The translations under genes and the position numbers were made by a program. A stretch of 64,000 nt of DNA, from positions 70,522-134,521 of the forward strand of contig NZ_JAACYI010000001.1 of the NCBI RefSeq assembly GCF_009996735.1. Reading direction: 5' to 3'. The stretch's first letter is position 1. Every line of letters begins with the position of its first letter. The notes under the pieces are model-generated. The model did no database searches. It saw only the letters and a program-made list of their open reading frames with translations, and had not been told where the DNA came from. This stretch comes from Cellulomonas sp. APG4. GTDB taxonomy: Bacteria > Actinomycetota > Actinomycetes > Actinomycetales > Cellulomonadaceae. Shown piece by piece: positions 1 to 64,000 of the stretch.

Positions 1-121
1 GCGGGCTCCCGGGGGGCGCGTGACCCTCGAGCAGCAGCTCGACGAGCTGGTCGTGCACCTCGTCGACCAGGGTGCGCCGTTCGACCTTGACACCCGCCGG
101 GGCCGTTGCTTCACTCGACAC
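1..121 (-). CDS. GntR-family transcriptional regulator (5' part only)
   Basis: Reading the minus strand from GTG at 121-119 gives about 40 residues before the window edge. The segment VERRTLVDEVHDQLVELLLEG is the usual start of the winged-helix domain in FadR/FCD-type GntR repressors. The gene is divergent from the tetrose operon at 151, so it probably senses a pathway intermediate and controls that operon and itself. That role is inferred from position. The start is leaderless by appearance: a TACGAT -10 box lies 7 nt upstream of the GTG. The effector domain lies outside the window, so the subfamily cannot be fixed. Confidence 0.75.
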   Translation of the reverse strand, partial: MSSEATAPAGVKVERRTLVDEVHDQLVELLLEGHAPPGSP

Positions 122-128
122 GAACGGA

Positions 129-134
129 ATCGTA
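129..134 (-). promoter_or_regulatory. -10 box of leaderless GntR gene
   Basis: Read on the minus strand this is TACGAT followed by 7 nt and then the GTG codon, the spacing seen for leaderless actinobacterial transcripts. The 29-bp region between the two divergent starts must also hold the operon promoter and any operator. I see only short GGAA repeats there, no clear palindrome. Confidence 0.5.
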
Positions 135-150
135 TAGGAAATAGAGGCCA

Positions 151-1137
151 ATGGTGGCTCCCCTGCCCTCGTCCGACACCCGTACCGAGGCCCCGTGGGG
201 CAGTACCGACTGGCCGGTGGCGGCGGCGATGCTCCCGTTCCCGGCGAGCCAGGACGCGTCCGCGCAGACCTGGCTCGCCCAGCTCGCCGAGGTGGCCTAC
301 GAGGGCTTCACCGAGGTCGACCTGACGGACTCCTGGGTGCGCGTGGGCGACCTCGCGCCGTCGCGGCTCACCGAGCTCGCCGACGTGCTGGGCCGTGCGG
401 GGCTGAGGGCCGAGGCGGTCTCAGCGATCCGGCGCAGCGTCATCGACCCCGAGCACGGCGCCGAGAACCTCGCCTACTCGCACCGCGTGATCGACGCCGC
501 GGCGAGCCTCGGCTGCTCGGTGGTGAGCGTGGGTCTGCACCGGCCACTGCTCCCGGAGCAGCAGCGGGTGCTGTGGTTCTGGACGGTCGACGGCCCGCGC
601 GACGACGACTCGACGGAGACCTGGCGGCTCGCGGTCGCCCGGCTGCGCGAGCTGGGTGAGCACGCGGCCGACGTCGGGCTCGACCTCTCGCTCGAGATGT
701 ACGAGGACACCCTGCTGGGCTCGTCGGCCTCGGCCGTGCGCCTGGTCGAGGACATCGCGCACCCGGCCGTGGGTCTCAACCCGGACCTGGGCAACCTGTT
801 CCGCCTGCACCGCGACGTCGAGGACTTCCAGCAGGCCGTCGCTGCGTGCCTGCCCGTCTCGAACTACTGGCACGTCAAGAGCTACCACCGCGACCACGAC
901 CCGCGCACCGGTGCCGTGACCGCGGTCCCGGCGCCCATGGCGCACGGGTCGGTCAACTACCGCCAGGCGATCCGCACCGCGCTGGAGGTCGGCTTCGCCG
1001 GTCCCTTCTGCGTCGAGCACTACGGCGGCGACGGACTGGCGGTGATGGCCGAGAACCACCGCTACCTGCGCCGGCTGCTCGCCGTCGCGACGGGTGAGGT
1101 CGCACGCGAGGCGAGCACACGCGGGGTGACCCCGTGA
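151..1137 (+). CDS. Sugar phosphate isomerase/epimerase, TIM barrel (EryH/LerI-like)
   Basis: A 328-aa protein of the xylose-isomerase-like TIM-barrel family. Family-type metal/acid residues appear as SLEMYED (about residue 180), NPDLGN (about 211) and the late VEHYGGDG (about 289). No signal peptide is seen. The ATG at 151 has an AGAGG ribosome site 5 nt upstream. In Brucella (EryH) and mycobacteria (LerI), members of this fold convert L-erythrulose-1-phosphate to D-erythrulose-4-phosphate. The neighbours here, a DhaK/L kinase and an RpiB-type isomerase, make that the best hypothesis. Its stop overlaps a 29-codon micro-ORF by 4 nt rather than the next gene directly. Confidence 0.8.
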   Translation: MVAPLPSSDTRTEAPWGSTDWPVAAAMLPFPASQDASAQTWLAQLAEVAYEGFTEVDLTDSWVRVGDLAPSRLTELADVLGRAGLRAEAVSAIRRSVIDPEHGAENLAYSHRVIDAAASLGCSVVSVGLHRPLLPEQQRVLWFWTVDGPRDDDSTETWRLAVARLRELGEHAADVGLDLSLEMYEDTLLGSSASAVRLVEDIAHPAVGLNPDLGNLFRLHRDVEDFQQAVAACLPVSNYWHVKSYHRDHDPRTGAVTAVPAPMAHGSVNYRQAIRTALEVGFAGPFCVEHYGGDGLAVMAENHRYLRRLLAVATGEVAREASTRGVTP

Positions 1138-1309
1138 CCGCCCGCACCGCCATCAGGGCGGCCGGGAACACCCCCGCTCGCACCACGACCACGACCACGA
1201 CCACGACAGAGGTGACCCCGTGATCGCCCGCACCACCGCCACGGCGGCCCTGAGCGCCCCCGCACGCACCACGACCACGACCACGACCACGACAGAGGTG
1301 ACCCGGTGA
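1134..1309 (+). repeat. Two tandem 86-bp junction copies forming chained poly-Thr micro-ORFs
   Basis: Between genes 1 and 2 lie two imperfect tandem units. Each holds a start GTGA(C/T)CGCCCGCACC, an Ala/Arg-rich stretch, a (CCACGA)n run and the end GAGGTGACCC(C/G)GTGA. Each unit is an open frame of exactly 29 codons (1134-1223 and 1220-1309). Both contain nine consecutive Thr codons and end E-V-T-P or E-V-T-R. Each frame overlaps its neighbours by 4 nt (GTGA), so gene 1, micro-ORF 1, micro-ORF 2 and gene 2 form one unbroken termination-reinitiation chain. The unit start resembles the start of gene 2 (GTGATCGCC) and the unit end resembles the end of gene 1 (GGGGTGACCCCGTGA). This suggests the junction itself was copied. 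Translation of these frames is not proven. Confidence 0.8.
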
Positions 1310-2193
1310 TCGCCGTCCTCGGCCTCGGCGCCATGGGACTGCCCATGGCCACCCACCTCGCGCGCACGTTCGAGGTCCGCGCGTTCGACGTCGCCGCGGC
1401 GCGGCTCGACCTCGCGGCCGAGGCCGGCGTCGCCGGGGCCCTCTCGCCGGTCGAGGCCGCACGCGGAGCCGACGTCGTGCTCGTGGGCGTCCGCGACGCC
1501 GCTCAGCTCGAGCAGGCGCTCTTCGCCGACGACGGCGCGGTGCACGGTCTCGCCGCGGGAGCGGTCGTGGTGCTGACGTCGACCGTCGGCGCCCCGGCCG
1601 CGCAGTCCGCGGCCGGCCGCCTCGCCGTCCACGGCGTCCACCTGGTCGACGCCCCGGTGAGCGGGGGTCCGGTGCGCGCCGGCACGGGCGACCTGCTGAT
1701 CATGGTGGGCGCGCCCGACGACGCGCTCGGGCTCGCCCGCCCGGTGCTCGAGGAGCTGTCCTCGACCCTCGCGGTCGTGGGACCGCGCGTGGGCGACGGC
1801 CAGGTGCTCAAGACCGTCAACCAGCTGCTGTGCGGGATCCACACCGCGGCGGCCGCCGAGGCGCTCGCCCTCGCGCACGCGCTGGGGCTCGACCTCGACG
1901 CGACCCTCGACGTGCTCGGTGCCGGCGCGGCCGCCTCGTTCATGCTCGCCGACCGCGGCCCACGCATCGCGGCGCGCCTCACGGGGCGCGAGCCCGAGCT
2001 GCGCTCACGGCTCGACGTGATCTCCAAGGACATGGGCATCGTCGCGCGGCTCGCGCGCGACGCCCACGTCGCGACCCCCGTCGCGTCCGCGGCCGAGCAG
2101 CTCTACCTGCTCGCCGAGGCGCGGGGGCTCGCCGCCGAGGACGACTCGGTGGTCGCGACGACCCTCACCCGCGCGAGCGAGGAGGCGCTGTGA
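1306..2193 (+). CDS. NAD(P)-dependent dehydrogenase, 3-hydroxyisobutyrate dehydrogenase family (LtnD-like)
   Basis: A 295-aa beta-hydroxyacid dehydrogenase. The N-terminal Rossmann motif is GLGAMGLPMA (residues 6-15). The substrate-binding DAPVSGGPVRAGTG lies near residues 119-132. The family catalytic lysine is in KTVNQLL near residue 170. The GTG start at 1306 overlaps the preceding micro-ORF by 4 nt. Family members oxidise 3-hydroxyisobutyrate, reduce tartronate semialdehyde, or oxidise L-threonate (LtnD). Next to erythrulose-type genes, a C4 sugar-acid or polyol substrate is likely, but the exact substrate cannot be read from the sequence. The 3' end is duplicated downstream as part of a copied junction. 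Confidence 0.85.
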   Translation: MIAVLGLGAMGLPMATHLARTFEVRAFDVAAARLDLAAEAGVAGALSPVEAARGADVVLVGVRDAAQLEQALFADDGAVHGLAAGAVVVLTSTVGAPAAQSAAGRLAVHGVHLVDAPVSGGPVRAGTGDLLIMVGAPDDALGLARPVLEELSSTLAVVGPRVGDGQVLKTVNQLLCGIHTAAAAEALALAHALGLDLDATLDVLGAGAAASFMLADRGPRIAARLTGREPELRSRLDVISKDMGIVARLARDAHVATPVASAAEQLYLLAEARGLAAEDDSVVATTLTRASEEAL

Positions 2194-2315
2194 CGCTGCT
2201 CTGGAACGACCCGGCCCAGTTCTCCGACGACGACTCGGCGGTCGCCACGACCCTCGCCTCCGAGAAGGACACGCGATGACCCTCCTCTGGAACGACCCGG
2301 CCCAGTTCTCCGACG
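2140..2315 (+). repeat. Tandem duplication of the dehydrogenase/kinase gene junction with a 29-codon micro-ORF
   Basis: The end of the dehydrogenase gene plus the first codons of the kinase gene occur twice in tandem, from GACGACTCGG at 2140 and again at 2229. The first copy of the kinase start, beginning GTG at 2190, encodes [13 protein letters not shown] just as the real gene does. It then runs into a second copy of the dehydrogenase tail (DSAVATTL) and stops at 2279. The resulting 29-codon frame (2190-2279) overlaps the dehydrogenase stop and the kinase ATG by 4 nt each. The starts are offset by 86 bp and the tails by 89 bp, so one codon was lost in the second tail. Confidence 0.9.
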
Positions 2316-4129
2316 ACGCCCTCCGCGGCTTCGCCGACGCCCACGCCGACCAGGTGCGGCTCGTGCCCGGTGGCGTGGTCCGGGCGCAGCCGACGCCCGC
2401 CGGCAAGGTCGCCGTCGTCGTCGGTGGCGGCTCGGGCCACTACCCCGCGTTCTGCGGACTGGTCGGCGAGGGCTTCGCGGACGGCGCCGTCGTCGGGAAC
2501 GTGTTCACGTCGCCGTCGGCCGACGACGCGGCCTCGGTGGGGCGCGAGGCCGACGGCGGCGCCGGGGTCGTGATGCTCACGGGCAACTACGCGGGTGACG
2601 TCATGAACTTCACGCTCGCCTGCCGCCGCCTCGCGGCCGAGGGGATCGACGCGCGCTACGTGCTCGTGACCGACGACGTCGCGAGCGCCCCCGCCGGGCA
2701 GGAGTCCGAGCGCCGCGGCATCGCGGGCGACCTCACCGTCTTCAAGGTCGCCGCGGCGGCGGCGGAGGCCGGGGCGAGCCTCGACGAGGTCGAGCGCCTC
2801 GCGCGTCACGCGAACGACCGCACGCGCACGCTGGGCGTCGCGTTCGACGGCTGCACCCTCCCGGGCGCCGACGCACCGCTGTTCGGGGTCCCCGAGGGCC
2901 GCATGGGCATCGGGGTCGGCATCCACGGCGAGCCGGGCATCGGCGAGACCGACATGCCGACCGCGCACGAGCTCGCGGTCACCCTCGTGGACCAGGTCCT
3001 CGCCGAGGCGCCCGCGCCCGGGCCGAGCCGGGCCGCCGTCGTGCTCAACGGCCTGGGCCGCACCAAGTACGAGGAGCTCTTCGTGGTGTGGGCGTCGGTG
3101 GCGGAGCGGCTTCGCGCGGCCGACGTCACCGTCGTGTCTCCCGACGTGGGCGAGCTCGTGACGAGCCTCGACATGGCGGGCTGCTCACTCACCCTCATGT
3201 GGCTCGACGACGAGCTCGAGCGCCTGTGGCTCGCGCCGTCCGACGCGCCCGCCTATCGCAAGGGCAGGTTCGACGCACGGGCGGCCGCGCGCCCGAGCAC
3301 GCGGGCCGGCACCGCGCCGCACGAGGGCACGTCCGACCACAGCAGCGCGCCCGGCCACAGCACGTCTCACCACGGCACGTCTCACCACAGCACCGAGCTC
3401 CCTGCAGGCAGCGGCCCGCCGACGCGCGTCGCGACCGACCCCGACACGACGTCGGCCCCGGCTGGCCCCGCCGTCCGCGCTGCCGCGGCGGGACTGCTCA
3501 CGCAGCTCGCGCACGCGCGCGACGCGGTCCGTGCCGAGGAGGCGCACCTCGGCCGGCTCGACGCCGTCGCCGGGGACGGCGACCACGGCCGCGGGATGGT
3601 CCGCGGGCTCACCGCGGCCCATGAAGCCGCCGCCTCGGCACTCGAGGCGGGCGGCGGGCCGGGCGACCTCCTCACGGCGGCCGGGCGGGCCTGGGCCGCC
3701 CGCGCCGGCGGGACCTCGGGAGTCCTGTGGGGTGCGATGCTCGAGGCTGCCGGCGCCGTGCTGCCCACCGACGACTCCGCCTGGGCCGCGGGGCCCTCGA
3801 CCGATGCGGTCACCGAGGCCGTCGGCGCAGCCCTCGCCGCGGCTCGTGAGCTGGGCCGCGCCGACGTCGGCGACAAGACCTTCCTCGACGCGCTGGTCCC
3901 CTTCCACACGGCGCTCCGCGAGGGGAGCGACGACGACCTGGTGTCGACCTGGGGCCGTGCCACCGACGCGGCGCAGGACGCCGCGCAGGCGACCGCCGAC
4001 CTCCGCCCGCGCGTGGGCCGCGCCCGCCCGCTCGCCGAGCAGAGCGTCGGCACCCCGGACCCGGGCGCGGTCTCGTTCGCGCTCGTCGTCCGCACGGTGT
4101 CGTCGGCGTCTCCCGAGGAGACGCCGTGA
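2276..4129 (+). CDS. Fused dihydroxyacetone kinase-family protein (DhaK-DhaL), probable erythrulose kinase
   Basis: A 617-aa single-chain, ATP-dependent DAK-family kinase. The DhaK domain spans about residues 1-330, with [10 protein letters not shown] (about 47-56) and the substrate-binding histidine His217 in GIHGEPG. The DhaL domain starts near residue 405 and carries GDGDHG near 432, where aspartates bind Mg-ATP. The linker (about 340-375) is unusual, with repeated [13 protein letters not shown]-type His/Ser/Thr residues. DAK-type kinases phosphorylate dihydroxyacetone or, in mycobacterial tetritol pathways (LerK/DerK), erythrulose. Flanking TIM-barrel and RpiB-type isomerases favour erythrulose. 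The ATG at 2276 overlaps the preceding micro-ORF by 4 nt and is preceded by GAGAAGGA. Confidence 0.88.
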
Positions 4130-4185
4130 GCCGGCGGGCCGCCGTCCGCGCCGCGCACGTGACTTCATCGGAGGAGACGTCATGA
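4126..4185 (+). other. 19-codon micro-ORF bridging kinase and isomerase genes
   Basis: Starting at the GTGA that overlaps the kinase stop, an open frame of 19 codons runs to a TGA that overlaps the ATG of the next gene (ATGA). Its last residues, TSSEETS, resemble the kinase C-terminus SSASPEETP. The corresponding DNA (gaggagacg) is repeated 56 bp apart, so it looks like an older, more diverged junction copy. The same GGAGGAG stretch also serves as the ribosome site of the downstream gene. Translation is not shown. Confidence 0.5.
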
Positions 4186-4679
4186 CCAGCCCGACCACCG
4201 AGCAGCAGCCCGAGCCGCTGCGCGTCGCCGTCGCCTGCGACGACGCGGGCCTGCGCTACAAGGCCGCACTGCGTGCCGACCTCGAGGCGGACCCGCGCGT
4301 CGCCGAGGTGATCGACGTGGGCGTGCCCGACGACGGCCCCGAGCGCGGCACCGCGTACCCGCACGTCGCGGTGACCGCGGCGCGGCTCGTCGCGGAGGGC
4401 CGCGTGGACCGTGCCCTGCTCGTGTGCGGCACGGGCCTGGGCGTCGCCATCTCGGCCAACAAGGTGCCCGGGGTCCGCGCCGTCACCGCGCACGACAGCT
4501 ACTCGGTCGAGCGCTCGGTCCTGTCCAACGACGCCCAGGTGCTGTGCGTCGGGGAACGGGTCATCGGTCTCGAGCTCGCGCGACGCCTGGTGCGCGAGTG
4601 GGTCGGCCACCGCTTCGACCCGACGTCCGCCTCGGCCGAGAAGGTCGACGCCATCCGCGGCTACGACCAGCCGTCCTGA
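4182..4679 (+). CDS. RpiB-family sugar phosphate isomerase (EryI/DerI-like D-erythrulose-4-phosphate isomerase)
   Basis: A 165-aa member of the RpiB/LacAB family. It shows the N-terminal VAVACDDAG, the conserved [19 protein letters not shown] loop carrying the family's base-type cysteine, and a C-terminal VGHRFDP segment. The ATG at 4182 has GGAGGAG 7 nt upstream. Ordinary RpiB interconverts ribose- and ribulose-5-phosphate, but operon-linked paralogs EryI and DerI convert D-erythrulose-4-phosphate to D-erythrose-4-phosphate. Beside a DAK-type kinase and a TIM-barrel isomerase this would be the last step into the pentose phosphate pathway. It is the last gene of the operon; the next gene is convergent. 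Confidence 0.87.
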
Positions 4680-4774
4680 CCACGGATGCCGTGGACGTCT
4701 CGAGGCGCCTGCGGGTCAGGGCGACCGGCTGCTCCGGACCTTCGGCGTCGCGTGGTGCGAGAGGCCGCGAGCGC

Positions 4775-5311
4775 TCAGCCCAGCCGGGCGACGACCGCCT
4801 CGCCGCCGTCCCAGGTCGCGACCAGTGCCGGACCCGTCCCTCGTGCGTCGTCCAGGTCGCGGACGACCCACATGCCTCGCTCGGCCGGGTCACCACCCGG
4901 GTCCCCTGCCAGGGCGGCCAGCCGCACCGTCGGCTCGCGCATCCCGACCTTGCGCCCGTCCTCCCACAGCTCGAGGGCTGCCTGCTCCTGCTCGCCCGCG
5001 ATCGCGCGACGGAAGCACGCGACCGCGACCGGGTCGCCGGCGCCGTCGTACACCCAGCGCCGGCCCAGCTCGGAGTGCTCCATCGTCGCGATCAGGCGCG
5101 CCCCGGCCACGTCGAGAGGGGCGCCGCGGTAGGTGAGCACCACGTGACGCAGCTGCTCACCGTGCCGGACCACGAACGCCTCGACGCCGACCTCGCCCGC
5201 CGGGTCGTCGAAGCGGTAGGAGCCGAGAACCTCGACGGGGCCGCCGAGCTCCGCCTCGAGCAGCTCGGGCTTGGTCGGCCGGATCGTCGCGCCGGAGTGC
5301 AGGATCGCCAT
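4775..5311 (-). CDS. Maltokinase N-terminal cap-like (CG0192-type) protein
   Basis: A 178-aa protein beginning MAILHSGATIRPTKPELLEAEL. This resembles the N-terminal cap domain of actinobacterial maltokinases (consensus M-A-x-I-H-x-A-x-L-x-P-T-K-x-E-L-L), without any kinase domain following. Such short proteins are often labelled '1,4-alpha-glucan branching protein', but a catalytic role is not established. The body includes LTYRGAPLDVAGARLIATMEHSELGRRWVYDGAGDPV in outline; no signal peptide or membrane segment is seen. I chose ATG at 5311 because codons upstream of it translate only the adjacent 18-bp repeat array. A TAGGGT box 8 nt upstream could allow a leaderless start. Confidence 0.65.
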   Translation of the reverse strand: MAILHSGATIRPTKPELLEAELGGPVEVLGSYRFDDPAGEVGVEAFVVRHGEQLRHVVLTYRGAPLDVAGARLIATMEHSELGRRWVYDGAGDPVAVACFRRAIAGEQEQAALELWEDGRKVGMREPTVRLAALAGDPGGDPAERGMWVVRDLDDARGTGPALVATWDGGEAVVARLG

Positions 5312-5319
5312 GCCGCACG

Positions 5320-5325
5320 ACCCTA
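5320..5325 (-). promoter_or_regulatory. Possible -10 box for the cap-like gene
   Basis: On the minus strand TAGGGT lies 8 nt before the ATG at 5311. The spacing is 1-2 nt longer than at the clearer leaderless genes of this window. The -35 region would fall inside the 18-bp repeat array. Confidence 0.35.
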
Positions 5326-5328
5326 CCG

Positions 5329-5457
5329 ACGCTCGGTGCGAACCCGACGCTCGGTGCGAACCCAACGCTCGGTGCGAACCCAACGCTCAGTGCGAACCCG
5401 ACCCTCGGTGCGAACCCAACGCTCAGTGCGAACGCCGCGCTCGGTGCGAACCACCCC
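5329..5457. repeat. 18-bp tandem array, seven copies
   Basis: The unit ACGCTCGGTGCGAACCCA occurs seven times, with CTCGGTGCG (or CTCAGTGCG) starting at 5332, 5350, 5368, 5386, 5404, 5422 and 5440, an exact 18-bp period. Variation is mostly at the first, eighth and last positions. The array lies between two minus-strand genes, directly upstream of the cap-like gene. It has no spacer sequences, so it is not a CRISPR. An exact 18-bp period is compatible with coding repeats, or with fewer than two full helical turns. Confidence 0.9.
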
Positions 5458-5482
5458 TGCGTGCCTGCCGAGCCTGCGTCCC

Positions 5483-5947
5483 TCAGAGCTCCTCGGCCTG
5501 CGAGAGGTCCTCGACCCCCGTGGGGTCCCAGCCGGTCATCGTGACGAGCACCCCGTACGGCTCGCACACCGGCAGCCGCCCCTCGGCGAAGTGGATCGAC
5601 CACGTCGCGGCCTCGCCGAACGTGAAGGCGGGCTCGGTCGCGAGCGGACGTTCGTCGCGGTCGGCCGCGGCGACGTCGTCGGCGGTCCAGCCGAACCGCT
5701 CGGGATCTGCCGCGACCTCGGCCGCGAGGTGGGCCTCGGCGACGTCGAGCAGCGCCTCGCCCCGCGTGAGGAGCCGCGCGGCGCGGTGCACGAGCTGCGC
5801 GTCGGGCGGGCCGTCGTCCGGGGTCAGCAGGTGCGCGACGAGCATGCCGTCGGGGCAGGTGCGGTGCTCGCAGGGGACGAGCACGCTGCGGTGCCAGGTG
5901 CCGTCGGGTACGGGTTCGGCCTCGTCGGGCCACTCGGGAGGGATCAT
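5483..5947 (-). CDS. Hypothetical protein
   Basis: A 154-aa acidic protein starting MIPPEWPDEAEPVPDGTWHRS. It has no transmembrane segment or signal peptide and contains three cysteines (CEHRTC and a later PVCEPYG). I do not recognise the family. The coding pattern is typical of its neighbours. The ATG at 5947 is preceded by AAGGAGTGTCC, a good ribosome site. That site and the first eight or nine codons occur three times in tandem immediately upstream, which makes the 5' end of this gene unusual. It may be cotranscribed with the cap-like gene downstream, although the 18-bp array separates them. Confidence 0.7.
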   Translation of the reverse strand: MIPPEWPDEAEPVPDGTWHRSVLVPCEHRTCPDGMLVAHLLTPDDGPPDAQLVHRAARLLTRGEALLDVAEAHLAAEVAADPERFGWTADDVAAADRDERPLATEPAFTFGEAATWSIHFAEGRLPVCEPYGVLVTMTGWDPTGVEDLSQAEEL

Positions 5948-6130
5948 GGACACTCCTTCACCGACGGTCCGGAACGGGCCATCACCACCGTCTCGTCGGG
6001 CCACTCGGGAGGGATCATGGACACTCCTTCACCGACGGTCCGGAACGGGCCACCACCGTCTCGCCTGGCCACTCGGGAGGGATCATGGACACTCCTTCAC
6101 CGACGGTCCGGAACGGGCCACCACCACCGT
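5919..6130 (-). repeat. Triplicated translation start region forming two ATGA-coupled micro-ORFs
   Basis: The ribosome site and first codons of the hypothetical gene (M-I-P-P-E-W-P) occur three times in tandem, with ATGs at 5947, 6018 and 6086. The steps are 71 and 68 bp. Each upstream ATG opens a short frame: 6018-5944 with 24 codons and 6086-6015 with 23. Each reads MIPPEWP, then ETVV and ARSGPSVKECP, and stops in a TGA that overlaps the next ATG (ATGA). The outermost copy is preceded by the same ARSGPSVKECP tail, so a leader frame from a GTG near 6135 may exist. Copies are more than 90 percent identical, so the event is recent. Confidence 0.9.
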
Positions 6131-6193
6131 AACCACCGAGCGGACTTCCGGCGCCGCGGCCGCTCGGCCCACCGACCCCACCTGCGAGGACGC

Positions 6194-7135
6194 GTGAAGA
6201 TCCTGCTGCCGACGAGCATCCCGCTCGACCCGGACCTGCCCGACGGCGTCGAGGCGGTGCGGTACGACAACCGCGAACCCGTGCCGGACGCCCACCGCGA
6301 CGCCGAGGCGCTCGTCGTCTGGGGCAACCGAGGTCCGGAGCTCGCCGACGCGGCCGCGCGGCTCACGCGCCTGCGCTGGGTCCAGACCCTCGCGGCCGGC
6401 CCGGACCAGGTGCTCGGTGCGGGCTTCGCGCCCGACGTCGTGGTGACCTCGGGTCGCTCGTTGCACGACCTGCCGGTGACCGAGCACACGCTCGCGCTGG
6501 TGCTCGCGGCCGCGCGCCGGCTGCACGTGCTCGGGCGGGCGCAGGCCGAGCACCGCTGGGTGCGCGAGCTCGGCGGGATGCAGCCGCTGGACGAGGTGGG
6601 CGCGTTCCGCACGCTGCGGGACGCGCGCGTGCTCGTGTGGGGCTTCGGCTCGATCGCCGCGACCCTCGCGCCTCTCCTCGCCGCGCTGGGAGCACACGTC
6701 ACCGGCGTCGCGCGCACCGCGGGCGACCGGCACGGGTTCCCCGTGATCACCGAGGACGACCTCCCGGCGCACCTGCCCTCGACCGACCTGCTCGTGATGA
6801 TCCTGCCCGCGTCGGCGAGCACGCACCACGCGCTGTCCCGCGAACGTCTCGCGCTGCTGCCGCCACACGCCTGGGTCGTCAACGTGGGCCGCGGGGCGAC
6901 GCTCGACACCGAGTCGCTGCTCGAGGCCCTGCGCGGCGGGCGCCTGGGCGGCGCGGCGCTCGACGTGTTCGAGACGGAGCCGTTGCCCGCCGACTCGCCG
7001 TTGTGGGACGAGCCCGACGTGATCGTCTCGCCGCACGCCGCGGGTGGCCGACCGCTGGGCGCCGACGCCCTGATCGCGGACAACGTGAGGGCGCTCCTCG
7101 AGGGCCGCGAGCTCCGCAACGTCGTCGAGCGCTGA
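6194..7135 (+). CDS. D-2-hydroxyacid dehydrogenase (NAD-binding)
   Basis: A 313-aa protein with a C-terminal NAD-binding domain of the 2-hydroxyacid dehydrogenase family. The glycine motif is degenerate: VLVWGFGSIAATLAPLLAALGA (about residues 147-168), with GFGSIA in place of GxGxxG. The VNVGRGATLDTESLLEAL loop and the late SPHAAGG, with the catalytic His, are intact. The conserved Arg is in NVGRG. The GTG at 6194 has GAGGA 5 nt upstream. The physiological substrate is unknown; glyoxylate/hydroxypyruvate or phosphoglycerate-like acids are typical. It stands alone and is convergent with the GH3 gene. Confidence 0.85.
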   Translation: MKILLPTSIPLDPDLPDGVEAVRYDNREPVPDAHRDAEALVVWGNRGPELADAAARLTRLRWVQTLAAGPDQVLGAGFAPDVVVTSGRSLHDLPVTEHTLALVLAAARRLHVLGRAQAEHRWVRELGGMQPLDEVGAFRTLRDARVLVWGFGSIAATLAPLLAALGAHVTGVARTAGDRHGFPVITEDDLPAHLPSTDLLVMILPASASTHHALSRERLALLPPHAWVVNVGRGATLDTESLLEALRGGRLGGAALDVFETEPLPADSPLWDEPDVIVSPHAAGGRPLGADALIADNVRALLEGRELRNVVER

Positions 7136-7148
7136 GGCGCTTGCCGCT

Positions 7149-7208
7149 TGACCTCCCGGTCCGGAGAGGCCACGCCTGCCCGCGTGACCTCCCCGCCCGG
7201 ACAGGCCA
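7149..7208. repeat. 24-bp direct repeat in a convergent intergenic gap
   Basis: TGACCTCCCGGTCCGGAGAGGCCA (7149-7172) recurs with four mismatches at 7185-7208, 36 bp apart. It fills the gap between the ends of the hydroxyacid dehydrogenase and GH3 genes. Each copy contains a weak CCGG-centred symmetry. No strong terminator hairpin is evident here. Confidence 0.6.
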
Positions 7209-7210
7209 GC

Positions 7211-9508
7211 TCAGTCGATCGCGACGCCGACGGTGCGCCGGTCGGCCGTGGTGACCTCGTGCACCTCGCCCGTGACGGTGAGGGTGCGGGTCTCGACGAG
7301 GTCGAGGCACGAGGTGCCGACCGAGACCTCGACGTCGCCCGGCTCGACGACGCGCACCAGCCGGCGGTCGCTGAACGCGAGCCGGGTGGTCGGGACGTCG
7401 AACGTCACGGTGCGCGACTCCCCCGCGCCGAGCTCGAGGCGCGCGTAGCCCAGCAGCTGGACCATCGGCCGCGTCACCGAGGCGACCAGGTCGCGCGCGT
7501 AGAGCTGCACGACGTCGGCCCCGGCCCGGTCGCCCGTGTTGGTGACGCGGACGCTCGCGGTGAACGCCCCGCCTGCCTCGACCTGCGCGCTCACCACGAG
7601 CTCGTCGTAGGCGAAGCTCGTGTACGACAGTCCGTGGCCGAACGGCAGCACGGGGGCCGTGTCGAGGTTGCTCACCGAGCTCGCCGCACCCAGGCGCGGG
7701 TGCAGGTAGCTGTAGGGCTGGGCGCCCACCGAGCGCGGCATCGTCAGCGGCAGGTGCCCCGAGGGGTTGATCCGCCCGCTCAGCACGCCCGCGAGCGCAC
7801 GCGCCCCCTCCTGGCCCGGGAAGAACGACTGCACGACGGCGGCGCAGCGCTCGACGGCCCAGTCGATCGCGTAGGGGCGGCCCGTGAGCAGCACGAGCAC
7901 CACCGGCGTGCCGGTCGCGAGAAGCTCCTCGACGAGCGCGCGCTGCACGCCCGGCAGCTCGAGTGAGTCGGCGTCGCAGCCCTCACCCGAGGTGCCGCGA
8001 CCGAACAGGCCCGCGAGGTCGCCCATGACGGCGACCGCCACGTCCGCGCCGCGCGCGGCCTCGACCGCCTCGGCGAAGCCCTCGGTCGAGGTGCCGCGCA
8101 CGTCGCAGCCACGCGCGTAGGCCACGTCGCCCAGCTCGCCCGTGAGCGCGTCACGCACGGTCGCGACGTCGAGCCCGAGCTCGTAACCCGGGTGCTGGGA
8201 CAGGACGTGGTTGCTGAAGCTGTAGCAGCCGAACAGCGCCTCGGTCGCGTGGGCGTTGGGCCCGACGACGGCGACGCGGCGGCCCGGGGAGAGCGGCAGC
8301 ACGCCGTCGTTGGTGAGGAGCACGACGGACTCCTCGGCGAGCCGCTCGGCGATCTCACGGTGCGCGGGCGGGTCGAGGTCGATCTCGCCGACGGCGTCGG
8401 GGTCGAACGTGGCGTCGAGCAGGCCGAGCCGCTCCTTCTGGACGAGCACGCGCACGAGCGCACGGTCGACGAGCCCCTCGTCGAACCGGCCGGAGCGCAC
8501 GAGCTCGGCGAGCGGCTCGAGGTAGGCGGTGCCCGTGGGCAGCTCGACGTCGATCCCGGCCGTGAGCGCCTGCGCCGCGGCGTCACCCAGGTCGCCCGCG
8601 ACGCCGTGCAGCGAGTGCAGGAACGCGACCGCGAAGTAGTCGGCGACGACGGTGCCCTCGAAGCCCCAGCGCCCGCGCAGCAGGTCGGTCAGGAGGCTCT
8701 CGTCGGCGGCCGAGGGCACGCCGTCCACCTCGGTGTACGAGTTCATGACCGAGCCCACCTCGCCGTCGAGCACCGCCATCTCGAACGGCGGCCAGAAGAC
8801 GTCGGCGAGCTCGCGCGGGCCCGCGTGCACCGGGGCGAGGTTGCGGCCGGCGCGAGAGTTCGAGTACCCAGCGAAGTGCTTGAGCGTCGCGACGACCCCG
8901 GTCGACTGGACGCCCCGCACGTACGCCGTGGCCACGGTGCCGACCAGGTACGGGTCCTCCGAGATGCACTCCTCGACCCGGCCCCAGCGCGCGTCGCGCA
9001 CGACGTCGAGCACCGGCGCGAGGCCCTGGTGCACCCCGAGCGACCGCATGGACTCGCCGATCGCCGCGCCCATGCGCTCGACCAGCGCGGGGTCGAACGA
9101 CGCACCCCACGACGGCGGCGCGGGGAACGTGGTCGCCTTCCACGCCGCGAGGCCCGTGAGGCACTCCTCGTGCACGAGGGCGGGGATGCCGAGCCGCGTC
9201 TCGCGCTGGAGCCACTGCTGCTTGCGCGCGAGGGCGCGGGCCTGCTCGACGGGCTCGACGGGCGTCGTGCCGAACACGCGGGTCAGCTGGCCCAGACCGT
9301 GCGTCGCGAAGCCCTCGAGCTCGTCGACGTCGCTCTGCATCGCGTCCTGCATGGGGGCGACGTCACCGCCCTCGCCCGAGCCGCCGCGGCCCTCCCACAG
9401 GCCCACGAGCTGCGCGAGCTTCTCCTCGAGGGTCATCCGTGCGACGAGGTCGCGGACGCGCTCGCTGGCGGCCGGGACGCCTGCGTGGGCGGCGGTGGTG
9501 CTGGTCAT
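7211..9508 (-). CDS. Glycoside hydrolase family 3 (beta-glucosidase/xylosidase type)
   Basis: A 765-aa GH3 enzyme without a signal peptide, so probably cytoplasmic and acting on imported oligosaccharides. The (beta/alpha)8 domain carries KHFAGYS (about residue 212) and the nucleophile Asp290 in TVVADYF. The alpha/beta sandwich domain contains SGEGCDADSLELPG, whose Glu509 is the likely acid/base. A fibronectin-III-like domain follows (about 665-755), with YTSFAYDEL just before it. The substrate (beta-glucosides versus beta-xylosides) cannot be settled by eye. The gene is divergent from a LacI-type regulator with a 138-bp shared control region. That arrangement usually means substrate-induced derepression. 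Confidence 0.9.
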   Translation of the reverse strand: MTSTTAAHAGVPAASERVRDLVARMTLEEKLAQLVGLWEGRGGSGEGGDVAPMQDAMQSDVDELEGFATHGLGQLTRVFGTTPVEPVEQARALARKQQWLQRETRLGIPALVHEECLTGLAAWKATTFPAPPSWGASFDPALVERMGAAIGESMRSLGVHQGLAPVLDVVRDARWGRVEECISEDPYLVGTVATAYVRGVQSTGVVATLKHFAGYSNSRAGRNLAPVHAGPRELADVFWPPFEMAVLDGEVGSVMNSYTEVDGVPSAADESLLTDLLRGRWGFEGTVVADYFAVAFLHSLHGVAGDLGDAAAQALTAGIDVELPTGTAYLEPLAELVRSGRFDEGLVDRALVRVLVQKERLGLLDATFDPDAVGEIDLDPPAHREIAERLAEESVVLLTNDGVLPLSPGRRVAVVGPNAHATEALFGCYSFSNHVLSQHPGYELGLDVATVRDALTGELGDVAYARGCDVRGTSTEGFAEAVEAARGADVAVAVMGDLAGLFGRGTSGEGCDADSLELPGVQRALVEELLATGTPVVLVLLTGRPYAIDWAVERCAAVVQSFFPGQEGARALAGVLSGRINPSGHLPLTMPRSVGAQPYSYLHPRLGAASSVSNLDTAPVLPFGHGLSYTSFAYDELVVSAQVEAGGAFTASVRVTNTGDRAGADVVQLYARDLVASVTRPMVQLLGYARLELGAGESRTVTFDVPTTRLAFSDRRLVRVVEPGDVEVSVGTSCLDLVETRTLTVTGEVHEVTTADRRTVGVAID

Positions 9509-9577
9509 GTCTCTCCCTCGAGGCGACCGTGGACGGGCGTGGGCCCGCGCGGAAAGCCCTCACCCTACGAGCCCTGG

Positions 9578-9594
9578 AACGATTCGACAACGTT
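9578..9594. promoter_or_regulatory. Candidate LacI-type operator
   Basis: The 17-bp site AACGATTCGACAACGTT has matching half-sites AACGnT and AnCGTT around a CGA centre. It lies between the divergent GH3 and lacI-family genes, 53 bp before the lacI ATG. LacI-family operators are typically such imperfect palindromes. The assignment is positional. Confidence 0.45.
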
Positions 9595-9634
9595 TTCTGA
9601 CTGACTTTTCCGTGCACACGGCCCGAAAGTTTCC

Positions 9635-9640
9635 TACGCT
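9635..9640 (+). promoter_or_regulatory. -10 box of leaderless lacI-family gene
   Basis: TACGCT followed by six nucleotides and then ATG at 9647. No ribosome site precedes the ATG, which supports a leaderless transcript starting at or next to the A of ATG. Confidence 0.6.
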
Positions 9641-9646
9641 CCTCAC

Positions 9647-10633
9647 ATGTCCCGTGCCACGATCGCCGACGTCGCCCGGGCGGCGGGCGTGTCCGTCCCG
9701 ACGGTCTCCAAGGTCCTCAACGGCCGCCCGCAGATCTCGACGGCCACGCGGCGACGCGTCGAGGAGGCCGTCGAGCAGGTGGGCTATGCACGGCCGGGAC
9801 GCCCTCGCCGGCGTGCCGGTCTCGTCGACCTGGTGCTGGGCGCCGTCGACTCGCCGTGGGCGCAGGAGGTGGTCGCGGGGGCCGAGGCGGAGGCGCACGA
9901 CGCCGGGGTGGGCCTCGTCGTGACGGCGAGCCGCGGTCCGGAGGCGGAGTGGCTGGGCGCGGCGTTGCGACGCAGGTCCGACGGCGTGGTGCTGGCCGTG
10001 ACCGACCTCACCACGGCCACGGTCGACGCCCTGCTCGGGACCGGCGTGCCCGTGGTGCTGCTGGACCGCACCGGTCGTAGCGACCCGCGCCTGCCGAGCG
10101 TCGGGGCCGCGAACTGGTCTGGCGCGCTCGCCGCGACCGAGCACCTGCTCGGGCTCGGCCACACGCGGATCGCGACCATCGTCGGACCGGACCACCTCGC
10201 GTGCAGCGCCGAACGGGTCGACGGCTACCTCGCCGCGCTGCGCAGGGCCGGGATCCCGGCCGACGACGACCTCGTGGTGCAGGGCGACTTCCGGTCCGAC
10301 GGTGGTCGACGTGCCGCCGCGGCGCTCCTCGACCTCGCCGCACCGCCGACCGCGGTGTTCGCGGGCTCGGACCTCCAGGCGTTCGGCGTGCTGAGCGAGG
10401 CACGGGACCGCGGGCTGCGCCTTCCGGAGGACCTGAGCGTCGTGGGCTTCGACGACCTCTCGGTGGCGCGGTTCGTCACGCCGGCGCTCACGACCGTGCG
10501 TCAGCCGCACGCGGACATGGCCGCCCAGGCGGTGCGGATCGCCCTCGGCCGCCAGCCCGCGCCCGAGAGCGGCCGCCTCGAGCTGACCACCCAGCTCGTC
10601 CTCCGCGCGAGCACCACGACCACCACCGACTGA
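9647..10633 (+). CDS. LacI-family transcriptional regulator
   Basis: A 328-aa repressor. The N-terminal helix-turn-helix reads TIADVARAAGVSVPTVSKVLNG (residues 5-26), followed by the hinge and a periplasmic-binding-protein-like effector domain with VVGFDDLSVARFVTPALTTVRQP near the C-terminus. It is divergent from the GH3 glycosidase gene, its likely target, with a candidate operator at 9578. The C-terminus is a run of Thr (ASTTTTTD). The last codons are partly repeated downstream (10659 onward). Confidence 0.92.
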   Translation: MSRATIADVARAAGVSVPTVSKVLNGRPQISTATRRRVEEAVEQVGYARPGRPRRRAGLVDLVLGAVDSPWAQEVVAGAEAEAHDAGVGLVVTASRGPEAEWLGAALRRRSDGVVLAVTDLTTATVDALLGTGVPVVLLDRTGRSDPRLPSVGAANWSGALAATEHLLGLGHTRIATIVGPDHLACSAERVDGYLAALRRAGIPADDDLVVQGDFRSDGGRRAAAALLDLAAPPTAVFAGSDLQAFGVLSEARDRGLRLPEDLSVVGFDDLSVARFVTPALTTVRQPHADMAAQAVRIALGRQPAPESGRLELTTQLVLRASTTTTTD

Positions 10634-10711
10634 CCCCACCGGCGAACCAGCCCACCGACTCGAGCTGACCACCCAGCTCGCCTCCCACGCGCGCACCAGC
10701 ACCACGCGCGC
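10577..10711 (+). repeat. Duplicated 3' end of the lacI-family gene
   Basis: CTCGAGCTGACCACCCAGCTCG at 10577 encodes LELTTQL near the C-terminus of the regulator. The identical 22 bp recur at 10659, after the stop codon, followed by a diverged version of the same ACC/ACG-rich tail. The offset is 82 bp. The second copy ends just before the stop codon of the convergent kinase gene. Unlike the junction copies elsewhere in the window, it makes no 4-nt overlap chain. Confidence 0.8.
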
Positions 10712-10717
10712 CCAGCC

Positions 10718-12223
10718 CTAGCCTTCCTGCGTTGCGTCGCGCACGGCGGCGAGCTCGGCGAACACCTCGCGCAGCTGCGGGTAGAGCCGGGCGTGGACGG
10801 GAGCGAGTGCGGCGTAGCGTGCGGCATCGGGTCCCGGGAGCACGTCATGCCCGGAAGGCTCGGTCACCGCGGTGACCGGGACGCCGTCGGCCCTCGCGAG
10901 GTGCTGCCGCGCGAGCACGGCCGCTCCCGCGGCGCTCACCTCGCCCGCCGCGCATACGCGCACCGGACGCCCGGTGACGTCGGCGACCACCTGAACCCAG
11001 AGCGCGCTGCGTGCTCCCCCACCCACGGCCCGGATGCCCGTGACAGGCACGCCCGTCGCGGCCTCGAGGCGCTCGAGGTGCAGCCGCAGCTCGAACGCCA
11101 CCCCTTCGAGGACCGAGCGGTAGAGGTGTGCCGGCGTGTGCCGGCCGTGCCAGCCGACGACGGCGCCGCGCGCGAGCGGGTCCCACCACGGCGTCTGGGC
11201 GGCGTTCCAGTAGGGCAGCGTGAGCAGGCCCTCCGCTCCGGGACCCACCGCGGACGCGGCCCGCTCGAGTGCGGCCAGCCCTTCCTCGCCGGGCGCCCCG
11301 CCGAACTGCTCACGGCACCAGCTCGCGACGTACGCGGCCGCGTTCAGGACGGTCTCGAGCACGTACGTCCCGGGACGCGGCCCGACGAGAGTCCGGAACG
11401 CGGGGTCCCACACGTAGCCGTCGTGCTCGACGCCGAGCACCATCGACGTGCCGAGGTTGAGGTACGCGACCTGCTCGGTCATGCCGAGCGCGAGGCCCGC
11501 GGCCTGGCCGTCGCCGATGCCCGCCACGAGCACCACGCCGTCGGGCAGGCCGAGCTCGTGCGCCGCCGCGGTGGTCAGTGCACCCACGGGCTCACCCGCC
11601 GGGACGAGCGTCGGGAGCTGGTCGACGCGCACGCCGGCGAGGTCGCACAGCTCGGTCGACCAGGTGCGCGCCCGCAGGTCGAGCAGGCCCAGGGTGTCGC
11701 CGGACCCCTCGGCCGTCGCCCACCGCCCGGTGAGGCGCAGCGCGAGGAACGCGTGCACGTCACCCACGCGGTGCGCGGCACGCAGCACCTCGGGCTCGTG
11801 CCGCGCGAGCCACGCGAACTTGTAGATCGCGGGCGTCGTGTCCGGGGGCTTGCCCGAGAGTTCGTGGACGCGCGTCGAGCCCAGCTCGGCGATCTCGGCG
11901 TGTGCGCGGGCGTCGAGCCACAGCACCGCAGGACGCAGGGGCCGGTCGTCGGCGTCGAGGCAGACGAAGGACTCGCGCTGGTGCGTCAGGGCGAGGGCAC
12001 CCACGAGCTCGGCGGCCTCCCCGAGCTGCCCGACGGCGTCCGCGACGGCGCCGCGCGTCGCGGACCACCAGTCCTCGGCGTCCTGCTCGTGCCAGGACGC
12101 GCGGGGGCTCGTCGTGGTGAGGGGCCGCGCCGCCTGGGCGACCACGCGGTCGCCGTCGTGCACCACGGCCTTGGCGGCCGTGGTCGAGCAGTCGACGGCC
12201 ACGACCAGCCGCTGCGTGCTCAT
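10718..12223 (-). CDS. FGGY-family carbohydrate kinase (xylulokinase-like)
   Basis: A 501-aa two-domain sugar kinase. The N-terminal phosphate motif is VVAVDCSTTAAKAVV. WHEQDAEDWW, THQRESFVCLD and AVLWLDARA follow, and the C-terminal FGGY signature region includes GGGARSALWVQVVADVTGRPV. The family phosphorylates pentuloses, hexuloses, glycerol and related polyols. The ATG at 12223 overlaps the stop of the upstream dehydrogenase by 4 nt (ATGA), so the two are translationally coupled. Together they fit a route in which a polyol is oxidised to a ketose and then phosphorylated. The exact sugar is not determinable. Confidence 0.88.
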   Translation of the reverse strand: MSTQRLVVAVDCSTTAAKAVVHDGDRVVAQAARPLTTTSPRASWHEQDAEDWWSATRGAVADAVGQLGEAAELVGALALTHQRESFVCLDADDRPLRPAVLWLDARAHAEIAELGSTRVHELSGKPPDTTPAIYKFAWLARHEPEVLRAAHRVGDVHAFLALRLTGRWATAEGSGDTLGLLDLRARTWSTELCDLAGVRVDQLPTLVPAGEPVGALTTAAAHELGLPDGVVLVAGIGDGQAAGLALGMTEQVAYLNLGTSMVLGVEHDGYVWDPAFRTLVGPRPGTYVLETVLNAAAYVASWCREQFGGAPGEEGLAALERAASAVGPGAEGLLTLPYWNAAQTPWWDPLARGAVVGWHGRHTPAHLYRSVLEGVAFELRLHLERLEAATGVPVTGIRAVGGGARSALWVQVVADVTGRPVRVCAAGEVSAAGAAVLARQHLARADGVPVTAVTEPSGHDVLPGPDAARYAALAPVHARLYPQLREVFAELAAVRDATQEG

Positions 12224-13236
12224 CCGCGCCGGCTCGGGTCGACGACGACCTTGAGGCCCTCGCGTCGTTCGGCGACCGCGAACGCCCGGGCGGCGTCGTC
12301 GAGCGCGAACGTGTCCGTCACGAGCGAACGCACGTCCACCGCGCCTCTGGTCGCGAGGTCGATGGTCCGGGGGTACATCTCCTTCATCCGACGCGACAGC
12401 TTGAGCGTGAGCCCCTTCCGGCGCGCGGCGCCGGCGGGGAAGGTCGTCGAGTCCTCGCCCGGGATGCCCGCGAGGATCACGGTCGCGCCCGGCGCCGTCG
12501 CCTCGACGCAGAGCCCGACGGCGTCGTCGTTCCCCGCGGCCTCGAACGCGACGTCCACCCCGAGGCCGGTCGCCTCGAGCACGCGTGCGACGACGTCGCC
12601 GTCGGCCGGGTCGAGCACGAGGTCGGCTCCGAGGCGCGCGGCAGCGGCGCGACGGTGGGCGAGCGGCTCGACGGCGATGACGGTGCGAGCGCCGCCGAGG
12701 CGTGCGAGCTGCACGACGGCGAGCCCGATGGGTCCGCAGCCCGCGACCAGCACGGACTGCCCCAGGCGCGTGTGGGCGAGGTCGTGGGCGTGGAGCGCGA
12801 CACCGAGCGGCTCGAGCATCGCGGCGTCGGCGGGGCTGAGGGTGTCGGGGATCGGGTGCAGCAGGTGCGTCGGCCACGCGATGAGCTCGCGGAGCAGGCC
12901 GTCGTTGCGGCCGTGCCCGGCGAAGCGGACGCGCGGGCACAGGTTCCGGTGACCGGCGAGGCAGAGCTCGCAGCGCCCGCACGGGTCGGCGGGGTCGATC
13001 GCGACGAGCGTGCCGTCGAGTGATCCACCGACCACCACGCCGGCACCCTCGTGACCGAGCACAAGCGGATCTGCGAGCTGGGCGTCGCCGATCCCGCCCT
13101 CGCTGAACCAGTGCAGGTCGGACCCGCAGAGCCCGACGGCCGTGACCCGCACGAGCGACTCACCCGGACCCGGCACCGGATCCGCCTCCTCGCTGAGCCG
13201 GACGTCCCCGAGACCGTGCAATCGCGCCACCTTCAT
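12220..13236 (-). CDS. Zinc-dependent medium-chain dehydrogenase (polyol/sorbitol dehydrogenase type)
   Basis: A 338-aa MDR-family enzyme. Catalytic zinc ligands are visible in VGLCGSDLHW (Cys about 37) and GHEGAGVVV (His about 62). The structural zinc loop is DPCGRCELCLAGHRNLC (about 84-100). The NAD-binding motif VAGCGPIGLAVVQLA lies at about 167-181. Such enzymes oxidise sorbitol, xylitol, galactitol or threonine-like substrates. Operonic coupling to an FGGY kinase points to a polyol. The ATG at 13236 has GGAGGT 5-6 nt upstream. An array of 18-bp repeats covers its upstream region. Confidence 0.88.
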   Translation of the reverse strand: MKVARLHGLGDVRLSEEADPVPGPGESLVRVTAVGLCGSDLHWFSEGGIGDAQLADPLVLGHEGAGVVVGGSLDGTLVAIDPADPCGRCELCLAGHRNLCPRVRFAGHGRNDGLLRELIAWPTHLLHPIPDTLSPADAAMLEPLGVALHAHDLAHTRLGQSVLVAGCGPIGLAVVQLARLGGARTVIAVEPLAHRRAAAARLGADLVLDPADGDVVARVLEATGLGVDVAFEAAGNDDAVGLCVEATAPGATVILAGIPGEDSTTFPAGAARRKGLTLKLSRRMKEMYPRTIDLATRGAVDVRSLVTDTFALDDAARAFAVAERREGLKVVVDPSRRG

Positions 13237-13261
13237 GGGCCACCTCCTCGCGAGATCCTAG

Positions 13262-13452
13262 GTGCGCCCACCCGGGACCCGCCCATCCACCCGGACGAGC
13301 CCATCCACCCGGACGAGCCCAGCCACCCGGCGGGTGCTTCCACCCAGGTGGCAGACCCACTCGAGCCGGCCCATCCACCAAGGCGAACCCATCCACGCAG
13401 GTGGCAGACCCACTCGAGCCGGCCCATCCACGCCGACGAGCCCATCCACGGG
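13262..13452. repeat. 18-bp tandem array with a 53-bp higher-order duplication
   Basis: The unit CATCCACCCGGACGAGCC and variants start at 13284, 13302, 13320, 13372, 13390, 13425 and 13443. A 30-bp block beginning AGGTGGCAGACCCACTCGAG occurs at 13346 and again 53 bp later at 13399. The array lies in the 268-bp gap upstream of the polyol dehydrogenase, downstream of the HNH gene. It contains no convincing frame of its own and could hold the operon promoter or be a mutational hot spot. Confidence 0.85.
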
Positions 13453-13504
13453 GCACGATCGGTGCGGCGGGTCGACGGTCGGAGGCCACGAGCGAGTCGG
13501 CCGG

Positions 13505-15211
13505 TCAGAACGGCGGATCGTCCGCTTCCGCGGGTGCGCACCGCCGCCCGGAGGCCTCGCCCGCACCCCTCGACGCACTGCGCACACCAACCGAGGCGCC
13601 CCCCGCCCCGCTCGAACGCTCGCCCACCCCGCTCGAACGCTCGGCCGCCCCGCTCGAACGCTCGCCCACCCCGCTCGAGCGCTCGGCCGCCCCGCTCGTG
13701 CGCTCGCCCTGTGCCGATCCCACGGCGCCCAGTCGCTCCTCGCGGTCGCCGCTGGGCGCGCCCGCACGGGCGCGCAGGTACTGCTCGAACGCCCCCGGGG
13801 GCGAGGAGTCGGCGACGCGAGGGTCGACAACCGGTCGAAGAGGTCGTCGCCGAGGCGGGGGTTCCCACTCGGGGTCGGCCGGGACGGGATCGCGGGTGTA
13901 GGTGGTGCCGTGGGGCGTGCGCCACCTGACAGCGCCTGTGGCGGGGTCGCGGGTGGGTGTCCAGCCTGCGTGGGTCTTGAGGCGGTGGTGGTGACGGCAC
14001 AGCGCGATCAGGTTGTCCTCGCGGGTCTGCGCCGCGGCGTCGCCGGTGGCGTCGTAAGGGGTCACGTGGTCGATGTCGCAGCGCTCAGCCGGGATGCGGC
14101 AGCCCGGGAAGGTGCACGTCACGTCGCGGTCGACGACGGCGGTCGCCAGGCGAGGTGAGGGACGGTACGCCCGGCTGGAACGGGTCAGGGCCTCTCCGGT
14201 CCGTGGGTCGACCCCGACCGCGCGCCAGGTCGCCTCGGCGGCGACCTCCTGGGCGACCGGGAGCGGGATCGGCCCGTACCCGGCGAGCTCGGCCACTCCG
14301 ACCGGGTCCAGGGCGACGCCCCCGGCCTCGGCGCCCAGGCCGCCGGCGGACAGGGTCAGGTGCACGTGCGGTCGGCGGTGCTGGGAGGTGGGGACCGGGC
14401 CGTCGGGGCCGACCCCAGTGTCCAGGACGCGGCGCAGCACGTCGGTCAACGCATCGGCCCGACGCGCCGCGAGGGAGCGCTCGTCTGCGGGTGCGGCAGC
14501 CGCCGCGAGCGCGTCGAGGCCGCTCATGACGGCGGCCGCATCGGTCGCCGGCAGGAACGCGGTGACCCACGCCATCGCGTCAGGGGCAGGAGTCATGCGC
14601 ACGCAGCGTTCGGCGCGAGCCCTCGCGTGGCGCACGTGCGCCGTCCCCGGGTCGCGCAGGACGTCGGCACGGCGCAACGCCACCCGTAGCTGCGGACCCG
14701 TCTGCTCGGGCGCTCGCTCCAGCACGGCGCCGGAGACCGCACGAGCGTCCTGCGCGCTCAGGTGGTCGGTCTCACGCACCAGCACGTCCACCCGACGCGC
14801 GTCGAGGTCTCCGCTCGCCAGGAGGTCGTGGACCGCCGGCATCGTCGCGAGCCCCTCGGCCCTGCGCACGAGGTTCTGCGCGGCCCGCGAGGACAGCCGC
14901 AACCGCGCCGCGACCTCGTCCGCGACGAACTCCTGCGTGCCCCCGACCGCGCGCCGTCCCAGCTCAGCGATCGCCGCGGCCTGGCCCGCCGTCGCCCACG
15001 ACGCCACCCGCTCCCACCCGGCCACCACCTCCACGAGCGCCGCGTCGTCCACGTCCGCGACCTCCACCGCGCCGAGCAGCGCCGCGAGCTCCGCGCCGGG
15101 AGCCGCGTCCTCCAGCACCACCGCAAGACCACGGGAGCTCGGCACGGACGCGTGCCCGCGCTTGCGTCCACCGAGCGGCTGCTCGGCGGGCGACTCGTGT
15201 AGGAAGGACAT
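13505..15211 (-). CDS. DUF222/HNH endonuclease (13E12-repeat type) with repetitive C-terminus
   Basis: A 568-aa protein. It has an N-terminal DUF222 helical region (about 40-330) and an HNH nuclease domain near residues 365-415. The nuclease shows CTFPGC, CDIDHVTPYDATG, NLIALCRHHHRLKTHAGW, i.e. a zinc-binding HNH with His-Asp-His core. These proteins occur in many copies in actinobacteria, and their biological role is unsettled. The C-terminal tail (about 500-540) is an alternating 8-residue repeat, GAAERSSG / VGERSSG, encoded by near-identical 24-bp DNA repeats. The ATG at 15211 lies 6 nt behind a TAGTGT box with no ribosome site, so a leaderless start is likely. Confidence 0.88.
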   Translation of the reverse strand: MSFLHESPAEQPLGGRKRGHASVPSSRGLAVVLEDAAPGAELAALLGAVEVADVDDAALVEVVAGWERVASWATAGQAAAIAELGRRAVGGTQEFVADEVAARLRLSSRAAQNLVRRAEGLATMPAVHDLLASGDLDARRVDVLVRETDHLSAQDARAVSGAVLERAPEQTGPQLRVALRRADVLRDPGTAHVRHARARAERCVRMTPAPDAMAWVTAFLPATDAAAVMSGLDALAAAAAPADERSLAARRADALTDVLRRVLDTGVGPDGPVPTSQHRRPHVHLTLSAGGLGAEAGGVALDPVGVAELAGYGPIPLPVAQEVAAEATWRAVGVDPRTGEALTRSSRAYRPSPRLATAVVDRDVTCTFPGCRIPAERCDIDHVTPYDATGDAAAQTREDNLIALCRHHHRLKTHAGWTPTRDPATGAVRWRTPHGTTYTRDPVPADPEWEPPPRRRPLRPVVDPRVADSSPPGAFEQYLRARAGAPSGDREERLGAVGSAQGERTSGAAERSSGVGERSSGAAERSSGVGERSSGAGGASVGVRSASRGAGEASGRRCAPAEADDPPF

Positions 15212-15217
15212 ACCCGC

Positions 15218-15223
15218 ACACTA
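15218..15223 (-). promoter_or_regulatory. -10 box of leaderless HNH gene
   Basis: On the minus strand TAGTGT, then six nucleotides (GCGGGT), then ATG. This matches the spacing at the lacI, CmtR and TetR genes. Confidence 0.55.
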
Positions 15224-15361
15224 CGGACACCCTCCGACATGCCCGAGAACCGGCGCCCCGGAGGCACGGGCTCCCACCCACCGCAGGATCACGCTGCACA
15301 GACAGGCGGGCATCCGAACTCAGGTCCTCAGCCCGCACCGCCCCCCCTGGGCACTGCCGCG

Positions 15362-16915
15362 TCAGCCACCCGCGCCGTGGTACTCCCAGTGCCACGGCTC
15401 GGGCGGCCCCGAGCCGCCCGGCTGCATCGCGCGCGGGTGGAACCAGCCGAACGCCGGGGCGTGCCTGCGCAGCCACTGGTACGCGGCACCGTCGAACTCA
15501 CCGAGACCACCGATCCCCGCGAGGTCGACTGCGATCCCCCGGCCGTGGTTCGACCGTCCTGGTGGCGCCGCGAGCCACCCGTGCGCCGCACGTGCGGCGG
15601 CCTGCTGCTCGCGCGACCGGTACGAGCTCGTGATCACCAGGTCCGTGCCGTGGGCCGCCCGGTAGGCGGCGGTCAGGGCGTCGAAGGCCGCGGCGGCGTC
15701 GCACCGCAGCAGGGCTGACGGGGCGACCCGGGGCGCGCACAGCTCACCGAGCGGGATCATCCCGTTGGGCCACGGATCCGTCCCGGCCGGGCCGGCGCTC
15801 GCAGGGTCCGGCGTCGGTCCCCCCACCCCGGGCTCGACGAGCGGGGCCACGACGACGGCGTCCGCGACGACCTCCTCGAGGTGGACCAGGCGGCTGGTCC
15901 GCACGACGTCGGCATCCGCCTGCTCCTGCGCCGCCTCCTCGACCGCGATCGAGAGGGCGAAGACCTCGCCGGCCGCCTCCTCGAGGCCCACCGCGTCGAG
16001 CTCGAGCGGCCTGACCGGAGGCTCGCCGACCGACGTCGGCGTCGACGCCTGCGCGGGTGTGAGCGCCTCGTCGGGCGACGCCATCGAGAGCGGCACGGGC
16101 GCCGCCACCGTCGTGAGCGGTGCGGTGAGCGCGTCGAGCCGTGCTCGCGCCTCGACCAGCCGCTCGAGCACCGCGGCGTCGAGCTCCTCCGACCCGCCCT
16201 CTCCCTCGGTCCTCGCCCCGGTCATCACTCCGTCGCCGGCCTCGACGTCGGCGCCAGTGTCAGCCCCGGCGTCGGTGTCGGCGACTGGCCCACCAGGGCC
16301 GTCAGCCGTGCGGTCCTGAGCCGCGCGCACGTCCTCGCGCCGACCGGCCCCGGCGGCCTCGCCGTCCAGCGTCCCCGCCACTGCGCCGTCCAGCGTCTCC
16401 GCCGGTGCGCCGCCGAGCCCCTCCGCCTCCGCGCCGTCGGTCCCCTCCGCGTCGTCGGTCCCCTCCGCACCGTCCGCGTCCGCGCCTCGCGGTCCGAGAT
16501 CCGCCGCCGTGACGCCGCCCGCGACCCAGAGGCCGACGCCCACGAGGTCGAGCGCGGCGTCGCCGGCGACGGCAGCCGCGTGGGCGAGGTCGAGGGCCTC
16601 GGCGTCCTGCGCCCGGGCGTGCGCGAGGGCCGCGAGCGCGAGCCTGCTCCGCTCGGCACGCTGCACCTGGGCTAGGGGCGCGGGAGCGGTACGCACCGAT
16701 GCGGGCCCGACCTCCGCCTCCGCCGCCGGAAGTGCCGGACCGGGGCCCGCCGTAAGTCCCGCAGGCCCGACGGCGACCGTCGCGAGTCCCGCGAGCACCG
16801 CGGCCCCTCCCGCGCGCCGCACGCGACGAGACCCTCGCCGGAGCCACCCGTCCCGCCGGTGCCGCGGCGCGCGACCGCTCCCCCACGGGCGTCCGTCGCG
16901 CGTCGAGCGAGCCAT
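15362..16915 (-). CDS. D-alanyl-D-alanine carboxypeptidase/VanY-type M15 peptidase with long acidic linker
   Basis: A 517-aa exported or membrane-anchored protein. A basic N-terminus precedes a hydrophobic segment (AGGAAVLAGLATVAVGPAGL). A long Ala/Glu/Asp-rich low-complexity region follows, with near-repeats such as ADGAEGTDDAEGTDGAEAEG. The C-terminal M15 domain has SNHGRGIAVDLAG (zinc His and Asp) and EPWHWEY (catalytic Glu and zinc His). It should trim D-Ala from peptidoglycan stems outside the membrane. I chose ATG at 16915 because AGGGGA lies 9 nt upstream. A GTG at 16942 in the same frame is possible but has no site. Confidence 0.82.
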   Translation of the reverse strand: MARSTRDGRPWGSGRAPRHRRDGWLRRGSRRVRRAGGAAVLAGLATVAVGPAGLTAGPGPALPAAEAEVGPASVRTAPAPLAQVQRAERSRLALAALAHARAQDAEALDLAHAAAVAGDAALDLVGVGLWVAGGVTAADLGPRGADADGAEGTDDAEGTDGAEAEGLGGAPAETLDGAVAGTLDGEAAGAGRREDVRAAQDRTADGPGGPVADTDAGADTGADVEAGDGVMTGARTEGEGGSEELDAAVLERLVEARARLDALTAPLTTVAAPVPLSMASPDEALTPAQASTPTSVGEPPVRPLELDAVGLEEAAGEVFALSIAVEEAAQEQADADVVRTSRLVHLEEVVADAVVVAPLVEPGVGGPTPDPASAGPAGTDPWPNGMIPLGELCAPRVAPSALLRCDAAAAFDALTAAYRAAHGTDLVITSSYRSREQQAAARAAHGWLAAPPGRSNHGRGIAVDLAGIGGLGEFDGAAYQWLRRHAPAFGWFHPRAMQPGGSGPPEPWHWEYHGAGG

Positions 16916-17039
16916 CCCAGTCCCCTGCGGAGTACCGACCACCGCGACCGCTCGCGCGCCGACGCGCGAGCGGCGGTGTCACTCCAGGGTCACACGAGAT
17001 CGGCGGGACGAACAGACCCCGAGGGCCCCCGATCGCCGG

Positions 17040-18578
17040 TCAGGCGTCGCCGTCCGCCAGGAGGTCGTGCACCGGCGCGAGGGCCTCGAGCAGGCGCGGC
17101 AGCCGAGCACGCGTCGCGGCCGCGGCCGCGACGAGCTCGGGGTCCCGGCGGACCTCGACGGGCTCGGGCTCGTCGGAGTCACGCAGCAGCGGCACGGCCG
17201 CGACCGGCGAGGCGGCGCGCCCGAGCGCCGCGAGCCCGAGCGCCGCAGCGCCCAGGGCCGTGCCCTCCTCGGCCTCGGCGAGCACGAAAGGGCGGTCGAG
17301 GGCCGCGGCGACCACCTGGGTCCACAGCTCCGAGCGGAACACGCCACCGGTCGCCCGCACCGATGTCACGGGCGCGACGGCCCGGTCGATGCGCTCGGCG
17401 ATGAGCGACAGCTGGAGCGCCACGCCCTCGAGCCCCGCGCGCAGCACGTGCGCACGGCCGTGCCGACGCGCGAGGCCGAGCAGCGCGCCGGGCACGTCCG
17501 GGTCCCACAGGGGGGCGCGCTCGGCGAGCACGTACGGCAGCATCACCAGTCCGTCGCTGCCCGGCGGCACGGAGGCCGCCAGGTCGAGCACCTGCTCGTC
17601 GACCCCGTGGCCGCCCGGCTGCTCGTGCAGGTCCGGGGTGAGGGCCCGGCCGGCCCAGCGGACGACGGCGCCCCCGGTGCTCACGGCACCGCCCACCACC
17701 CAGGTGGACTCCGTGAGGGTGTAGCAGAAGAGGGCGGGGTCGAGCCGTTCTGGGGGCGCGTCCACGACCATCCGCACGGCGCCGGAGGTCCCGAGCGACA
17801 GGCCGAGGACGCCTGGGTCGGTCGCTCCCGTCCCCAGGTTGCCGAGCGGTCCGTCCGCACCGCCGAGCACCACGGGCGTCCCGCTGCGCAGGCCGGTCAC
17901 CTGCGCGGCCGACACCGCGAGCGGTCGCACGGCCGACGGCGGCAGCACGGGCGGCAGCCGGTCCGCTTCGACGCCCGCGACCGCGAGGGCATCGGGCGCC
18001 CAGGTGCGCGCGGTCCGGTCGAGCAGGCCGGTGCCGGAGGCCGAGCTCTGCTCGGTGAGCAGCTCACCCGTGAGGTGCAGCAGGACGAAGTCCTTGAGCC
18101 CCACCCACCAGCGCACGCGCTCACACGTCGCGGGCTCGTTCTCGGCGAACCACGCGAGCTTGGTGAGCGGGGTCATCGGGTGGACGGGTGTGCCCGTGAG
18201 GTCGTGCAGCCTGCGCGCCGTGCCGTCGGCGCGCAGGCGCGCCGCCTGGGTAGACGACCGTGCGTCGGCCCACGTCAGCAGCGGCGTCACCGGCCGGCGG
18301 GCAGCGTCGAGGCCGATGAGCCCGTGCATCGCGGAGCTCAGGGAGATGCCGATCACCGCGTCGGACCCCGTGGTCGCGACCACGTCGGCGAGCGCCCCGA
18401 GGGCCGCCGCGACCACCTGCTCCGGGTCCTGCACCTGGTGGCCGGGCTCGGGCTCGTGCAGCGGGTACTCCCGCTCGGTCGACCACCGCCACGGCAGGTC
18501 GACCCCGAAGGCCACCACCTTGGCCGCCGTCGTGCCGACGTCCAGGCCGAGGACCACCTCACGCGGGAGCTCAGGCAT
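17040..18578 (-). CDS. gntK: Gluconokinase, FGGY type
   Basis: A 512-aa FGGY kinase. Features that point to gluconokinase rather than xylulokinase are SSAMHGLIGLD, PLLTWADARS and TGTPVHPMTPLTKLAWF, motifs seen in GntK of Bacillus and corynebacteria. The N-terminal phosphate loop is LGLDVGTTAAKVV. The C-terminal signature region includes ATGGVFRSELWTQVVAAALDRP. The reaction is ATP-dependent phosphorylation of D-gluconate to 6-phosphogluconate. The ATG at 18578 has GCAGGA about 9 nt upstream; an in-frame ATG at 18587 is an alternative. No gluconate permease or regulator is adjacent. Confidence 0.82.
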   Translation of the reverse strand: MPELPREVVLGLDVGTTAAKVVAFGVDLPWRWSTEREYPLHEPEPGHQVQDPEQVVAAALGALADVVATTGSDAVIGISLSSAMHGLIGLDAARRPVTPLLTWADARSSTQAARLRADGTARRLHDLTGTPVHPMTPLTKLAWFAENEPATCERVRWWVGLKDFVLLHLTGELLTEQSSASGTGLLDRTARTWAPDALAVAGVEADRLPPVLPPSAVRPLAVSAAQVTGLRSGTPVVLGGADGPLGNLGTGATDPGVLGLSLGTSGAVRMVVDAPPERLDPALFCYTLTESTWVVGGAVSTGGAVVRWAGRALTPDLHEQPGGHGVDEQVLDLAASVPPGSDGLVMLPYVLAERAPLWDPDVPGALLGLARRHGRAHVLRAGLEGVALQLSLIAERIDRAVAPVTSVRATGGVFRSELWTQVVAAALDRPFVLAEAEEGTALGAAALGLAALGRAASPVAAVPLLRDSDEPEPVEVRRDPELVAAAAATRARLPRLLEALAPVHDLLADGDA

Positions 18579-18640
18579 GGCGACCATCCTGCCCGACACG
18601 CAGGTGCCCGCCGACCGGAGGTCCTGCGGCCGCCGGGCCG

Positions 18641-20314
18641 TCAGTGACGACCGTGCAGCTTCATGCGCGGCGGCCGCCCGTCGGGGTCGACCACGACCCG
18701 GTAGACACCCGCGGCGAGCCACCGCTGCCAGCGCGGCGACGGCTCGACGTCGTGCGGACGCAGCTGCCCGGGCGGTCGTGGTCCGCGACAGCCGCCGCGG
18801 TGCCAGCGCTCGAGGGCCTCGGCGCTGCTCCGCAGGGTCGCGAGCGCGTCGGCCGGGTCGACCAGGCCGTCGTCGTCGGCGCGGTCGAGGTGCTCGCGCC
18901 ACAGCTCGAGGCGCAGGTCACGCGCGAAGGTGCGGGCACCGTCGCCGAGGCCCGCCGGGTCCCGTGGCTCACGCTCGTCGCGACTCTCGTCGAGCACCGC
19001 GGCGGTGAGCTCGGAGTCGTGCGTCCACGAGCGCCGGTTGAAGTTGTCGCTGCCCACGGTCGCCCACACGTCGTCGACCACGCACACCTTGGCGTGCACG
19101 TACACCGGCTCGCCCGCGCGGTTCTCGACGTCGAGCACCACCACACGGTCGCCTCCCGCGGCGCGCACCATCTCGAGCGCGAGGTGGTGGCCGAGACGCA
19201 CCGCCGGGACCGTGAGCCGACCGTCCTGGTCGGGGAAGCGGGGCACGACGACGACGAGGTGCAGCTCGGGGCTGCGACGCAGCGCGTCTGCGAACACCGC
19301 GGCCACGTCCGTCGACCACATGTACTGGTCCTCGACGTAGACGAGCCTGCGCGCGCGACGCAGGGCCTTGGCGTACCCGCGGGCCGCGCTGCGCTCGCCG
19401 TCGGGCGCGAAGGGGTAGCCCGGCCAGCGGTTGGGGTAGGTGCGCAGCAGCTGGACCGTGCACGTTCCCGCGGCCCCGGGGGCGGGCCACGGCTCTGCGA
19501 GGTCGTCCGCGTCGCGGTCGGTACCGCGCAGCAGGTCCGGCAGCACGTGCCACGGCAGCCGGGACAGCGCGGCGCCGTCCTCCCACCGTTCCCGGAACAC
19601 GGCCTCGACCTCGGCGACGACGGGGCCGCGCAGCCCGACCTGCACGTCATGCCACGCCGGGCTGTCGCCGTACCAGCGTGCGAACGGCTGGGTCTGCGGG
19701 TCGCCACCGTGGTCGGCGTCGTCACGACGGCTGTGCGCGAGGTCGATCCCGCCCACGTACGCGACGTCGTCCTGCGGGCGGCCCGCGTGGCGGATCACGA
19801 CGAACTTCTGGTGGTGGCTGCCCAGCGGACGCACCCGCTGGTCGAGCAGCACCTCACCGCCCGCCTCGGCGACCTCCTCCGACAGGTCCCGGTTCTGCTC
19901 GGCCGAGAAGCGCAGCCGGTCCAGGTGCGAGCGCCACAGCAGGCCCTTGACAGTGACCCCGCGCCGGGCGGCGTCGGAGAGCGCGCGCACCACCGTGGGC
20001 CCGTCGTCCGTCAGCAGCTCGTCCGGGTCGCCGCGCCAGTCGGAGAAGAGCACGAGGTCACCCGCGCGCGTCGCCTCGAGCGCCGCGAGCAGGTCGGCGA
20101 AGTAGGCCGACCCGTGCACGAGAGGGACCGCGGCGTTGCCGGTGGTCCAGGGCTGCAACCGGGTCGCCGGGTTGCCGCGCTCGTCCGCCTCGAGCAGCCA
20201 CGGGTGCCCCGCGCCCGCGAACGGTCCGCCGTCGGGGTCGTCCGCCAGCAGGACGCCGTCGCGGCGCAGAGGGGGGCCGAGGACCCGACGGAGGCGCCGG
20301 CGCAGGGGGCTCAT
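18641..20314 (-). CDS. Phospholipase D-family protein with two HKD motifs
   Basis: A 557-aa cytosolic-looking protein of the PLD superfamily. The first motif is HHQKFVVIRHAGRPQDDVAYVGG (about residues 160-182), where the HxK is followed later by the usual Asp and GG. The second is VHAKVCVVDDVWATVGSDNFNRRS (about 410-433), a full HxKx4D. Actinobacterial homologues are annotated as phospholipase D or cardiolipin-synthase-like. Without a signal peptide, its target could be an internal phosphodiester. It is monocistronic by spacing; the upstream 490 bp contain no strong gene. Confidence 0.87.
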   Translation of the reverse strand: MSPLRRRLRRVLGPPLRRDGVLLADDPDGGPFAGAGHPWLLEADERGNPATRLQPWTTGNAAVPLVHGSAYFADLLAALEATRAGDLVLFSDWRGDPDELLTDDGPTVVRALSDAARRGVTVKGLLWRSHLDRLRFSAEQNRDLSEEVAEAGGEVLLDQRVRPLGSHHQKFVVIRHAGRPQDDVAYVGGIDLAHSRRDDADHGGDPQTQPFARWYGDSPAWHDVQVGLRGPVVAEVEAVFRERWEDGAALSRLPWHVLPDLLRGTDRDADDLAEPWPAPGAAGTCTVQLLRTYPNRWPGYPFAPDGERSAARGYAKALRRARRLVYVEDQYMWSTDVAAVFADALRRSPELHLVVVVPRFPDQDGRLTVPAVRLGHHLALEMVRAAGGDRVVVLDVENRAGEPVYVHAKVCVVDDVWATVGSDNFNRRSWTHDSELTAAVLDESRDEREPRDPAGLGDGARTFARDLRLELWREHLDRADDDGLVDPADALATLRSSAEALERWHRGGCRGPRPPGQLRPHDVEPSPRWQRWLAAGVYRVVVDPDGRPPRMKLHGRH

Positions 20315-20807
20315 GCGCCCCACGGTGTCACGTCGCGGACCAGGGGACGCGGATGAGGTGGCAGGTTCATCCGGCCGCGCGCGCCCCCGCCTCGATCCGG
20401 GCGTGGTGCGGCCGACGCGCGGCGTACTCGCCGAGACCCTCGACCTCGCGGACCCCTCCGTCCGGCTGCGTGCGCAGGTACCGCTGCGGCGTCGCCTTCT
20501 CATCCATCGGACCAGCATCCCGGAGGGCACCGACACCGGGGCGAGGCCGGACGTGGACCACCCCGGGCCGCCCTGTGAGACCCGCCGGGTGATCTTGGAG
20601 TTTTTCACCCGCCCACGCGTTAGGTTTGCGCCAGGTCGTCCGGCACCGCCCGATTTCTGGGTCGCCCGAACGGCTCAAGGTCGCGCTCCTGCCGGCCGAA
20701 CTCATCAGTGGATGGCGAACCGCACCCGCCTCCGCCCTGGTCACAGGGCCCCGGCGAGTGGCAGGAGGCGACTGTGTCGCGTACGCCCTTGTGGAGGGGA
20801 CCGCACC
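20315..20807. other. Intergenic region without a strong gene
   Basis: This 493-bp stretch separates the PLD gene from a tiny ORF on the other strand. On the minus strand a 46-codon frame (20507-20367, starting MDEKATPQRYLRTQPDGG) has reasonable composition but only a weak ribosome site. I do not call it a gene. Around 20595-20626 there is an AT-richer patch with TTGGAG, a run of five T, and TTAGGT 19 nt later. It could be the promoter for the 20808 ORF and the GGDEF-EAL gene. Nothing else is evident. Confidence 0.5.
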
Positions 20808-20918
20808 ATGGACAAGTGGCGCATCACGAAGAACAGCACCGTCGTCCGTCTGACCGCGAGCGCGGGAACGCTCGTCGCCGTCGCGGCGATCGTCGGCGCC
20901 GGCTGGAAGTGGGTCTGA
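20808..20918 (+). CDS. 36-aa single-pass membrane peptide
   Basis: A short frame starting MDKWRITKNSTVVRLT and continuing into one hydrophobic helix (AGTLVAVAAIVGAGWKWV). The ATG has a strong GGAGGGG ribosome site 7 nt upstream. Its polar, basic N-terminus before one transmembrane stretch suggests a small membrane protein with the N-terminus inside. It sits directly upstream of a membrane-anchored GGDEF-EAL gene and overlaps that gene's probable GTG start by 10 nt. It may therefore work with, or translationally control, that protein. No family is recognised. Confidence 0.6.
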   Translation: MDKWRITKNSTVVRLTASAGTLVAVAAIVGAGWKWV

Positions 20919-23050
20919 GACCCGCCGGTGGCGGGTCCGCTCCCGCGGGCCCGCCACCACTTCTGGTGCCCTACGTGGCGTCCGTCGCGATCACGGGCGT
21001 CGCCCTCCTCCTGGTGGTGCTCGCCTCGACCCGCTGGCACCTGCTCCTCGACAGCTGGGCCCTGTGGCCCGCCGTGTTCCTCGCCTCCGCCGCGCTGATC
21101 GGCGAGATCAGGCCGCTCTACGTCTCCAAGGGCGACGCGCCCGCCGAGGCCATCTCGACGTCGACGCCGTTCGTCCTGGCCCTCGTGTCGCTCGGCGGGA
21201 TCGGCCCGGCCCTGGTCACCCAGGTGCTCGCGAGCCTCGTCGACGACCTGCGCAACCGCCGCGGCCTGCAGAAGACCGCGTTCAACACGGGCCAGTACAC
21301 GCTCAGCGTGCTCGCGGCCCGAGCCACCTACGCCGGCCTCACGGGTCTGCCGTTCTTCGGCGGCCCCGTCGGGGTCGACATCACCCACCTCTTCCCGCTG
21401 CTCGCGGGCGGAGTGGTGATGGTCGTGGTCAACCGCCTGCTCGTCGCGGTGGTGGTGTCGATCGCGTCCTCGGAGCGGCTGACGACGATCATCGGGCACG
21501 AGGCCGCGTTCTTCGCCGCGACCCAGCTGGTGCTCCTGTCGATCGGCGGCGTCGCGGCCAACGTCGCCGCGAGCGGCATCGCGTTCCTCGCGCTCCTGTG
21601 CGCCCCCGCCGTGGCGGTCTACCTCACGACGGCGGCCGGGATCCGCCACGCGCACCAGGCCTCGCACGACGCCCTCACCGGCCTCGGCAACCGCAGCCTG
21701 CTGCACCAGCGTCTGCGCACCGCCACGGCCCGCGCGCAGGCCGCGCACCGCGAGGGCCCGGGCCTCGTGCTGCTCGACCTCGACCACTTCAAGGACGTCA
21801 ACGACACCCTCGGGCACATCGTCGGGGACGACCTGCTGCGCGAGGTGGCCCAGCGCCTCGTCTCGGTGCTCGGTGACGACACGCACGCCAACCGCCTGGG
21901 TGGTGACGAGTTCGCCGTCGTCGTGGACGGCGATCTCGTGGCCACCCAGACCCTCGCGCACGATCTGCTGGCCTCGCTCGAGAAGCCGATCCGCATCGGC
22001 GACGTCGAGCTGCTCGTGCGCGCGAGCGCGGGGGTCGCGATCGGGCCCGAGCACGGCACGGACGCCGACGAGCTGCTCAAGAACGCCGACATCGCGCTGT
22101 ACCACGCGAAGGTCGAGCGCGACCGGATCAGCACCTACTCGGCCCGGTTCGACGTCAACACGGTCGAGCGCCTGCGCCTGCTCAACGACCTGCGCGTCGC
22201 GATCGAGCAGGATGCGCTGGGCGTCGTCTACCAGCCCCAGCTCGACCTGACGAACGGTCGCATCGTCGCGGTCGAGGCCCTCATCCGCTGGGAGCACCCC
22301 GTGCACGGCCACGTGCCGCCCGACAGGTTCATCCCGCTCGCGGAGAACTCCGGGCTCATCGCGGCCCTCACGGCGCACGTGCTCGAGACGGCACTCGGCT
22401 CGCTCGCGGCGTGGCGCGCCGCGGGTCACGACCTACGGATGTCCGTCAACGTCTCGGCCCGGCACCTGTCGGACCTCGCGCTCCCCCGACAGGTGCACGA
22501 GGCCCTGACCCGCCACGACGTCCCGGCGACGGCGCTCGTGCTCGAGGTCACCGAGACCGCGCTGCTGTCGGACCCGATCCGGGCACGCGTCGTGCTCACG
22601 GCTCTGCGGCGCCTCGGCGTCGCGATCGCGGTCGACGACTACGGCACGGGGCACGCGTCGCTCAGCTACCTCAAGAAGCTCGAGGTGGACGAGCTCAAGG
22701 TCGACCGCTCGTACGTGAGCGACATGGGTCGCGACGAGCACGACTTCATCATCGTGCGCTCGACGGTGGCCCTCGCGCGCGACCTCGGGCTGCGCGTGGT
22801 GGCCGAGGGCATCGAGGACGCGTCGACCGTGGTCGCCCTGCGGGGCCTCGGCTGCGACGTGGGCCAGGGCTACCACCTGGGGCGCCCGACCAGCGCGGAC
22901 GGCATCGCCCAGCTGCTCGCGCTGCCACCGCACGACCCGTCGCGCGAACCCGCCCCGGTCCCGGAGCTGCCGACCGTGCCCGACGGCGCCACCACACCGC
23001 CGTCCGGAGGCACGCCCGTCTCGGCGACCGACCCGAGCGTGGGGGTCTAG
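20909..23050 (+). CDS. Membrane-anchored GGDEF-EAL cyclic-di-GMP protein
   Basis: A protein of about 713 aa. The N-terminal 230 residues are hydrophobic and probably form several transmembrane helices, a MASE-like sensor region. A GGDEF domain follows, with DALTGLGNR and an intact GGDEF at about 331-335. The EAL domain has an intact EAL at about 456-458, DDYGTGHASLSYL and a C-terminal low-complexity tail. Both active sites look intact, so diguanylate cyclase and phosphodiesterase activities are both possible. The start is uncertain. GTG at 20909 overlaps the upstream peptide gene; GTG at 20966 or 20975 are alternatives, and none has a good ribosome site. Confidence 0.85.
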   Translation: MGLRPAGGGSAPAGPPPLLVPYVASVAITGVALLLVVLASTRWHLLLDSWALWPAVFLASAALIGEIRPLYVSKGDAPAEAISTSTPFVLALVSLGGIGPALVTQVLASLVDDLRNRRGLQKTAFNTGQYTLSVLAARATYAGLTGLPFFGGPVGVDITHLFPLLAGGVVMVVVNRLLVAVVVSIASSERLTTIIGHEAAFFAATQLVLLSIGGVAANVAASGIAFLALLCAPAVAVYLTTAAGIRHAHQASHDALTGLGNRSLLHQRLRTATARAQAAHREGPGLVLLDLDHFKDVNDTLGHIVGDDLLREVAQRLVSVLGDDTHANRLGGDEFAVVVDGDLVATQTLAHDLLASLEKPIRIGDVELLVRASAGVAIGPEHGTDADELLKNADIALYHAKVERDRISTYSARFDVNTVERLRLLNDLRVAIEQDALGVVYQPQLDLTNGRIVAVEALIRWEHPVHGHVPPDRFIPLAENSGLIAALTAHVLETALGSLAAWRAAGHDLRMSVNVSARHLSDLALPRQVHEALTRHDVPATALVLEVTETALLSDPIRARVVLTALRRLGVAIAVDDYGTGHASLSYLKKLEVDELKVDRSYVSDMGRDEHDFIIVRSTVALARDLGLRVVAEGIEDASTVVALRGLGCDVGQGYHLGRPTSADGIAQLLALPPHDPSREPAPVPELPTVPDGATTPPSGGTPVSATDPSVGV
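20919..20937 (+). other. 8-bp perfect hairpin at the peptide/GGDEF-EAL boundary
   Basis: GACCCGCC-GGT-GGCGGGTC follows the stop codon of the 36-aa ORF at once. It has a three-base loop and no T-run. In RNA it would sit inside the start region of the GGDEF-EAL gene if GTG 20909 is used, so it could affect initiation rather than terminate transcription. Confidence 0.5.
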
Positions 23051-23619
23051 TGCTGCTCATCGCGGTGTGCGCGCTCGCGCTGCTCTCACCCCTCGCCGTC
23101 GGCCGGTGGCCCGCCGGCGTGCTCCTGCGCCGCTGGCGGCTCACCCCGCTCGTGTGGCTCGCCCTCGCGGTGCAGGTCGTGATGGTGCAGGCCGCGCTGC
23201 CCGAGCCCGTGGCCAAGGGACTGCACCTCGCGACCTACGTCGTCGCCTTCGTCTTCCTGTGGGCCAACCGGGCGGTGCGCGGCGTGCTCGTCGTGGGCGC
23301 GGGCGCGCTGTCCAACGGCGTCACGATCGCGCTCAACGGCGGCTCGCTGCCCGCCTCGCCCCGGGCCGTCGAGCTCGCGGGGCTCGACCACGGCGAGGGC
23401 TTCTCGAACTCCGCCGTGCTCGCCGACCCCGTGCTCCCGTGGCTCGGCGACGTGTTCGCCTGGCCCGCGCCGCTCCCCCTCGCCAACACCTTCAGCGTGG
23501 GCGACGTGCTGATCGCCGTCGGCGTCGCGATCGCGGCATGGTCGGGCACGGCCCGGCTGGGCCGCACGCCTGCGGAGAGCGGACCCGAGGCCGACCCTCG
23601 GCCGTCCGTCCAGGCCTGA
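23050..23619 (+). CDS. DUF5317-family membrane protein
   Basis: A 189-aa multi-pass membrane protein (about five hydrophobic segments). It shows the DUF5317 pattern: a first helix VLLIAVCALALLSPLAVG, a central HLATYVVAFVFLWANR, and GALSNGVTIALNGGSLPAS. The GTG at 23050 shares its G with the TAG stop of the GGDEF-EAL gene (TAGTG), so the two are coupled. The function is unknown; association with a signalling protein suggests a membrane partner, but this is only context. Confidence 0.8.
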   Translation: MLLIAVCALALLSPLAVGRWPAGVLLRRWRLTPLVWLALAVQVVMVQAALPEPVAKGLHLATYVVAFVFLWANRAVRGVLVVGAGALSNGVTIALNGGSLPASPRAVELAGLDHGEGFSNSAVLADPVLPWLGDVFAWPAPLPLANTFSVGDVLIAVGVAIAAWSGTARLGRTPAESGPEADPRPSVQA

Positions 23620-23630
23620 CGAGGGACCCT

Positions 23631-23743
23631 CAGTCGTCGCGGGCCTGTCGGCCGAGGGCAGTCGTCGCGGGACTGTCGCCCGGGAGCAGTCGTCGCGGGA
23701 GGGCAGTCGTCGCGGGCCCGATGCGCGGGACGTCAGTCGTCGC
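23631..23743 (-). repeat. Dispersed 13-bp repeats copied from the prfC 3' end
   Basis: CAGTCGTCGCGGG occurs at 23631, 23659, 23687 and 23704. A close match at 23734 contains the prfC stop codon (last codons Gly-Asp-Asp-stop). Spacing is irregular (28, 28, 17, 30). The interspersed GGGCCTGTCGGCC and GGGACTGTCGCCC have partial inverted symmetry. The block fills the gap between the convergent DUF5317 and prfC genes, so it may also act in termination. Confidence 0.75.
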
Positions 23744-25334
23744 CGCTCGCGGGCAGCGGCGCGAGGACGAGGTCAGGGTCGTCTCGCTGGAGCGAGCGCA
23801 GCCGCCACTGGTCACGCAGCAGGGCGAGCAGCACGCCGTCCGACCTGCGTGCGAGCTCGACCCCGGAGGCTCCGGCCAGCCGGCGGGCGTCGTCGTCGGT
23901 CGCGAGCCGGGCCATCTGGTAGGCGAGCTGCTCGGTGCGGATGGGCGCGCGGAACTCGTGCTCCATGCGGAAGGCCGCGACCTCGAACTGGAGCGGCCCG
24001 ACGGCGGCCAGCACGGGCGCGCCGTCGCCACGGGCCTCCGAGACGAGCACCTGGACCACGCCCTCCTGCTCGAGCTGCGCGATGCCCTTGCGGAACTGCT
24101 TCGAGCGGCTCGGGTCCGCGGCACGCGCCACCATGAAGTGCTCGGGGGCGAACACGGGCATGGGCGGGAAGGTCACCGCCGGCCCGGCGGGGTCGTAGAG
24201 AGTGTCCCCCACGCTCAGCGCGGTCGCGTTCACGAGCCCGACGACGTCCCCCGGGTAGGCGCTCTCGATCGTGTCGCGCGAGCGGCCGAAGACCGACAGC
24301 GCGTACTTGGTCGCGAACGGTCGGCCGGTCTGCGCGTGCGTCACGACCTCACCGCGACGGAACTCGCCCGAGCACACGCGCAGGAACGCGACGTGGTCGC
24401 GGTGCGCCGGGTCCATGCCTGCCTGGATCTTGAACACGACCCCGCTGAACGGTGCGTCGACGGGCCGCGGCGTGCCGTCCACGTCGGGCCGGGCCGAGGG
24501 CGCCGGGGCGAGCGTCGTGACGACCTCGAGCATCTGCCGCACGCCGATGTTGGTGAGCGCCGCGCCGAACAGCAGCGGGCTCGTGCGGCCCGCCCGGAAG
24601 GACTCCTCGTCGACCTCGGGCAGCAGGCCCACGGAGTCGAGCGCGTCGGCGACCTCGTCCGGCACCCGGTCCCGCGCCTCGTCGAGCGTGAGCGGCTCCT
24701 CCTCGGCGAGCGAGGCCCCGCCGGGCGCGCGGCGGTAGAGGGTCACGCCACCCGTGCGCGTGTCGTAGAGGCCGCGCAGGTCACCTGCGGCACCGATCGG
24801 CCACGTCACCGGCGTGGGCTGCAGGTCGATGCGCCGCTCGAGCTCGTCGCACAGCGCGAGCGCCTCCTGGCCCGGGCGGTCCCACTTGTTGATGAACGTG
24901 ATCACCGGGATGCCCCGGCGGCGGCACACGTCGAACAGCTTGAGGGTCTGCGGCTCGAGGCCCTTGGCCGCGTCGAGCAGCATCACGGCGGCGTCGACCG
25001 CGGTGAGCACGCGGTAGGTGTCCTCGGAGAAGTCGGCGTGGCCCGGGGTGTCGAGCAGGTTCACCACGACGTCGTCGAACGTGAACTGCAGGGCGGCCGA
25101 GGTGATCGAGATGCCACGCTTCTGCTCCATCTCGAGCCAGTCCGAGACCACGCCCGCGCGTCCACCCTTGCCGTGCACCGCGCCGGCCTCGGTGATGGCG
25201 CGCGCGTGCAGCGCGAGCGCCTCGGTGAGGGTGGACTTGCCCGCGTCCGGGTGCGAGATGACGGCGATGCTGCGGCGGGGTGCGGGTCCGGTCCCCGCCT
25301 CGTGCGCGGGCGCCGTCGTCGTGGGCTCGGTCAT
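23733..25334 (-). CDS. prfC: Peptide chain release factor 3
   Basis: A 533-aa translational GTPase that recycles RF1/RF2 after termination. G1 is SHPDAGKST (about residues 27-35). The switch region is KRGISITSAALQF, G3 DTPGHADF, and G4 NKWDRPG. Length and the C-terminal domain (ARAADPSRSKQFRKGIAQLEQEGVVQV) match RF3. The ATG at 25334 overlaps the stop of the upstream MerR gene by 4 nt, an unusual partnership for a housekeeping factor. Its 3' end is surrounded by short repeats. Confidence 0.93.
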   Translation of the reverse strand: MTEPTTTAPAHEAGTGPAPRRSIAVISHPDAGKSTLTEALALHARAITEAGAVHGKGGRAGVVSDWLEMEQKRGISITSAALQFTFDDVVVNLLDTPGHADFSEDTYRVLTAVDAAVMLLDAAKGLEPQTLKLFDVCRRRGIPVITFINKWDRPGQEALALCDELERRIDLQPTPVTWPIGAAGDLRGLYDTRTGGVTLYRRAPGGASLAEEEPLTLDEARDRVPDEVADALDSVGLLPEVDEESFRAGRTSPLLFGAALTNIGVRQMLEVVTTLAPAPSARPDVDGTPRPVDAPFSGVVFKIQAGMDPAHRDHVAFLRVCSGEFRRGEVVTHAQTGRPFATKYALSVFGRSRDTIESAYPGDVVGLVNATALSVGDTLYDPAGPAVTFPPMPVFAPEHFMVARAADPSRSKQFRKGIAQLEQEGVVQVLVSEARGDGAPVLAAVGPLQFEVAAFRMEHEFRAPIRTEQLAYQMARLATDDDARRLAGASGVELARRSDGVLLALLRDQWRLRSLQRDDPDLVLAPLPASGDD

Positions 25335-25744
25335 CGGTCTCCCTCGGGGTGGTGACGCAGGTGGCGGATCTCGCCGCGCAGGCTCGACGCGAACTGCTCC
25401 GCGCTGTCGAGGCGGTCACGCAGGCGGCGGCAACGGTCGTCGACCACGTCGCGGTAGCGTTCGAGCAGGGCCAGCAGCGCGACACGCTCCTCGGCCGACG
25501 GCGTCCCGGCGAGGACGTCGAGCGCCGTGAGCAGCTCGCGCATCTCGTCGAGCGAGAAGTCGAGCGGCTTCATCCGCATGACCAGCTCGAGCCGGGCCAC
25601 GTCCGCCTGGGTGTAGAGCCGGAAGCCGCCCTGGGAGCGGCTCGACGGCGTGACGAGCCCGACCTCCTCGTAGTAGCGGATCGTGCGCAGGGACAGGCCC
25701 GTGCGCTCGGCGACCTCGCCGATCTGGTGGTGGTGGATCCCCAC
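25331..25744 (-). CDS. MerR-family transcriptional regulator
   Basis: A 137-aa MerR-type regulator. The helix-turn-helix QIGEVAERTGLSLRTIRYYEEVGLV occupies residues 7-31, followed by a wing with GGFRLYTQADVARL and a coiled-coil dimer helix (DRCRRLRDRLDSAEQFASSLRGEIRHL). No cysteine metal-binding loop is present, so a metal sensor is unlikely. It is translated from GTG at 25744 and runs straight into prfC (ATGA overlap). It could control prfC expression together with itself. A TAGACT box at 25809-25804 could be its -10. Confidence 0.88.
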   Translation of the reverse strand: MGIHHHQIGEVAERTGLSLRTIRYYEEVGLVTPSSRSQGGFRLYTQADVARLELVMRMKPLDFSLDEMRELLTALDVLAGTPSAEERVALLALLERYRDVVDDRCRRLRDRLDSAEQFASSLRGEIRHLRHHPEGDR

Positions 25745-26052
25745 GGTGCGCCTTCCGGGTGGGGGTGGCGACCTGCCCGACGGCGAGGTCGACGTGCCGA
25801 GGCAGTCTACCGCCGCGTCAGGTTCGACTGCGGACGGCGACGTGGCGACCAGGTGTGTCGTCCGCCACGCCGCGCGCAGGTGTCACCCAACCCTCACGTC
25901 ACGGTACGTTGGTCCCGGTCCCGAGGCGTGGCGCGCTGGTAGCCGCAGCCGCCACCCGGACCCCGCGCACCGACGCGCTCCCCGACCTGCCGGCCGCACC
26001 CGCGCGGCGAGCCCACGGGCGCGCACGCGCCCGGTGAACGAACGGAAGCCGT
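25745..26052. other. Divergent control region of MerR and SulP genes
   Basis: These 308 bp contain no convincing ORF. On the minus strand TAGACT (25809-25804) could drive the MerR-prfC pair. On the plus strand TACGTT, inside GTCACGGTACGTTGG (about 25904-25918), is a candidate -10 for the SulP gene. That would leave a long leader of about 130 nt. I see no clear MerR-type 19-bp palindrome. Confidence 0.4.
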
Positions 26053-27648
26053 GTGACGACGTCCGACCACGACCTGCCCGACCCCACCGTGGCCGACCGC
26101 GCCGTGCCCGACCGCGAGCTCCGCGACGCTCCCACCCCGGTCGACGACCTCCACCCCCATGTCCCCGAGGCCGACGAGCGCGGCTCGATCCTCGCCGCGC
26201 TGCGCTCACCCCGCAGGCTGCGCACCGAGGTGCTCGCGGGCCTCGTCGTCGCCCTCGCACTGATCCCCGAGGCGATCTCGTTCTCGATCATCGCCGGGGT
26301 GGACCCCCGGGTCGGCCTCTTCGCATCCTTCACGATGGCGGTCTCGATCGCGTTCCTGGGCGGACGACCCGCGATGATCTCGGCCGCCACCGGCGCGATC
26401 GCCCTCGTGGTCGCGCCGGTGGTGCGCGACCACGGCCTCGACCACCTGATCGCGACGGTGATCCTCGGCGGGATCCTCCAGGTGGTGCTCGGCCTGCTCG
26501 GCGTCGCGAGGCTCATGCGGTTCATCCCCCGTTCGGTGATGATCGGGTTCGTCAACGCCCTCGCGATCCTGATCTTCCTCGCCCAGCTGCCGCACCTCAC
26601 GGGCGTGCCGTGGGTCGTGTACCCGCTCGTCGCGCTCGGCATCGCCGTCATGGTCTTCCTGCCGCGGCTCACCACAGCCGTCCCCGCCCCGCTCGTCGCC
26701 ATCGTCGGCCTGACGCTGATCACCGTGCTCGCCGCGGTCGTGGTCCCGACGGTGGGCGACGAGGGCGAGCTGCCGCGCTCGCTGCCCGCGCTCGTGGTGC
26801 CCGACGTGCCGTTCACGCTCGAGACCCTGCAGATCATCGCGCCCTACGCGCTCACCATGGCGCTCGTCGGCCTGCTCGAGTCGCTGCTCACCGCCAAGCT
26901 CGTCGACGACGTGACCGACACCCACTCGAACAAGACGCGTGAGAGCTGGGGCCAGGGTGCCGCGAACATCATCACCGGCTTCTTCGGCGGCATGGGCGGC
27001 TGCGCGATGATCGGCCAGACGATGATCAACGTGAAGGTCTCGGGCGCCCGCACCCGGATCTCGACCTTCCTGGCCGGCGTGTTCCTGCTGGCCCTGGTGG
27101 TCGGTGCGGGTGACCTGGTCGCGATCATCCCGATGGCCGCCCTCGTCGCAGTGATGATCATGGTGTCGGTCGCGACCTTCGACTGGCACTCCGTCCAGAT
27201 CGGGACCCTGCGCCGGATGCCGCGCAGCGAGACCCTCGTGATGCTCACCACCGTCGTCGTCACCGTCGCGACGCACAACCTGGCCTACGGCGTCTTCGCG
27301 GGCGTGACCGCGGCGATGGTCGCGTTCGCGCGCCGCGTCGCGCACCTCACCGAGGTCACGCGCATCGACCAGGTGGACGACGACGTGCGCGTCTACCGCG
27401 TCACGGGCGAGCTCTTCTTCGCGTCGTCGAACGACCTCGTGTACCAGTTCAACTACAACGACGACCCGAAGAACGTCGTCATCGACATGTCGCAGGCACA
27501 CATCTGGGACGCCTCGACGGTCGCGGCTCTCGACGCGATCCAGCAGAAGTACGCGTCGAAGGGCAAGACCGCCACGATCCTGCACCTGAACGACGACAGT
27601 GCGCGTCGCCACGAGCTGCTCGCGGGCCGGCTCGGCGCGGGCCACTGA
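26053..27648 (+). CDS. SulP-family anion transporter with STAS domain
   Basis: A 531-aa transporter. A hydrophilic N-terminus of about 60 residues precedes about 10-12 membrane segments, starting at LAGLVVALALIPEAISFSIIAGVDP (typical SulP TM1) and including ATGAIALVVAPV. A cytoplasmic STAS domain lies at about 440-525 (VRVYRVTGELFFASS, VVIDMSQAHIWDASTVAALD). SulP proteins move sulfate, bicarbonate or related anions; BicA-like bicarbonate import is one possibility. The GTG at 26053 has CGGAAGC upstream. A second, different SulP gene is at 50680. Confidence 0.88.
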   Translation: MTTSDHDLPDPTVADRAVPDRELRDAPTPVDDLHPHVPEADERGSILAALRSPRRLRTEVLAGLVVALALIPEAISFSIIAGVDPRVGLFASFTMAVSIAFLGGRPAMISAATGAIALVVAPVVRDHGLDHLIATVILGGILQVVLGLLGVARLMRFIPRSVMIGFVNALAILIFLAQLPHLTGVPWVVYPLVALGIAVMVFLPRLTTAVPAPLVAIVGLTLITVLAAVVVPTVGDEGELPRSLPALVVPDVPFTLETLQIIAPYALTMALVGLLESLLTAKLVDDVTDTHSNKTRESWGQGAANIITGFFGGMGGCAMIGQTMINVKVSGARTRISTFLAGVFLLALVVGAGDLVAIIPMAALVAVMIMVSVATFDWHSVQIGTLRRMPRSETLVMLTTVVVTVATHNLAYGVFAGVTAAMVAFARRVAHLTEVTRIDQVDDDVRVYRVTGELFFASSNDLVYQFNYNDDPKNVVIDMSQAHIWDASTVAALDAIQQKYASKGKTATILHLNDDSARRHELLAGRLGAGH

Positions 27649-27666
27649 CGAGCCGCACCCCCTCCC

Positions 27667-27742
27667 ACGTCGAGGTCGCCACCCCGCGCCGAGGTCGCCA
27701 GTCGCACGGCACTACCTCGGCGCGGAAGAGCGACCTCGACGT
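27667..27742. terminator. Nested double stem-loop between convergent genes
   Basis: The outer arms ACGTCGAGGTCGC (27667-27679) and GCGACCTCGACGT (27730-27742) are perfect 13-bp inverted repeats. The inner arms CCGCGCCGAGGT (27684-27695) and ACCTCGGCGCGG (27714-27725) are perfect 12-bp inverted repeats. Together they can fold one long interrupted hairpin with an 18-nt loop. It lies exactly between the stops of the SulP and redox-disulfide genes and reaches the latter's stop codon. A bidirectional terminator is the simplest reading, though there is no T-run. Confidence 0.7.
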
Positions 27743-27981
27743 CAGGCGAGGGGAGCCAGGAGCTCGCGGAGGGCGCGGGCGGTCGGGACGTGGCCCGTGA
27801 GGACCACGCGGCCGTCGACGACGAGCCCGGGCGTGCTCATGACGCCCAGGGCAGCGATCTCGCCGTAGTCCGTGACCTTCTCGATGTCGGCCGCGACGCC
27901 GAGCTCGGCCACGGCCTCGCGCGTCACACGCTCGAGCGCGACGCAGTTGCGACACCCGGGTCCCAGGATCTTGATCTGCAT
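27742..27981 (-). CDS. Thioredoxin-like small redox-disulfide protein
   Basis: A 79-aa glutaredoxin/thioredoxin-fold protein with GPGCRNC (CxxC at about residues 10-13) right after the first strand and the cis-Pro segment VMSTPGLVVDG. This family is the 'redox-active disulfide protein 2' group, commonly encoded beside YraQ/ArsP-type permeases, as here (10-bp gap). It may reduce or deliver a metal or metalloid thiol for the permease. That role is inferred from the conserved pairing. Confidence 0.85.
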   Translation of the reverse strand: MQIKILGPGCRNCVALERVTREAVAELGVAADIEKVTDYGEIAALGVMSTPGLVVDGRVVLTGHVPTARALRELLAPLA

Positions 27982-27991
27982 GGTCCACCTC

Positions 27992-29026
27992 TCAGAAGAC
28001 GGCGTTGAAGGTGAGACCGACGGCCAGGATGCCGACGGTGACGGCGCCGAAGAAGAGTCCGAGCAGCGGTGGCCTCAGCACGCGCCGCAGCAGCACCGCC
28101 TCGGGGATCGAGAGCGCGACCGTGGCCATCATGAACGCCATCACGGTGCCCGTGGCCATGCCCTTGGCCCACAACGCCTCCGCGATGGGGATGACCCCGG
28201 CGGCGTTCGAGTACAGCGGCACCCCGGCAAGGGTCGCGACGACGACGGCGAACGGGTCGTCCGGTCCCGCGTAGGCCGCGACGACGTCCGTCGGCACCCA
28301 GCCGTGGATCACCGCACCGACGGCGATACCCACGAGAACCCAGCGCCACACGCGGCCCACGATCTCCCGCGTCTCGGCGCGGGCGGCCTCGACGCGCTCG
28401 CTCAGTGACGGACGGTGCCCGTCGGCCGTGAGCCGCGCCACCGGGGCCTCGAGCACGAACGGCTCGACCCAGCGCTCGAGCGACAGCCGCGACAGGCCCC
28501 ACCCCGCGAGGACGGCGAGCGTCAGGCCGGCACCCACGTAGGCGGCGGTGAGCTGCCACCCGAACAGGTCCGCGAGCATCACCACCGCGACCTCGTTGAC
28601 CAAGGGCGACGCGATGAGGAAGGCGAGCGTCACGCCGATCGGCACACCGGCGGCGACGAAGCCGATGAAGAGCGGGATCGACGAGCACGAGCAGAACGGC
28701 GTGACGGCACCGAGCAGCGCGGCGAGGACGAGGGAGAGCGCGAGCGGCCGCCCCTCGAGGAACGCGCGGACACGCTCGGGGCGCAGGGTGGTGCGCAGCA
28801 TCCCGATCGCGAAGACCAGACCCACGAGCAGGAGCAGGATCTTGACGGAGTCGTAGACGAAGAACTCGACGGCGCCCGCGAGCGCTCCCTCGGCCCCCAC
28901 GGCGAGCGCGAGCGCGCGCCAGACGTGCTCGTTGGCGACGAGCAAGGCGACCCACGCGGCAGCGAGGAGCGCGAGGGCGCCCACGAGCCGCGTGCTGCGG
29001 GACCGCAGGCCCGGGGTGGCTGTCAC
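27992..29026 (-). CDS. YraQ/ArsP-family permease
   Basis: A permease of about 344 aa (DUF318) with eight or more membrane helices. The signature GAVTPFCSCSSIPLFIGF near residue 120 carries the paired cysteines typical of the family, and GVPLYSNAAGVIPI is the matching second half. ArsP members export methylated arsenite; others are uncharacterised or linked to metals. The divergent CmtR-like sensor suggests a metal or metalloid role. I chose GTG at 29026, since AGGAGGGG lies just before it; ATG at 29041 would place that ribosome site inside the gene. Confidence 0.82.
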   Translation of the reverse strand: MTATPGLRSRSTRLVGALALLAAAWVALLVANEHVWRALALAVGAEGALAGAVEFFVYDSVKILLLLVGLVFAIGMLRTTLRPERVRAFLEGRPLALSLVLAALLGAVTPFCSCSSIPLFIGFVAAGVPIGVTLAFLIASPLVNEVAVVMLADLFGWQLTAAYVGAGLTLAVLAGWGLSRLSLERWVEPFVLEAPVARLTADGHRPSLSERVEAARAETREIVGRVWRWVLVGIAVGAVIHGWVPTDVVAAYAGPDDPFAVVVATLAGVPLYSNAAGVIPIAEALWAKGMATGTVMAFMMATVALSIPEAVLLRRVLRPPLLGLFFGAVTVGILAVGLTFNAVF

Positions 29027-29039
29027 ATCCCCTCCTGAC

Positions 29040-29055
29040 ATCGACGCACATCGAT
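29040..29055. promoter_or_regulatory. Candidate operator in the permease/CmtR intergenic region
   Basis: ATCGA-CGCACA-TCGAT, perfect 5-bp arms around six bases, sits immediately upstream of the permease gene and 64 bp before the ArsR/CmtR ATG. ArsR-SmtB proteins bind short imperfect palindromes of this kind. The assignment is positional only. Confidence 0.4.
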
Positions 29056-29106
29056 ACGTGCCACGTTAAGGGCCGGCCGGGCGGTGACACAGGACCTCCG
29101 TCCCGC

Positions 29107-29112
29107 TAGCAT
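29107..29112 (+). promoter_or_regulatory. -10 box of leaderless CmtR-like gene
   Basis: TAGCAT, then six nucleotides, then ATG at 29119. No ribosome site is present. Confidence 0.55.
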
Positions 29113-29118
29113 CGGCAC

Positions 29119-29523
29119 ATGCCGATGACAACGCACACGAGCGCTGCCGACGCCCTGGTGGGCATGGTCGAGGCCTCGTCCCTCTCCGCTCCCGCGGGCC
29201 TGTTCCGGGCGCTCGCCGACCCCTCGCGGCTGCTGATCCTGCGCCACCTCCTCACGGGCGAGCACCGCGTGGTCGACCTGACCCAGCACCTCGGCCTCGC
29301 GCAGTCGACGGTCTCGCAGCACCTCGCGTGCCTGCGCGACTGCGGGCTCGTCTCCTCGCGCGCCGTCGGCCGTGCGTCGTGGTTCGCGCTCACCCACCCC
29401 GAGGCCGCGCTGGACGTGCTGGGCGCCGCCGAGCGTCTGCTCGCACTCACCGGCGACGCGGTCGAGGGATGCGCGACGGCGCGTCGCGACGTGCGCACCG
29501 CGCAGGGCGCACGCCGTGGCTGA
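29119..29523 (+). CDS. ArsR/SmtB-family metal sensor, CmtR-like
   Basis: A 134-aa winged-helix repressor. The recognition region STVSQHLACLRDCGLV has cysteines spaced Cys-x3-Cys exactly as in mycobacterial CmtR (NHLSCLRGCGLV), where these two plus a C-terminal Cys bind Cd(II)/Pb(II). A third Cys here, in VEGCATARRDV, is at the matching place. It is therefore likely a Cd/Pb (or similar thiophilic metal) sensor that releases DNA on binding. It is divergent from the permease gene and overlaps the downstream CDF exporter by 8 nt, so it probably controls both. Confidence 0.85.
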   Translation: MPMTTHTSAADALVGMVEASSLSAPAGLFRALADPSRLLILRHLLTGEHRVVDLTQHLGLAQSTVSQHLACLRDCGLVSSRAVGRASWFALTHPEAALDVLGAAERLLALTGDAVEGCATARRDVRTAQGARRG

Positions 29524-30430
29524 GCACCAGCATGGACGGTCCACGGCCACGGCACGACACCGTCGCGCCCTCAGGTGGGCCCTCGCCGTCACGCTCGCGG
29601 TGGTCGGCGTCCAGGCCGTCGGCGGGTTCCTCACCGGGTCCCTCGCGCTGCTCGCCGACGCCGCCCACATGCTCACCGACGCCACAGGCATCGTCGTCGC
29701 CCTCGTGGCCGCGCGGCTCGCGACCCGACCCGCCACCAGCGCACGCACCTTCGGGCTCCAGCGCGCCGAGGTGCTCGCGGCCCTCGCCAACGCCCTGCTG
29801 CTCGGCGGCCTCGCGATCTGGGTGCTCGCCGAGGCGGCGCAGCGGTGGGCCACGCCGCCTGAGGTCGCGAGCGGGCCCATGATCGCCGTCGCCGTGCTCG
29901 GCGGCCTCGCCAACCTCGTGAGCCTCGCGCTGCTCCACCGCGGTCAGCGCGAGAGCCTCAACGTCCGCGGCGCCTACCTCGAGGTGCTGGGCGACCTGGT
30001 GGGATCGGTCGCCGTCGTCGTCGCGGGCGTCGTGATCGCCGTGACCGGCTGGACCCGGGCCGACGTCGTCGCGTCGGTCGCGATCGGGCTGTTCATCCTG
30101 CCCCGCGCGTGGCGGTTGCTGCGCGAGGTCGTCGACGTGCTCCTCGAGGCGACGCCGCGCGACATCGACCTCGACGAGGTGCGGCGCCACGTGCGCGAGG
30201 TCCCGGGCGTGGTCGACGTGCACGACCTGCACGCGTGGACCATCACCAGCGGGGTGCCCGTGCTCTCCGCCCACGTGGTGGTCGACGACGCCTGCCTCGC
30301 GGACAACCGCTCGGGCGACGTGCTCGACGCGCTCGGCCGGTGCCTCGGCGAGCACTTCGACACCGAGCACTCGACCTTCCAGCTCGAGCCCCGCACCCAC
30401 GCGACCCACGAACCCCCCACCCACCCCTGA
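29516..30430 (+). CDS. Cation diffusion facilitator (CzcD/ZitB type) metal exporter
   Basis: A 304-aa CDF transporter. Six membrane segments precede a C-terminal cytoplasmic domain (DIDLDEVRRHVREVPGVVDVHDLHAWTI). The first transport-site motif HxxxD is present in ADAAHMLTDATG. The second, normally HxxxD, reads YLEVLGDLVGS, so Glu replaces His near residue 155, which may change metal preference. The GTG at 29516 overlaps the CmtR-like gene by 8 nt. The pair is a typical metal-inducible export operon, probably for Zn/Cd. The Thr/His/Pro-rich tail is short. Confidence 0.88.
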   Translation: MAEHQHGRSTATARHRRALRWALAVTLAVVGVQAVGGFLTGSLALLADAAHMLTDATGIVVALVAARLATRPATSARTFGLQRAEVLAALANALLLGGLAIWVLAEAAQRWATPPEVASGPMIAVAVLGGLANLVSLALLHRGQRESLNVRGAYLEVLGDLVGSVAVVVAGVVIAVTGWTRADVVASVAIGLFILPRAWRLLREVVDVLLEATPRDIDLDEVRRHVREVPGVVDVHDLHAWTITSGVPVLSAHVVVDDACLADNRSGDVLDALGRCLGEHFDTEHSTFQLEPRTHATHEPPTHP

Positions 30431-30483
30431 CCCGAGCAGGCCCACCCCTCCCCCGTCACCCCCGCCCCACGCGGTCCGCGAGG

Positions 30484-30516
30484 TGGGCGGGAGGCTGGGG
30501 AGGGTGGGGGCGGGGT
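30484..30516 (+). other. G-quadruplex-prone tract upstream of a leaderless promoter
   Basis: The plus strand carries consecutive runs GGG, GGG, GGGG, GGG, GGGGG and GGGG separated by one to five bases. It is preceded by a C-rich stretch (30439-30470) that is roughly complementary, so either G4 or hairpin folding is possible. It ends 9 bp before the TAGGGT box at 30525 and so covers the -35 region. Confidence 0.55.
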
Positions 30517-30524
30517 GGTGTGCC

Positions 30525-30530
30525 TAGGGT
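30525..30530 (+). promoter_or_regulatory. -10 box of leaderless membrane-protein gene
   Basis: TAGGGT, then GCGGGG (six bases), then ATG at 30537. Confidence 0.55.
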
Positions 30531-30536
30531 GCGGGG

Positions 30537-31184
30537 ATGGAGGGGCCCGGGTGCGAGGCGGTCGGCGAGGGGTGGCTCGCCGAGCCCGTCGCCGCCGTCA
30601 CCAGCCTCGCGTTCGTGGTGGCAGCGGTCGCGGTCCTCGTCGGTGCCCCGCGTCCGTGGGGGCGACGCACGCTCGTCTACGCAGCGCTCGTCGCGGGGAT
30701 CGGGGTGGGCTCGTTCGTGCAGCACGGACCGGGCGGCCGCTCCCCGGCGTCCACGTGGGTCGACGTCGCGCACGACCTCCCGCTGCTCGCGGCCCTCGCC
30801 CTCCTCGGTGCCGACGCGCTCGCGTCCCTCCGCGGCGCCTCGCTGCGCGACCGCACGTGGGTGCTGCCCTCGCTCGTGGTGCTGGTCGTCGTGGTCGTCG
30901 CACCGCGCGCGGGCGACCTGGTGCAGGTCGCGCTCGCCGTCGTCGCCGTCGTGCTCGTGCTTCTGCGCGCCCGCGCTGTGCCCACCACTCGCGCGCGCAC
31001 CCTCGTCGCGCTCGGCCTGCTCGCGGTGGGCGGGACGCTCGGCACGCTCTCGCGGGCCGGGTGGCCGCTGTGCGATCCCAGCAGCCCGTGGCAGGGGCAC
31101 GCCGCGTGGCACGTGCTCGCCGCAGCGGCCCTCGTCGCGCTCGAACCGACCCTCGGCGCCCGGCCTCCCGACGTCAGGAGCTGA
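30537..31184 (+). CDS. Seven-helix membrane protein, CREST/ceramidase-like
   Basis: A 215-aa protein with about seven hydrophobic segments. A Cys/Glu start (GCEAVGEGWLAEP), a Ser in VTSLAFVV, FVQHGPGG, DVAHDLPLL and the late GHAAWHVLA (HxxxH) follow the order of polar residues described for the CREST superfamily of membrane hydrolases, which includes alkaline ceramidases and PAQR receptors. A zinc-dependent hydrolase acting on lipid amides is therefore possible, but overall similarity was judged by eye only. It overlaps the convergent GNAT gene by 11 bp at the 3' end. Confidence 0.65.
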   Translation: MEGPGCEAVGEGWLAEPVAAVTSLAFVVAAVAVLVGAPRPWGRRTLVYAALVAGIGVGSFVQHGPGGRSPASTWVDVAHDLPLLAALALLGADALASLRGASLRDRTWVLPSLVVLVVVVVAPRAGDLVQVALAVVAVVLVLLRARAVPTTRARTLVALGLLAVGGTLGTLSRAGWPLCDPSSPWQGHAAWHVLAAAALVALEPTLGARPPDVRS

Positions 31185-32253
31185 CGACGACGTCCTTGTG
31201 CCAGGACTGCGTCGAGTAGGACGTCACGAAGCCCTCGGCCGCGTACAGCTCGTTGGCGCCCGTCGGCGAGTCCGCGTCGACCTCGAGCGACACCCGGGCC
31301 CGTCCGCGGGCGGCCGCGTCCGCGACCACCGTTCGCAGCAGGGACTTGGCGACACCGCGACCGCGAGCCGAGCGCAGGACCCCCAGGTACGCGACGTAGG
31401 TGCTCGCGGGGGCCTCGTCCGCACCCGGGGAGACCGTGCCGACGAGCGCACCGGCCGGTCGCGTCTCGCCGTCCTGCGTGAGCTCGGCGAGCCACCAGTG
31501 GTCCCAGCGGTGGCCCGGGTCCTCACGCAACCGCGAGAGGAACTCGTCGAAGGTCTCCTCGTGGTAGTTGAAGTGGTCGGCGAACGCCTCCTCGAGCACG
31601 TCGTGGACGGCCACGAGGTCGGCCTCGTCGGGCATCCCGCCACCCGCGCGACGCACGCGGCGCACGGTCAGGTCCGGGTGCATCTGTGCGGCGGCGTCCG
31701 CGTCGTCCTCGCTCACCGGTCGACCCATCTGCCACCAGGTGCGCGTGTGGTCGAAGCCCGCCGCACGCAGGAACCCCTGCTGACGCTCGTCCGCCGCGAA
31801 CGCACCGCTGTCCATCTGCGTGAGGTCGAGGCCGCGCTCGCGCGCCAGGGCGGACGACGCGCGCTCGGCCCAGCCGAGCAGGGCGTCGGCGAGCGTCGCC
31901 GCGACGTCGTCGGGCAGGTGCGGGTCGACGACGGCGGAGACGAGCACCCGACCGGCCGCGCGGTCGTGGACGGTCCCCCAGCCGCGCGCACGGCCCCTCG
32001 CGTCGCTCACGAGCACGTGCCTGCGGGTGTGCCGCCCGGGGCCCGTGACGTCGGCCTCGACGTCGGCGAGGCCTGCGGACGACCTTCCCCGCGCGGCGAC
32101 CTCGTGGCGCCGCAGCAGGTCGTGCAGGTCCGCCGTGTCGGCACCGTCCGGCGCGCCGGCCGACCACCCGGGCGGCAGCGCGTCGAGCGGGAGCAGCGGG
32201 GCTCCCGGGTCGCCGTCGGAGGTGGCCGGATGGGCGTCGGTGGAGGTGCTCAC
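31174..32253 (-). CDS. Tandem GNAT-family acetyltransferase
   Basis: A 359-aa protein with two GNAT folds. The N-terminal half lacks a clear acetyl-CoA loop. The C-terminal half has VAYLGVLRSARGRGVAKSLLRTVV (about residues 291-314), the Arg/Gly-rich CoA pyrophosphate loop, and the late GANELYAAEGF. Similar double-GNAT proteins in actinobacteria include mycothiol synthase, but its specific features are not obvious here, so the substrate is unknown. The GTG at 32253 is preceded at 6 nt by AAGAAT, which could be a leaderless -10. Confidence 0.8.
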   Translation of the reverse strand: MSTSTDAHPATSDGDPGAPLLPLDALPPGWSAGAPDGADTADLHDLLRRHEVAARGRSSAGLADVEADVTGPGRHTRRHVLVSDARGRARGWGTVHDRAAGRVLVSAVVDPHLPDDVAATLADALLGWAERASSALARERGLDLTQMDSGAFAADERQQGFLRAAGFDHTRTWWQMGRPVSEDDADAAAQMHPDLTVRRVRRAGGGMPDEADLVAVHDVLEEAFADHFNYHEETFDEFLSRLREDPGHRWDHWWLAELTQDGETRPAGALVGTVSPGADEAPASTYVAYLGVLRSARGRGVAKSLLRTVVADAAARGRARVSLEVDADSPTGANELYAAEGFVTSYSTQSWHKDVVVSS

Positions 32254-32375
32254 AGCCCGATTCTTCCGCACCCGCGCGTCCCACCCCAAGCCGAGCTCGC
32301 CCCCGCACTCCTCTCCGGTGGCGTGTTTGCCCAGGTGGGAGCACCATGGAGGTTCTGGGACGCGAGGAGGCGACC

Positions 32376-32609
32376 ATGGTCCAGGTGCACACGATCCACG
32401 ACGGCGGTCAGTGGCGGAACCGGGTCGACGGCCTCCAGCAAGGCACGGCGTACGACGACCGTTCCTGCGCGGTGGCCGCCGGACGGCTCATCGTCTCGGA
32501 GCTCGGCGGGACCTTCTACGGGCACGACGTCGACGGTCACGTCGTCGAGAGCTGGGCGAGCTCGGCCCGCCCGCGCCGCGAGACGGTCACGGCCCGCTAC
32601 ACGGCCTGA
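32376..32609 (+). CDS. DUF2188-like small protein
   Basis: A 77-aa protein beginning MVQVHTIHDGGQWRNRVDG and containing a central AAGRLIVSELGG and YGHDVDGHVVES. The order resembles DUF2188 proteins, short beta-hairpin domains of unknown role. The ATG at 32376 has GAGGAGG 5 nt upstream, better than the in-frame ATG at 32346. Its last 13 bp overlap the 3' end of the convergent VOC gene. Confidence 0.7.
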   Translation: MVQVHTIHDGGQWRNRVDGLQQGTAYDDRSCAVAAGRLIVSELGGTFYGHDVDGHVVESWASSARPRRETVTARYTA

Positions 32610-33496
32610 GCCAGGGCGAGCGTCACCTCGTTGCGCCACGGGTCGTGCAGGGTGAGGCTCCGCCCGTCGTCGGCGACCTCCACGCCCCGGTGGCGCATGC
32701 GATCGGCGACGGCGTCCAGGTCGGCCCGCGCGGGGACCGTCACGGTGACGGCACCCAGGCCCAGGGTCGACGCACGTGGGCCCGCGCCGCGGCTGTTCCA
32801 GGTGTTCACCGCGATGTGGTGGTGGTATCCGCCGGCGCTCACGAAGAGCGCTCCGGGCAGCCGGGCGGTCGTCTCGAAACCGAGCGCGTCCACGTAGAAG
32901 CCGTGCGCCGCGTCGACGTCGCCCACCTGCAGGTGCACGTGGCCCACCTGGGCCGGCGCCGCGGCGAGCCCGCCCGCGGCGGCCTCGGTGAGGTGGCGCC
33001 GCAGGAACGCCTGCGGGTCGAGGTACAGCGTGTCCATCTGCACCTGCCCGTCACGCCACTGCCAGGTCGAGCGGTCGCGGTCGTGGTACAGCTCGATCCC
33101 GTTGCCCTCCGGGTCGGTGAAGTAGAAGGCGCTGCTCACCAGGTGGTCGGCGCTGCCCACGTAGCGGGAGAGCGGGTGACGCGCGGCGCTCGCGACCGCC
33201 GCCGCGAGGTCGCTCTCGGTGGCGAAGAGGATCGCGGTGTGGAACAGCCCGGCCTGGGTGCGTGCGGGTCGGGGCAGCCCCGGCGTGTGGCGCAGCACGA
33301 GCACGACGGTGCGGCCCCGGCCCAGGCGGCGCAGGCCCGCACCCTCGTCGACGACGACGAGGCCGAGCGCGTCGCGGTAGTACGCGGTCATCGCCTCGAG
33401 GTCACCCACGTGCAGGGTGACGGCGTCGACGTCGGCAGCGGCGGGCAGCAGGTCCTGGAGCTGACGCGCTCCGGGCCGGGGTGCGGTGACGGACAT
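32597..33496 (-). CDS. VOC-family ring-cleavage dioxygenase/glyoxalase (CatE-like)
   Basis: A 299-aa protein of two repeated VOC modules. The N-terminal module shows VTLHVGDLEAMTAYYRDALGL and the metal-type FYFTDPEGNGIELYHD. The C-terminal module shows VGHVHLQVGDVDAAHGFYVDALGFE and HHHIAVNTWNS. This layout fits catechol-2,3-dioxygenase-like CatE proteins, often induced by quinones and regulated by MarR/DUF24-type repressors. The ribosome site CAGGAGGC is excellent. A perfect palindromic operator overlaps its promoter (33532-33553). Confidence 0.85.
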   Translation of the reverse strand: MSVTAPRPGARQLQDLLPAAADVDAVTLHVGDLEAMTAYYRDALGLVVVDEGAGLRRLGRGRTVVLVLRHTPGLPRPARTQAGLFHTAILFATESDLAAAVASAARHPLSRYVGSADHLVSSAFYFTDPEGNGIELYHDRDRSTWQWRDGQVQMDTLYLDPQAFLRRHLTEAAAGGLAAAPAQVGHVHLQVGDVDAAHGFYVDALGFETTARLPGALFVSAGGYHHHIAVNTWNSRGAGPRASTLGLGAVTVTVPARADLDAVADRMRHRGVEVADDGRSLTLHDPWRNEVTLALAQAV

Positions 33497-33531
33497 GGCT
33501 GCCTCCTGGGCACGAACGACTCACGACGGGT

Positions 33532-33553
33532 GTTAGTTGAACGTACAACTAAC
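33532..33553. promoter_or_regulatory. Perfect 8+8 bp palindromic operator
   Basis: GTTAGTTG-AACGTA-CAACTAAC. The central bases read TACGTT on the minus strand, a good -10 box for the VOC gene, so a bound repressor would cover the core promoter. Sites of this shape are typical of MarR-family repressors that sense quinones or electrophiles. No MarR-type gene is encoded in this window, so the regulator must be elsewhere. Confidence 0.75.
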
Positions 33554-33558
33554 CTACG

Positions 33559-33942
33559 TCATTCCCCAGGGTCGGTCGAGGTCCTCAGGACGAGCGGCGC
33601 GAGGACGCGGGGCACCGGCGCGGCACCCGGGCCACCCGCGCGCATCCAGTCCCCCAGCTGCGCCGTGGGTCCCTCCCCCGCCAGCCGCTCGAACCACACC
33701 GGCGCAGCGCCCCGGGCGCGGCACGCCGGGGTCGGCCGAGCTACCACGACGTCACCGCGCTCGCACTCGTCGAGGCACTCGACGAAGGTCAGCCGCGCGA
33801 CGCCGGCCGTCGCGAGGGCCTCGAGCCGGGCCCGCTGGGCCTCGGGCTCGCCGAACGTCTCACCCGCGCACAGGCTGCACGCGGTGAGACCCGGCACACC
33901 GGCGGGGGCAGGCCGGACGCCGCGGCCAGGGAGATCGGTCAC
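33559..33942 (-). CDS. Thioredoxin-like [2Fe-2S] ferredoxin-domain protein
   Basis: A 127-aa protein with TACSLCAGETFG (Cys-x2-Cys) followed by VECLDECERGDVVV (Cys-x3-Cys). This spacing resembles thioredoxin-like [2Fe-2S] ferredoxins. The C-terminal part (WFERLAGEGPTAQLGDWMRAGGPG) fits (2Fe-2S)-domain proteins of actinobacteria. It is started from GTG at 33942, and the operator region at 33532 lies between it and the VOC gene. The electron partner is unknown. Confidence 0.75.
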   Translation of the reverse strand: MTDLPGRGVRPAPAGVPGLTACSLCAGETFGEPEAQRARLEALATAGVARLTFVECLDECERGDVVVARPTPACRARGAAPVWFERLAGEGPTAQLGDWMRAGGPGAAPVPRVLAPLVLRTSTDPGE

Positions 33943-34032
33943 GGGGCGTGACGGTACCCGCTGAACCGCCGGTGACCGTCACCGCGGCGCCGTCCCTCGC
34001 CGGAACGACCCGCGTGTGCACTCGCCCCCGCG

Positions 34033-34818
34033 TCACGGCGCCGACGACGGCCGCGGCACCGTCCCGACGGCACCGCCCTCGGGACGGGGAAGCGTGCGGG
34101 TCTCGACCACCTCGGCCGCGATCTCGTGCAGGCGGCGGTTGGCGTGCTGACTCAGCCGCACGAGCACGCCGAACGCGCGGTCGGGCGCCAGGCCGAAGCG
34201 CTCCATGACGATGCCCATCGCCTGCCCGATCACGTCCCGCCGCGCGAGCGCCTCACGCAGCTGCTGCTCACGCTCGGCGCCCACGAGCGCGACCGCCGCA
34301 TGGGTCGCGAACAGCTCGGCCACCTGCAGCGCATCGGCCTCGAACCCGCCCTGGCGCGTCGACGAGAGGTTGAGGGCGCCGAGGTCGTCGCCGTGCACCC
34401 ACAGCCGCACGCACAGCATGGCCCGCACGCCGAGGCCCCGCGCCGCGGCGGCGAGCACCGGCCAGCGGTCGTCCGCACCCACGTCCGCCGTCTCCACCAC
34501 GGGCTGCTCGAACAGCGCGTCGAGGCACGGGCCCTCGCCCGTCTCGTACTGCGCCGCGTCGAGGCGTCTCGCGACGTCGTCGGACGCCGCGCGGGTGGTC
34601 ACGGTGCGTCGACGGCGCGTGACCATGGAGATGCTGGCGCGCTCGGCACCCGGGACGGCCCCGACCGCGCCGTCGACGACGGCACGCAGCGTCGCCTCGA
34701 GGTCGTCGCTGCCCTCGAGGTCACGTGCGAGCTCGGCGAGCTCGCGGGCGAGGTCGGCCCCGCCCGCCCGCTGCGTCACGGGGCCGGCTGCCGGGGCCAC
34801 GCCGTCGTCGTCTCGCAC
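34033..34818 (-). CDS. GAF-ANTAR regulator
   Basis: A 261-aa protein. A GAF sensor (about residues 30-175) contains ASISMVTRRRRTVTTRAASDD and YETGEGPCLDALFEQP. It is followed by an ANTAR RNA-binding domain (about 185-240: LREALARRDVIGQAMGIVMERFGLAPDRAF). ANTAR proteins act as antiterminators on nascent RNA. No cognate hairpin target was identified nearby. The GTG at 34818 has TAGGCT 7 nt upstream and no ribosome site, so a leaderless start is likely. Confidence 0.9.
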   Translation of the reverse strand: MRDDDGVAPAAGPVTQRAGGADLARELAELARDLEGSDDLEATLRAVVDGAVGAVPGAERASISMVTRRRRTVTTRAASDDVARRLDAAQYETGEGPCLDALFEQPVVETADVGADDRWPVLAAAARGLGVRAMLCVRLWVHGDDLGALNLSSTRQGGFEADALQVAELFATHAAVALVGAEREQQLREALARRDVIGQAMGIVMERFGLAPDRAFGVLVRLSQHANRRLHEIAAEVVETRTLPRPEGGAVGTVPRPSSAP

Positions 34819-34825
34819 CTTCGCG

Positions 34826-34831
34826 AGCCTA
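34826..34831 (-). promoter_or_regulatory. -10 box of leaderless GAF-ANTAR gene
   Basis: Minus-strand TAGGCT, seven nucleotides, then GTG at 34818. Confidence 0.5.
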
Positions 34832-34952
34832 CGCGTGCACCCCCGTGCCCGCCCCCGTACGCTGGCACCACCATCGGGTGAGGACACCGCTCGGTCCGGT
34901 ACGTCGACGACGACGCCGCGCGTCGTCGCGCCTGCACCCTGGAGCCCCGGCG

Positions 34953-35336
34953 ATGGACGAGAAGAGCCCCCGAGGATCGATCACCGTCGACGCCCAGTCG
35001 TCGTTCACGTTCGTCCGGCTCGCCGGAGAGGTCGACGTGACGCTGCGCCCGCAGGCGAGCCACGCGCTCGCGGTGTGCGTGACGCGCGGCGTGCCCGTCG
35101 TGGTCGAGTCGCAGCGCGCGACCTTCGCCGACTCCTACACGCTCGCCTTCCTGCTCCAGCTCTCGCGCGCCTGCGGCGAGGACGGCGTGCGGGTCGCGCT
35201 GCCGGATCCTTCACCTGCGCTCGCCGGCCTTCTCCAGATGACCGGCACGGACACGCTCTTCGACCTGGGCGCGCCCGCTCAGGCGCCCGACGAGGCGACG
35301 AGCTCGCGCACCACGGGGGCGACCTCCGCGCCGTAG
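34953..35336 (+). CDS. STAS-domain protein (anti-sigma-factor antagonist-like)
   Basis: A 127-aa single STAS domain: FTFVRLAGEVDVTLRPQASHAL, then VVVESQRATFADSYTLAFLLQL and DGVRVALPDPSPALAGLLQMTG. The phosphorylatable serine of SpoIIAA-type antagonists normally lies in DSSG; here the segment reads ADSYT. Serine is kept and the following residues differ. It is divergent from the GAF-ANTAR gene, and both resemble parts of actinobacterial stress-signalling sets. Its last 58 bp overlap the 3' end of the convergent luciferase-like gene. Confidence 0.8.
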   Translation: MDEKSPRGSITVDAQSSFTFVRLAGEVDVTLRPQASHALAVCVTRGVPVVVESQRATFADSYTLAFLLQLSRACGEDGVRVALPDPSPALAGLLQMTGTDTLFDLGAPAQAPDEATSSRTTGATSAP

Positions 35337-36199
35337 CGACGCAGCACGTCGCCGTCGTCGGCCGCGAGCACGAAGCCCGTGACGCGGTGCTCGAGCGCGA
35401 GGCCCGCGAGCTGCTCGGCCCACTGGCGGGGCGGGCCCACGAGGAAGCCGCCGTCACCCTCGGTGAAGCGGCCGCCGACGTTGAGCAGCCTGCGCACGGC
35501 CCTCGGGTCGCGGCCCGCCGCGTGGGCGGCGTCGTCGATACGGCGGTGCCCCTCGTCGAGGTCACGCAGCGAGTCCAGGTAGCCGAGCGACGGGAGCCAG
35601 CCGTCGGCCTTCGCGCCGACCAGCCGCAGCATGCGTGGCTTGTAGGCGCCGAGCCACAGGCCGACCGGATGGGCGGGCGCGGGCCCGCGCTTGGCCCCGT
35701 CGAGTCGGTAGGCCTCGCCGTCGACGCGCAGCCGCGAGCGCTCGTCGTCCGCCCACACGCCCCGGATCACCTCGATCGCCTCGTCGAGCGCGGTCACCGC
35801 CTCGCCCGGCGTGCGGCGCGGCCCGCCCATCGCCGCGATCGCGTCCCAGAAGGCACCCGCCCCCAGGCCCAGCTCGACGCGGCCCTCGCTGAGCAGGTCG
35901 AGGCTCGCCGCGGCCCGTGCGAGCACCGCGGGCGGGCGCAGCGGCAGGCTCGCGACGTTCGGGGCCAGGTGCACGCGCTCGGTGCGCGCCGCGACGTACG
36001 ACAGCAGCGTCCAGGTGTCGAGGAAGGCCGGCTGGTAGGGGTGGTCCTGGAACGTCACGAGGTCCAGGCCCGCGCGCTCCGCCTCGACGGCGAGGGCGAC
36101 GGTCGCCGAGGGATCGGCGGCGGTCGGGGTGACGAAGGCGCCGAAGACGAGGGCCGGGAGGCCGCTCGTGCCGGTGGTCGAGGGGGCGGGTGCGTCCAT
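35279..36199 (-). CDS. LLM-class flavin/F420-dependent oxidoreductase
   Basis: A 306-aa luciferase-like monooxygenase-fold protein. Typical segments are LDLVTFQDHPYQPAFLDTWTLLSYVAARTERVHLAPNVASLPLRPPAVLARAAASLD in outline, GRVELGLGAGAFWDAI and PVGLWLGAYKPRMLRLVGAKADGWLP. These form the TIM-barrel cofactor site. In actinobacteria most such proteins use F420, but the cofactor is not certain. It shares the upstream region with the divergent DNA ligase. Confidence 0.88.
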   Translation of the reverse strand: MDAPAPSTTGTSGLPALVFGAFVTPTAADPSATVALAVEAERAGLDLVTFQDHPYQPAFLDTWTLLSYVAARTERVHLAPNVASLPLRPPAVLARAAASLDLLSEGRVELGLGAGAFWDAIAAMGGPRRTPGEAVTALDEAIEVIRGVWADDERSRLRVDGEAYRLDGAKRGPAPAHPVGLWLGAYKPRMLRLVGAKADGWLPSLGYLDSLRDLDEGHRRIDDAAHAAGRDPRAVRRLLNVGGRFTEGDGGFLVGPPRQWAEQLAGLALEHRVTGFVLAADDGDVLRRYGAEVAPVVRELVASSGA

Positions 36200-36317
36200 G
36201 TCCGTACAACGGGCCCGACGGCGGGCTGTTCCCGGCGGGCGCGGTGCGGGGAGAGGAGAGCATGCCCGCGAGCGCCGTGCGGTCGCACGTGTCGGTGGCG
36301 CGGAGCAGGATGCGCAT

Positions 36318-37847
36318 GTGCTCCTCGCCGACGTCGCCGCGACCTCGGGCGCGCTCGCCGCGACCCGCTCGAGGCTCGCCAAGCGCGCGCTGCTCGTCGA
36401 GCTGCTGCGCCGTGCCGAGCCTGGGGACCTCCCCGTGCTCGCGTCCTACCTCGGTGGGACCCTGCGTCAACGCCGCACCGGGCTGGGCTGGCGCTCGCTC
36501 GCCGACCTGCCCGAGCCCGCGGCCCAGCCCAGCCTGACCCTGGACGAGGTCGACGCCGCCTTCGAGCGGATGAGCACGCTCGAAGGTCCTGGCTCGTCCC
36601 GCGCCCGTGCGCGCGAGGCCGGCGAGCTCTTCGCACGCGCGACGACGGACGAGCAGCACCTGCTGCGGGGGTTGGTGAGCGGCGAGCTGCGCCAGGGGTC
36701 GCTCGACGCGCTGCTGCTCGACGCGGTGGCCGAGGCCGCCGGTGTGCCGGCCGCGACGGTGCGGCGCGCCGCGATGCTCGCGGGGGCGACGGCGCCCGTA
36801 CTGGTCGCGGCGCTCGGTGCGGGATCACCCGAGGCCGCGCGGGCCGCGCTCGAGGAGGTCGGACTGACCGTCGGCCGCCCCGTGCGACCGATGCTCGCGA
36901 GCTCGGCGCCCGACGTCGCGGCGGCGCTCGCGGGGTTCGAGGGCCGCGAGGTGGTGGTCGACGCCAAGCTCGACGGCATCCGCATCCAGGTGCACCGCGA
37001 CGGCGACGCCGTGCAGGTGGTCACCCGCAGTCTCGACGACATCACGACGCGCGTCCCGGAGGTCGTGGCCGTGGTGCGTGACCTTCCGGTGCGCAGCGTC
37101 GTCCTCGACGGCGAGGCGCTCGCCCTCGATGCCGACGGTCGTCCGCGGCCCTTCCAGGAGACCTCGGCGCGCTCGGCGACGCGCGACGCCGAGCTCGCCG
37201 CGACCACCACGCTCACCCCGTTCTTCTTCGACGTGCTCCACGCCGACGGCGTCGACCTGCTCGACGCACCGCTCCGGGAACGGCTCGAGGTGCTCGACCG
37301 GATCGCGCCGGGCCACGGCGTCGAGCGGCTCGTGACGACCGACCCGGCTCAGGCGCAGGAGCTCTTCGCGCGCCTCGTGGCCCACGGTCAGGAGGGCGTG
37401 GTCGTCAAGGACGCGGACGCTCCCTACGAGGCGGGCCGTCGCGGCAGCGCCTGGGTCAAGGTCAAGCCGCGCCACACGCTCGACCTCGTGGTGCTCGCCG
37501 TCGAGCGCGGCTCGGGCCGCCGCACCGGCCTGCTGTCCAACATCCACCTGGGCGCCCGCGATCCGGCCGGCGGGTTCGTGATGCTCGGCAAGACCTTCAA
37601 GGGCATGACCGACGAGATGCTCGCCTGGCAGACCGAGCGCTTCCGCGAGCTCGCGGTCGAGGACGACGGCTGGACCGTCACGCTGCGACCCGAGCAGGTG
37701 GTCGAGATCGCGTTCGACGGGCTCCAGCGCTCGTCGCGCTACCCCGGCGGGCTCGCGCTGCGCTTCGCCCGCGTGCTGCGCTACCGCGACGACAAGCCGG
37801 CGAGTGAGGCGGACACGATCGACGTGGTGAGGGCGCTGGTGCGCTGA
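36318..37847 (+). CDS. ATP-dependent DNA ligase (LigB type)
   Basis: A 509-aa ATP ligase. The N-terminal DNA-binding domain runs to about residue 190. The nucleotidyltransferase core has the adenylated lysine Lys217 in VDAKLDGIRIQVHR, then VVLDGEALALD, FFFDVLHADG, EGVVVKD and the final AWVKVKPRH. The C-terminal OB domain ends VLRYRDDKPASEADTID. The length matches actinobacterial LigB. I chose GTG at 36318 (VLLADVA), the family N-terminus, with GCAGGA 10 nt upstream. It is accessory to the NAD-dependent ligase and probably acts in repair. Confidence 0.92.
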   Translation: MLLADVAATSGALAATRSRLAKRALLVELLRRAEPGDLPVLASYLGGTLRQRRTGLGWRSLADLPEPAAQPSLTLDEVDAAFERMSTLEGPGSSRARAREAGELFARATTDEQHLLRGLVSGELRQGSLDALLLDAVAEAAGVPAATVRRAAMLAGATAPVLVAALGAGSPEAARAALEEVGLTVGRPVRPMLASSAPDVAAALAGFEGREVVVDAKLDGIRIQVHRDGDAVQVVTRSLDDITTRVPEVVAVVRDLPVRSVVLDGEALALDADGRPRPFQETSARSATRDAELAATTTLTPFFFDVLHADGVDLLDAPLRERLEVLDRIAPGHGVERLVTTDPAQAQELFARLVAHGQEGVVVKDADAPYEAGRRGSAWVKVKPRHTLDLVVLAVERGSGRRTGLLSNIHLGARDPAGGFVMLGKTFKGMTDEMLAWQTERFRELAVEDDGWTVTLRPEQVVEIAFDGLQRSSRYPGGLALRFARVLRYRDDKPASEADTIDVVRALVR

Positions 37848-37890
37848 GGGCAGGTGCCCGCTGCGACGCTCGACCCGTCCGCGCCCGCGA

Positions 37891-38074
37891 GTGTGGAGCG
37901 TTTCGGCTGCGACACGCCGGGCCAGAGGTCAGGAACGCGCCACACGAGTCGGAGACGCTCCACACCAGGCCGGGAACGCGCCACACCAGCCAGGAACGCT
38001 CCACACCAGGCCGGAACGCTCCACACGAGCCAGGAACGCTCCACATGCGTCGGGAACGCTCCACACGGGCAGTG
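37891..38074. repeat. 20-bp periodic array: one inverted plus seven direct copies
   Basis: The core GGAACGCTCCACAC recurs, with CCACA(C/T) starting at 37940, 37960, 37981, 38001, 38021, 38041 and 38061, a period of 20-21 bp. One copy in inverted orientation (GTGTGGAGCGTTTC) lies at 37891-37904. The block occupies most of the 319-bp gap between the ligase gene and the NmrA-type reductase, about 90 bp before the latter's ATG. A 20-bp period is near two helical turns, so protein binding on one DNA face is possible. No ORF of note is present. Confidence 0.88.
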
Positions 38075-38166
38075 GGCTCGGGACGCCGGTGCCCGGAATG
38101 GCCGGCGGGGTGGCGAGGTTCTGGCGGGTGCGTGATCGCGCGCACCCCGAACCGAGGAGGACCTCC

Positions 38167-39024
38167 ATGACCACGTTCGCCGTCACCGGAGCCAGCGGCA
38201 AGCTCGGCCGCCGCGTCGTGACCGAGCTGCTCGACCGCGGCGTACCCGCGCACGACGTCGTCGCCGTGGTGCGCGACCCCGCGCGGGCGACCGACCTCGC
38301 CGAGCGCGGCGTGGAGGTGCGCGTGGGCGACTACGCGCGCCCCGAGACGCTCACCCCGGCGCTCAGCGGTGTCGACCGGCTGCTGCTCGTCTCGGGGAGC
38401 GAGCCCGGCAACCGCGTCGCGCTGCACGGGGCCGTGATCGACGCCGCCGTCGCGGCCGGCGTCTCGCGGATCGCGTACACGAGCATCCTCGACGCCGGGG
38501 CGAGCTCGAACCCGCTCGCCGGTGAGCACCGCGGCACCGAGGAGCTGCTGCGCGCCTCGGGCCTGCCCACCACGCTCCTCCGCAACGGCTGGTACGCCGA
38601 GAACTACACGGACCAGATCGCTGCGAGCCTGGACCGCGGAGTGCTGCTGAGCGCCGCGGGCGACGGGCGCATCTCCGCCGCCCCGCGCGCCGACTACGCC
38701 GTCGCCGCGGCAGCAGCCCTGCTCGACGACGCGCCGGGCGACCGTGTGCACGAGCTCGGCGGACCCTCGTTCGACCTCGACGAGCTCGCGGCGACGGTCA
38801 CCGAGGTCACCGGCCGCCCCCTGGTGCACCGCTCGCTGCCCGCCGCCGAGTACGTCGCGGCCCTCGTGGAGGCGGGCCTCGACCAGGGCACCGCGACGTT
38901 CCTCGCGGCGCTCGACACGTCGGTCGCGGCTGGTGACCTCGAGACCGACAGCCGGGACCTCGAGCAGCTGCTCGGACGCCCCGTCACCCCGCTCGCGGAC
39001 GTGGTGCGCGAAGCTCTGGCCTGA
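38167..39024 (+). CDS. NmrA/QorB-type NAD(P)H-dependent reductase
   Basis: A 285-aa atypical short-chain dehydrogenase. The Rossmann motif TGASGKLGRRVV (residues 8-19) follows the GxxGxxG pattern. The segments VVAVVRDPARATDLAERGVEVRVGDYARPETL and GVDRLLLVSGSEPGNRV match the quinone-oxidoreductase-2/azoreductase (QorB, YtfG) family. It lacks the Tyr-x3-Lys of classical SDRs, as usual for that family. The ATG at 38167 has GGAGGA 7 nt upstream. The 20-bp repeat array lies in its upstream region. Confidence 0.88.
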   Translation: MTTFAVTGASGKLGRRVVTELLDRGVPAHDVVAVVRDPARATDLAERGVEVRVGDYARPETLTPALSGVDRLLLVSGSEPGNRVALHGAVIDAAVAAGVSRIAYTSILDAGASSNPLAGEHRGTEELLRASGLPTTLLRNGWYAENYTDQIAASLDRGVLLSAAGDGRISAAPRADYAVAAAAALLDDAPGDRVHELGGPSFDLDELAATVTEVTGRPLVHRSLPAAEYVAALVEAGLDQGTATFLAALDTSVAAGDLETDSRDLEQLLGRPVTPLADVVREALA

Positions 39025-39181
39025 GTGGATCGCTGGGCGCTCGCCCGAGCGGTGCGTGATGCGGGAACAACGGCGCGCCGTCCGCCGTTGTGAAGGGTGC
39101 TGCCCCGGATCGAGACCCCGGGCTCCACATCTCGCCGCCACGAGCGGCCACGCGCCGAGAGGCGTCCGCCGGGGCAGCACA

Positions 39182-39212
39182 GAGGGCGGCAGACCATCGG
39201 TCTGCCGCCCTC
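39182..39212. terminator. 14-bp perfect hairpin terminator between convergent genes
   Basis: GAGGGCGGCAGACC-ATC-GGTCTGCCGCCCTC: a perfect 14-bp stem with a three-base loop, between the stops of the NmrA-type gene and the MMPL gene. It lacks a long T-run, as is common in actinobacteria, and is symmetric, so it could serve both directions. Confidence 0.85.
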
Positions 39213-39256
39213 GTCGCGTCGTGCCCCGGGCCGGTGCCCCGGCCCGGGGCCCCGAC

Positions 39257-41875
39257 TCAGCCGTCCCGGTGCGTCCCGGCGGGCTCATGCGTCCCTGCAG
39301 GCTCGGACGCCACGTCGTGCTGCGCGTGCGCGTGCGGGTGGCGCCGCTCGAGCTTGGCACCCTCGACGTCGACGTCCGGCAGGATCCGCGCCAGCGGGCC
39401 TGGCAGCCACCACGCCCCGGCCCCCGCGAGGTGCATGAGCGCCGGCACGAGGACCATGCGCACGACGAACGCGTCGAGCAGCACGCCGAACGCGAGCGCG
39501 AACCCGATGGGCCGGATCATCGCGGTGTGCGAGAAGACGAACCCACCGAACACCGACGCCATGATGATCGCCGCGGCTGTGACCACGGCACGCCCGGCGT
39601 GCAGGCCCTGCACCACGGCCAGCCGCGGCGGGGCGCCGTGCGCGTACGCCTCGCGCATGCCCGAGCCGATGAACAGCATGTAGTCCATCGCGAGGCCGAA
39701 CAGCACGCCCACGAGGATCGTCGGCAGGAAGCTCAGCACCGGGCCGGGCGAGTGCACGCCGAACAGGTCGCCGAGCCAGCCCCACTGGTAGATCGCGACC
39801 ACGCCGCCCACGGCCGCGAAGTACGACAGCACGAAGCCCGCGGTCGCGATCACGGGCACCAGCAGCGAGCGGAACACGAGCACGAGGATCACGAGCGACA
39901 GGCCGACGACCACGGCCAGGTAGACCGGCAGGGCGTCGCCCAGCTTCTCGGAGATGTCGACGTTGCCGCTCGCGAGGCCCGCGACGGACAGCTCGACGTC
40001 GCCGCCGGCGGCCGTGACGCCGGTCGCGTCGCGCACGGCGTGCACGAGCTCCTCGGTCGAGACGCTGTTGGGGCCCTTGGCCGGGATGACCTGGAAGGTC
40101 AGCATGTCCCGGTCGGCGGACGTGGCCGCCGGGGCGACCGCCACGACGTCGTCGAACTCCGCGAGACGCGAGCCGATCTCGGCCTGGACGGACGGCAGAT
40201 CCTCCTCCGCGACCGGTGAGGCGAGGTCCGCGACCACGAGGAGCGTCCCGTTGATGCCCTCGCCGAACTTCTCGGCGACCGTCGTGTACGCCCGGTACTG
40301 GGTCGAGTCCTCGGGCTCCGACGAGCCGTCGGGGAGCCCCAGACGAAGCGACATGGCGGGAACCGCGAGCACGAGCAGCGCGGTCACGCCGACGAGCACG
40401 CGCACGACGGCGGACCACGTCGCCATGGGGCGTGAGGGCCCGGCCGCGGGCGCGGTGAGCTTCTCGGCCTCGGCCTTGGCGCGGTCCCGCTTGCGCAGCA
40501 CGCGGGTGCCGAGCATGCCGAGGATCGCGGGCGTCAGGGTGACCGCGACCAGCACGGCGACGGCGACGCACAGCGCCGCGACCGTGCCCATGAGCCCGAG
40601 GAAGGGCACGCCGGTGACGTTGAGCGCGAGCAGCGCGATCAGCACGGTCGCCCCGGCGAAGACGACGGCGTTGCCCGACGTCCCGTTGGCGAGCCCGATG
40701 GACTCGGCGACGTCGTAGCCCTGGAGCAGCTGGCGGCGGTGCCGGTTGACGATGAAGAGCGAGTAGTCGATCCCGACGGCGAGCCCGAGCATCACGCCGA
40801 GCACCGGCGTCACCGAGATCATGTCGACGACTCCCGAGAGCGAGAGCGCGACGAGCGCGCCCACCGCGACACCCACGAGCGCGGTCACGATCGGCAGAGC
40901 GGCTGCGACAGCAGTGCCGAGCATCACGAGCAGGACGACGGCCGCGACCACGACGCCGACCACCTCGCCCACGCCCAGGATCTCGGGAACGCCCGCGGTG
41001 ATCTCGGCCGAGATCTCGACGTCGACGCCGTCGATCGGCTCGGCCGTGAACGCCTCGACCACGGACTCCTTGACCTCGTCGGGCACGTCGAGCGCCGCCT
41101 CCTCGAAGACGACGGTGGCGACCGCGGCGCTGCCGTCGGCCGAGACGGTGCGCACCTCCTCCGCCAGCTCGAGCAGGGTCGCGGCGCTCTCGAGGTTCGC
41201 GCTCTGGGTCTCGAGCTCGGCGAGGCCCGCGTCGAGCTCCGCCTGACCGGCCTCGAGCTCCGCGAGGCCCGCGTCGATCTGCGCCTGGGCGGCGTCCAGC
41301 TCGGCCTGCTGCGCGTCGAGCTGTGGTGCGCTCAGCTCGAGCATCCCGGCCGCCTCGGCCTGGGCCCGTGCGGCATCGAGCTGCTCCTGACCCGCGTCGA
41401 GCTCGGCCTGGCCCTGCTCGAGCTGGGTGCGCGCGGCGTCGAGCTCGGCCTGGCCGGCCTCGATCTCCCCGCGCGCCTGCTCGATCTGCGCGGCGCCCTG
41501 GGTCACCTGCTCCTGCGTCGCTGCGCGCTCGTCCTCCGTCTGGAACGGGTCGACGACGGTCCGCACGCCGTCGAGGCCGGCGGCGTCCGCGATGCGCTCG
41601 CGCACGGCCTCACGCTGCGCGTCGGTGAAGGCCTCGCCGTCGGAGGTCGCGAGCACCACGCTGCCCGTGCCGCCCGAGGCCTCGGGCAGCTCGTCCGCGA
41701 GACGGTCGGTCACCTCGGCGGTGGGCGTGCCCGGGATCGAGACGTTGGTCGCGAGGGTCCCCGCGCCGACGAGGTAGGCCGCGACCGACGCGACGAGCAC
41801 GACCGCCCAGACGGCGACGACGGTGCGGGCCCGGCGGACGGCGAACCGCCCGATCCGGTAGAGGAGCTCTGCCAT
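39257..41875 (-). CDS. MMPL/RND-family transporter with periplasmic coiled coil
   Basis: An 872-aa protein of the MMPL family. There are two six-helix halves, each starting with one helix before a large external loop. The hallmark VGIDYSLFIVNRHR and the second LAMDYMLFIGSGMREA are present. The first external loop contains an inserted alpha-helical repeat (about residues 118-228) built from AELDAGQ/AQIDAGLAEL-type heptads, predicted coiled coil. The C-terminus ends in a duplicated 6-residue unit EPAGTH. It is downstream of a TetR gene on the same strand and likely under its control. The exported substrate is unknown. Confidence 0.88.
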   Translation of the reverse strand: MAELLYRIGRFAVRRARTVVAVWAVVLVASVAAYLVGAGTLATNVSIPGTPTAEVTDRLADELPEASGGTGSVVLATSDGEAFTDAQREAVRERIADAAGLDGVRTVVDPFQTEDERAATQEQVTQGAAQIEQARGEIEAGQAELDAARTQLEQGQAELDAGQEQLDAARAQAEAAGMLELSAPQLDAQQAELDAAQAQIDAGLAELEAGQAELDAGLAELETQSANLESAATLLELAEEVRTVSADGSAAVATVVFEEAALDVPDEVKESVVEAFTAEPIDGVDVEISAEITAGVPEILGVGEVVGVVVAAVVLLVMLGTAVAAALPIVTALVGVAVGALVALSLSGVVDMISVTPVLGVMLGLAVGIDYSLFIVNRHRRQLLQGYDVAESIGLANGTSGNAVVFAGATVLIALLALNVTGVPFLGLMGTVAALCVAVAVLVAVTLTPAILGMLGTRVLRKRDRAKAEAEKLTAPAAGPSRPMATWSAVVRVLVGVTALLVLAVPAMSLRLGLPDGSSEPEDSTQYRAYTTVAEKFGEGINGTLLVVADLASPVAEEDLPSVQAEIGSRLAEFDDVVAVAPAATSADRDMLTFQVIPAKGPNSVSTEELVHAVRDATGVTAAGGDVELSVAGLASGNVDISEKLGDALPVYLAVVVGLSLVILVLVFRSLLVPVIATAGFVLSYFAAVGGVVAIYQWGWLGDLFGVHSPGPVLSFLPTILVGVLFGLAMDYMLFIGSGMREAYAHGAPPRLAVVQGLHAGRAVVTAAAIIMASVFGGFVFSHTAMIRPIGFALAFGVLLDAFVVRMVLVPALMHLAGAGAWWLPGPLARILPDVDVEGAKLERRHPHAHAQHDVASEPAGTHEPAGTHRDG

Positions 41876-41947
41876 GGTGACCTTCCCAGGAGGGTCGTAC
41901 GTGGTGGGTGGGTGAGCCGTGCCGCGCGCCGTCACGCGGGACGGGGT

Positions 41948-42643
41948 TCAGGAGTGACGTGCCGCGCGTGCCCGGTAGCCGTCGCCGACGCTCGCGACGA
42001 GCCGCTCGACGAGCTCGGCCCACAGGGCACGCGAGGCGTCGTCGTCGGCCGCGCCCGTGCGCAGGTACCAGTGCCGGTGCAGCACGACGACGCCGCTCAG
42101 CATCGCGTTGACCATGAGATCCACGTCGAGCGGCTCGGCGTCGGGGTGGCGTTCGACGAGGGCCGTCGTGAAGCGGTCGGCCACGTGCTCGAGGCTCCGC
42201 TGCAGCAGCACCGCGCGTGCGGGCGACGTCTCGCCGTCGTAGCCGAGGGTGCGCGTCAGGTAGGCCATCGGCGTCACGAGGTCCGTGCTGCGCAGCGCGT
42301 GCACGATCTCGTCGAACATCACCTCGTCGGACGTGCCCTCCGGAGCGCCGTCGGGACCGTTCCCGGGTGCCGGGGCGACGGCCGCGCTCGCGACGAACCG
42401 CTCGACGAGGGCACCCAGGACGTCGGCGCAGACCTCGCGCACCACGTCGTCGAGCGAGGCGAAGTGGTTGAACACCGTGCGGCGCGAGACGTCCGCACGC
42501 GCGGCGAGGTCGTCGACCGAGAACTCGATGCCGCCCGTCGACTCCATGAGGGAGGACGCGGCGTCGATGATCGCGCGCCGGTGCCGCTCCTTGAGCGCGG
42601 CGCGGCGATCGGGCGCGGTCGACGCGGCAGGGCTCGAGGTCAC
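41948..42643 (-). CDS. TetR-family transcriptional regulator
   Basis: A 231-aa regulator. The N-terminal HTH runs AIIDAASSLMESTGGIEFSVDDLAARADVSRRTVFNHFASLDDVV (about residues 23-67), followed by a larger ligand-binding helical domain. It lies 72 bp upstream of the MMPL transporter on the same strand, a common repressor-pump pair. GTG at 42643 is 6 nt behind a TAGTGT box, which abuts the palindrome GTGCATCGATGCAC, so autorepression is likely. Confidence 0.88.
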   Translation of the reverse strand: MTSSPAASTAPDRRAALKERHRRAIIDAASSLMESTGGIEFSVDDLAARADVSRRTVFNHFASLDDVVREVCADVLGALVERFVASAAVAPAPGNGPDGAPEGTSDEVMFDEIVHALRSTDLVTPMAYLTRTLGYDGETSPARAVLLQRSLEHVADRFTTALVERHPDAEPLDVDLMVNAMLSGVVVLHRHWYLRTGAADDDASRALWAELVERLVASVGDGYRARAARHS

Positions 42644-42649
42644 ATCGCT

Positions 42650-42670
42650 ACACTAGGTGCATCGATGCAC
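42650..42670 (-). promoter_or_regulatory. TetR-gene promoter and palindromic operator
   Basis: The minus strand reads GTGCATCGATGCAC (a perfect 14-bp palindrome at 42657-42670), then CC, then TAGTGT (42655-42650 including overlap), six bases, and GTG. A further TGCA-type half-site lies just upstream. Binding here would block the leaderless promoter of the regulator and its pump gene. Confidence 0.65.
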
Positions 42671-42717
42671 TCGGTGCAATCAGGGCCAGGCCCCACGCCG
42701 GGCCGCGAGCGCCCGGC

Positions 42718-43410
42718 TCAGTAGCCGCCGCCCCCCTCGCCCGAGGCACCCTCGAGCACCGCCGCGGTTCCCGACAGACCGAGCCGCGTCGCACCGGCGG
42801 CGACCATCGCCTCGGCCTGCGCGCGCGTGCGCACCCCGCCCGAGGCCTTGACACCCAGGCGTCCGCCCACGGTCGCGGCCATGAGCCCGACGGCGTGCAC
42901 GCTCGCGCCGCCCGCGGGGTGGAAGCCCGTCGAGGTCTTGACGAAGTCGGCCCCGGCCGACTCGGCGGCGCGGCACACGGCCACGATCTCCTCGTCCTCG
43001 AGGGCGGCCGACTCGATGATGACCTTGAGCAGGGCGCCGGGGATCGCAGCCCGCACGGCCGCGATGTCGGCCTCGACCGCGTCGAAGCGCCCGGCCTTCG
43101 CAGCGCCGACGTCGATCACCATGTCCACCTCGGCCGCGCCGTCGGCCACCGCCCGAGCCGCCTCGGCCGCCTTGATCTCGCTGTGGTGCTTGCCCGAGGG
43201 GAAGCCGCACACGGTCGCGACCACCAGGTCACCCGCGTCCACCGTGAGCGGGAGCATCGAGGGCGACACGCAGATCGCGAGGACCCCCAGCTCACGCGCC
43301 GAGGCGACGTGCGCCTCGACGTCGGCGACCGTCGCGGAGGGCGCCAGCAGGGTGTGGTCGACCAGGCGGGCGAGCTCGGCCGTGGGGATGCCGGGAGCGG
43401 TGGAGGACAT
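42718..43410 (-). CDS. deoC: Deoxyribose-phosphate aldolase
   Basis: A 230-aa class I aldolase that splits 2-deoxyribose-5-phosphate into glyceraldehyde-3-phosphate and acetaldehyde. Key parts are [46 protein letters not shown], the Schiff-base lysine in FVKTSTGF (about residue 159) and the second lysine in VKASGGVRT. The ATG at 43410 has GGAAGAG upstream. A DUF418 membrane protein precedes it on the same strand with a 78-bp gap. Confidence 0.93.
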
Positions 43411-43488
43411 GCGGACTCTTCCGTCGACGGGGCGGTGCGGGCCCATCCTCGCACCGCACGCGGGGCCAGGCGACCGACCTCCGTCCGG

Positions 43489-44805
43489 TCAGGCGGTCTG
43501 CGGGGTGCGGTACACCAGGCGCCGGTAGAGGGCCTCGGCCGGACCGCGCCTGCCGGCGCGCTCGAGCAGCACCGCGACCACCACGGTGACCAGCCACACG
43601 CCGACCGCCCACGCGACCACCTGTGCCGAGCTCAGGTGCTCGCCCAACCCCCCGGCCCAGCCGCGCAGCGGGAGCACGAACAGCACCGACTGCAGCAGGT
43701 AGCACGTCAGCGAGCGCACGCCGACAGCACGTAGGGCCCGCCCCACGGGCCCGAGGCCCGCCACGGTCGCGCCACGAGCCGCGACCACCCAGGCCACGAG
43801 CGACGCGAACGCCACCCCACCGGCCATCCCCGTGAGCTCGTGCAGGGTCGCAACCCCGAAGACCCCCGCGGGGCCCGGGTCCCACACCCGCGCGACCGCG
43901 AGAGCCATGGGCAGGCCGCCGACCACGCTCACCGAGAGCCCGCCGAGCACCCACCGCCGCAGCAGCGCGAGGTGCCGCTGCGGCTCCTCGAGCACCGACG
44001 ACCGCGCGAACCACAGACCGAGCAGCACGAGCGGCAGCGCGAGGGCCACGCCGAAGGGCGCGGCGAACAGGCTCATCAGACGCACGACCATGGCCCCGAG
44101 CACGTGCTGCTCGGCGTCGCCGAGCAGGGCCAGGTCGCCCGCTGCGCCCTCCCATGCCGCGAGCGCCTGCGCCGAGCCCGCTCCGATCGCTCCGAGCGCC
44201 GCTGCGATCCCGCCCACGACGGCGAGCGTGCGACCGCGTGCCCGCACGAGCGTCACCGCGAGCAGTCCGGTGAGCCCGTAGGTCGCGAGGATGTCGCCCT
44301 CGAAGAGCAGGACGATGTGCACCGCACCGAACGCGGCGAGCACGGCGGCGCGGCGCACCAGGTCACCCCGCGCCGCGAGCCACGGCACACCCGCCTGGGC
44401 GCGCCGCCGCAGCACCACGCCGATCCCGTAGCCGTACAGCAGGGCGAACATCGGCATGGTGCGACGGTCGACGAGCAGCGACACGACGCCGTCGACCACG
44501 CGGTCGAGCGTCGACCCGTCCACGGGACGCAGACCCGCGCCGACAGGCCCTCCCCACAGGTGGATCACCGAGTTGGCGATCGCGATGCCGAGCAGCGCGA
44601 GCCCGCGCGCGACGTCGGGCGCCACGGCGCGCCGGCTCAGCTCGAGCGGTGTCGCCGGCGGGACGGGCGACGCCCCGTGCGCGGCCTGCGGCGGGCCCGT
44701 GCCTACGGGCGGCGCCGCAGGTGGGGACGCAGGAGGGGTGGGTGCCTGGGACGCGGGAACCCCGTCGCGGTCCACGGGCGTGCTCGGGCTGCTCGGCGTG
44801 CTCAT
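43489..44805 (-). CDS. DUF418-family membrane protein
   Basis: A 438-aa polytopic protein. A Pro/Ala-rich cytoplasmic N-terminus (about 55 residues) is followed by about ten helices. The DUF418 hallmarks are DVARGLALLGIAIAN, then VSLLVDRRTMPMFALLYGYGIG, and a C-terminal GVRSLTCYLLQSVLFVLPL. Related proteins are acyltransferase-like or of unknown function. Neighbours give no clear hint. Confidence 0.82.
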   Translation of the reverse strand: MSTPSSPSTPVDRDGVPASQAPTPPASPPAAPPVGTGPPQAAHGASPVPPATPLELSRRAVAPDVARGLALLGIAIANSVIHLWGGPVGAGLRPVDGSTLDRVVDGVVSLLVDRRTMPMFALLYGYGIGVVLRRRAQAGVPWLAARGDLVRRAAVLAAFGAVHIVLLFEGDILATYGLTGLLAVTLVRARGRTLAVVGGIAAALGAIGAGSAQALAAWEGAAGDLALLGDAEQHVLGAMVVRLMSLFAAPFGVALALPLVLLGLWFARSSVLEEPQRHLALLRRWVLGGLSVSVVGGLPMALAVARVWDPGPAGVFGVATLHELTGMAGGVAFASLVAWVVAARGATVAGLGPVGRALRAVGVRSLTCYLLQSVLFVLPLRGWAGGLGEHLSSAQVVAWAVGVWLVTVVVAVLLERAGRRGPAEALYRRLVYRTPQTA

Positions 44806-44944
44806 GCCGCCCAGCCTCCCGGGTGCGGCCCGCGCCGCGCCTCGGCCGCGAGGTGGGTCCCGTGGTCCGCCGCGAGGATGACGCGCGGGAGGATGCCCCG
44901 CGCGGCCGCGGACGACGGCGCCCGGCGCCAGTGGCTCGCCGCCC

Positions 44945-46129
44945 TCAGCCGAAGGACAGGCCCTCGCCCCGGTACGTCGGGACCACGTCGAGATCGCCGT
45001 CGGGCCCGACGAGGGCTGCGGTCGCGAACCGTTCCATCACCTCACCCGCCTTGGCGTGGCGGAACCACACCCGGTCCCCGACCGCGAGCCGTCGCGCCCC
45101 TGGGCCCCGCACCGGCGTCTGCACCTCACCCGCCCCCTCGGAGCGCACCAGGCGCAGGCCGTGCGGGTGGACCGGTGAGGGTGCACGTGCCGGGCCGACG
45201 GGTCCCGACGCGATGTACCCGCCGCCGAACAGCGTCGCGATCTGCTCGGCCGGCCGCCGCACCACGTCGAGGCCGAAGAAGGCTGAGGGCGTCAGCCGAC
45301 GGTGCCCCGCGGGCACGCGATAGCCGTCGAACAGCGTGGGTGAGAGCAGCCCGGAGCCACTCGTGAGCTCGGTCACGGCGGGGTCCGCGGCGGTCGCGGT
45401 GAGCGAACCCGTCCCGCCACCGTTGACGAGGTCCAGGGGCCCGACGGCGCGCTCGACCGCCTGCGCGACGGCCCCACGGCGCTCGGCGAGCTCGGCGAGC
45501 GACGCGCGCTTGACCCCGCGCACGGCAGGTGAGGAGTCCGGCAGCCCGGCCACCTGCGCCTCGTAGAACATCAGGCCCCGCACCTCGTGACCCCGACGGG
45601 CAACCTCACGCGCGAGCGCCGCGGCCGCGTCGGGCGTCCGGACGGGTGACCGACGCACGCCCAGGTGCACACGCTCGCCCGGCCCCAGGCGCAGCGAGGC
45701 GTCGACGTCGAGGCACACCCGCACGCGCGCGTCGGGCTCACCGGCCGCGGTCCGCGCCCGGTCCACGAGGTCGAGCTGGGCGACGTCGTCGACCATGAGC
45801 GTGACCGCCGCGCGCGCTGCCGGGTCCGCCACGAGCTCGGTGAGCGCGGCGAGATCGGCGGTCGGGTAGCCGAGCAGCACGTCGTCGGCGCCGCGCCCCA
45901 CCCACCACAGCGCCTCGCGCAGCGCGTAGGCCATGAGACCCCTGAAGCCCTCGGCGAGCGCGCGGTCGATCAGCGCCGGCACGCGCACCGACTTGGTCGC
46001 CAGGCGCACCGGCCGGCCGTGCGCGCGACCGAGCAGCTCGCGGGCGTTGGTGTCGAAGGCCGCGAGGTCGACGACGACGAGCGGCGCGGGCAGGTCCGCC
46101 GTGGCGGTGCGGCACACGACCGGGATCAT
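44945..46129 (-). CDS. Alanine racemase/D-serine-deaminase-like PLP protein
   Basis: A 394-aa fold-type III PLP enzyme. The N-terminal barrel begins PLVVVDLAAFDTNARELLGRA, with the PLP lysine in VRLATKSVRVPAL (about residue 47). Later come GGGTGSL and ELTSGSGLLSPTLFDGY, as in DSD1-like amino-acid deaminase/aldolases. I chose ATG at 46129. It is divergent from the sugar-lactone oxidase gene. The same two protein types are neighbours in mycobacteria (the Rv1769-Rv1771 region, from memory), which suggests a conserved functional pairing. Confidence 0.82.
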   Translation of the reverse strand: MIPVVCRTATADLPAPLVVVDLAAFDTNARELLGRAHGRPVRLATKSVRVPALIDRALAEGFRGLMAYALREALWWVGRGADDVLLGYPTADLAALTELVADPAARAAVTLMVDDVAQLDLVDRARTAAGEPDARVRVCLDVDASLRLGPGERVHLGVRRSPVRTPDAAAALAREVARRGHEVRGLMFYEAQVAGLPDSSPAVRGVKRASLAELAERRGAVAQAVERAVGPLDLVNGGGTGSLTATAADPAVTELTSGSGLLSPTLFDGYRVPAGHRRLTPSAFFGLDVVRRPAEQIATLFGGGYIASGPVGPARAPSPVHPHGLRLVRSEGAGEVQTPVRGPGARRLAVGDRVWFRHAKAGEVMERFATAALVGPDGDLDVVPTYRGEGLSFG

Positions 46130-46153
46130 CGGGCCATCGTGGCGGCCCACCTC

Positions 46154-46181
46154 TTGACGGCGCCACCCCTGCGCCGATAGT
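46154..46181 (+). promoter_or_regulatory. Promoter of the lactone oxidase gene
   Basis: TTGACG (46154-46159), a 16-bp spacer, and GATAGT (46176-46181), with ATG 8 nt further on. No ribosome site is seen, so the transcript probably starts at or beside the ATG. It is the clearest two-box sigma-70-type promoter in the window. Confidence 0.6.
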
Positions 46182-46189
46182 CACCGCAC

Positions 46190-47542
46190 ATGATGATCGG
46201 CGTCGGGCAGCGCAGCGCGCCGCGCACGTGGCGCAACTGGTCGCGCACCGCGACGGCGCACGCCCAGCAGTTCTGGCGGCCCCGCGACGTCGCCGACGTG
46301 GTGCGCGCGGTGCGGTTCGCGGCGCGCACGGGGACGCGGCTGCGCGTCGTCGGCGGCGGTCACTCGTTCACCCCGCTCGTCGCGACCGACGGTGTGCTGC
46401 TGAGCCTCGACCACCTCGCCGACGTGCAGCGCGTCGAGCCGACGCCCGACGGCGGCGCACGCGTGACCGTGGGCGCCGGGATGCGGCTGCGCACGCTCAA
46501 CGCCGAGCTCGCGCGCCGGGGCCTGGCGATGGAGAACCTGGGCGACATCGACCACCAGTCGGTCGCCGGGGCCGTGTCGACGGGCACCCACGGCACGGGC
46601 GCACGGTTCGGAGGCCTGGCCACCCAGGTGCTCGGCGTGCGGGTGGTCACGGCCGACGGCGAGGTGCGCGAGGCCGACGCGGACCACGACCGCGAGCTGT
46701 GGGAGGCCGCGCGGCTCGGGCTGGGCGCCGTGGGCGTGCTCGTGGCCGTGACGCTGCGCGCGGTGCCCGCGTTCGACCTGCGTGCGCGCGAGCACGTCGT
46801 CGGGCTCGCGGACGTGCTCGACGGGCTCGAGGGACCCGACGGCTGGATCGAGCGCACCGACCACCTGGACGTCTACTGGTTCCCGTTCACGCGCCGCGCA
46901 CTGGTCAAGGCGAACGAGCGCGTGCCCGCGTCGGGGCGGTCGACCCTCGCACCCGCGCGGCGCTGGGTCGAGGACGAGCTCGTCGCGAACGGCCTGTTCG
47001 CGGTGACGAACCGGCTCTCGGCGGCGGCCCCGCGTGCGGTCCCGGCGGTCAACTCCGTCGCCGCACGCCTGCTCGCGGACCGCGAGTACCGCGCGCCGTC
47101 GACCGAGGTGTTCGTCTCGCCGCGCCGGGTCCGGTTCCGCGAGATGGAGTACGCCGTGCCACGCGAGGCCCTCGCGCACGTGGTGACCGAGGTGGACACC
47201 TGGCTGCGCCGCAGCGGCGAGCCCGTGCCGTTCCCCGTCGAGATCCGCGTGACCGCGCCCGACGACGTCTGGCTGTCGACCGCGCACGGCCGCGCGACCG
47301 CCTACGTCGCCGTGCACCAGTACCACCGCATGGAGCACGCGCGGTACTTCGCGGCGGTCGAGGCGATCGCGCGTGAGGTCGACGGGCGGCCGCACTGGGG
47401 CAAGATGCACGGGCTCGGCGCGGAGCGGCTGGCGGCGCTGTACCCGCGCTTCGAGGACTTCCGGGCCGTGCGCGCCCGCGCGGACCCGGACGGGCTGTTC
47501 ACCAACGCCGAGACCGAGCGGGTGCTGGGGCCCGTCCGTTGA
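46190..47542 (+). CDS. FAD-linked sugar-lactone oxidase/dehydrogenase (L-gulono/D-arabinono-1,4-lactone type)
   Basis: A 450-aa member of the VAO flavoprotein family. The FAD domain has VVGGGHSFTPL, whose His is the usual covalent flavin site. GDIDHQSVAGAVSTGTHGTG and AARLGLGAVGVLVAVTL follow. The ALO-type C-terminus ends HWGKMHGLGAERLAALYP. It should oxidise an aldonolactone or related polyol. The mycobacterial homologue acts as an L-gulono-1,4-lactone dehydrogenase. It is divergent from the PLP protein gene and convergent with the YitT-like gene. Confidence 0.87.
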   Translation: MMIGVGQRSAPRTWRNWSRTATAHAQQFWRPRDVADVVRAVRFAARTGTRLRVVGGGHSFTPLVATDGVLLSLDHLADVQRVEPTPDGGARVTVGAGMRLRTLNAELARRGLAMENLGDIDHQSVAGAVSTGTHGTGARFGGLATQVLGVRVVTADGEVREADADHDRELWEAARLGLGAVGVLVAVTLRAVPAFDLRAREHVVGLADVLDGLEGPDGWIERTDHLDVYWFPFTRRALVKANERVPASGRSTLAPARRWVEDELVANGLFAVTNRLSAAAPRAVPAVNSVAARLLADREYRAPSTEVFVSPRRVRFREMEYAVPREALAHVVTEVDTWLRRSGEPVPFPVEIRVTAPDDVWLSTAHGRATAYVAVHQYHRMEHARYFAAVEAIAREVDGRPHWGKMHGLGAERLAALYPRFEDFRAVRARADPDGLFTNAETERVLGPVR

Positions 47543-47560
47543 CCGCGGACCGGTCGACCC

Positions 47561-48214
47561 TCAGCCGCCGATGTACCGCCCGGGCCGGTGGTTCATCACG
47601 AGGACGAGGTTGAGCAGGGCCGCGCCGAGGGCCGAGGCCGCGACCACGTGCACGGGGGTCACCGTGAGCGCCAGGGCGATGATCACGACGTCGAACGCGA
47701 GCTGCACGTAGCCCGCACGCCAGCCGAGCGTGTCCTGCGCGAGCAGCGCGAGGGTGTTGAGCCCGCCCATGCTGCCGTTGTGCCGGAACAGGATCAGCAT
47801 GCCGACGCCGATCACGAGGTTCCCGGTGAGGGTGCCGTGCAGCAGGTTGAGCTCGCGCACGTCCATCAGCAGCGGGTGGAGCTCGGTCCACAGACCCACG
47901 AGCACGATCGACACGGCCGTGCGAGCCGCGAACACCCAGCCGCGCCGCCACGCACCGAGCGCCAGGAACGGCAGGTTGAGCAGCAGGAAGACCGGTGCGA
48001 AACCGAGCCCCGTGCCGTAGGCGATCAGCAGCGCGAGGCCCGCGGTGCCGCCCGTGACCGCCTCGACCGTGTGCAGCAGGTGCACGCCGAGGGCCGCGAG
48101 GTAGGTGCCGATGAGCGTGGCGACGACGTCCTCGACGCGGCTGTGCCGCACGGGCTGGAACGGCAGGGGCCCCGCAGGCACGTCGGCACGCGCCTCGACC
48201 GTCTCGTCCGCCAC
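47561..48214 (-). CDS. YitT-family (DUF161) membrane protein
   Basis: A protein of about 217 aa with five to six transmembrane helices. The YitT hallmarks are LGVHLLHTVEAVTGGTAGLALLIAYGTGLGFAPVFLLLNLPFLALG in outline and GSMGGLNTLALLAQD. It lacks the C-terminal DUF2179 domain of longer YitT proteins. The start is uncertain: GTG at 48214 has GGGAG 9 nt upstream, and GTG near 48241 is an alternative. The function is unknown. Confidence 0.78.
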   Translation of the reverse strand: MADETVEARADVPAGPLPFQPVRHSRVEDVVATLIGTYLAALGVHLLHTVEAVTGGTAGLALLIAYGTGLGFAPVFLLLNLPFLALGAWRRGWVFAARTAVSIVLVGLWTELHPLLMDVRELNLLHGTLTGNLVIGVGMLILFRHNGSMGGLNTLALLAQDTLGWRAGYVQLAFDVVIIALALTVTPVHVVAASALGAALLNLVLVMNHRPGRYIGG

Positions 48215-48306
48215 GCCCGCTCCCGCCTGCTCGCCCACCCGTGCCCCGCGCACGCTACCCGAGCCGTCTCGACCCGTGGACACCGGCGGGGCGCGGGGCG
48301 CTGCTG

Positions 48307-48864
48307 CTAGTTGAGCGACGGGTCGTCGGGGAAGGTCGAGACGATCGCCATCGCACCGCCCTGCCGGCGCATCACGGTGCGCCACAGGTGCTCGGGGTCG
48401 GTCGACACGACGTCGGCCGGCAGGGCCGGGAAGACGAACCAGTCCCCCGCCGCGACCTCGCCCTCGAGCTGGCCGCCCGACCACCCGGCGTGGCCCGCGA
48501 AGACGCGCAGCCCGAGCACGTCGCGCACCGCCTCCGGCTCGGCGTCGAGGTCCACCAGGCCGAAGCCGGACGCGACGCGGGTCACGGCACGCGGTGGCGC
48601 GACCCCAGCCCGCAGTGTCGCGACACCCAGGGCGCCGTCGAGGCCCACCGGCCCGCCCTGGAAGAGGGTCGAGGGTTCCGCCACCGACTCCTGCCAGGCG
48701 GGCAGGACGGCGGCCACGGGGACGGGGATCGGACGGTTGAGCACCACCCCGAACGCGCCCTCGTCGTCGCGGTGCAGCACGAGCACGACGGCGCGCCGGA
48801 AGTTCGGGTCCGTCAGGTGCGGCACGGCGACGAGCAGGTCGCCCGGGCGCGGCGGGGTCGACAT
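48307..48864 (-). CDS. YqgE/AlgH family protein
   Basis: A 185-aa protein with all family landmarks: GDLLVAVPHLTDPNFRRAVVLVLHRDDEGAFGVVLNRP in outline, LFQGGPVGLDGAL, VRVFAGHAGWSGGQLEGEV and WFVFPA. The biochemical role is not established (AlgH affects gene expression in some proteobacteria). The ATG at 48864 is preceded by GAGGATGAGGG. It is divergent from the MFS gene, with a 119-bp gap. Confidence 0.92.
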   Translation of the reverse strand: MSTPPRPGDLLVAVPHLTDPNFRRAVVLVLHRDDEGAFGVVLNRPIPVPVAAVLPAWQESVAEPSTLFQGGPVGLDGALGVATLRAGVAPPRAVTRVASGFGLVDLDAEPEAVRDVLGLRVFAGHAGWSGGQLEGEVAAGDWFVFPALPADVVSTDPEHLWRTVMRRQGGAMAIVSTFPDDPSLN

Positions 48865-48983
48865 ACCCTCATCCTCACCGAGACCCCGGCTCCCGCGCGC
48901 CCCGACCGCGGGTACGCCATGCCACGCAGCGCAGCACCCCCGAGCCGCGGTCCCACGTCGAGACCACCCAGCCCCGGAGCACC

Positions 48984-50252
48984 ATGACCTCGCCCCGCCC
49001 GCCCGTCGAGGCCCGCCTGCGCCATGCCCGCGCGGCGGTGTCGACGCTCTTCTTCCTCAACGCGGTGCTGTACGCGAACCTCGTGCCGCGGCTGCCCGAG
49101 GTCAAGGCCACGCTGGGCCTGAGCAACGCCGAGCTGGGAACCGCCATCGCGGCGATGCCCGTCGGGGCACTCGTCTCGGGCCTCTTCGCCCCGGTGCTCA
49201 TCCAGCGGCTCGGTTCGGGCCGGGTCGCCTCGTTCGGGCTCGTGCTGCTCGCGGGCACGATCGCGCTGTTCCCGCTCGCCCCCTCGTGGGCGGCGCTCGC
49301 GTCGCTCATGCTGGTCGCGGGCGTGCTGGACTCCGTGGTCGACGTCGCCCAGAACGCGCACGGCTTCCGGGTGCAGCGCGCGTACCGTCGCTCGATCGTG
49401 CACGCCTTCCACGGGGTGTGGAGCGTGGGCGCCGTCGTCGGCGGGCTGCTCGGCTCGGCCGCGGCCGGGCTCGACGTGCCCCTGCCCACGCACCTCGCGC
49501 TTACCGCGGGGGTGTTCGCCGTCGTCGCCGTGGTCGCCTCGCGGTTCCTGCTCACCGGCCCGGAGGACGCCGAGCGCGAAACGGCTGACGACGCCGCGAG
49601 CCACGTGGGGGCGCGTCTGCGCCACGTGGCCGGGCGCACCCTGCTCGTCCTCGCAGGGCTCGGTGCGCTGGCTGCCGCGGGCGCCTTCGTCGAGGACGCG
49701 GGCTCGTCCTGGGGCGCGCTCTACCTGCGCGACGAGATCGGCACGAGCGCCGCCGCCGCGGGACTCGCCTTCGTGGCGCTCCAGGTCGCCATGACCGTGG
49801 GCCGCCTCACCGGCGACCGGGCGGTCGACCGCTTCGGCCAGCGGGACGTGACGCTCGTCGGCGGGCTGCTCGTCGCCGGCGGCATGGGCGGGGCCCTGCT
49901 CGTGCCCGGCCTCGGCACCACCGTCGCGGGGTTCGCCCTCGCGGGCCTCGGCGTCGCGACGCTCGTGCCGGCCGTGATGCACGCCGCCGACGAGCTCCCC
50001 GGCCTCCCGCCCGGCGTGGGGCTCACGGTCGTGAGCTGGCTGCTGCGCGTCGGCTTCCTGGTCTCCCCCGCCGCCGTCGGGCTGGTCGCGGACGCGACGA
50101 GCCTGCGGGTGGGCCTGCTCGGGGTGGTCGTCGCGGGCGTCGTGATGCTCGCGTGCGCGCCGCTCCTCACCGCCCGCCGCGCGTCCGTGCCCGACGACGC
50201 ACCGTCGTCGCCCCCGCTGGGCGGCCCGCCGTCCGCCCAGCCCACGCCCTGA
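48984..50252 (+). CDS. Major facilitator superfamily transporter (YbjJ/FucP-like)
   Basis: A 422-aa transporter with 12 hydrophobic segments. An N-terminal ANLVPRLPEVKATLGLSNAELGTAIAAMPVGALVSG in outline and HAFHGVWSVGAVVGG match the YbjJ-type MFS group. TVGRLTGDRAVDRFGQR is the A-like loop of the second half. A Pro/Ser-rich tail ends the protein. The substrate is unknown; related proteins are drug- or sugar-proton carriers. It stands alone. Confidence 0.85.
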   Translation: MTSPRPPVEARLRHARAAVSTLFFLNAVLYANLVPRLPEVKATLGLSNAELGTAIAAMPVGALVSGLFAPVLIQRLGSGRVASFGLVLLAGTIALFPLAPSWAALASLMLVAGVLDSVVDVAQNAHGFRVQRAYRRSIVHAFHGVWSVGAVVGGLLGSAAAGLDVPLPTHLALTAGVFAVVAVVASRFLLTGPEDAERETADDAASHVGARLRHVAGRTLLVLAGLGALAAAGAFVEDAGSSWGALYLRDEIGTSAAAAGLAFVALQVAMTVGRLTGDRAVDRFGQRDVTLVGGLLVAGGMGGALLVPGLGTTVAGFALAGLGVATLVPAVMHAADELPGLPPGVGLTVVSWLLRVGFLVSPAAVGLVADATSLRVGLLGVVVAGVVMLACAPLLTARRASVPDDAPSSPPLGGPPSAQPTP

Positions 50253-50315
50253 CGCGTCTCCCCTCTCGTTCACGCGCGCCCGTTCGACGGCCTGGACGGC
50301 GGCGCGACCACTCAA

Positions 50316-50330
50316 TTGAAGACTTCTTCA
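50316..50330. promoter_or_regulatory. Promoter/operator of the ArsR-SulP operon
   Basis: TGAAGA-CT-TCTTCA (50317-50330) is a perfect 6+6 inverted repeat. It overlaps a TTGAAG -35 element and lies 21 bp before the ArsR GTG. Its size and position fit autorepression by the ArsR-type protein. Confidence 0.6.
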
Positions 50331-50350
50331 TGTCGTGAGATCGTCAGATC

Positions 50351-50683
50351 GTGAACGTCCCCCTCCACCAGGCCAAGGCCGAGCTCTTCCGCACCCTCGG
50401 TCATCCCGTGCGCATCAGGGTCCTCGAGCTGCTCGTCGAGCGCCCGCACCAGGTGCGCGAGCTCCTCGCGGCGATCGAGGTCGAGGCGTCGAACCTCTCC
50501 CAGCAGCTCGCCGTGCTGCGCCGGGCCGGCCTCGTGACGTCGACGCGCGAGGGGTCGACGGTCGTCTACCGGCTGAGCACGCCCGACGTCGCTGAGATGA
50601 TGCTCGCCGCCCGTCGCATCCTCACGTCGGTGCTCACGGGCCAGGAGGAGCTGCTCGCCGAGCTCCGCTCCCAACCGTCGTGA
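50351..50683 (+). CDS. ArsR-family transcriptional regulator
   Basis: A 110-aa winged-helix protein (ELFRTLGHPVRIRVLELLVERPHQVRELLAAI, then LSQQLAVLRRAGLVTSTREG). It has no cysteines, so it is unlikely to be a thiolate metal sensor. The downstream SulP gene overlaps its stop by 4 nt (GTGA), so it probably controls that transporter. The signal could be sulfur- or redox-related, as in BigR/SqrR-type regulators, but the required Cys pair is missing. Confidence 0.88.
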   Translation: MNVPLHQAKAELFRTLGHPVRIRVLELLVERPHQVRELLAAIEVEASNLSQQLAVLRRAGLVTSTREGSTVVYRLSTPDVAEMMLAARRILTSVLTGQEELLAELRSQPS

Positions 50684-52395
50684 CCGCCGCCGACCCGCTC
50701 GCGGACGGACCCGCGCGCGGGGTGCGAGGCAGGCTGCGCACGCTGCTCCCGGGGCGCGCCGACTGGGCCGCCGTGCGCCGCGACCCGCGGCGGGACCTCG
50801 TGGCCGGGGCCACGGTCGCGATCGTCGCGCTGCCGCTCGCCCTCGCCTTCGGCGTCGCCTCGGGACTCGGCGCGCAGGCCGGGCTCGCGACCGCCGTCGT
50901 CGCCGGGGCCGTCGCGGCCGTCTTCGGCGGGTCCAACCTCCAGGTCTCGGGGCCCACCGGGGCGATGACGGTCGTCCTCGTCCCGATCGTCCACCAGTTC
51001 GGCGCGTCGGGCGTGCTCATGGTCGGCCTCATGGCCGGCGCGGCCCTCGTCGCGATGGCCCTCGCGGGGCTCGGGCGCTACGTGCGCTACCTGCCGGCCC
51101 CCGTGATCGAGGGCTTCACCGCCGGCATCGCCGTCGTCATCGCGCTCCAGCAGGTGCCCGTCGCCCTCGGTGTCACCGGGCTCGAGGGCGAGAAGGTCTG
51201 GGCCCTCGCGGCCCAGGCCGTGACCGAGTTCGTCGCACAGCCCGACCCCGCACCCCTCCTGATGGCACTCGGCGTCACCGCGGTGATCCTGCTCGGGGCC
51301 CGATGGCGTCCCGCGGTGCCGTTCTCGCTGCTCGCGGTCGCCGCGGCCACGGCGGCCACCGCCGCCCGCCCGCTCGGCCTCGAGACCCTGGACGGGCTGC
51401 CCGCGGGGCTCCCCGCGCCGTCGCTCGCGTTCTTCGACGCGAGCGCCCTGAGCACCCTCGCCACGGCGGCCGTCGCCGTCGCCGCCCTCGCGGCGCTCGA
51501 GAGCCTGCTGAGCGCGACCGTGGCCGACGCGATGAGCGTCAACGAGCGCCACGACCCGGACAGGGAGCTGTTCGGCCAGGGCCTCGCGAACATCGCCGCG
51601 CCGCTGTTCGGCGGGATCCCGGCCACGGCCGCGATCGCGCGGACCGCCGTCAACGTGCGCGCCGGCGCGGGGTCGCGGCTCGCGGCGCTCGCGCACGCGG
51701 TCGCGCTGCTCGTCGTCGTGCTGGTCGCCGCGCCGCTCGTGCGGCACGTGCCGCTGGCCGCACTCGCCGGCGTGCTGTTCGCGACGACGGTGCGGATGGT
51801 CGAGGTCGCCTCGCTGCGTGCACTCGCCCGCGCGACCCGCGGCGACGCGTTGATCCTCGCCCTGACGTTCGCCGCGACCGTGGCGATCGACCTCGTGACC
51901 GCCGTCGTCGTGGGCCTCGGCGTCGCGGTGCTGCTCGCGCTGCGCGCCGTCGCCCGTAGCGCGCGGCTCGAGCAGGTGCCGCTCGAGCCGGGCGACCACT
52001 CGGCCGAGGAGCACGCCCTGCTGAGCGAGCACATCGTCGCCTACCGCCTCGACGGCCCGCTGTTCTTCGCGGCCGCGCACCGGTTCCTGCTCGAGCTCAC
52101 GGAGATCGCGGACGTGCGGGTGGTCATCCTGCGGATGTCCCGGGTCACCACCATCGACGCGACCGGGGCCCAGGTGCTCGGCGACGCCGTCGCGCAGCTC
52201 GAGCACCGCGGGATCGTCGTGCTGCTCTCGGGCATCCGGCCCGCGCACGACGCCGTGATCTCCGCGCTGGGCGTGGCGTCGCACCTGGTCGCGGCGGGCC
52301 GCGTGTTCACCGACACCCCGAGCGCGATCGCCCACGCCCGTGCGCTGGTGCAGCCCGATCCCGGCCGGGATGCGGGGGCTCTCGCGGGCTCCTAG
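50680..52395 (+). CDS. SulP-family transporter with STAS domain (second copy)
   Basis: A 571-aa SulP protein. TM1 is VAGATVAIVALPLALAFGVASGLG, the next core segment is SGPTGAMTVVLVPIV, and GQGLANIAAPLFGGIPATAAIARTAVNVRAG is the classic SulP loop. The C-terminal STAS domain (about 455-555) contains VVILRMSRVTTIDATGAQVLGDA. It is more similar to canonical sulfate-type SulP proteins than the gene at 26053. It is coupled to the ArsR gene by a GTGA overlap. The promoter of the following gene lies at its 3' end. Confidence 0.88.
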   Translation: MTAADPLADGPARGVRGRLRTLLPGRADWAAVRRDPRRDLVAGATVAIVALPLALAFGVASGLGAQAGLATAVVAGAVAAVFGGSNLQVSGPTGAMTVVLVPIVHQFGASGVLMVGLMAGAALVAMALAGLGRYVRYLPAPVIEGFTAGIAVVIALQQVPVALGVTGLEGEKVWALAAQAVTEFVAQPDPAPLLMALGVTAVILLGARWRPAVPFSLLAVAAATAATAARPLGLETLDGLPAGLPAPSLAFFDASALSTLATAAVAVAALAALESLLSATVADAMSVNERHDPDRELFGQGLANIAAPLFGGIPATAAIARTAVNVRAGAGSRLAALAHAVALLVVVLVAAPLVRHVPLAALAGVLFATTVRMVEVASLRALARATRGDALILALTFAATVAIDLVTAVVVGLGVAVLLALRAVARSARLEQVPLEPGDHSAEEHALLSEHIVAYRLDGPLFFAAAHRFLLELTEIADVRVVILRMSRVTTIDATGAQVLGDAVAQLEHRGIVVLLSGIRPAHDAVISALGVASHLVAAGRVFTDTPSAIAHARALVQPDPGRDAGALAGS

Positions 52396-52398
52396 CGT
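52393..52398 (+). promoter_or_regulatory. -10 box for the copper-storage-like gene
   Basis: TAGCGT in CCTAGCGTCGA, the same 11 bases as in front of the DUF305 gene at 60890. It overlaps the stop codon of the SulP gene. About 30 bp upstream lies the perfect palindrome ATCCCGGCCGGGAT (52358-52371), still inside the SulP coding region. Confidence 0.45.
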
Positions 52399-52446
52399 CG
52401 AGGAGGGCGCCGCCCGGCGTCCCACCGGACCGAAGGAGGAACCGCC

Positions 52447-52848
52447 GTGACGACCGTCGAGATGCTCCGGAGCCACCCCGTGACCGACGGCGTCGACCGC
52501 GAGCTGCTCGCCCGCACGGTCGATGCCCTGCACGCGTGCGCGCAGGCGTGCACCACGTGCGCCGACGCGTGCCTCAACGAGGAGATGGTCGCCGAGCTGC
52601 GCACGTGCATCCGCACCGACCTCGACTGCGCCGACGTGTGCACCGCGGCGGCTCACGTGGCCTCACGGCTGACCGAGGGCGCGACGGCCGTGCTGCGCGC
52701 CCAGCTCGAGGCGTGCGTCGCCGCGTGCCGTGCGTGCGGCGACGAGTGCGCCCAGCACGCCGAGATGCACGAGCACTGCCGCGTGTGCGCCGAGGCGTGC
52801 CGCACCTGCGAGCAGGCGTGCACCGAGCTGCTCACCGCGCTCGGCTGA
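52447..52848 (+). CDS. Four-helix-bundle copper-binding protein (Csp-like)
   Basis: A 133-aa protein with 16 cysteines in helical CxxxC/CxxC spacing: HACAQACTTCADAC, CADVCTAAA, then EACVAACRACGDECAQH and HCRVCAEACRTCEQAC. This matches the cytosolic copper-storage (Csp3-like, DUF326) family, whose four-helix bundles are lined with Cys that bind many Cu(I). No signal peptide is present, so it is cytosolic. The GTG at 52447 has AAGGAGG 7 nt upstream. It lies beside a copper-type island. Confidence 0.9.
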   Translation: MTTVEMLRSHPVTDGVDRELLARTVDALHACAQACTTCADACLNEEMVAELRTCIRTDLDCADVCTAAAHVASRLTEGATAVLRAQLEACVAACRACGDECAQHAEMHEHCRVCAEACRTCEQACTELLTALG

Positions 52849-52855
52849 GGAGGGG

Positions 52856-53680
52856 TCAGGCCCAGCGCGAGTCGATCTCGAACTCGGTCGCGACCGCGCG
52901 GATCTCGTCGCGCGTGAGCCCCTCGGCGACCCCGCCCGCGAGGAGGTTCATGTACTCGTAGCGGGCACCCGTCTCGGCGTACTCGATCCTGTCGGTCGCA
53001 CGCGTCACCGACAGGTCCGAGCGCGCCATCACGCCGTGCTTGGACCAGACGACGATCTGGAACTCGCGCAGCCCCTCGACGTTGGCGCGCATCATCGCGT
53101 CGGAGCCAGGGACGAGGAACGGCAGCACGCCGATCCCCTCGCTCAGGGCGACGATGCTCTCGGGCTCCCACCGCAGCACACGGCCGTTGAAGGTCGCGGT
53201 GTCGCGGTAGGCGGGCACGTGCGAGAGGTACGTGAGGTGCATCGGCTGTGCGTGCACGACGGCCTGGAAATCTATGCCGCGCCGCGCGACCTGGTCCTGG
53301 TGCACAGCGAGGTGCGAGTTGAACTCACTCGTGAGCCTCGTGAACTGGCGCCGCGGCGAGGTGAACACCGTCGCCGTCAGCCCTCCCTCGTGCACCCGGA
53401 CGCCGGCGACGGCGGCCTCGGGGTCCTCGTGGATCTGCCGCAGCCGCCGGCCCGAGCCGGTGACCAGCAGCGTGCGCCCCGCGAGGGCCGGGGCCGGGAG
53501 GGGCAGGTCGATCTCCGCCTGCTGCGGGAAGCGCCGTCGCAGCTCGAGGTTCCAGCCCACGTACACGGAGATGTTGCCCGCCCCGGCCTCGGACGCGTCG
53601 ATCTCGCTGATGCGGTGGCCGCCCGCGCCCATCGAGCGCAGCAGCTCGTCCAGCTCGGGGTAGGGCTCGGCGACGGGCAT
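52856..53680 (-). CDS. Class II aldolase-family protein, rhamnulose-1-phosphate aldolase-like
   Basis: A 274-aa zinc aldolase-fold protein. EAGAGNISVYVGW holds the substrate loop and VVHAQPMHLTYLSHVP the metal-binding His-x4-His. The late VVWSKHGVMARS provides another His. The order and the long N-terminal part fit RhaD rather than fuculose or ribulose-phosphate members, though family HxH spacing is altered here. I chose ATG at 53680 because GGAGAG lies 6 nt upstream. ATG at 53716 (MKRFTESTW) is possible. No other rhamnose genes are nearby, so the substrate is uncertain. Confidence 0.75.
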   Translation of the reverse strand: MPVAEPYPELDELLRSMGAGGHRISEIDASEAGAGNISVYVGWNLELRRRFPQQAEIDLPLPAPALAGRTLLVTGSGRRLRQIHEDPEAAVAGVRVHEGGLTATVFTSPRRQFTRLTSEFNSHLAVHQDQVARRGIDFQAVVHAQPMHLTYLSHVPAYRDTATFNGRVLRWEPESIVALSEGIGVLPFLVPGSDAMMRANVEGLREFQIVVWSKHGVMARSDLSVTRATDRIEYAETGARYEYMNLLAGGVAEGLTRDEIRAVATEFEIDSRWA

Positions 53681-53788
53681 GAGTGCTCTCCAGGTGGACT
53701 CGGTGAATCGTTTCATACCAGTGTGCCCCGAAGTCGCCGGGCGACGGTGGGCCCAACGTCCTCGGCGCACGTCACCCGCCCTCGCGCG

Positions 53789-53810
53789 CTTCATCGAGCC
53801 TTCATCCGAC
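53789..53810 (+). promoter_or_regulatory. Response-regulator direct repeat, site A
   Basis: CTTCATCGAGC-CTTCATCCGAC, two CTTCATC motifs 11 bp apart, with a weaker third (GCTGATC) at 53811. The site is 98 bp upstream of the small membrane-protein gene at 53887. OmpR/PhoB-type regulators bind such 11-bp direct repeats. Two more copies of the pattern occur at 55899 and 60792. Confidence 0.6.
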
Positions 53811-53886
53811 GCTGATCGTCCCCGTGGTGCGCCCCCGGCACCTTGGGAGCGGTCGCGCCGGGCGACCGGAGGGGAGGACGGTCGAC

Positions 53887-54129
53887 GTGAGCTGGCTCAG
53901 CATCGCCGGAGGAGGCCTCATGACGCTCGTGCTGCTCGTCCTCACGACCGCCGTGTGGGTGGTCACGCGCCTGTTCCCGGCCGCACCGGCCGACGACTGC
54001 GCCCCGCCGTCAGGCACCGGGCAGCACGACGACGAACGTCGCACCGCTCCCTCGGCCGTCGCTCTCGGCCGTGATCGCGCCGCCGTGGGCCTCGACGAGG
54101 GCCCTGCTGATCGCGAGCCCGATGCCTGA
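53887..54129 (+). CDS. Small membrane protein
   Basis: An 80-aa frame starting VSWLSIAGGGLMTLVLLVLTTAVWVVTRLF, i.e. one strong transmembrane helix, then a hydrophilic tail. A GGAGGGGAGGA ribosome site lies 8-9 nt upstream of the GTG. The last 120 bp run antisense through the 3' end of the histidine-kinase gene, so only the first half looks independently coding. It lies behind a putative response-regulator site and may be a membrane accessory of the copper island. No family is recognised. Confidence 0.55.
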   Translation: MSWLSIAGGGLMTLVLLVLTTAVWVVTRLFPAAPADDCAPPSGTGQHDDERRTAPSAVALGRDRAAVGLDEGPADREPDA

Positions 54130-55134
54130 GCCGCCGTGCGCCCGGTCCCGAGCCGAGTCGGCGCGGTAGAACCGCTCGAACACGTGCGGCAGGTGCTCCG
54201 GACCGATGCCCTCGCCCGTGTCCGCGACCGAGAGTCGCACGTTCCCGTCGGGGTCACGGGTCGTGGCGACCACGACGACCCCACCCCGCGGGGTGTGCCG
54301 CAGCGCGTTGTCGACCAGGTTGTCGAGCACCTGGGCGAGGCTTGTGCGGTCGACCCGGATCAGCGCGCCGTCGGCGAGGACCTCGGTGCGGAGCCGGACG
54401 CCCGCGGCCTCGGCCCGCTCCTGCGCCGCCGCGCAGGCGGTGCGACACAGCTCGCCTGCATCGACCGGCTCGAGATCCAGCACGAGGTCGCCCGCCTCCG
54501 CGCGGGTCACGGCCGCGAGGTCCTGCGCGAGCCTGGTCAGGCGCGTGGCCTGGTCCCGGAGCACCGCGACGGTGGCCGGATCGAGCGGGCGCACCCCGTC
54601 CTCGACGGCCTCGAGGTACCCCGCGAGGGTCGCGACCGGCGTGCGGAGCTCGTGCGCCACGTCGGCGAGGAGGCGGCCGCGCAGGCGCTCGGCGTCCTGG
54701 AGCCGTGCCGCCATCGTGTTGAACGAGGCCGCGAGCGCGTCGAACTCCTCACCCAGTCCCGTGCGCGGCACGCGCGCCTCGTACCGCCCCGCGCCGACGC
54801 CACCTGCCGCGGCTGCGACGGCACGCAGCGACCGCGCGATGCGCCGGGTCAGCACCACGCTCACCACGGACGACGCGACCGCGGCAGCGCCGAGGGCCAG
54901 CGCGAGCACCACGGCCCCCGCGTCCCTGAACGCGCGCTCGGCGTGCAGGACGGCGGCGTCCGTGTCCGCGGCGCCAGCGGCCACCATGTGGTCGTGGAAG
55001 ACGCCCGGTCCCACGGCCGCCGCCACGAGTGCCGCCGTCGCGACGGCGGTCAGCAGCACGACGACGATCGCGGCGAGCAACCGGGACGCGAGCCCGCTCC
55101 CCCGGGCGGACGGGCGACGGCGCGCCACGCTCAC
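54010..55134 (-). CDS. Sensor histidine kinase
   Basis: A 374-aa membrane kinase. Two transmembrane segments flank an extracellular loop of about 55 residues that contains several His, Asp and Met (VFHDHMVAAGAAD), a possible metal-sensing patch. HAMP follows at about 105-155. The H-box is DVAHELRTP with His161, then NALRHTPRGG (N-box) and DTGEGIG, GSGIGLAIS (G-boxes). The GTG at 55134 overlaps the response-regulator stop by 4 nt. With the neighbouring copper genes, a CopS/CutS-like sensor is likely. Confidence 0.9.
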   Translation of the reverse strand: MSVARRRPSARGSGLASRLLAAIVVVLLTAVATAALVAAAVGPGVFHDHMVAAGAADTDAAVLHAERAFRDAGAVVLALALGAAAVASSVVSVVLTRRIARSLRAVAAAAGGVGAGRYEARVPRTGLGEEFDALAASFNTMAARLQDAERLRGRLLADVAHELRTPVATLAGYLEAVEDGVRPLDPATVAVLRDQATRLTRLAQDLAAVTRAEAGDLVLDLEPVDAGELCRTACAAAQERAEAAGVRLRTEVLADGALIRVDRTSLAQVLDNLVDNALRHTPRGGVVVVATTRDPDGNVRLSVADTGEGIGPEHLPHVFERFYRADSARDRAHGGSGIGLAISRALVEAHGGAITAESDGRGSGATFVVVLPGA

Positions 55135-55859
55135 CGACCCGTGCCGATCCGGTACCCGACTCCGCGCACGGTCCGCACGAAGCGCTGGGCCTCGGCGGTG
55201 TCGCCGAGCTTCTGGCGCACGTGGAGCACGTGCACGTCCACCAGGTGCTCGTCGCCGACCCAGTTCGGCCCCCACACCGTGTCGATCAGCGCGCGCCGGG
55301 TGAAGACCCGCGACGGCGTGGCGGCGAGCGTCGCGAGCACGTCGAACTCCGTGCGCGTGAGCGGTACCGGCTCACCGTCGAGGTGGACCTCACGACCGTC
55401 GACGTCGATGTGCAGCGGCCCGACCGCGAGCGGCGGGGTGCCGGCGGGCGAGGCAGCCGGGAGCGCCGGCCGACGCGGACGCCTCAGCATGACCTGGACG
55501 CGCGCCACGAGCTCACGGGGGCTGAACGGCTTGGTCACGTAGTCGTCGGCCCCCACGGACAGACCGATGAGGGTGTCGACCTCCTCGGCCCGGGCCGTCA
55601 GCATCAGCACGTAGCAGTCGGAGAACGTACGCAGCCGTCGGCAGATCTCGACACCGTCCGTGCCGGGCAGCCCCAGGTCCAGCACGACGACGTCGGGATC
55701 CACCTCGCGCAGCAGGTCGACCGCCTCGGCGCCGTCATGGCACAGCCGTACCTCGAAGCCGTCGCGTTCGAGGTAGCCGGCCACGAGGCGCGCGAGGGCC
55801 TCCTCGTCGTCGACGACGACGGCACGACGGACGGGACGGACGGAGGAGGGCGCGGTCAC
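55131..55859 (-). CDS. OmpR-family response regulator
   Basis: A 242-aa regulator. The receiver domain has DDEE near the start, phospho-acceptor Asp61 in VVVLDLGLPG, and the Lys in VTKPFSP. The winged-helix output ends RTVRGVGYRIG. It is upstream of, and coupled to, the kinase gene. The divergent intergenic region carries an 11-bp direct repeat (55899) shared with two other promoters, so it is probably autoregulated and controls the copper/thiol genes. GTG at 55859 follows CAAGAT by 6 nt, a possible leaderless start. Confidence 0.92.
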   Translation of the reverse strand: MTAPSSVRPVRRAVVVDDEEALARLVAGYLERDGFEVRLCHDGAEAVDLLREVDPDVVVLDLGLPGTDGVEICRRLRTFSDCYVLMLTARAEEVDTLIGLSVGADDYVTKPFSPRELVARVQVMLRRPRRPALPAASPAGTPPLAVGPLHIDVDGREVHLDGEPVPLTRTEFDVLATLAATPSRVFTRRALIDTVWGPNWVGDEHLVDVHVLHVRQKLGDTAEAQRFVRTVRGVGYRIGTGR

Positions 55860-55898
55860 GCACCCATCTTGCGTGCTCGGGAACGGCAGGGCTGCGAA

Positions 55899-55920
55899 CT
55901 TCATCGAACCTTGATCGCGG
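55899..55920 (+). promoter_or_regulatory. Response-regulator direct repeat, site B
   Basis: CTTCATCGAAC-CTTGATCGCGG between the response-regulator gene and the glutaredoxin gene, 87 bp upstream of the latter. A TACCTC box at 55960 lies 61 bp from the start of the repeat, about the same as at site C. Confidence 0.6.
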
Positions 55921-55985
55921 GACCAGCGGGGCTTCACGCGCCGCACCGCAGGCTGTCGGTACCTCTCCGACCCTCAGGAGCACCC

Positions 55986-56282
55986 GTGGTCACCTCGTCC
56001 CGCCCGCCGGCACGCATCACCGTCGTCCGCACGCCGGACTGCCACCTGTGCCACGACGCCGCCGAGGCCCTCGCACGCCTCGCCTCCGAGCACCCGCTCG
56101 AGATCCTCACCCTCGAGGCCGACTCACCCGAGGGGCGTGCGCTCGTGGCCGAGCACCGGCCCGCCATGTCGCCCCTCGTGCTGCTGGAGGGCCGGTACTT
56201 CTCCGCGGGTCGCCTCCCCCGCCGCAAGCTCACCCGTGCGCTCGGCCGCGACGCGGCAGCGGCCTCGGCACGGACCGCGTGA
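55986..56282 (+). CDS. Glutaredoxin-family protein
   Basis: A 98-aa thioredoxin-fold protein with RTPDCHLCHDAAEAL, a CHLC active site of the glutaredoxin-like DUF836 type, and the cis-Pro region PAMSPLVLLEG. It is first in a tight operon; its TGA overlaps the next ATG (TGATG). It probably handles thiol or copper chemistry on the cytosolic side of the CcdA protein encoded next. Confidence 0.85.
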   Translation: MVTSSRPPARITVVRTPDCHLCHDAAEALARLASEHPLEILTLEADSPEGRALVAEHRPAMSPLVLLEGRYFSAGRLPRRKLTRALGRDAAAASARTA

Positions 56283-57283
56283 TGGGTAGCGAGCTCCTCA
56301 CCACCGGAAGCATCGTCGCCGCGTTCCTCGCAGGCGGCGTCGCGCTCTTCGCGCCGTGCTGCATCGTCTTCCTCGCGCCCTCGTACCTCGCGGGGGCTGT
56401 CAAGAACGCGCGGTGGCGCCTGCTTCCGTTGACGTTCGTCTTCACCGCGGGGCTCGCGCTCGTCCTCGTGCCGATCACCCTCGGGATGAGCCTGCTCGCC
56501 GGCGCGATCGCCCGCTACCACGCGCCGCTCTACTGGGCGGGCGGCGTGCTCATGGTGGTGCTGGCGGGCCTCGCGCTCTCGGGACGCATGTGGTCGCTGC
56601 CGAGCTTCCTGCGCGCCCCGGACACGACGCGCGGGGACTCCGCGTCGTTCTTCGCGCTCGGGGTGTTCTCGGGCGTCGCGTCCTCGTGCTGCGCCCCGGT
56701 GCTCGCCGGCGTGATGACGCTCTCGGTCCTCTCGGGCAGCGCCCTCGGCGGCCTCGCTCTCGGCCTCGCCTACGTGTTCGGCATGGTCTTCCCGCTCTTC
56801 GTGATGGCGCTCGTGTGGGATCGCGCCCGGCTCGGCGAGCGCGCGCCCCTGCGCGCACGGACGGTGCGGATGCGCCTGGCCGGCCGCGAGCTCGTGACGA
56901 CGAACGTCAACGTCGCGGTCGCGGCAGGCTTCGTGGTGATGGCGGGCTTCGTCATGGCACTCGCCGGCAGCGACGACATGACGGGCGGCTCGGCCGCTCA
57001 GGACGCCGCGTCGCGCACGCTCACGACGGCGTTCCTCGGCCTCCAGGACCTGCTGGCGCCGGTCCCGGAGCCGGTCCAGGGGGCCGCACTGCTCGTGCTG
57101 GCCGGCCTCTTCGTCACGGCCACGCTCACCGACCGACGTCGCCCGGCCGGACGGGCGACGCGCCCGGCACCCGCCGCCGCGCGCGATGCGCTCCCGGGTC
57201 CGGCCCCGGCTGCCGAGAAGGACGCATCGACCGCTCCGCCGTGCCACGGCCCCGCACCCACCACCCTCGAGGAGACGAGATGA
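56282..57283 (+). CDS. CcdA/DsbD-family membrane thiol-disulfide protein
   Basis: A 333-aa protein with six or more membrane helices. Paired cysteines are in ALFAPCCIVFLAPSYL (about residues 25-26) and SGVASSCCAPVLAGVM (about 135-136). This shape resembles CcdA, which passes electrons across the membrane, but with adjacent Cys-Cys pairs. A hydrophilic C-terminal tail (Pro/Ala-rich) contains one further Cys in PPCHGP. The operon with a glutaredoxin and a TlpA-like protein forms a complete reductant relay from cytosol to outside. Confidence 0.85.
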   Translation: MGSELLTTGSIVAAFLAGGVALFAPCCIVFLAPSYLAGAVKNARWRLLPLTFVFTAGLALVLVPITLGMSLLAGAIARYHAPLYWAGGVLMVVLAGLALSGRMWSLPSFLRAPDTTRGDSASFFALGVFSGVASSCCAPVLAGVMTLSVLSGSALGGLALGLAYVFGMVFPLFVMALVWDRARLGERAPLRARTVRMRLAGRELVTTNVNVAVAAGFVVMAGFVMALAGSDDMTGGSAAQDAASRTLTTAFLGLQDLLAPVPEPVQGAALLVLAGLFVTATLTDRRRPAGRATRPAPAAARDALPGPAPAAEKDASTAPPCHGPAPTTLEETR

Positions 57284-57906
57284 CCTCCGGATCAGCGACC
57301 CGACGACGCGCCGCTCAGCAGACGGTCGCGCCTGCGGCACACGGCACAGGGCGGGAGCCCGCCCGCCGTCGGCAGCGTCTGAGCCTCGGCGCCTGGGCGG
57401 CGGGTCTTCTCGTCGTCGGCGCCCTCGTGACCGCCGCCCTGCTCGGGTCCCGCCCCACGGCCACCGAGGCGGAGCGCGTGGCACCCGACTTCACCCTCCC
57501 CGCCTCCGACGGGACGTCGGTGTCGCTCGCCGAGCACCGGGGCGAGCCCGTGATCCTCTACTTCAACGAGGGCGCCGGCTGCGACTCGTGCCTGCTGCAG
57601 ATGCGCGCGATCGAGGAGGACGCGGCGTTCGCCGCGTCCGGACTCACGGTGCTGCCCATCGTCATGAACTCGGCCGAGCAGATCAACGCCGATCGCGAGC
57701 GGCTCGGCGTGAGCGCGCCGTTCCTCCTCGACGACGGGACGGTCTCGGAGGCCTACGGGACCCTCGGGACCGGCATGCACGCGGGCCTGCCCGGGCACGG
57801 GTTCGTCCTCGTCGACGCCGACGGCACGCAGCTCTGGCAGGGGGACTACCCGTCGATGTGGCTGGCGCCGGAGGACCTGCTCGAGGAGGTCACCGCGCGT
57901 CTGTGA
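57280..57906 (+). CDS. Membrane-anchored thioredoxin/peroxiredoxin-like protein (TlpA/AhpC type)
   Basis: A 208-aa protein. A basic N-terminus and one anchor helix (LGAWAAGLLVVGALVTAALLG) precede an outward thioredoxin-fold domain with VAPDFTLPASDGTSVSLAEHRGEPVILYFNEGAGCDSCLLQM in outline. Its active site is CDSC at about residues 104-107. It likely receives electrons from the CcdA-type protein, coupled by ATGA overlap. Its last codons (VTARL-stop) are copied three times downstream in 14-bp steps. Confidence 0.87.
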   Translation: MTSGSATRRRAAQQTVAPAAHGTGREPARRRQRLSLGAWAAGLLVVGALVTAALLGSRPTATEAERVAPDFTLPASDGTSVSLAEHRGEPVILYFNEGAGCDSCLLQMRAIEEDAAFAASGLTVLPIVMNSAEQINADRERLGVSAPFLLDDGTVSEAYGTLGTGMHAGLPGHGFVLVDADGTQLWQGDYPSMWLAPEDLLEEVTARL

Positions 57907-57948
57907 CCGCGCGCCTGTGACCGCGCGCCTGTGACCGCATGCCCGTGA
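57903..57948 (+). repeat. 14-bp stop-restart repeats: three five-codon micro-ORFs
   Basis: The end of the TlpA-like gene (GTCACCGCGCGTCTGTGA) is followed by GTGACCGCGCGCCTGTGA twice and GTGACCGCATGCCCGTGA once. Each overlaps the previous by 4 nt (GTGA), giving micro-ORFs VTARL, VTARL and VTACP in 14-bp steps. The final GTGA (57945) opens a frame that is in phase with the DUF305 gene. A ribosome could therefore pass from the TlpA-like gene into DUF305 without leaving the chain. Confidence 0.85.
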
Positions 57949-58007
57949 CGACCCGGCCCCGACAGTCCCGCACCACGCACCCGCTTGACCACCTCTGGAG
58001 GACGACC

Positions 58008-58649
58008 ATGACGCACGCCCTGCGCCGACGCCTGGCCACGACCGCGACCGCCGCGGCCCTCGTCACCCTGCTGACCGCCTGTGCCGGCGTCGCGGACCCG
58101 GCCGCGCCGGACCCTGCGGCGTCGCAGTCCGGCGAGGGCCCTGCCGGCGTGGCGGAGGAGGACGGGCAGGACGTCACCCCCGCGCAGGCCGACGTCGTGT
58201 TCGCCCAGATGATGATCGTGCACCACGAGGGAGCGCTCGAGATGGCGGACCTCATGGTCGAGCGGGCCGCGACCGAACCCGTGCGCGAGCTCGCAGGGCG
58301 CATCGCCGCCGCCCAGCAGCCCGAGATCGACCTCATGAGCGGATGGCTCGAGGCATGGGGTGAGGACCACCCGGCGGGGATGGACCACCACGGCATGGAT
58401 CACACCGGGATGGACATGGAGGGCATGGACCAGGCGCGGGCCATGGACGATCTCGCCGGGCTCGAGGGCGTCGAGCTCGACCGTCGCTTCCTGGAGCTCA
58501 TGGTCGCCCACCACCGCGGCGCGGTCGAGATGGCCGAGGCACAGCTCGTCGACGGCCAGGACGCGGACGCCCGCGCCCTCGCTCGCACGATCATCGACGA
58601 CCAGACCCGCGAGATCACCGAGATGGAGAATCTGCTGCGCGACCTGTGA
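58008..58649 (+). CDS. DUF305 lipoprotein
   Basis: A 213-aa secreted lipoprotein: signal LATTATAAALVTLLTACAG with lipobox Cys at about 23. The DUF305 (ferritin-like four-helix) domain has MMIVHHEGALEMADLMVERA and LMVAHHRGAVEMAEAQL, with paired His-His motifs. Between them lies a His/Met-rich insert (GMDHHGMDHTGMDMEGMDQ), typical of copper- or silver-binding loops. ATG at 58008 has CTGGAGGA 6 nt upstream; GTG 57945 is in frame. The 3' end overlaps the convergent P-ATPase gene by 35 bp. Confidence 0.88.
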   Translation: MTHALRRRLATTATAAALVTLLTACAGVADPAAPDPAASQSGEGPAGVAEEDGQDVTPAQADVVFAQMMIVHHEGALEMADLMVERAATEPVRELAGRIAAAQQPEIDLMSGWLEAWGEDHPAGMDHHGMDHTGMDMEGMDQARAMDDLAGLEGVELDRRFLELMVAHHRGAVEMAEAQLVDGQDADARALARTIIDDQTREITEMENLLRDL

Positions 58650-60717
58650 CCGTGCCCGGGTCCAGGTCGACGCGTCGCAGCAGCTGGGCGTTGAGCGCGA
58701 CCACGACGGTGGACGCCGACATCATGACGGCGCCGACGGCCGGCGACAGCACGAACCCGGCCCAGGCGAGCACCCCGGCCGCGAGCGGGACGGCGATGAG
58801 GTTGTACCCCGCTGCCCACACGAGGTTCTGCCACATCTTCCGGTAGGACGCCTTCGACAGGACGATGACCGAGACCACCCCGCGTGGGTCGTCCGAGGCG
58901 AGGACCACCCCCGCCGACTCGATCGCGACGTCCGTCCCCGCGCCGATCGCGATGCCCACGTCGGCGCGCGTGAGGGCAGGGGCGTCGTTGACGCCGTCGC
59001 CGGCCATCGCGACGCGACGGCCTCGCTCGCGGAGCTCGACGACCTTCGCGTCCTTGTCGGCGGGAAGCACCTCGGCGAACACCTCGTCGATGCCGAGCTC
59101 GTGTGCCACGGCCTGGGCGACGTGCTGCGCGTCGCCGGTCACCATCGCCACGCGGACGCCGTGGGCGTGCAGGGCGTCGACGGCGGCCCGCGACTCCGGG
59201 CGGACGGCGTCGGCGACCGCGAGCACCCCCACCACGGCCCCGTCGCGCACCACGTGGAGCACGCTCGCCGCGTTCTGCTGACCGTGGGTGACGGCCTCGC
59301 CCAGCTCGGACGGGACCTCGAGGCCGAGCTCGGCCAGGAGTGCCGGACCGCCCACGTGCACCTCACGGCCGCCGACGACCGCTCGCACGCCCCGCCCCGG
59401 GAGGGAACGGAAGTCCGTCGCCGCGGGCGTGTCCCCCGCGTGCGCCGCGACGACCGCACGGGCCACGGGATGCTCGCTGTCGGCCTCCACCGCCGCGGCC
59501 AGCGCGAGCAGCTCGTCGTCGTCGAGTCCCGCGACGGCGGCCCGGCCCACGAGGGTCAGACGACCACTCGTCAGGGTCCCGGTCTTGTCGAAGAGGACGG
59601 TGTCGACCGTGCGCATGCGCTCGAGCGCCAGTCGGCTCTTCACCAGCACGCCTGCGCGGGCCGCGCGCTCGGTCGAGATCGCGATGACCAACGGGATCGC
59701 GAGGCCGAGGGCGTGCGGGCAGGCGATGACCAGCACGGTGACGGTGCGCTCGACGGCGTCCGGCATGTCTCCGAGCGCGGCCCACACGCCGAAGGTGAGG
59801 ACCCCGGCGACCAGCGCGAACCAGAAGAGGAAGGCTGCGGCCCTGTCGGCGAGCGCCTGCGCACGCGAGCCCGACGCCTGCGCGTCCGCGACGAGCTTCT
59901 GGATCCCCGCGAGCGCCGTGTCCGAGCCGACGGCCGTGACGCGTACCCGCAGCGTCGAGTCGGTCGCGACGGTCCCACCCACCACGCGGTCCCCCGCCGC
60001 GCGGCGGAGGGGCCGGGACTCGCCCGAGATCATCGACTCGTCGACGTGTGCCGAGCCGTCGACGACGACGCCGTCCGCGGGGACGCGACCGCCCGCGCGC
60101 ACCAGGACGACGTCGTCGGCCCGGAGCGCGTCGAGCGGCACCTGCTCGGAACCCTCGTCGGTGAGCCTCTCGGCCGTGTCGGGCAGGAGGGCCGCGAGCG
60201 CGTCGAGGGCCCCCGAGGCCGCGCCGAGCGCGCGCATCTCGAGCCAGTGGCCCAGCAGCATGATCACGACGAGGAGCGCGAGCTCCCACCAGAAGTCGAG
60301 CGTGGCGGTCAGGCCGAGGGTGGTCGCCCACGAGGCCGCGAAGGCCACCGTGATCGCGAGCGCGACCAGCAGCATCATCCCGGGCTTGCGTGCCCGCGCC
60401 TCCTGGACCGCTCCCGTCAGGAACGGTCGACCGCCGTAGGCGTACACGACGGAGCCGAGGACGGGCGGCACCCAGCTCGCGCCCGGGAACCTCGGGACGG
60501 TGTACCCGAGGAGGTCGGCGAACATCGGGCTGAGCGCGACCACGGGCACCGCGAGCACGAGGCTCACCCAGAAGAGACGCCGGAACACCTCTGCGTGTCC
60601 GTCGTGGCCACGGTGTCCGTCGTGCCCACCGTGGCCGTGGCTGCCGGAGTGCTCCTCGTGCGTCTGGCCGCCGCCACGCTCGTGGCCCTGCGAGACGTGT
60701 GCCCTGTGGTGTCCCAT
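58615..60717 (-). CDS. CopB-type heavy-metal P1B-ATPase
   Basis: A 700-aa P-type ATPase. The N-terminus is a His-rich strand (HGHGGHDGHRGHDGH) in place of CxxC metal domains. The membrane metal site is CPH (Cys333-Pro-His335), typical of the CopB/P1B-3 class. The phosphorylated Asp377 is in DKTGTLTSG, followed by TGD and the hinge GDGVNDAPAL. It should export Cu (possibly Ag) from the cytosol. The ATG at 60717 has GAGGAGGAG upstream, and a CsoR-like palindrome lies 14 bp before it. The 3' end overlaps the DUF305 gene by 35 bp. Confidence 0.92.
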   Translation of the reverse strand: MGHHRAHVSQGHERGGGQTHEEHSGSHGHGGHDGHRGHDGHAEVFRRLFWVSLVLAVPVVALSPMFADLLGYTVPRFPGASWVPPVLGSVVYAYGGRPFLTGAVQEARARKPGMMLLVALAITVAFAASWATTLGLTATLDFWWELALLVVIMLLGHWLEMRALGAASGALDALAALLPDTAERLTDEGSEQVPLDALRADDVVLVRAGGRVPADGVVVDGSAHVDESMISGESRPLRRAAGDRVVGGTVATDSTLRVRVTAVGSDTALAGIQKLVADAQASGSRAQALADRAAAFLFWFALVAGVLTFGVWAALGDMPDAVERTVTVLVIACPHALGLAIPLVIAISTERAARAGVLVKSRLALERMRTVDTVLFDKTGTLTSGRLTLVGRAAVAGLDDDELLALAAAVEADSEHPVARAVVAAHAGDTPAATDFRSLPGRGVRAVVGGREVHVGGPALLAELGLEVPSELGEAVTHGQQNAASVLHVVRDGAVVGVLAVADAVRPESRAAVDALHAHGVRVAMVTGDAQHVAQAVAHELGIDEVFAEVLPADKDAKVVELRERGRRVAMAGDGVNDAPALTRADVGIAIGAGTDVAIESAGVVLASDDPRGVVSVIVLSKASYRKMWQNLVWAAGYNLIAVPLAAGVLAWAGFVLSPAVGAVMMSASTVVVALNAQLLRRVDLDPGTVTGRAADSPSR

Positions 60718-60730
60718 GATCTCCTCCTCG

Positions 60731-60745
60731 TACCCCCTGGGGGTA
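60731..60745. promoter_or_regulatory. CsoR-like operator
   Basis: TACCCCC-T-GGGGGTA, a perfect 7+7 palindrome in front of the P-ATPase gene. Its shape matches the TACCC(n)GGGTA operators bound by Cu(I)-sensing CsoR proteins. No CsoR gene is in the window, so the repressor would be encoded elsewhere. Confidence 0.7.
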
Positions 60746-60791
60746 TCCAGCAGAACACGGGCGTCTGGAGTGGTGTTCCCGTCGGCCACGG

Positions 60792-60859
60792 CTTCATCGG
60801 ATCTTCATGGATCACCGGGGCTCCTCGAGATGCGCGTCATGCCCCCCCCTTCCTAGCGT
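60792..60859 (+). promoter_or_regulatory. Response-regulator direct repeat, site C, and -10 box
   Basis: CTTCATCGGAT-CTTCATGGATC (60792-60813), 98 bp upstream of the DUF305 gene at 60890. It is followed by TAGCGT (60854-60859) within CCTAGCGTCGA. The distance from repeat to gene equals that at site A, and the repeat-to--10 distance is close to that at site B. Confidence 0.65.
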
Positions 60860-60889
60860 CGAAGGATCACCGACGAGGAGGCCTCCACC

Positions 60890-61522
60890 ATGTCCGGGAC
60901 CACGCACGACCACGACGAGAGCCCCGCTCGGGCCGACCGCAGCGACCAGCAGCACGGCGACGGGCAGGGCCGCGGCCACGGCGGCTCGGGCGGCATGTAC
61001 CTGCGCTTCGCAGCGATGATCGGCACCGGCATGGTCGTCATGTACTGGGTGATGTTCGTGGGGTCGTGGGAGCTGGGCCACGTCCGGTTCAGCGAGAGCC
61101 GCGTGTTCATGGCGCTCACCATGGGCGGCGCGATGGGACTCGTGATGCTCGCCTGGATGCTCAACATGTACAAGAACGCCAAGGCGAACGTCGCCGTGCT
61201 CACCGCGAGCGTGCTGCTGCTCGCGGGCGGGATCGCGCTGGACCGCAGCCAGGTGACGGTGGACGACACGTCCTACATGCGAGCGATGATCCCGCACCAC
61301 TCCCTCGCGATCACACGCTCCGAGCGCGCGGGCCTGCAGGACGTGCGCGTGTGCGAGCTCGCGGTCGAGATCAGCGAGGCGCAGCGCCGCGAGATCGACG
61401 AGATGGACTGGCTCATCGAGGACATCGAGCGCAACGGCGTCGCGGCCACCGCGGCCGAGGCCGCCGAGCGCGAGGTCCCGCAGTTCGAGGGCACCGCGGC
61501 ACGCAGCTGCCCAGGCGACTGA
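60890..61522 (+). CDS. DUF305 membrane protein with His-rich N-terminus
   Basis: A 210-aa protein. The His/Asp-rich start (THDHDES, GHGGSGG) precedes three membrane helices (MYLRFAAMIGTGMVVMYWVMFV, MGGAMGLVMLAWMLN, VLTASVLLLAGGIAL). A DUF305-type domain follows with MRAMIPHHSLAI and ISEAQRREIDEMDWLIEDI. This is the membrane-anchored form often found next to copper ATPases. It is divergent from the CopB gene, and its promoter carries response-regulator site C. The ATG has GAGGAGG 7 nt upstream. Confidence 0.85.
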   Translation: MSGTTHDHDESPARADRSDQQHGDGQGRGHGGSGGMYLRFAAMIGTGMVVMYWVMFVGSWELGHVRFSESRVFMALTMGGAMGLVMLAWMLNMYKNAKANVAVLTASVLLLAGGIALDRSQVTVDDTSYMRAMIPHHSLAITRSERAGLQDVRVCELAVEISEAQRREIDEMDWLIEDIERNGVAATAAEAAEREVPQFEGTAARSCPGD

Positions 61523-61619
61523 CGCCGCCGGCCGACACCCCCGTCCTCCCATCCCAACCATCTGGTGCCCTCGGACGTCCTGGATGATGAGGGGACGAAC
61601 GCACGCGCGAGGGGTGGGC

Positions 61620-62651
61620 ATGCCGCAGGGAACGAGGACGCACGCGAGGGACGGTCGCGGTCCGGGCGGGTGGCGCCGCGAGGCGTGGCGCAGGTGGCGC
61701 CCGGCCACCGCCCTGGCGCTCGGCTGCGCCCTCGCGCTCACGGCTTGTGCGGGCGCGGCGCCTGTGCGTCAGCCCGACGAGCTCCCGGCGGCCGTGGACG
61801 ACGACGTCGTGTCGCCCGGCGCGGATGGGCCCGGAACAGCACAATCCCCGAGCGCGCCCGACCCCACCCCCGGGCCGACGACGACGCCTGGGGCGACCCG
61901 GACACCGAGCCCCACCGAGGACCCCGCCACCGAACCGACCGAGCCTGGATCTCCTGAGCCTGAACCGACCGAGCCCGCACCGACCGCGCCCGCACCGCAG
62001 GAGCCGTCCCCCACCGCGCCCGACGCGACGCCCGAGGAGCCCGCCGAGCCCGAGCCGCTCGTCTACGGCGACGAGGGCCCCGAGGTGCTCGCGCTCCAGG
62101 AACGGCTCACCGAGCTGGGGTACTTCCTGCCCGCGGCCGACGGCGACTTCGGCCCCGCGACCCAGCAGGCGGTGTGGGCCCTGCAGAAGGCGGCGGGCCT
62201 GACGCGCGACGGGCTCGTCGGACCGAACACGCTCGCGGCGCTCGAGGCGGGCACGCGGCCCACGCCCCGCACGACGTCGGGCCGGGTGATCGAGGTCGAC
62301 CTCGCACGCCAGCTGCTGCTCGCCGTCGACGACGGCGTGGTGACGCGCGTGGTCAACGCGTCCTCGGGCAACGGCGAGACCTACACGGCGCTCGGCCGGC
62401 GGCAGCGCGCCGTCACACCCACGGGCGACTGGACGATCGTGCGCGAGGTCGACGGCGTGCGTGAGTCCTCGCTCGAGCTCGGCTCGATGTACCGGCCCAA
62501 GTACTTCCACAAGGGCTGGGCCGTCCACGGCTCACCGTCGATCCCGCCGTGGCCGGCCTCGCACGGCTGCGTGCGGGTGTCGAACGCCGCGATGAACTGG
62601 ATCTGGGACGTCTGGGGCGTACCGAAGGGCACGCGCGTCCTCGTCTACTAG
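61620..62651 (+). CDS. L,D-transpeptidase (YkuD) lipoprotein with peptidoglycan-binding domain
   Basis: A 343-aa exported protein. The N-terminal signal ends in LALTACAG (lipobox). A Pro/Thr/Glu-rich spacer of about 100 residues follows, then a PGB1 domain (YGDEGPEVLALQERLTELGYF, AVWALQKAAGLTRDGLVGPNTLAAL). The YkuD domain has VIEVDLARQLLLAV and the catalytic HGSPSIPPWPASHGCVRVSN with its active Cys. It makes 3-3 crosslinks or anchors proteins in the wall. I chose ATG at 61620 (GAGGGG upstream); ATGs at 61584 and 61587 are in frame. Confidence 0.9.
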   Translation: MPQGTRTHARDGRGPGGWRREAWRRWRPATALALGCALALTACAGAAPVRQPDELPAAVDDDVVSPGADGPGTAQSPSAPDPTPGPTTTPGATRTPSPTEDPATEPTEPGSPEPEPTEPAPTAPAPQEPSPTAPDATPEEPAEPEPLVYGDEGPEVLALQERLTELGYFLPAADGDFGPATQQAVWALQKAAGLTRDGLVGPNTLAALEAGTRPTPRTTSGRVIEVDLARQLLLAVDDGVVTRVVNASSGNGETYTALGRRQRAVTPTGDWTIVREVDGVRESSLELGSMYRPKYFHKGWAVHGSPSIPPWPASHGCVRVSNAAMNWIWDVWGVPKGTRVLVY

Positions 62652-62750
62652 CGCCCGCACCGCCCACGCGCCGCACCTGACCGAGCCGCTCGCGGCGTCG
62701 CACGGACGACCCGACGAGCGCCGGCGTCGCGACCTCCTCGCCCGGTCGCG

Positions 62751-63707
62751 TCACCCCTGCGCGCAGGCCGCGTACACGTGGCCCGGAGCGGCCGACGGCA
62801 CGAGGTCCACGTCACGCAGGATCATCAGCGGGGCGCGGTCACCACGTGCGCACGCGTCGGCGAACGTGAGCCCGGCCTCGGCGAGCGCCTCGGGGTACTC
62901 GACCTGGAGCACGTGGTCGCCGTACACGTCGGTGTACGCCGCGCACTCGTCCCAGGCGGCGCACTCCTCGGTCACGGCGAAGTCGAAGCCGAGCTCGTCG
63001 TGCGCGATCGCCGAGGCCTCGGCAGCGTTCTTCTGCCCGATCGCCAGCCCCACGCCGTGCGCGAGGTCGACGTACGCCGCGGCGAGCGCGTGCGCCCCGG
63101 CCTCGTCCACGCCGTCGAACCTCGTCCAGGTGTCGAGGTTGTCGACCTCGACCGCGTCGAAGCCCGCGTCGGCGCAGCCGGTGAGCACGGGCCCGAGCAC
63201 CTCGAGGATCCCCGCGCGCTGCCCGGGCGTGGACGGGTCGAGCACGTACTCGTCGGGCCATGCGGGGTCCCGCACGGGCTCACCCTCGGCATCGCGCAGC
63301 AGCAGCTCGGGACGCGCGAGCCACAGCTCGTCGTCGCCCGGCTGCGTCTGGAAGCCGTTGACGTAGCAGACGTCGTACGCACCCTCGAGCGGCGAGGCGG
63401 TCGCGTCCCGGACGACGACGTCGGGCCGTACCGCCGCGCCGTCGATCTCGACCTCGTCGTACGCGCCCCCGAGCTGGTAGTCGAAGGTCCCCACCACGGG
63501 CGGCAGGACGACGGGCTGCGCGGTCGCCGGCGGCTCGGCTGTCTCGGACGGCGCAGCTGTCCCGGACGGCCCGGTTGTCCCGGACGGCCCGGCCGGGCGT
63601 GCCACCCCTGCGGACGCCCGGTCCGCCGTCGGGGCGGTCGGCGCGCAGGCGACCGCGAGGAGGCCGACGGCGACCGCGAGCGCCGTCGCGCGCAGCGCGG
63701 GCCTCAC
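62751..63707 (-). CDS. GH114-type (endo-alpha-1,4-polygalactosaminidase-like) lipoprotein
   Basis: A 318-aa secreted protein. The signal (ALAVAVGLLAVACAP, lipobox Cys) is followed by a Pro/Ser/Thr linker built from 18-bp near-repeats (GPSGT units). A TIM-barrel domain comes next: TFDYQLGGAYD, CYVNGFQTQPGDDELW, FDAVEVDNLDTWTRFDGVD, GLAIGQKNAAE, FAVTEECAAWDECAAY. These match GH114, enzymes on galactosamine polymers, where the VEVDNLD acid is likely catalytic. The GTG at 63707 overlaps the M24 peptidase stop by 4 nt. Confidence 0.85.
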   Translation of the reverse strand: MRPALRATALAVAVGLLAVACAPTAPTADRASAGVARPAGPSGTTGPSGTAAPSETAEPPATAQPVVLPPVVGTFDYQLGGAYDEVEIDGAAVRPDVVVRDATASPLEGAYDVCYVNGFQTQPGDDELWLARPELLLRDAEGEPVRDPAWPDEYVLDPSTPGQRAGILEVLGPVLTGCADAGFDAVEVDNLDTWTRFDGVDEAGAHALAAAYVDLAHGVGLAIGQKNAAEASAIAHDELGFDFAVTEECAAWDECAAYTDVYGDHVLQVEYPEALAEAGLTFADACARGDRAPLMILRDVDLVPSAAPGHVYAACAQG

Positions 63708-64000
63708 GCCTCGACCACGACCAGCTCGTGCGTGGTGAGGTTGAGCGGCTCCACGCCGTCCTGCGTGCACACCACGATGTCCTCGATCCGGGCGCCGTGC
63801 CGGCCCGGGTGGTAGATGCCGGGCTCGACCGAGAACGCCATGCCGGGCTCGAGCAGGCGCTCGTTGCCCGCCACCACGTACGGGTGCTCGTGGGTCTCGA
63901 GGCCGATGCCGTGACCCGTGCGGTGGATGAACCGCTCGCCGAGGCCCGCCGCCGCGATCACCTCGCGCGCCGCGGCGTCCACCGAGGCGCACGTGACGCC
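63704..64000 (-). CDS. M24-family metallopeptidase (Xaa-Pro aminopeptidase type), 3' part
   Basis: The last 98 codons of a gene that continues beyond the window. Metal ligands are visible in FIHRTGHGIGLETHEHP (His), SVEPGIY (Glu) and GARIEDIVV (Glu), as in prolidase and aminopeptidase P. Length and N-terminal domain are unknown. Its stop overlaps the GH114-type gene's GTG (GTGA), so the two are coupled. Confidence 0.88.
   Translation of the reverse strand, partial: GVTCASVDAAAREVIAAAGLGERFIHRTGHGIGLETHEHPYVVAGNERLLEPGMAFSVEPGIYHPGRHGARIEDIVVCTQDGVEPLNLTTHELVVVEA

Follow-up and report, generated by a model that had tools for sequence, protein, structure and literature searches.

Tandem duplication across overlapping stop-start junctions as the probable origin of micro-ORF chains in a four-gene operon of Cellulomonas sp. 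APG4

The window analyzed here is a 64,000-nucleotide stretch of DNA from Cellulomonas sp. APG4 (contig NZ_JAACYI010000001.1, positions 70,522 to 134,521), and all coordinates below are counted from its first base. It contains an operon of four genes and four micro-ORFs, laid out as follows:

151..1137, + strand: gene 1, xylose-isomerase-like TIM barrel (PF01261, AP_endonuc_2) of the sugar-phosphate epimerase/isomerase type, by profile match
1134..1223, + strand: micro-ORF 1, 29 codons, starting like gene 2 of relatives and ending like the gene 1 C-terminus (..VTP)
1220..1309, + strand: micro-ORF 2, 29 codons, the second copy of an 86-bp unit, ending ..EVTR
1306..2193, + strand: gene 2, 3-hydroxyacid dehydrogenase family, by profile match; the best model is L-threonate dehydrogenase, matched below its cut-off
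2190..2279, + strand: micro-ORF 3, 29 codons, with a gene 3-like start and a C-terminal half that copies the end of gene 2
2276..4129, + strand: gene 3, fused dihydroxyacetone-kinase family protein (Dak1 + Dak2), by profile match
4126..4185, + strand: micro-ORF 4, 19 codons, ending ..SSEETS
4182..4679, + strand: gene 4, RpiB/LacAB-type isomerase, by profile match (TIGR02133, above cut-off)

All seven boundaries are exact 4-nt same-strand overlaps of a stop and a start codon, of the NTGA type. The preliminary description had given these eight frames and seven overlaps correctly, and the profile matches establish the four large frames as genes. Judged from the families they match, their products look like a catabolic set for a sugar, alcohol or acid of four or five carbons. 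A divergent gene upstream of the operon codes for a putative GntR/FCD-like regulator, as read from its sequence.

Repeats span the gene junctions of the operon:

1125..1314, + strand: tandem repeat at the gene 1/gene 2 junction, period 86, 2.2 copies, 89% matches (Tandem Repeats Finder)
2135..2318, + strand: tandem repeat at the gene 2/gene 3 junction, period 86, 2.1 copies, 84% (Tandem Repeats Finder)
4085..4185, + strand: probable eroded tandem duplication at the gene 3/gene 4 junction, offset 56, best segment 13/15 identical

Self-comparison resolves the second repeat into a right part at offset 86 (2180-2232 versus 2266-2318, 53 nt, 89%) and a left part at offset 89 (2135-2176 versus 2224-2265, 42 nt, 83%), the two offsets being a 3-nt indel apart. 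At the gene 3/gene 4 junction, the last bases of gene 3 line up with those of micro-ORF 4 when the offset is 56, and both copies of this 56-bp match resemble the gene 3 ends of the relatives L037 and L039. In shuffles that kept the NTGA letters fixed, the observed junction self-match was reached in 0/2000 cases for gene 1/gene 2, 0/2000 for gene 2/gene 3 and 2/2000 for gene 3/gene 4; a separate shuffle set reached the last of these in 0/300. The sequence evidence argues firmly for the micro-ORFs at the first two junctions being products of tandem duplication across the junction, and the micro-ORF at gene 3/gene 4 is likely to derive from a similar, now eroded, duplication. As the copies at the first two junctions have diverged by about 10-20%, the repeats are no assembly artefact and a very recent origin is unlikely.

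The make-up of the micro-ORFs follows the same pattern, each being a hybrid with a start like that of the downstream gene and an end like that of the upstream gene. The first 12 bases of micro-ORF 1 are identical to the gene 2 start of Cellulomonas marina (L034), while the C-termini of micro-ORFs 1 and 2 (VTP and VTR) are as in gene 1 of Cellulomonas sp. APG4 and of L035. Micro-ORF 3 shares its first 14 residues with the start of the kinase encoded by gene 3, and its C-terminal half copies the C-terminus of the gene 2 dehydrogenase. The EETS end of micro-ORF 4 is found at the end of gene 3 in L039. Codon scores are positive for micro-ORFs 1-3 and negative for micro-ORF 4. Between micro-ORFs 1 and 2 there are eight non-synonymous codon changes and one synonymous change, so no constraint is visible on these peptides. 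Both also carry a run of nine threonine codons, formed by a run of the hexanucleotide ACCACG inside the 86-bp unit; no match to this run is visible in gene 1 or gene 2. Conservation of the nine threonines in both copies could be taken to mean that the run slows ribosomes and thereby meters gene 2. We regard such a regulatory peptide or codon run as very improbable, since the run is absent from micro-ORFs 3 and 4, the rest of the peptide drifts, and runs of this hexanucleotide are widespread: a search with the junction 1 unit returned matches in 211 of 220 family genomes, mostly on ACCACG runs by query position. As the matches listed fall mostly on these runs, the notion that the units are dispersed repeats was rejected.

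The preliminary description had placed the micro-ORFs where an intergenic gap would otherwise be. The relatives contradict this. Counting junctions as distinct only if the 120 bases around the stop differ, and scoring a -4 start whenever one was present among several possible starts, we obtained 26 distinct gene 1/gene 2 junctions, of which 25 could be parsed; the in-frame start lies at -4 in 22 of these, at -1 in one and at +2 in two. At gene 2/gene 3 all 22 distinct junctions have an in-frame start at -4. Spacer gaps like those of APG4 at these two junctions were found in none of the fetched relatives, the gaps at gene 1/gene 2 being 2 nt or less. The direct -4 overlaps in relatives indicate that at junctions 1 and 2 the tight overlap is probably ancestral and the spacer derived, and the idea that selection had filled pre-existing gaps there was discarded. 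At gene 3/gene 4 the -4 start is present in 43 of 64 junctions, and in the remaining 21 the genes are separated by 3 to 361 nt; accordingly we are less sure of an ancestral overlap at this junction.

To place the operon in a wider setting, a mechanical gene caller was applied to 2.05 Mb of the APG4 genome (1838 genes, 1165 same-strand pairs), yielding 279 same-strand pairs with a -4 overlap and 628 gaps of 10-300 nt. Sixty-one of these gaps have NTGA at both ends, with phases 2, 0 and 1 represented by 26, 23 and 12, phase 2 thus being hardly commoner than phase 0. The 26 micro-ORF chains, three of them supplied by the operon, compare with an expectation of 17.1 (s.d. 3.6) from 500 shuffles with random gap phase, eight of which reach 26. 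A smaller APG4 sample had given 23 chains versus 13.3 (0/200 shuffles), so that the excess shrank as data were added. A family sample of 0.8 Mb combines four genomes of the same genus (G011, G009, G006 and G017) with G056, which belongs to a different genus of the family. Here phases 2, 0 and 1 number 11, 6 and 8, and 13 chains were counted where 7.0 are expected (2/500 shuffles). A further set of 80 named loci, mostly from other actinobacteria but with eight (L034-L041) that group with the APG4 operon, has no excess (3 versus 5.3 expected, equalled or exceeded in 470/500 shuffles; phases 2, 0 and 1 at 4, 11 and 5). The shuffle-controlled comparison proposed earlier thus gives an excess of 1.5-1.9 fold at most within the family and none in the named loci, and the chain as a genome-wide or general spacer-filling system was rejected.

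A single chain is fairly ordinary, occurring in 23 of the 625 other gaps; three consecutive chains within one operon are out of the ordinary and are accounted for by tandem duplication. The frequency of single chains, mostly of non-coding composition (of the 23 micro-ORFs that a 1.65-Mb APG4 sample has beyond the window, 21 have a negative codon score), invites the reading that the operon's frames are chance occurrences in the ordinary gaps of a genome with 73-75% GC. This is highly improbable for the operon as a whole: the repeats, and the fetched relatives without gaps, refute it for junctions 1 and 2, though it may hold for junction 3. When gaps of every phase were examined, a junction self-match score of at least 10 was found in 5 of the 628 APG4 gaps, and all five are in-phase chains, three of them in the operon and the other two (L133 and L171) based on 19 and 24 nt. 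Elsewhere such scores occur in 2/249 gaps of the family sample and 1/497 of the named loci, none of which is a chain and which have 64-69% identity or extend over only 13 nt. One weak out-of-phase junction match (L209; unit 66, 22 nt at 73%, 5/300 shuffles) also forms no chain.

Whether a duplicated junction yields a chain depends on the length of the unit. When a duplication of unit length L includes an NTGA, the start of the first copy reads in frame to the TGA of the second only if L + 1 is divisible by 3, that is, if L is 2 mod 3. All unit lengths in the operon are of this kind, namely 86 bp (amplified to two micro-ORFs), 86/89 bp and 56 bp, and the 3-nt indel within the gene 2/gene 3 repeat preserves the phase. 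The probability of three such events in one operon by chance is 1/27, which suggests selection on phase and falls short of proof. Pairing energies were computed with the anti-Shine-Dalgarno tail; Shine-Dalgarno pairing precedes all seven overlapping starts from within the upstream frame (-6.3 to -12.3 kcal/mol), gene 3 having the weakest, and the gene 1 start has a pairing energy of -7.3 kcal/mol. In a two-reporter study (PMC10666635), coupling almost disappeared once the genes stood 22-38 nt apart, and the final 15 nt of the upstream frame were enough for coupling. By this measure the genes on either side of an 86-bp spacer should become uncoupled if it is out of phase, and it is plausible that a chain of micro-ORFs keeps ribosomes loaded. 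That suggestion of the preliminary description may therefore stand together with the chain itself, although the frames would be duplicates of the junction and not fillers of a gap that was already there.

We accordingly favor the following course of events. The junctions of the ancestral operon would have been direct 4-nt NTGA overlaps. A short tandem duplication would then have copied a segment spanning the end of an upstream gene A, the NTGA and the start of a downstream gene B, leaving both genes whole and placing between them a hybrid micro-ORF with a B-like start and an A-like end. With a unit of 2 mod 3, this micro-ORF would start on the stop of A and stop on the start of B, and the Shine-Dalgarno sequence would be duplicated with each unit. 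Termination-reinitiation from A to B could then continue via the micro-ORF, one hand-over becoming two or three. The duplications were likely tolerated and retained since coupling survives them; we infer that the micro-ORFs are translated and that coupling is what selection kept, whereas their peptides are probably without function. In this account as a whole, with in-phase junction duplications, preserved and selected coupling, and translated micro-ORFs encoding functionless peptides, we place considerable, though well short of complete, confidence.

The same duplications might also be purely neutral, having arisen in a duplication-prone stretch with their phases set by luck. As genes 2-4 carry their own Shine-Dalgarno sequences, coupling may be dispensable and on this reading would be irrelevant. 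The micro-ORFs have the same origin in both readings, the one difference being whether selection acted on coupling, and the confidence attached to each therefore overlaps with that attached to the other; we hold the neutral one to be possible but doubtful. Four of the approximately 13-14 separate tandem arrays in the window (score at least 80) crowd into its first 6.1 kb, which is in keeping with neutrality, as are the unconstrained drift between micro-ORFs 1 and 2, the 1/27 chance of the three phases and the weak genome-wide excess of chains. Tandem-array density in the APG4 genome is not unusual (Tandem Repeats Finder, 1.25 Mb sample). Against neutrality, every unit and the internal indel are in phase, all 22 distinct gene 2/gene 3 junctions of relatives have an in-frame -4 start, and a neighboring array, a separate case, is also in phase:

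5921..6130, - strand: leader array, three copies of a Shine-Dalgarno sequence, an ATG and the first codons, with spacings of 68 and 71 bp

This array precedes the gene at 5947-5483 (- strand) and copies that gene's own Shine-Dalgarno sequence and start and not a gene junction; it is a leader array between divergent genes. Its two leader micro-ORFs (6086-6015 and 6018-5944, - strand) are chained by ATGA overlaps, and the spacings are both 2 mod 3 and again 3 apart.

One close likeness to the favored account among known systems is with the mycobacterial interspersed repetitive units (MIRUs). A 2025 review (PMC12548453) describes these as apparently mobile; they insert at the start codon of a gene, to which their own ORF is then coupled at -4 nt, with a likely minimal impact on that gene. 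Like the APG4 units, they are short intergenic elements with a -4-coupled ORF, arranged in tandem at senX3-regX3 (PMC12548453 and PMC4213456), and the lengths of 77 and 53 bp given in the latter are, by our own modulo-3 reading, also 2 mod 3. Given the MIRU ORFs, the earlier view that gap-filling chains are not known to be described does not wholly hold. Of the local duplication of stop-start junctions no description was found among the titles listed in a literature search that covered subscription journals thinly. The shared architecture and lengths might suggest that a mobile MIRU-like element inserted at each APG4 junction. We consider this extremely unlikely: whereas MIRUs are described as apparently mobile and occur in many mycobacteria, the APG4 units vary by junction and appear to derive locally from the flanking genes. 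The junction 2 unit, and probably that of junction 3, is built from the ends of its flanking genes, and when 900-2500 is compared with itself, the units of junctions 1 and 2 fall into different repeat families. The junction 1 unit has three matches in G000, only its self-match appearing among the matches listed. The APG4 units share with a MIRU the ORF coupled at -4 to the next gene; they show no dispersed family of homologous copies, as judged for junction 1 from the matches listed and for junctions 2 and probably 3 from their derivation from local genes. Coupling-preserving repeat units are thus known from MIRUs; what is new here is the same architecture attained by local duplication at two, and probably three, consecutive junctions.

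Short ORFs engineered to deliver ribosomes to a downstream start are named bicistronic designs. They and natural short upstream ORFs (PMC12548453) likewise have a short frame feeding the next start, but they are 5' leaders or engineered constructs, whereas the APG4 micro-ORFs are intra-operonic and probably duplication-born; the array at 5921-6130 is closer to the leader type. Studies of termination-reinitiation at 4-nt overlaps (Nat Commun 2019, PMC6728339; Front Microbiol 2023, PMC10666635) describe the same NTGA with a Shine-Dalgarno sequence in the upstream frame, a feature that is common and not universal. In the APG4 operon all seven boundaries have both, but micro-ORFs are interposed where the published cases couple two full genes.

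It is tempting to speculate, though we do so tentatively, that in-phase junction duplication is a general route to operon spacers and new small genes, in which selection for the hand-over filters units to 2 mod 3, chains are its fossil record and MIRUs are a mobile version under the same constraint. At NTGA junctions, the length of the unit modulo 3 would then offer a simple, countable rule for detecting selection on coupling in the wild with no bench work, and the account would supply an origin for operon micro-ORFs, with the warning that these should not be taken as designed regulators. Duplications spanning starts bear on this point. If L112 is omitted, a strong case located among tandemly arranged lipoprotein-like genes, six start-spanning duplications in the APG4 genome keep the NTGA intact in both copies, and five of them are in phase 2 (the exception is L200). 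This bias is consistent with selection on phase, though small and post hoc, and it may partly reflect a bias against phase 0, in which the gene caller would assign the upstream start to the gene itself. Six further start-spanning duplications, which have a start codon in both copies and no following A, are distributed over the phases as 2, 2 and 2.

In-phase micro-ORF chains of the kind that join the four genes of the operon were modestly in excess in the stretches of the source genome, which held 26 chains, the operon's own three among them, against a shuffle mean of 17.1, and likewise in the stretches of the five family genomes (13 against 7.0). Such an excess was also sought in the 80 named loci, mostly from other actinobacteria, and none was seen there (3 against 5.3).

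Within the operon, the Dak1 and Dak2 domains of the third gene are joined by a His/Ser/Thr-rich linker (window 3290-3420) that contains a 15-bp repeat at 3355-3393. Further along, about seven repeats of an 18-bp unit (5326-5452) lie immediately upstream of the minus-strand gene 4775-5311. At 5921-6130, also on the minus strand, a segment comprising the ribosome-binding site, the ATG and the first codons occurs three times in tandem ahead of gene 5947-5483; the copies, spaced 68 and 71, create two leader micro-ORFs chained via ATGA overlaps. The plus-strand open frame at 6194-7135 looks by eye like a D-2-hydroxyacid dehydrogenase.

A locus of Arthrobacter alkaliphilus (L112, 1590-2371) carries a tandem row of lipoprotein-like genes, in which a GTGA overlap chains a truncated copy to the following gene with a 179-bp spacing (2 mod 3).
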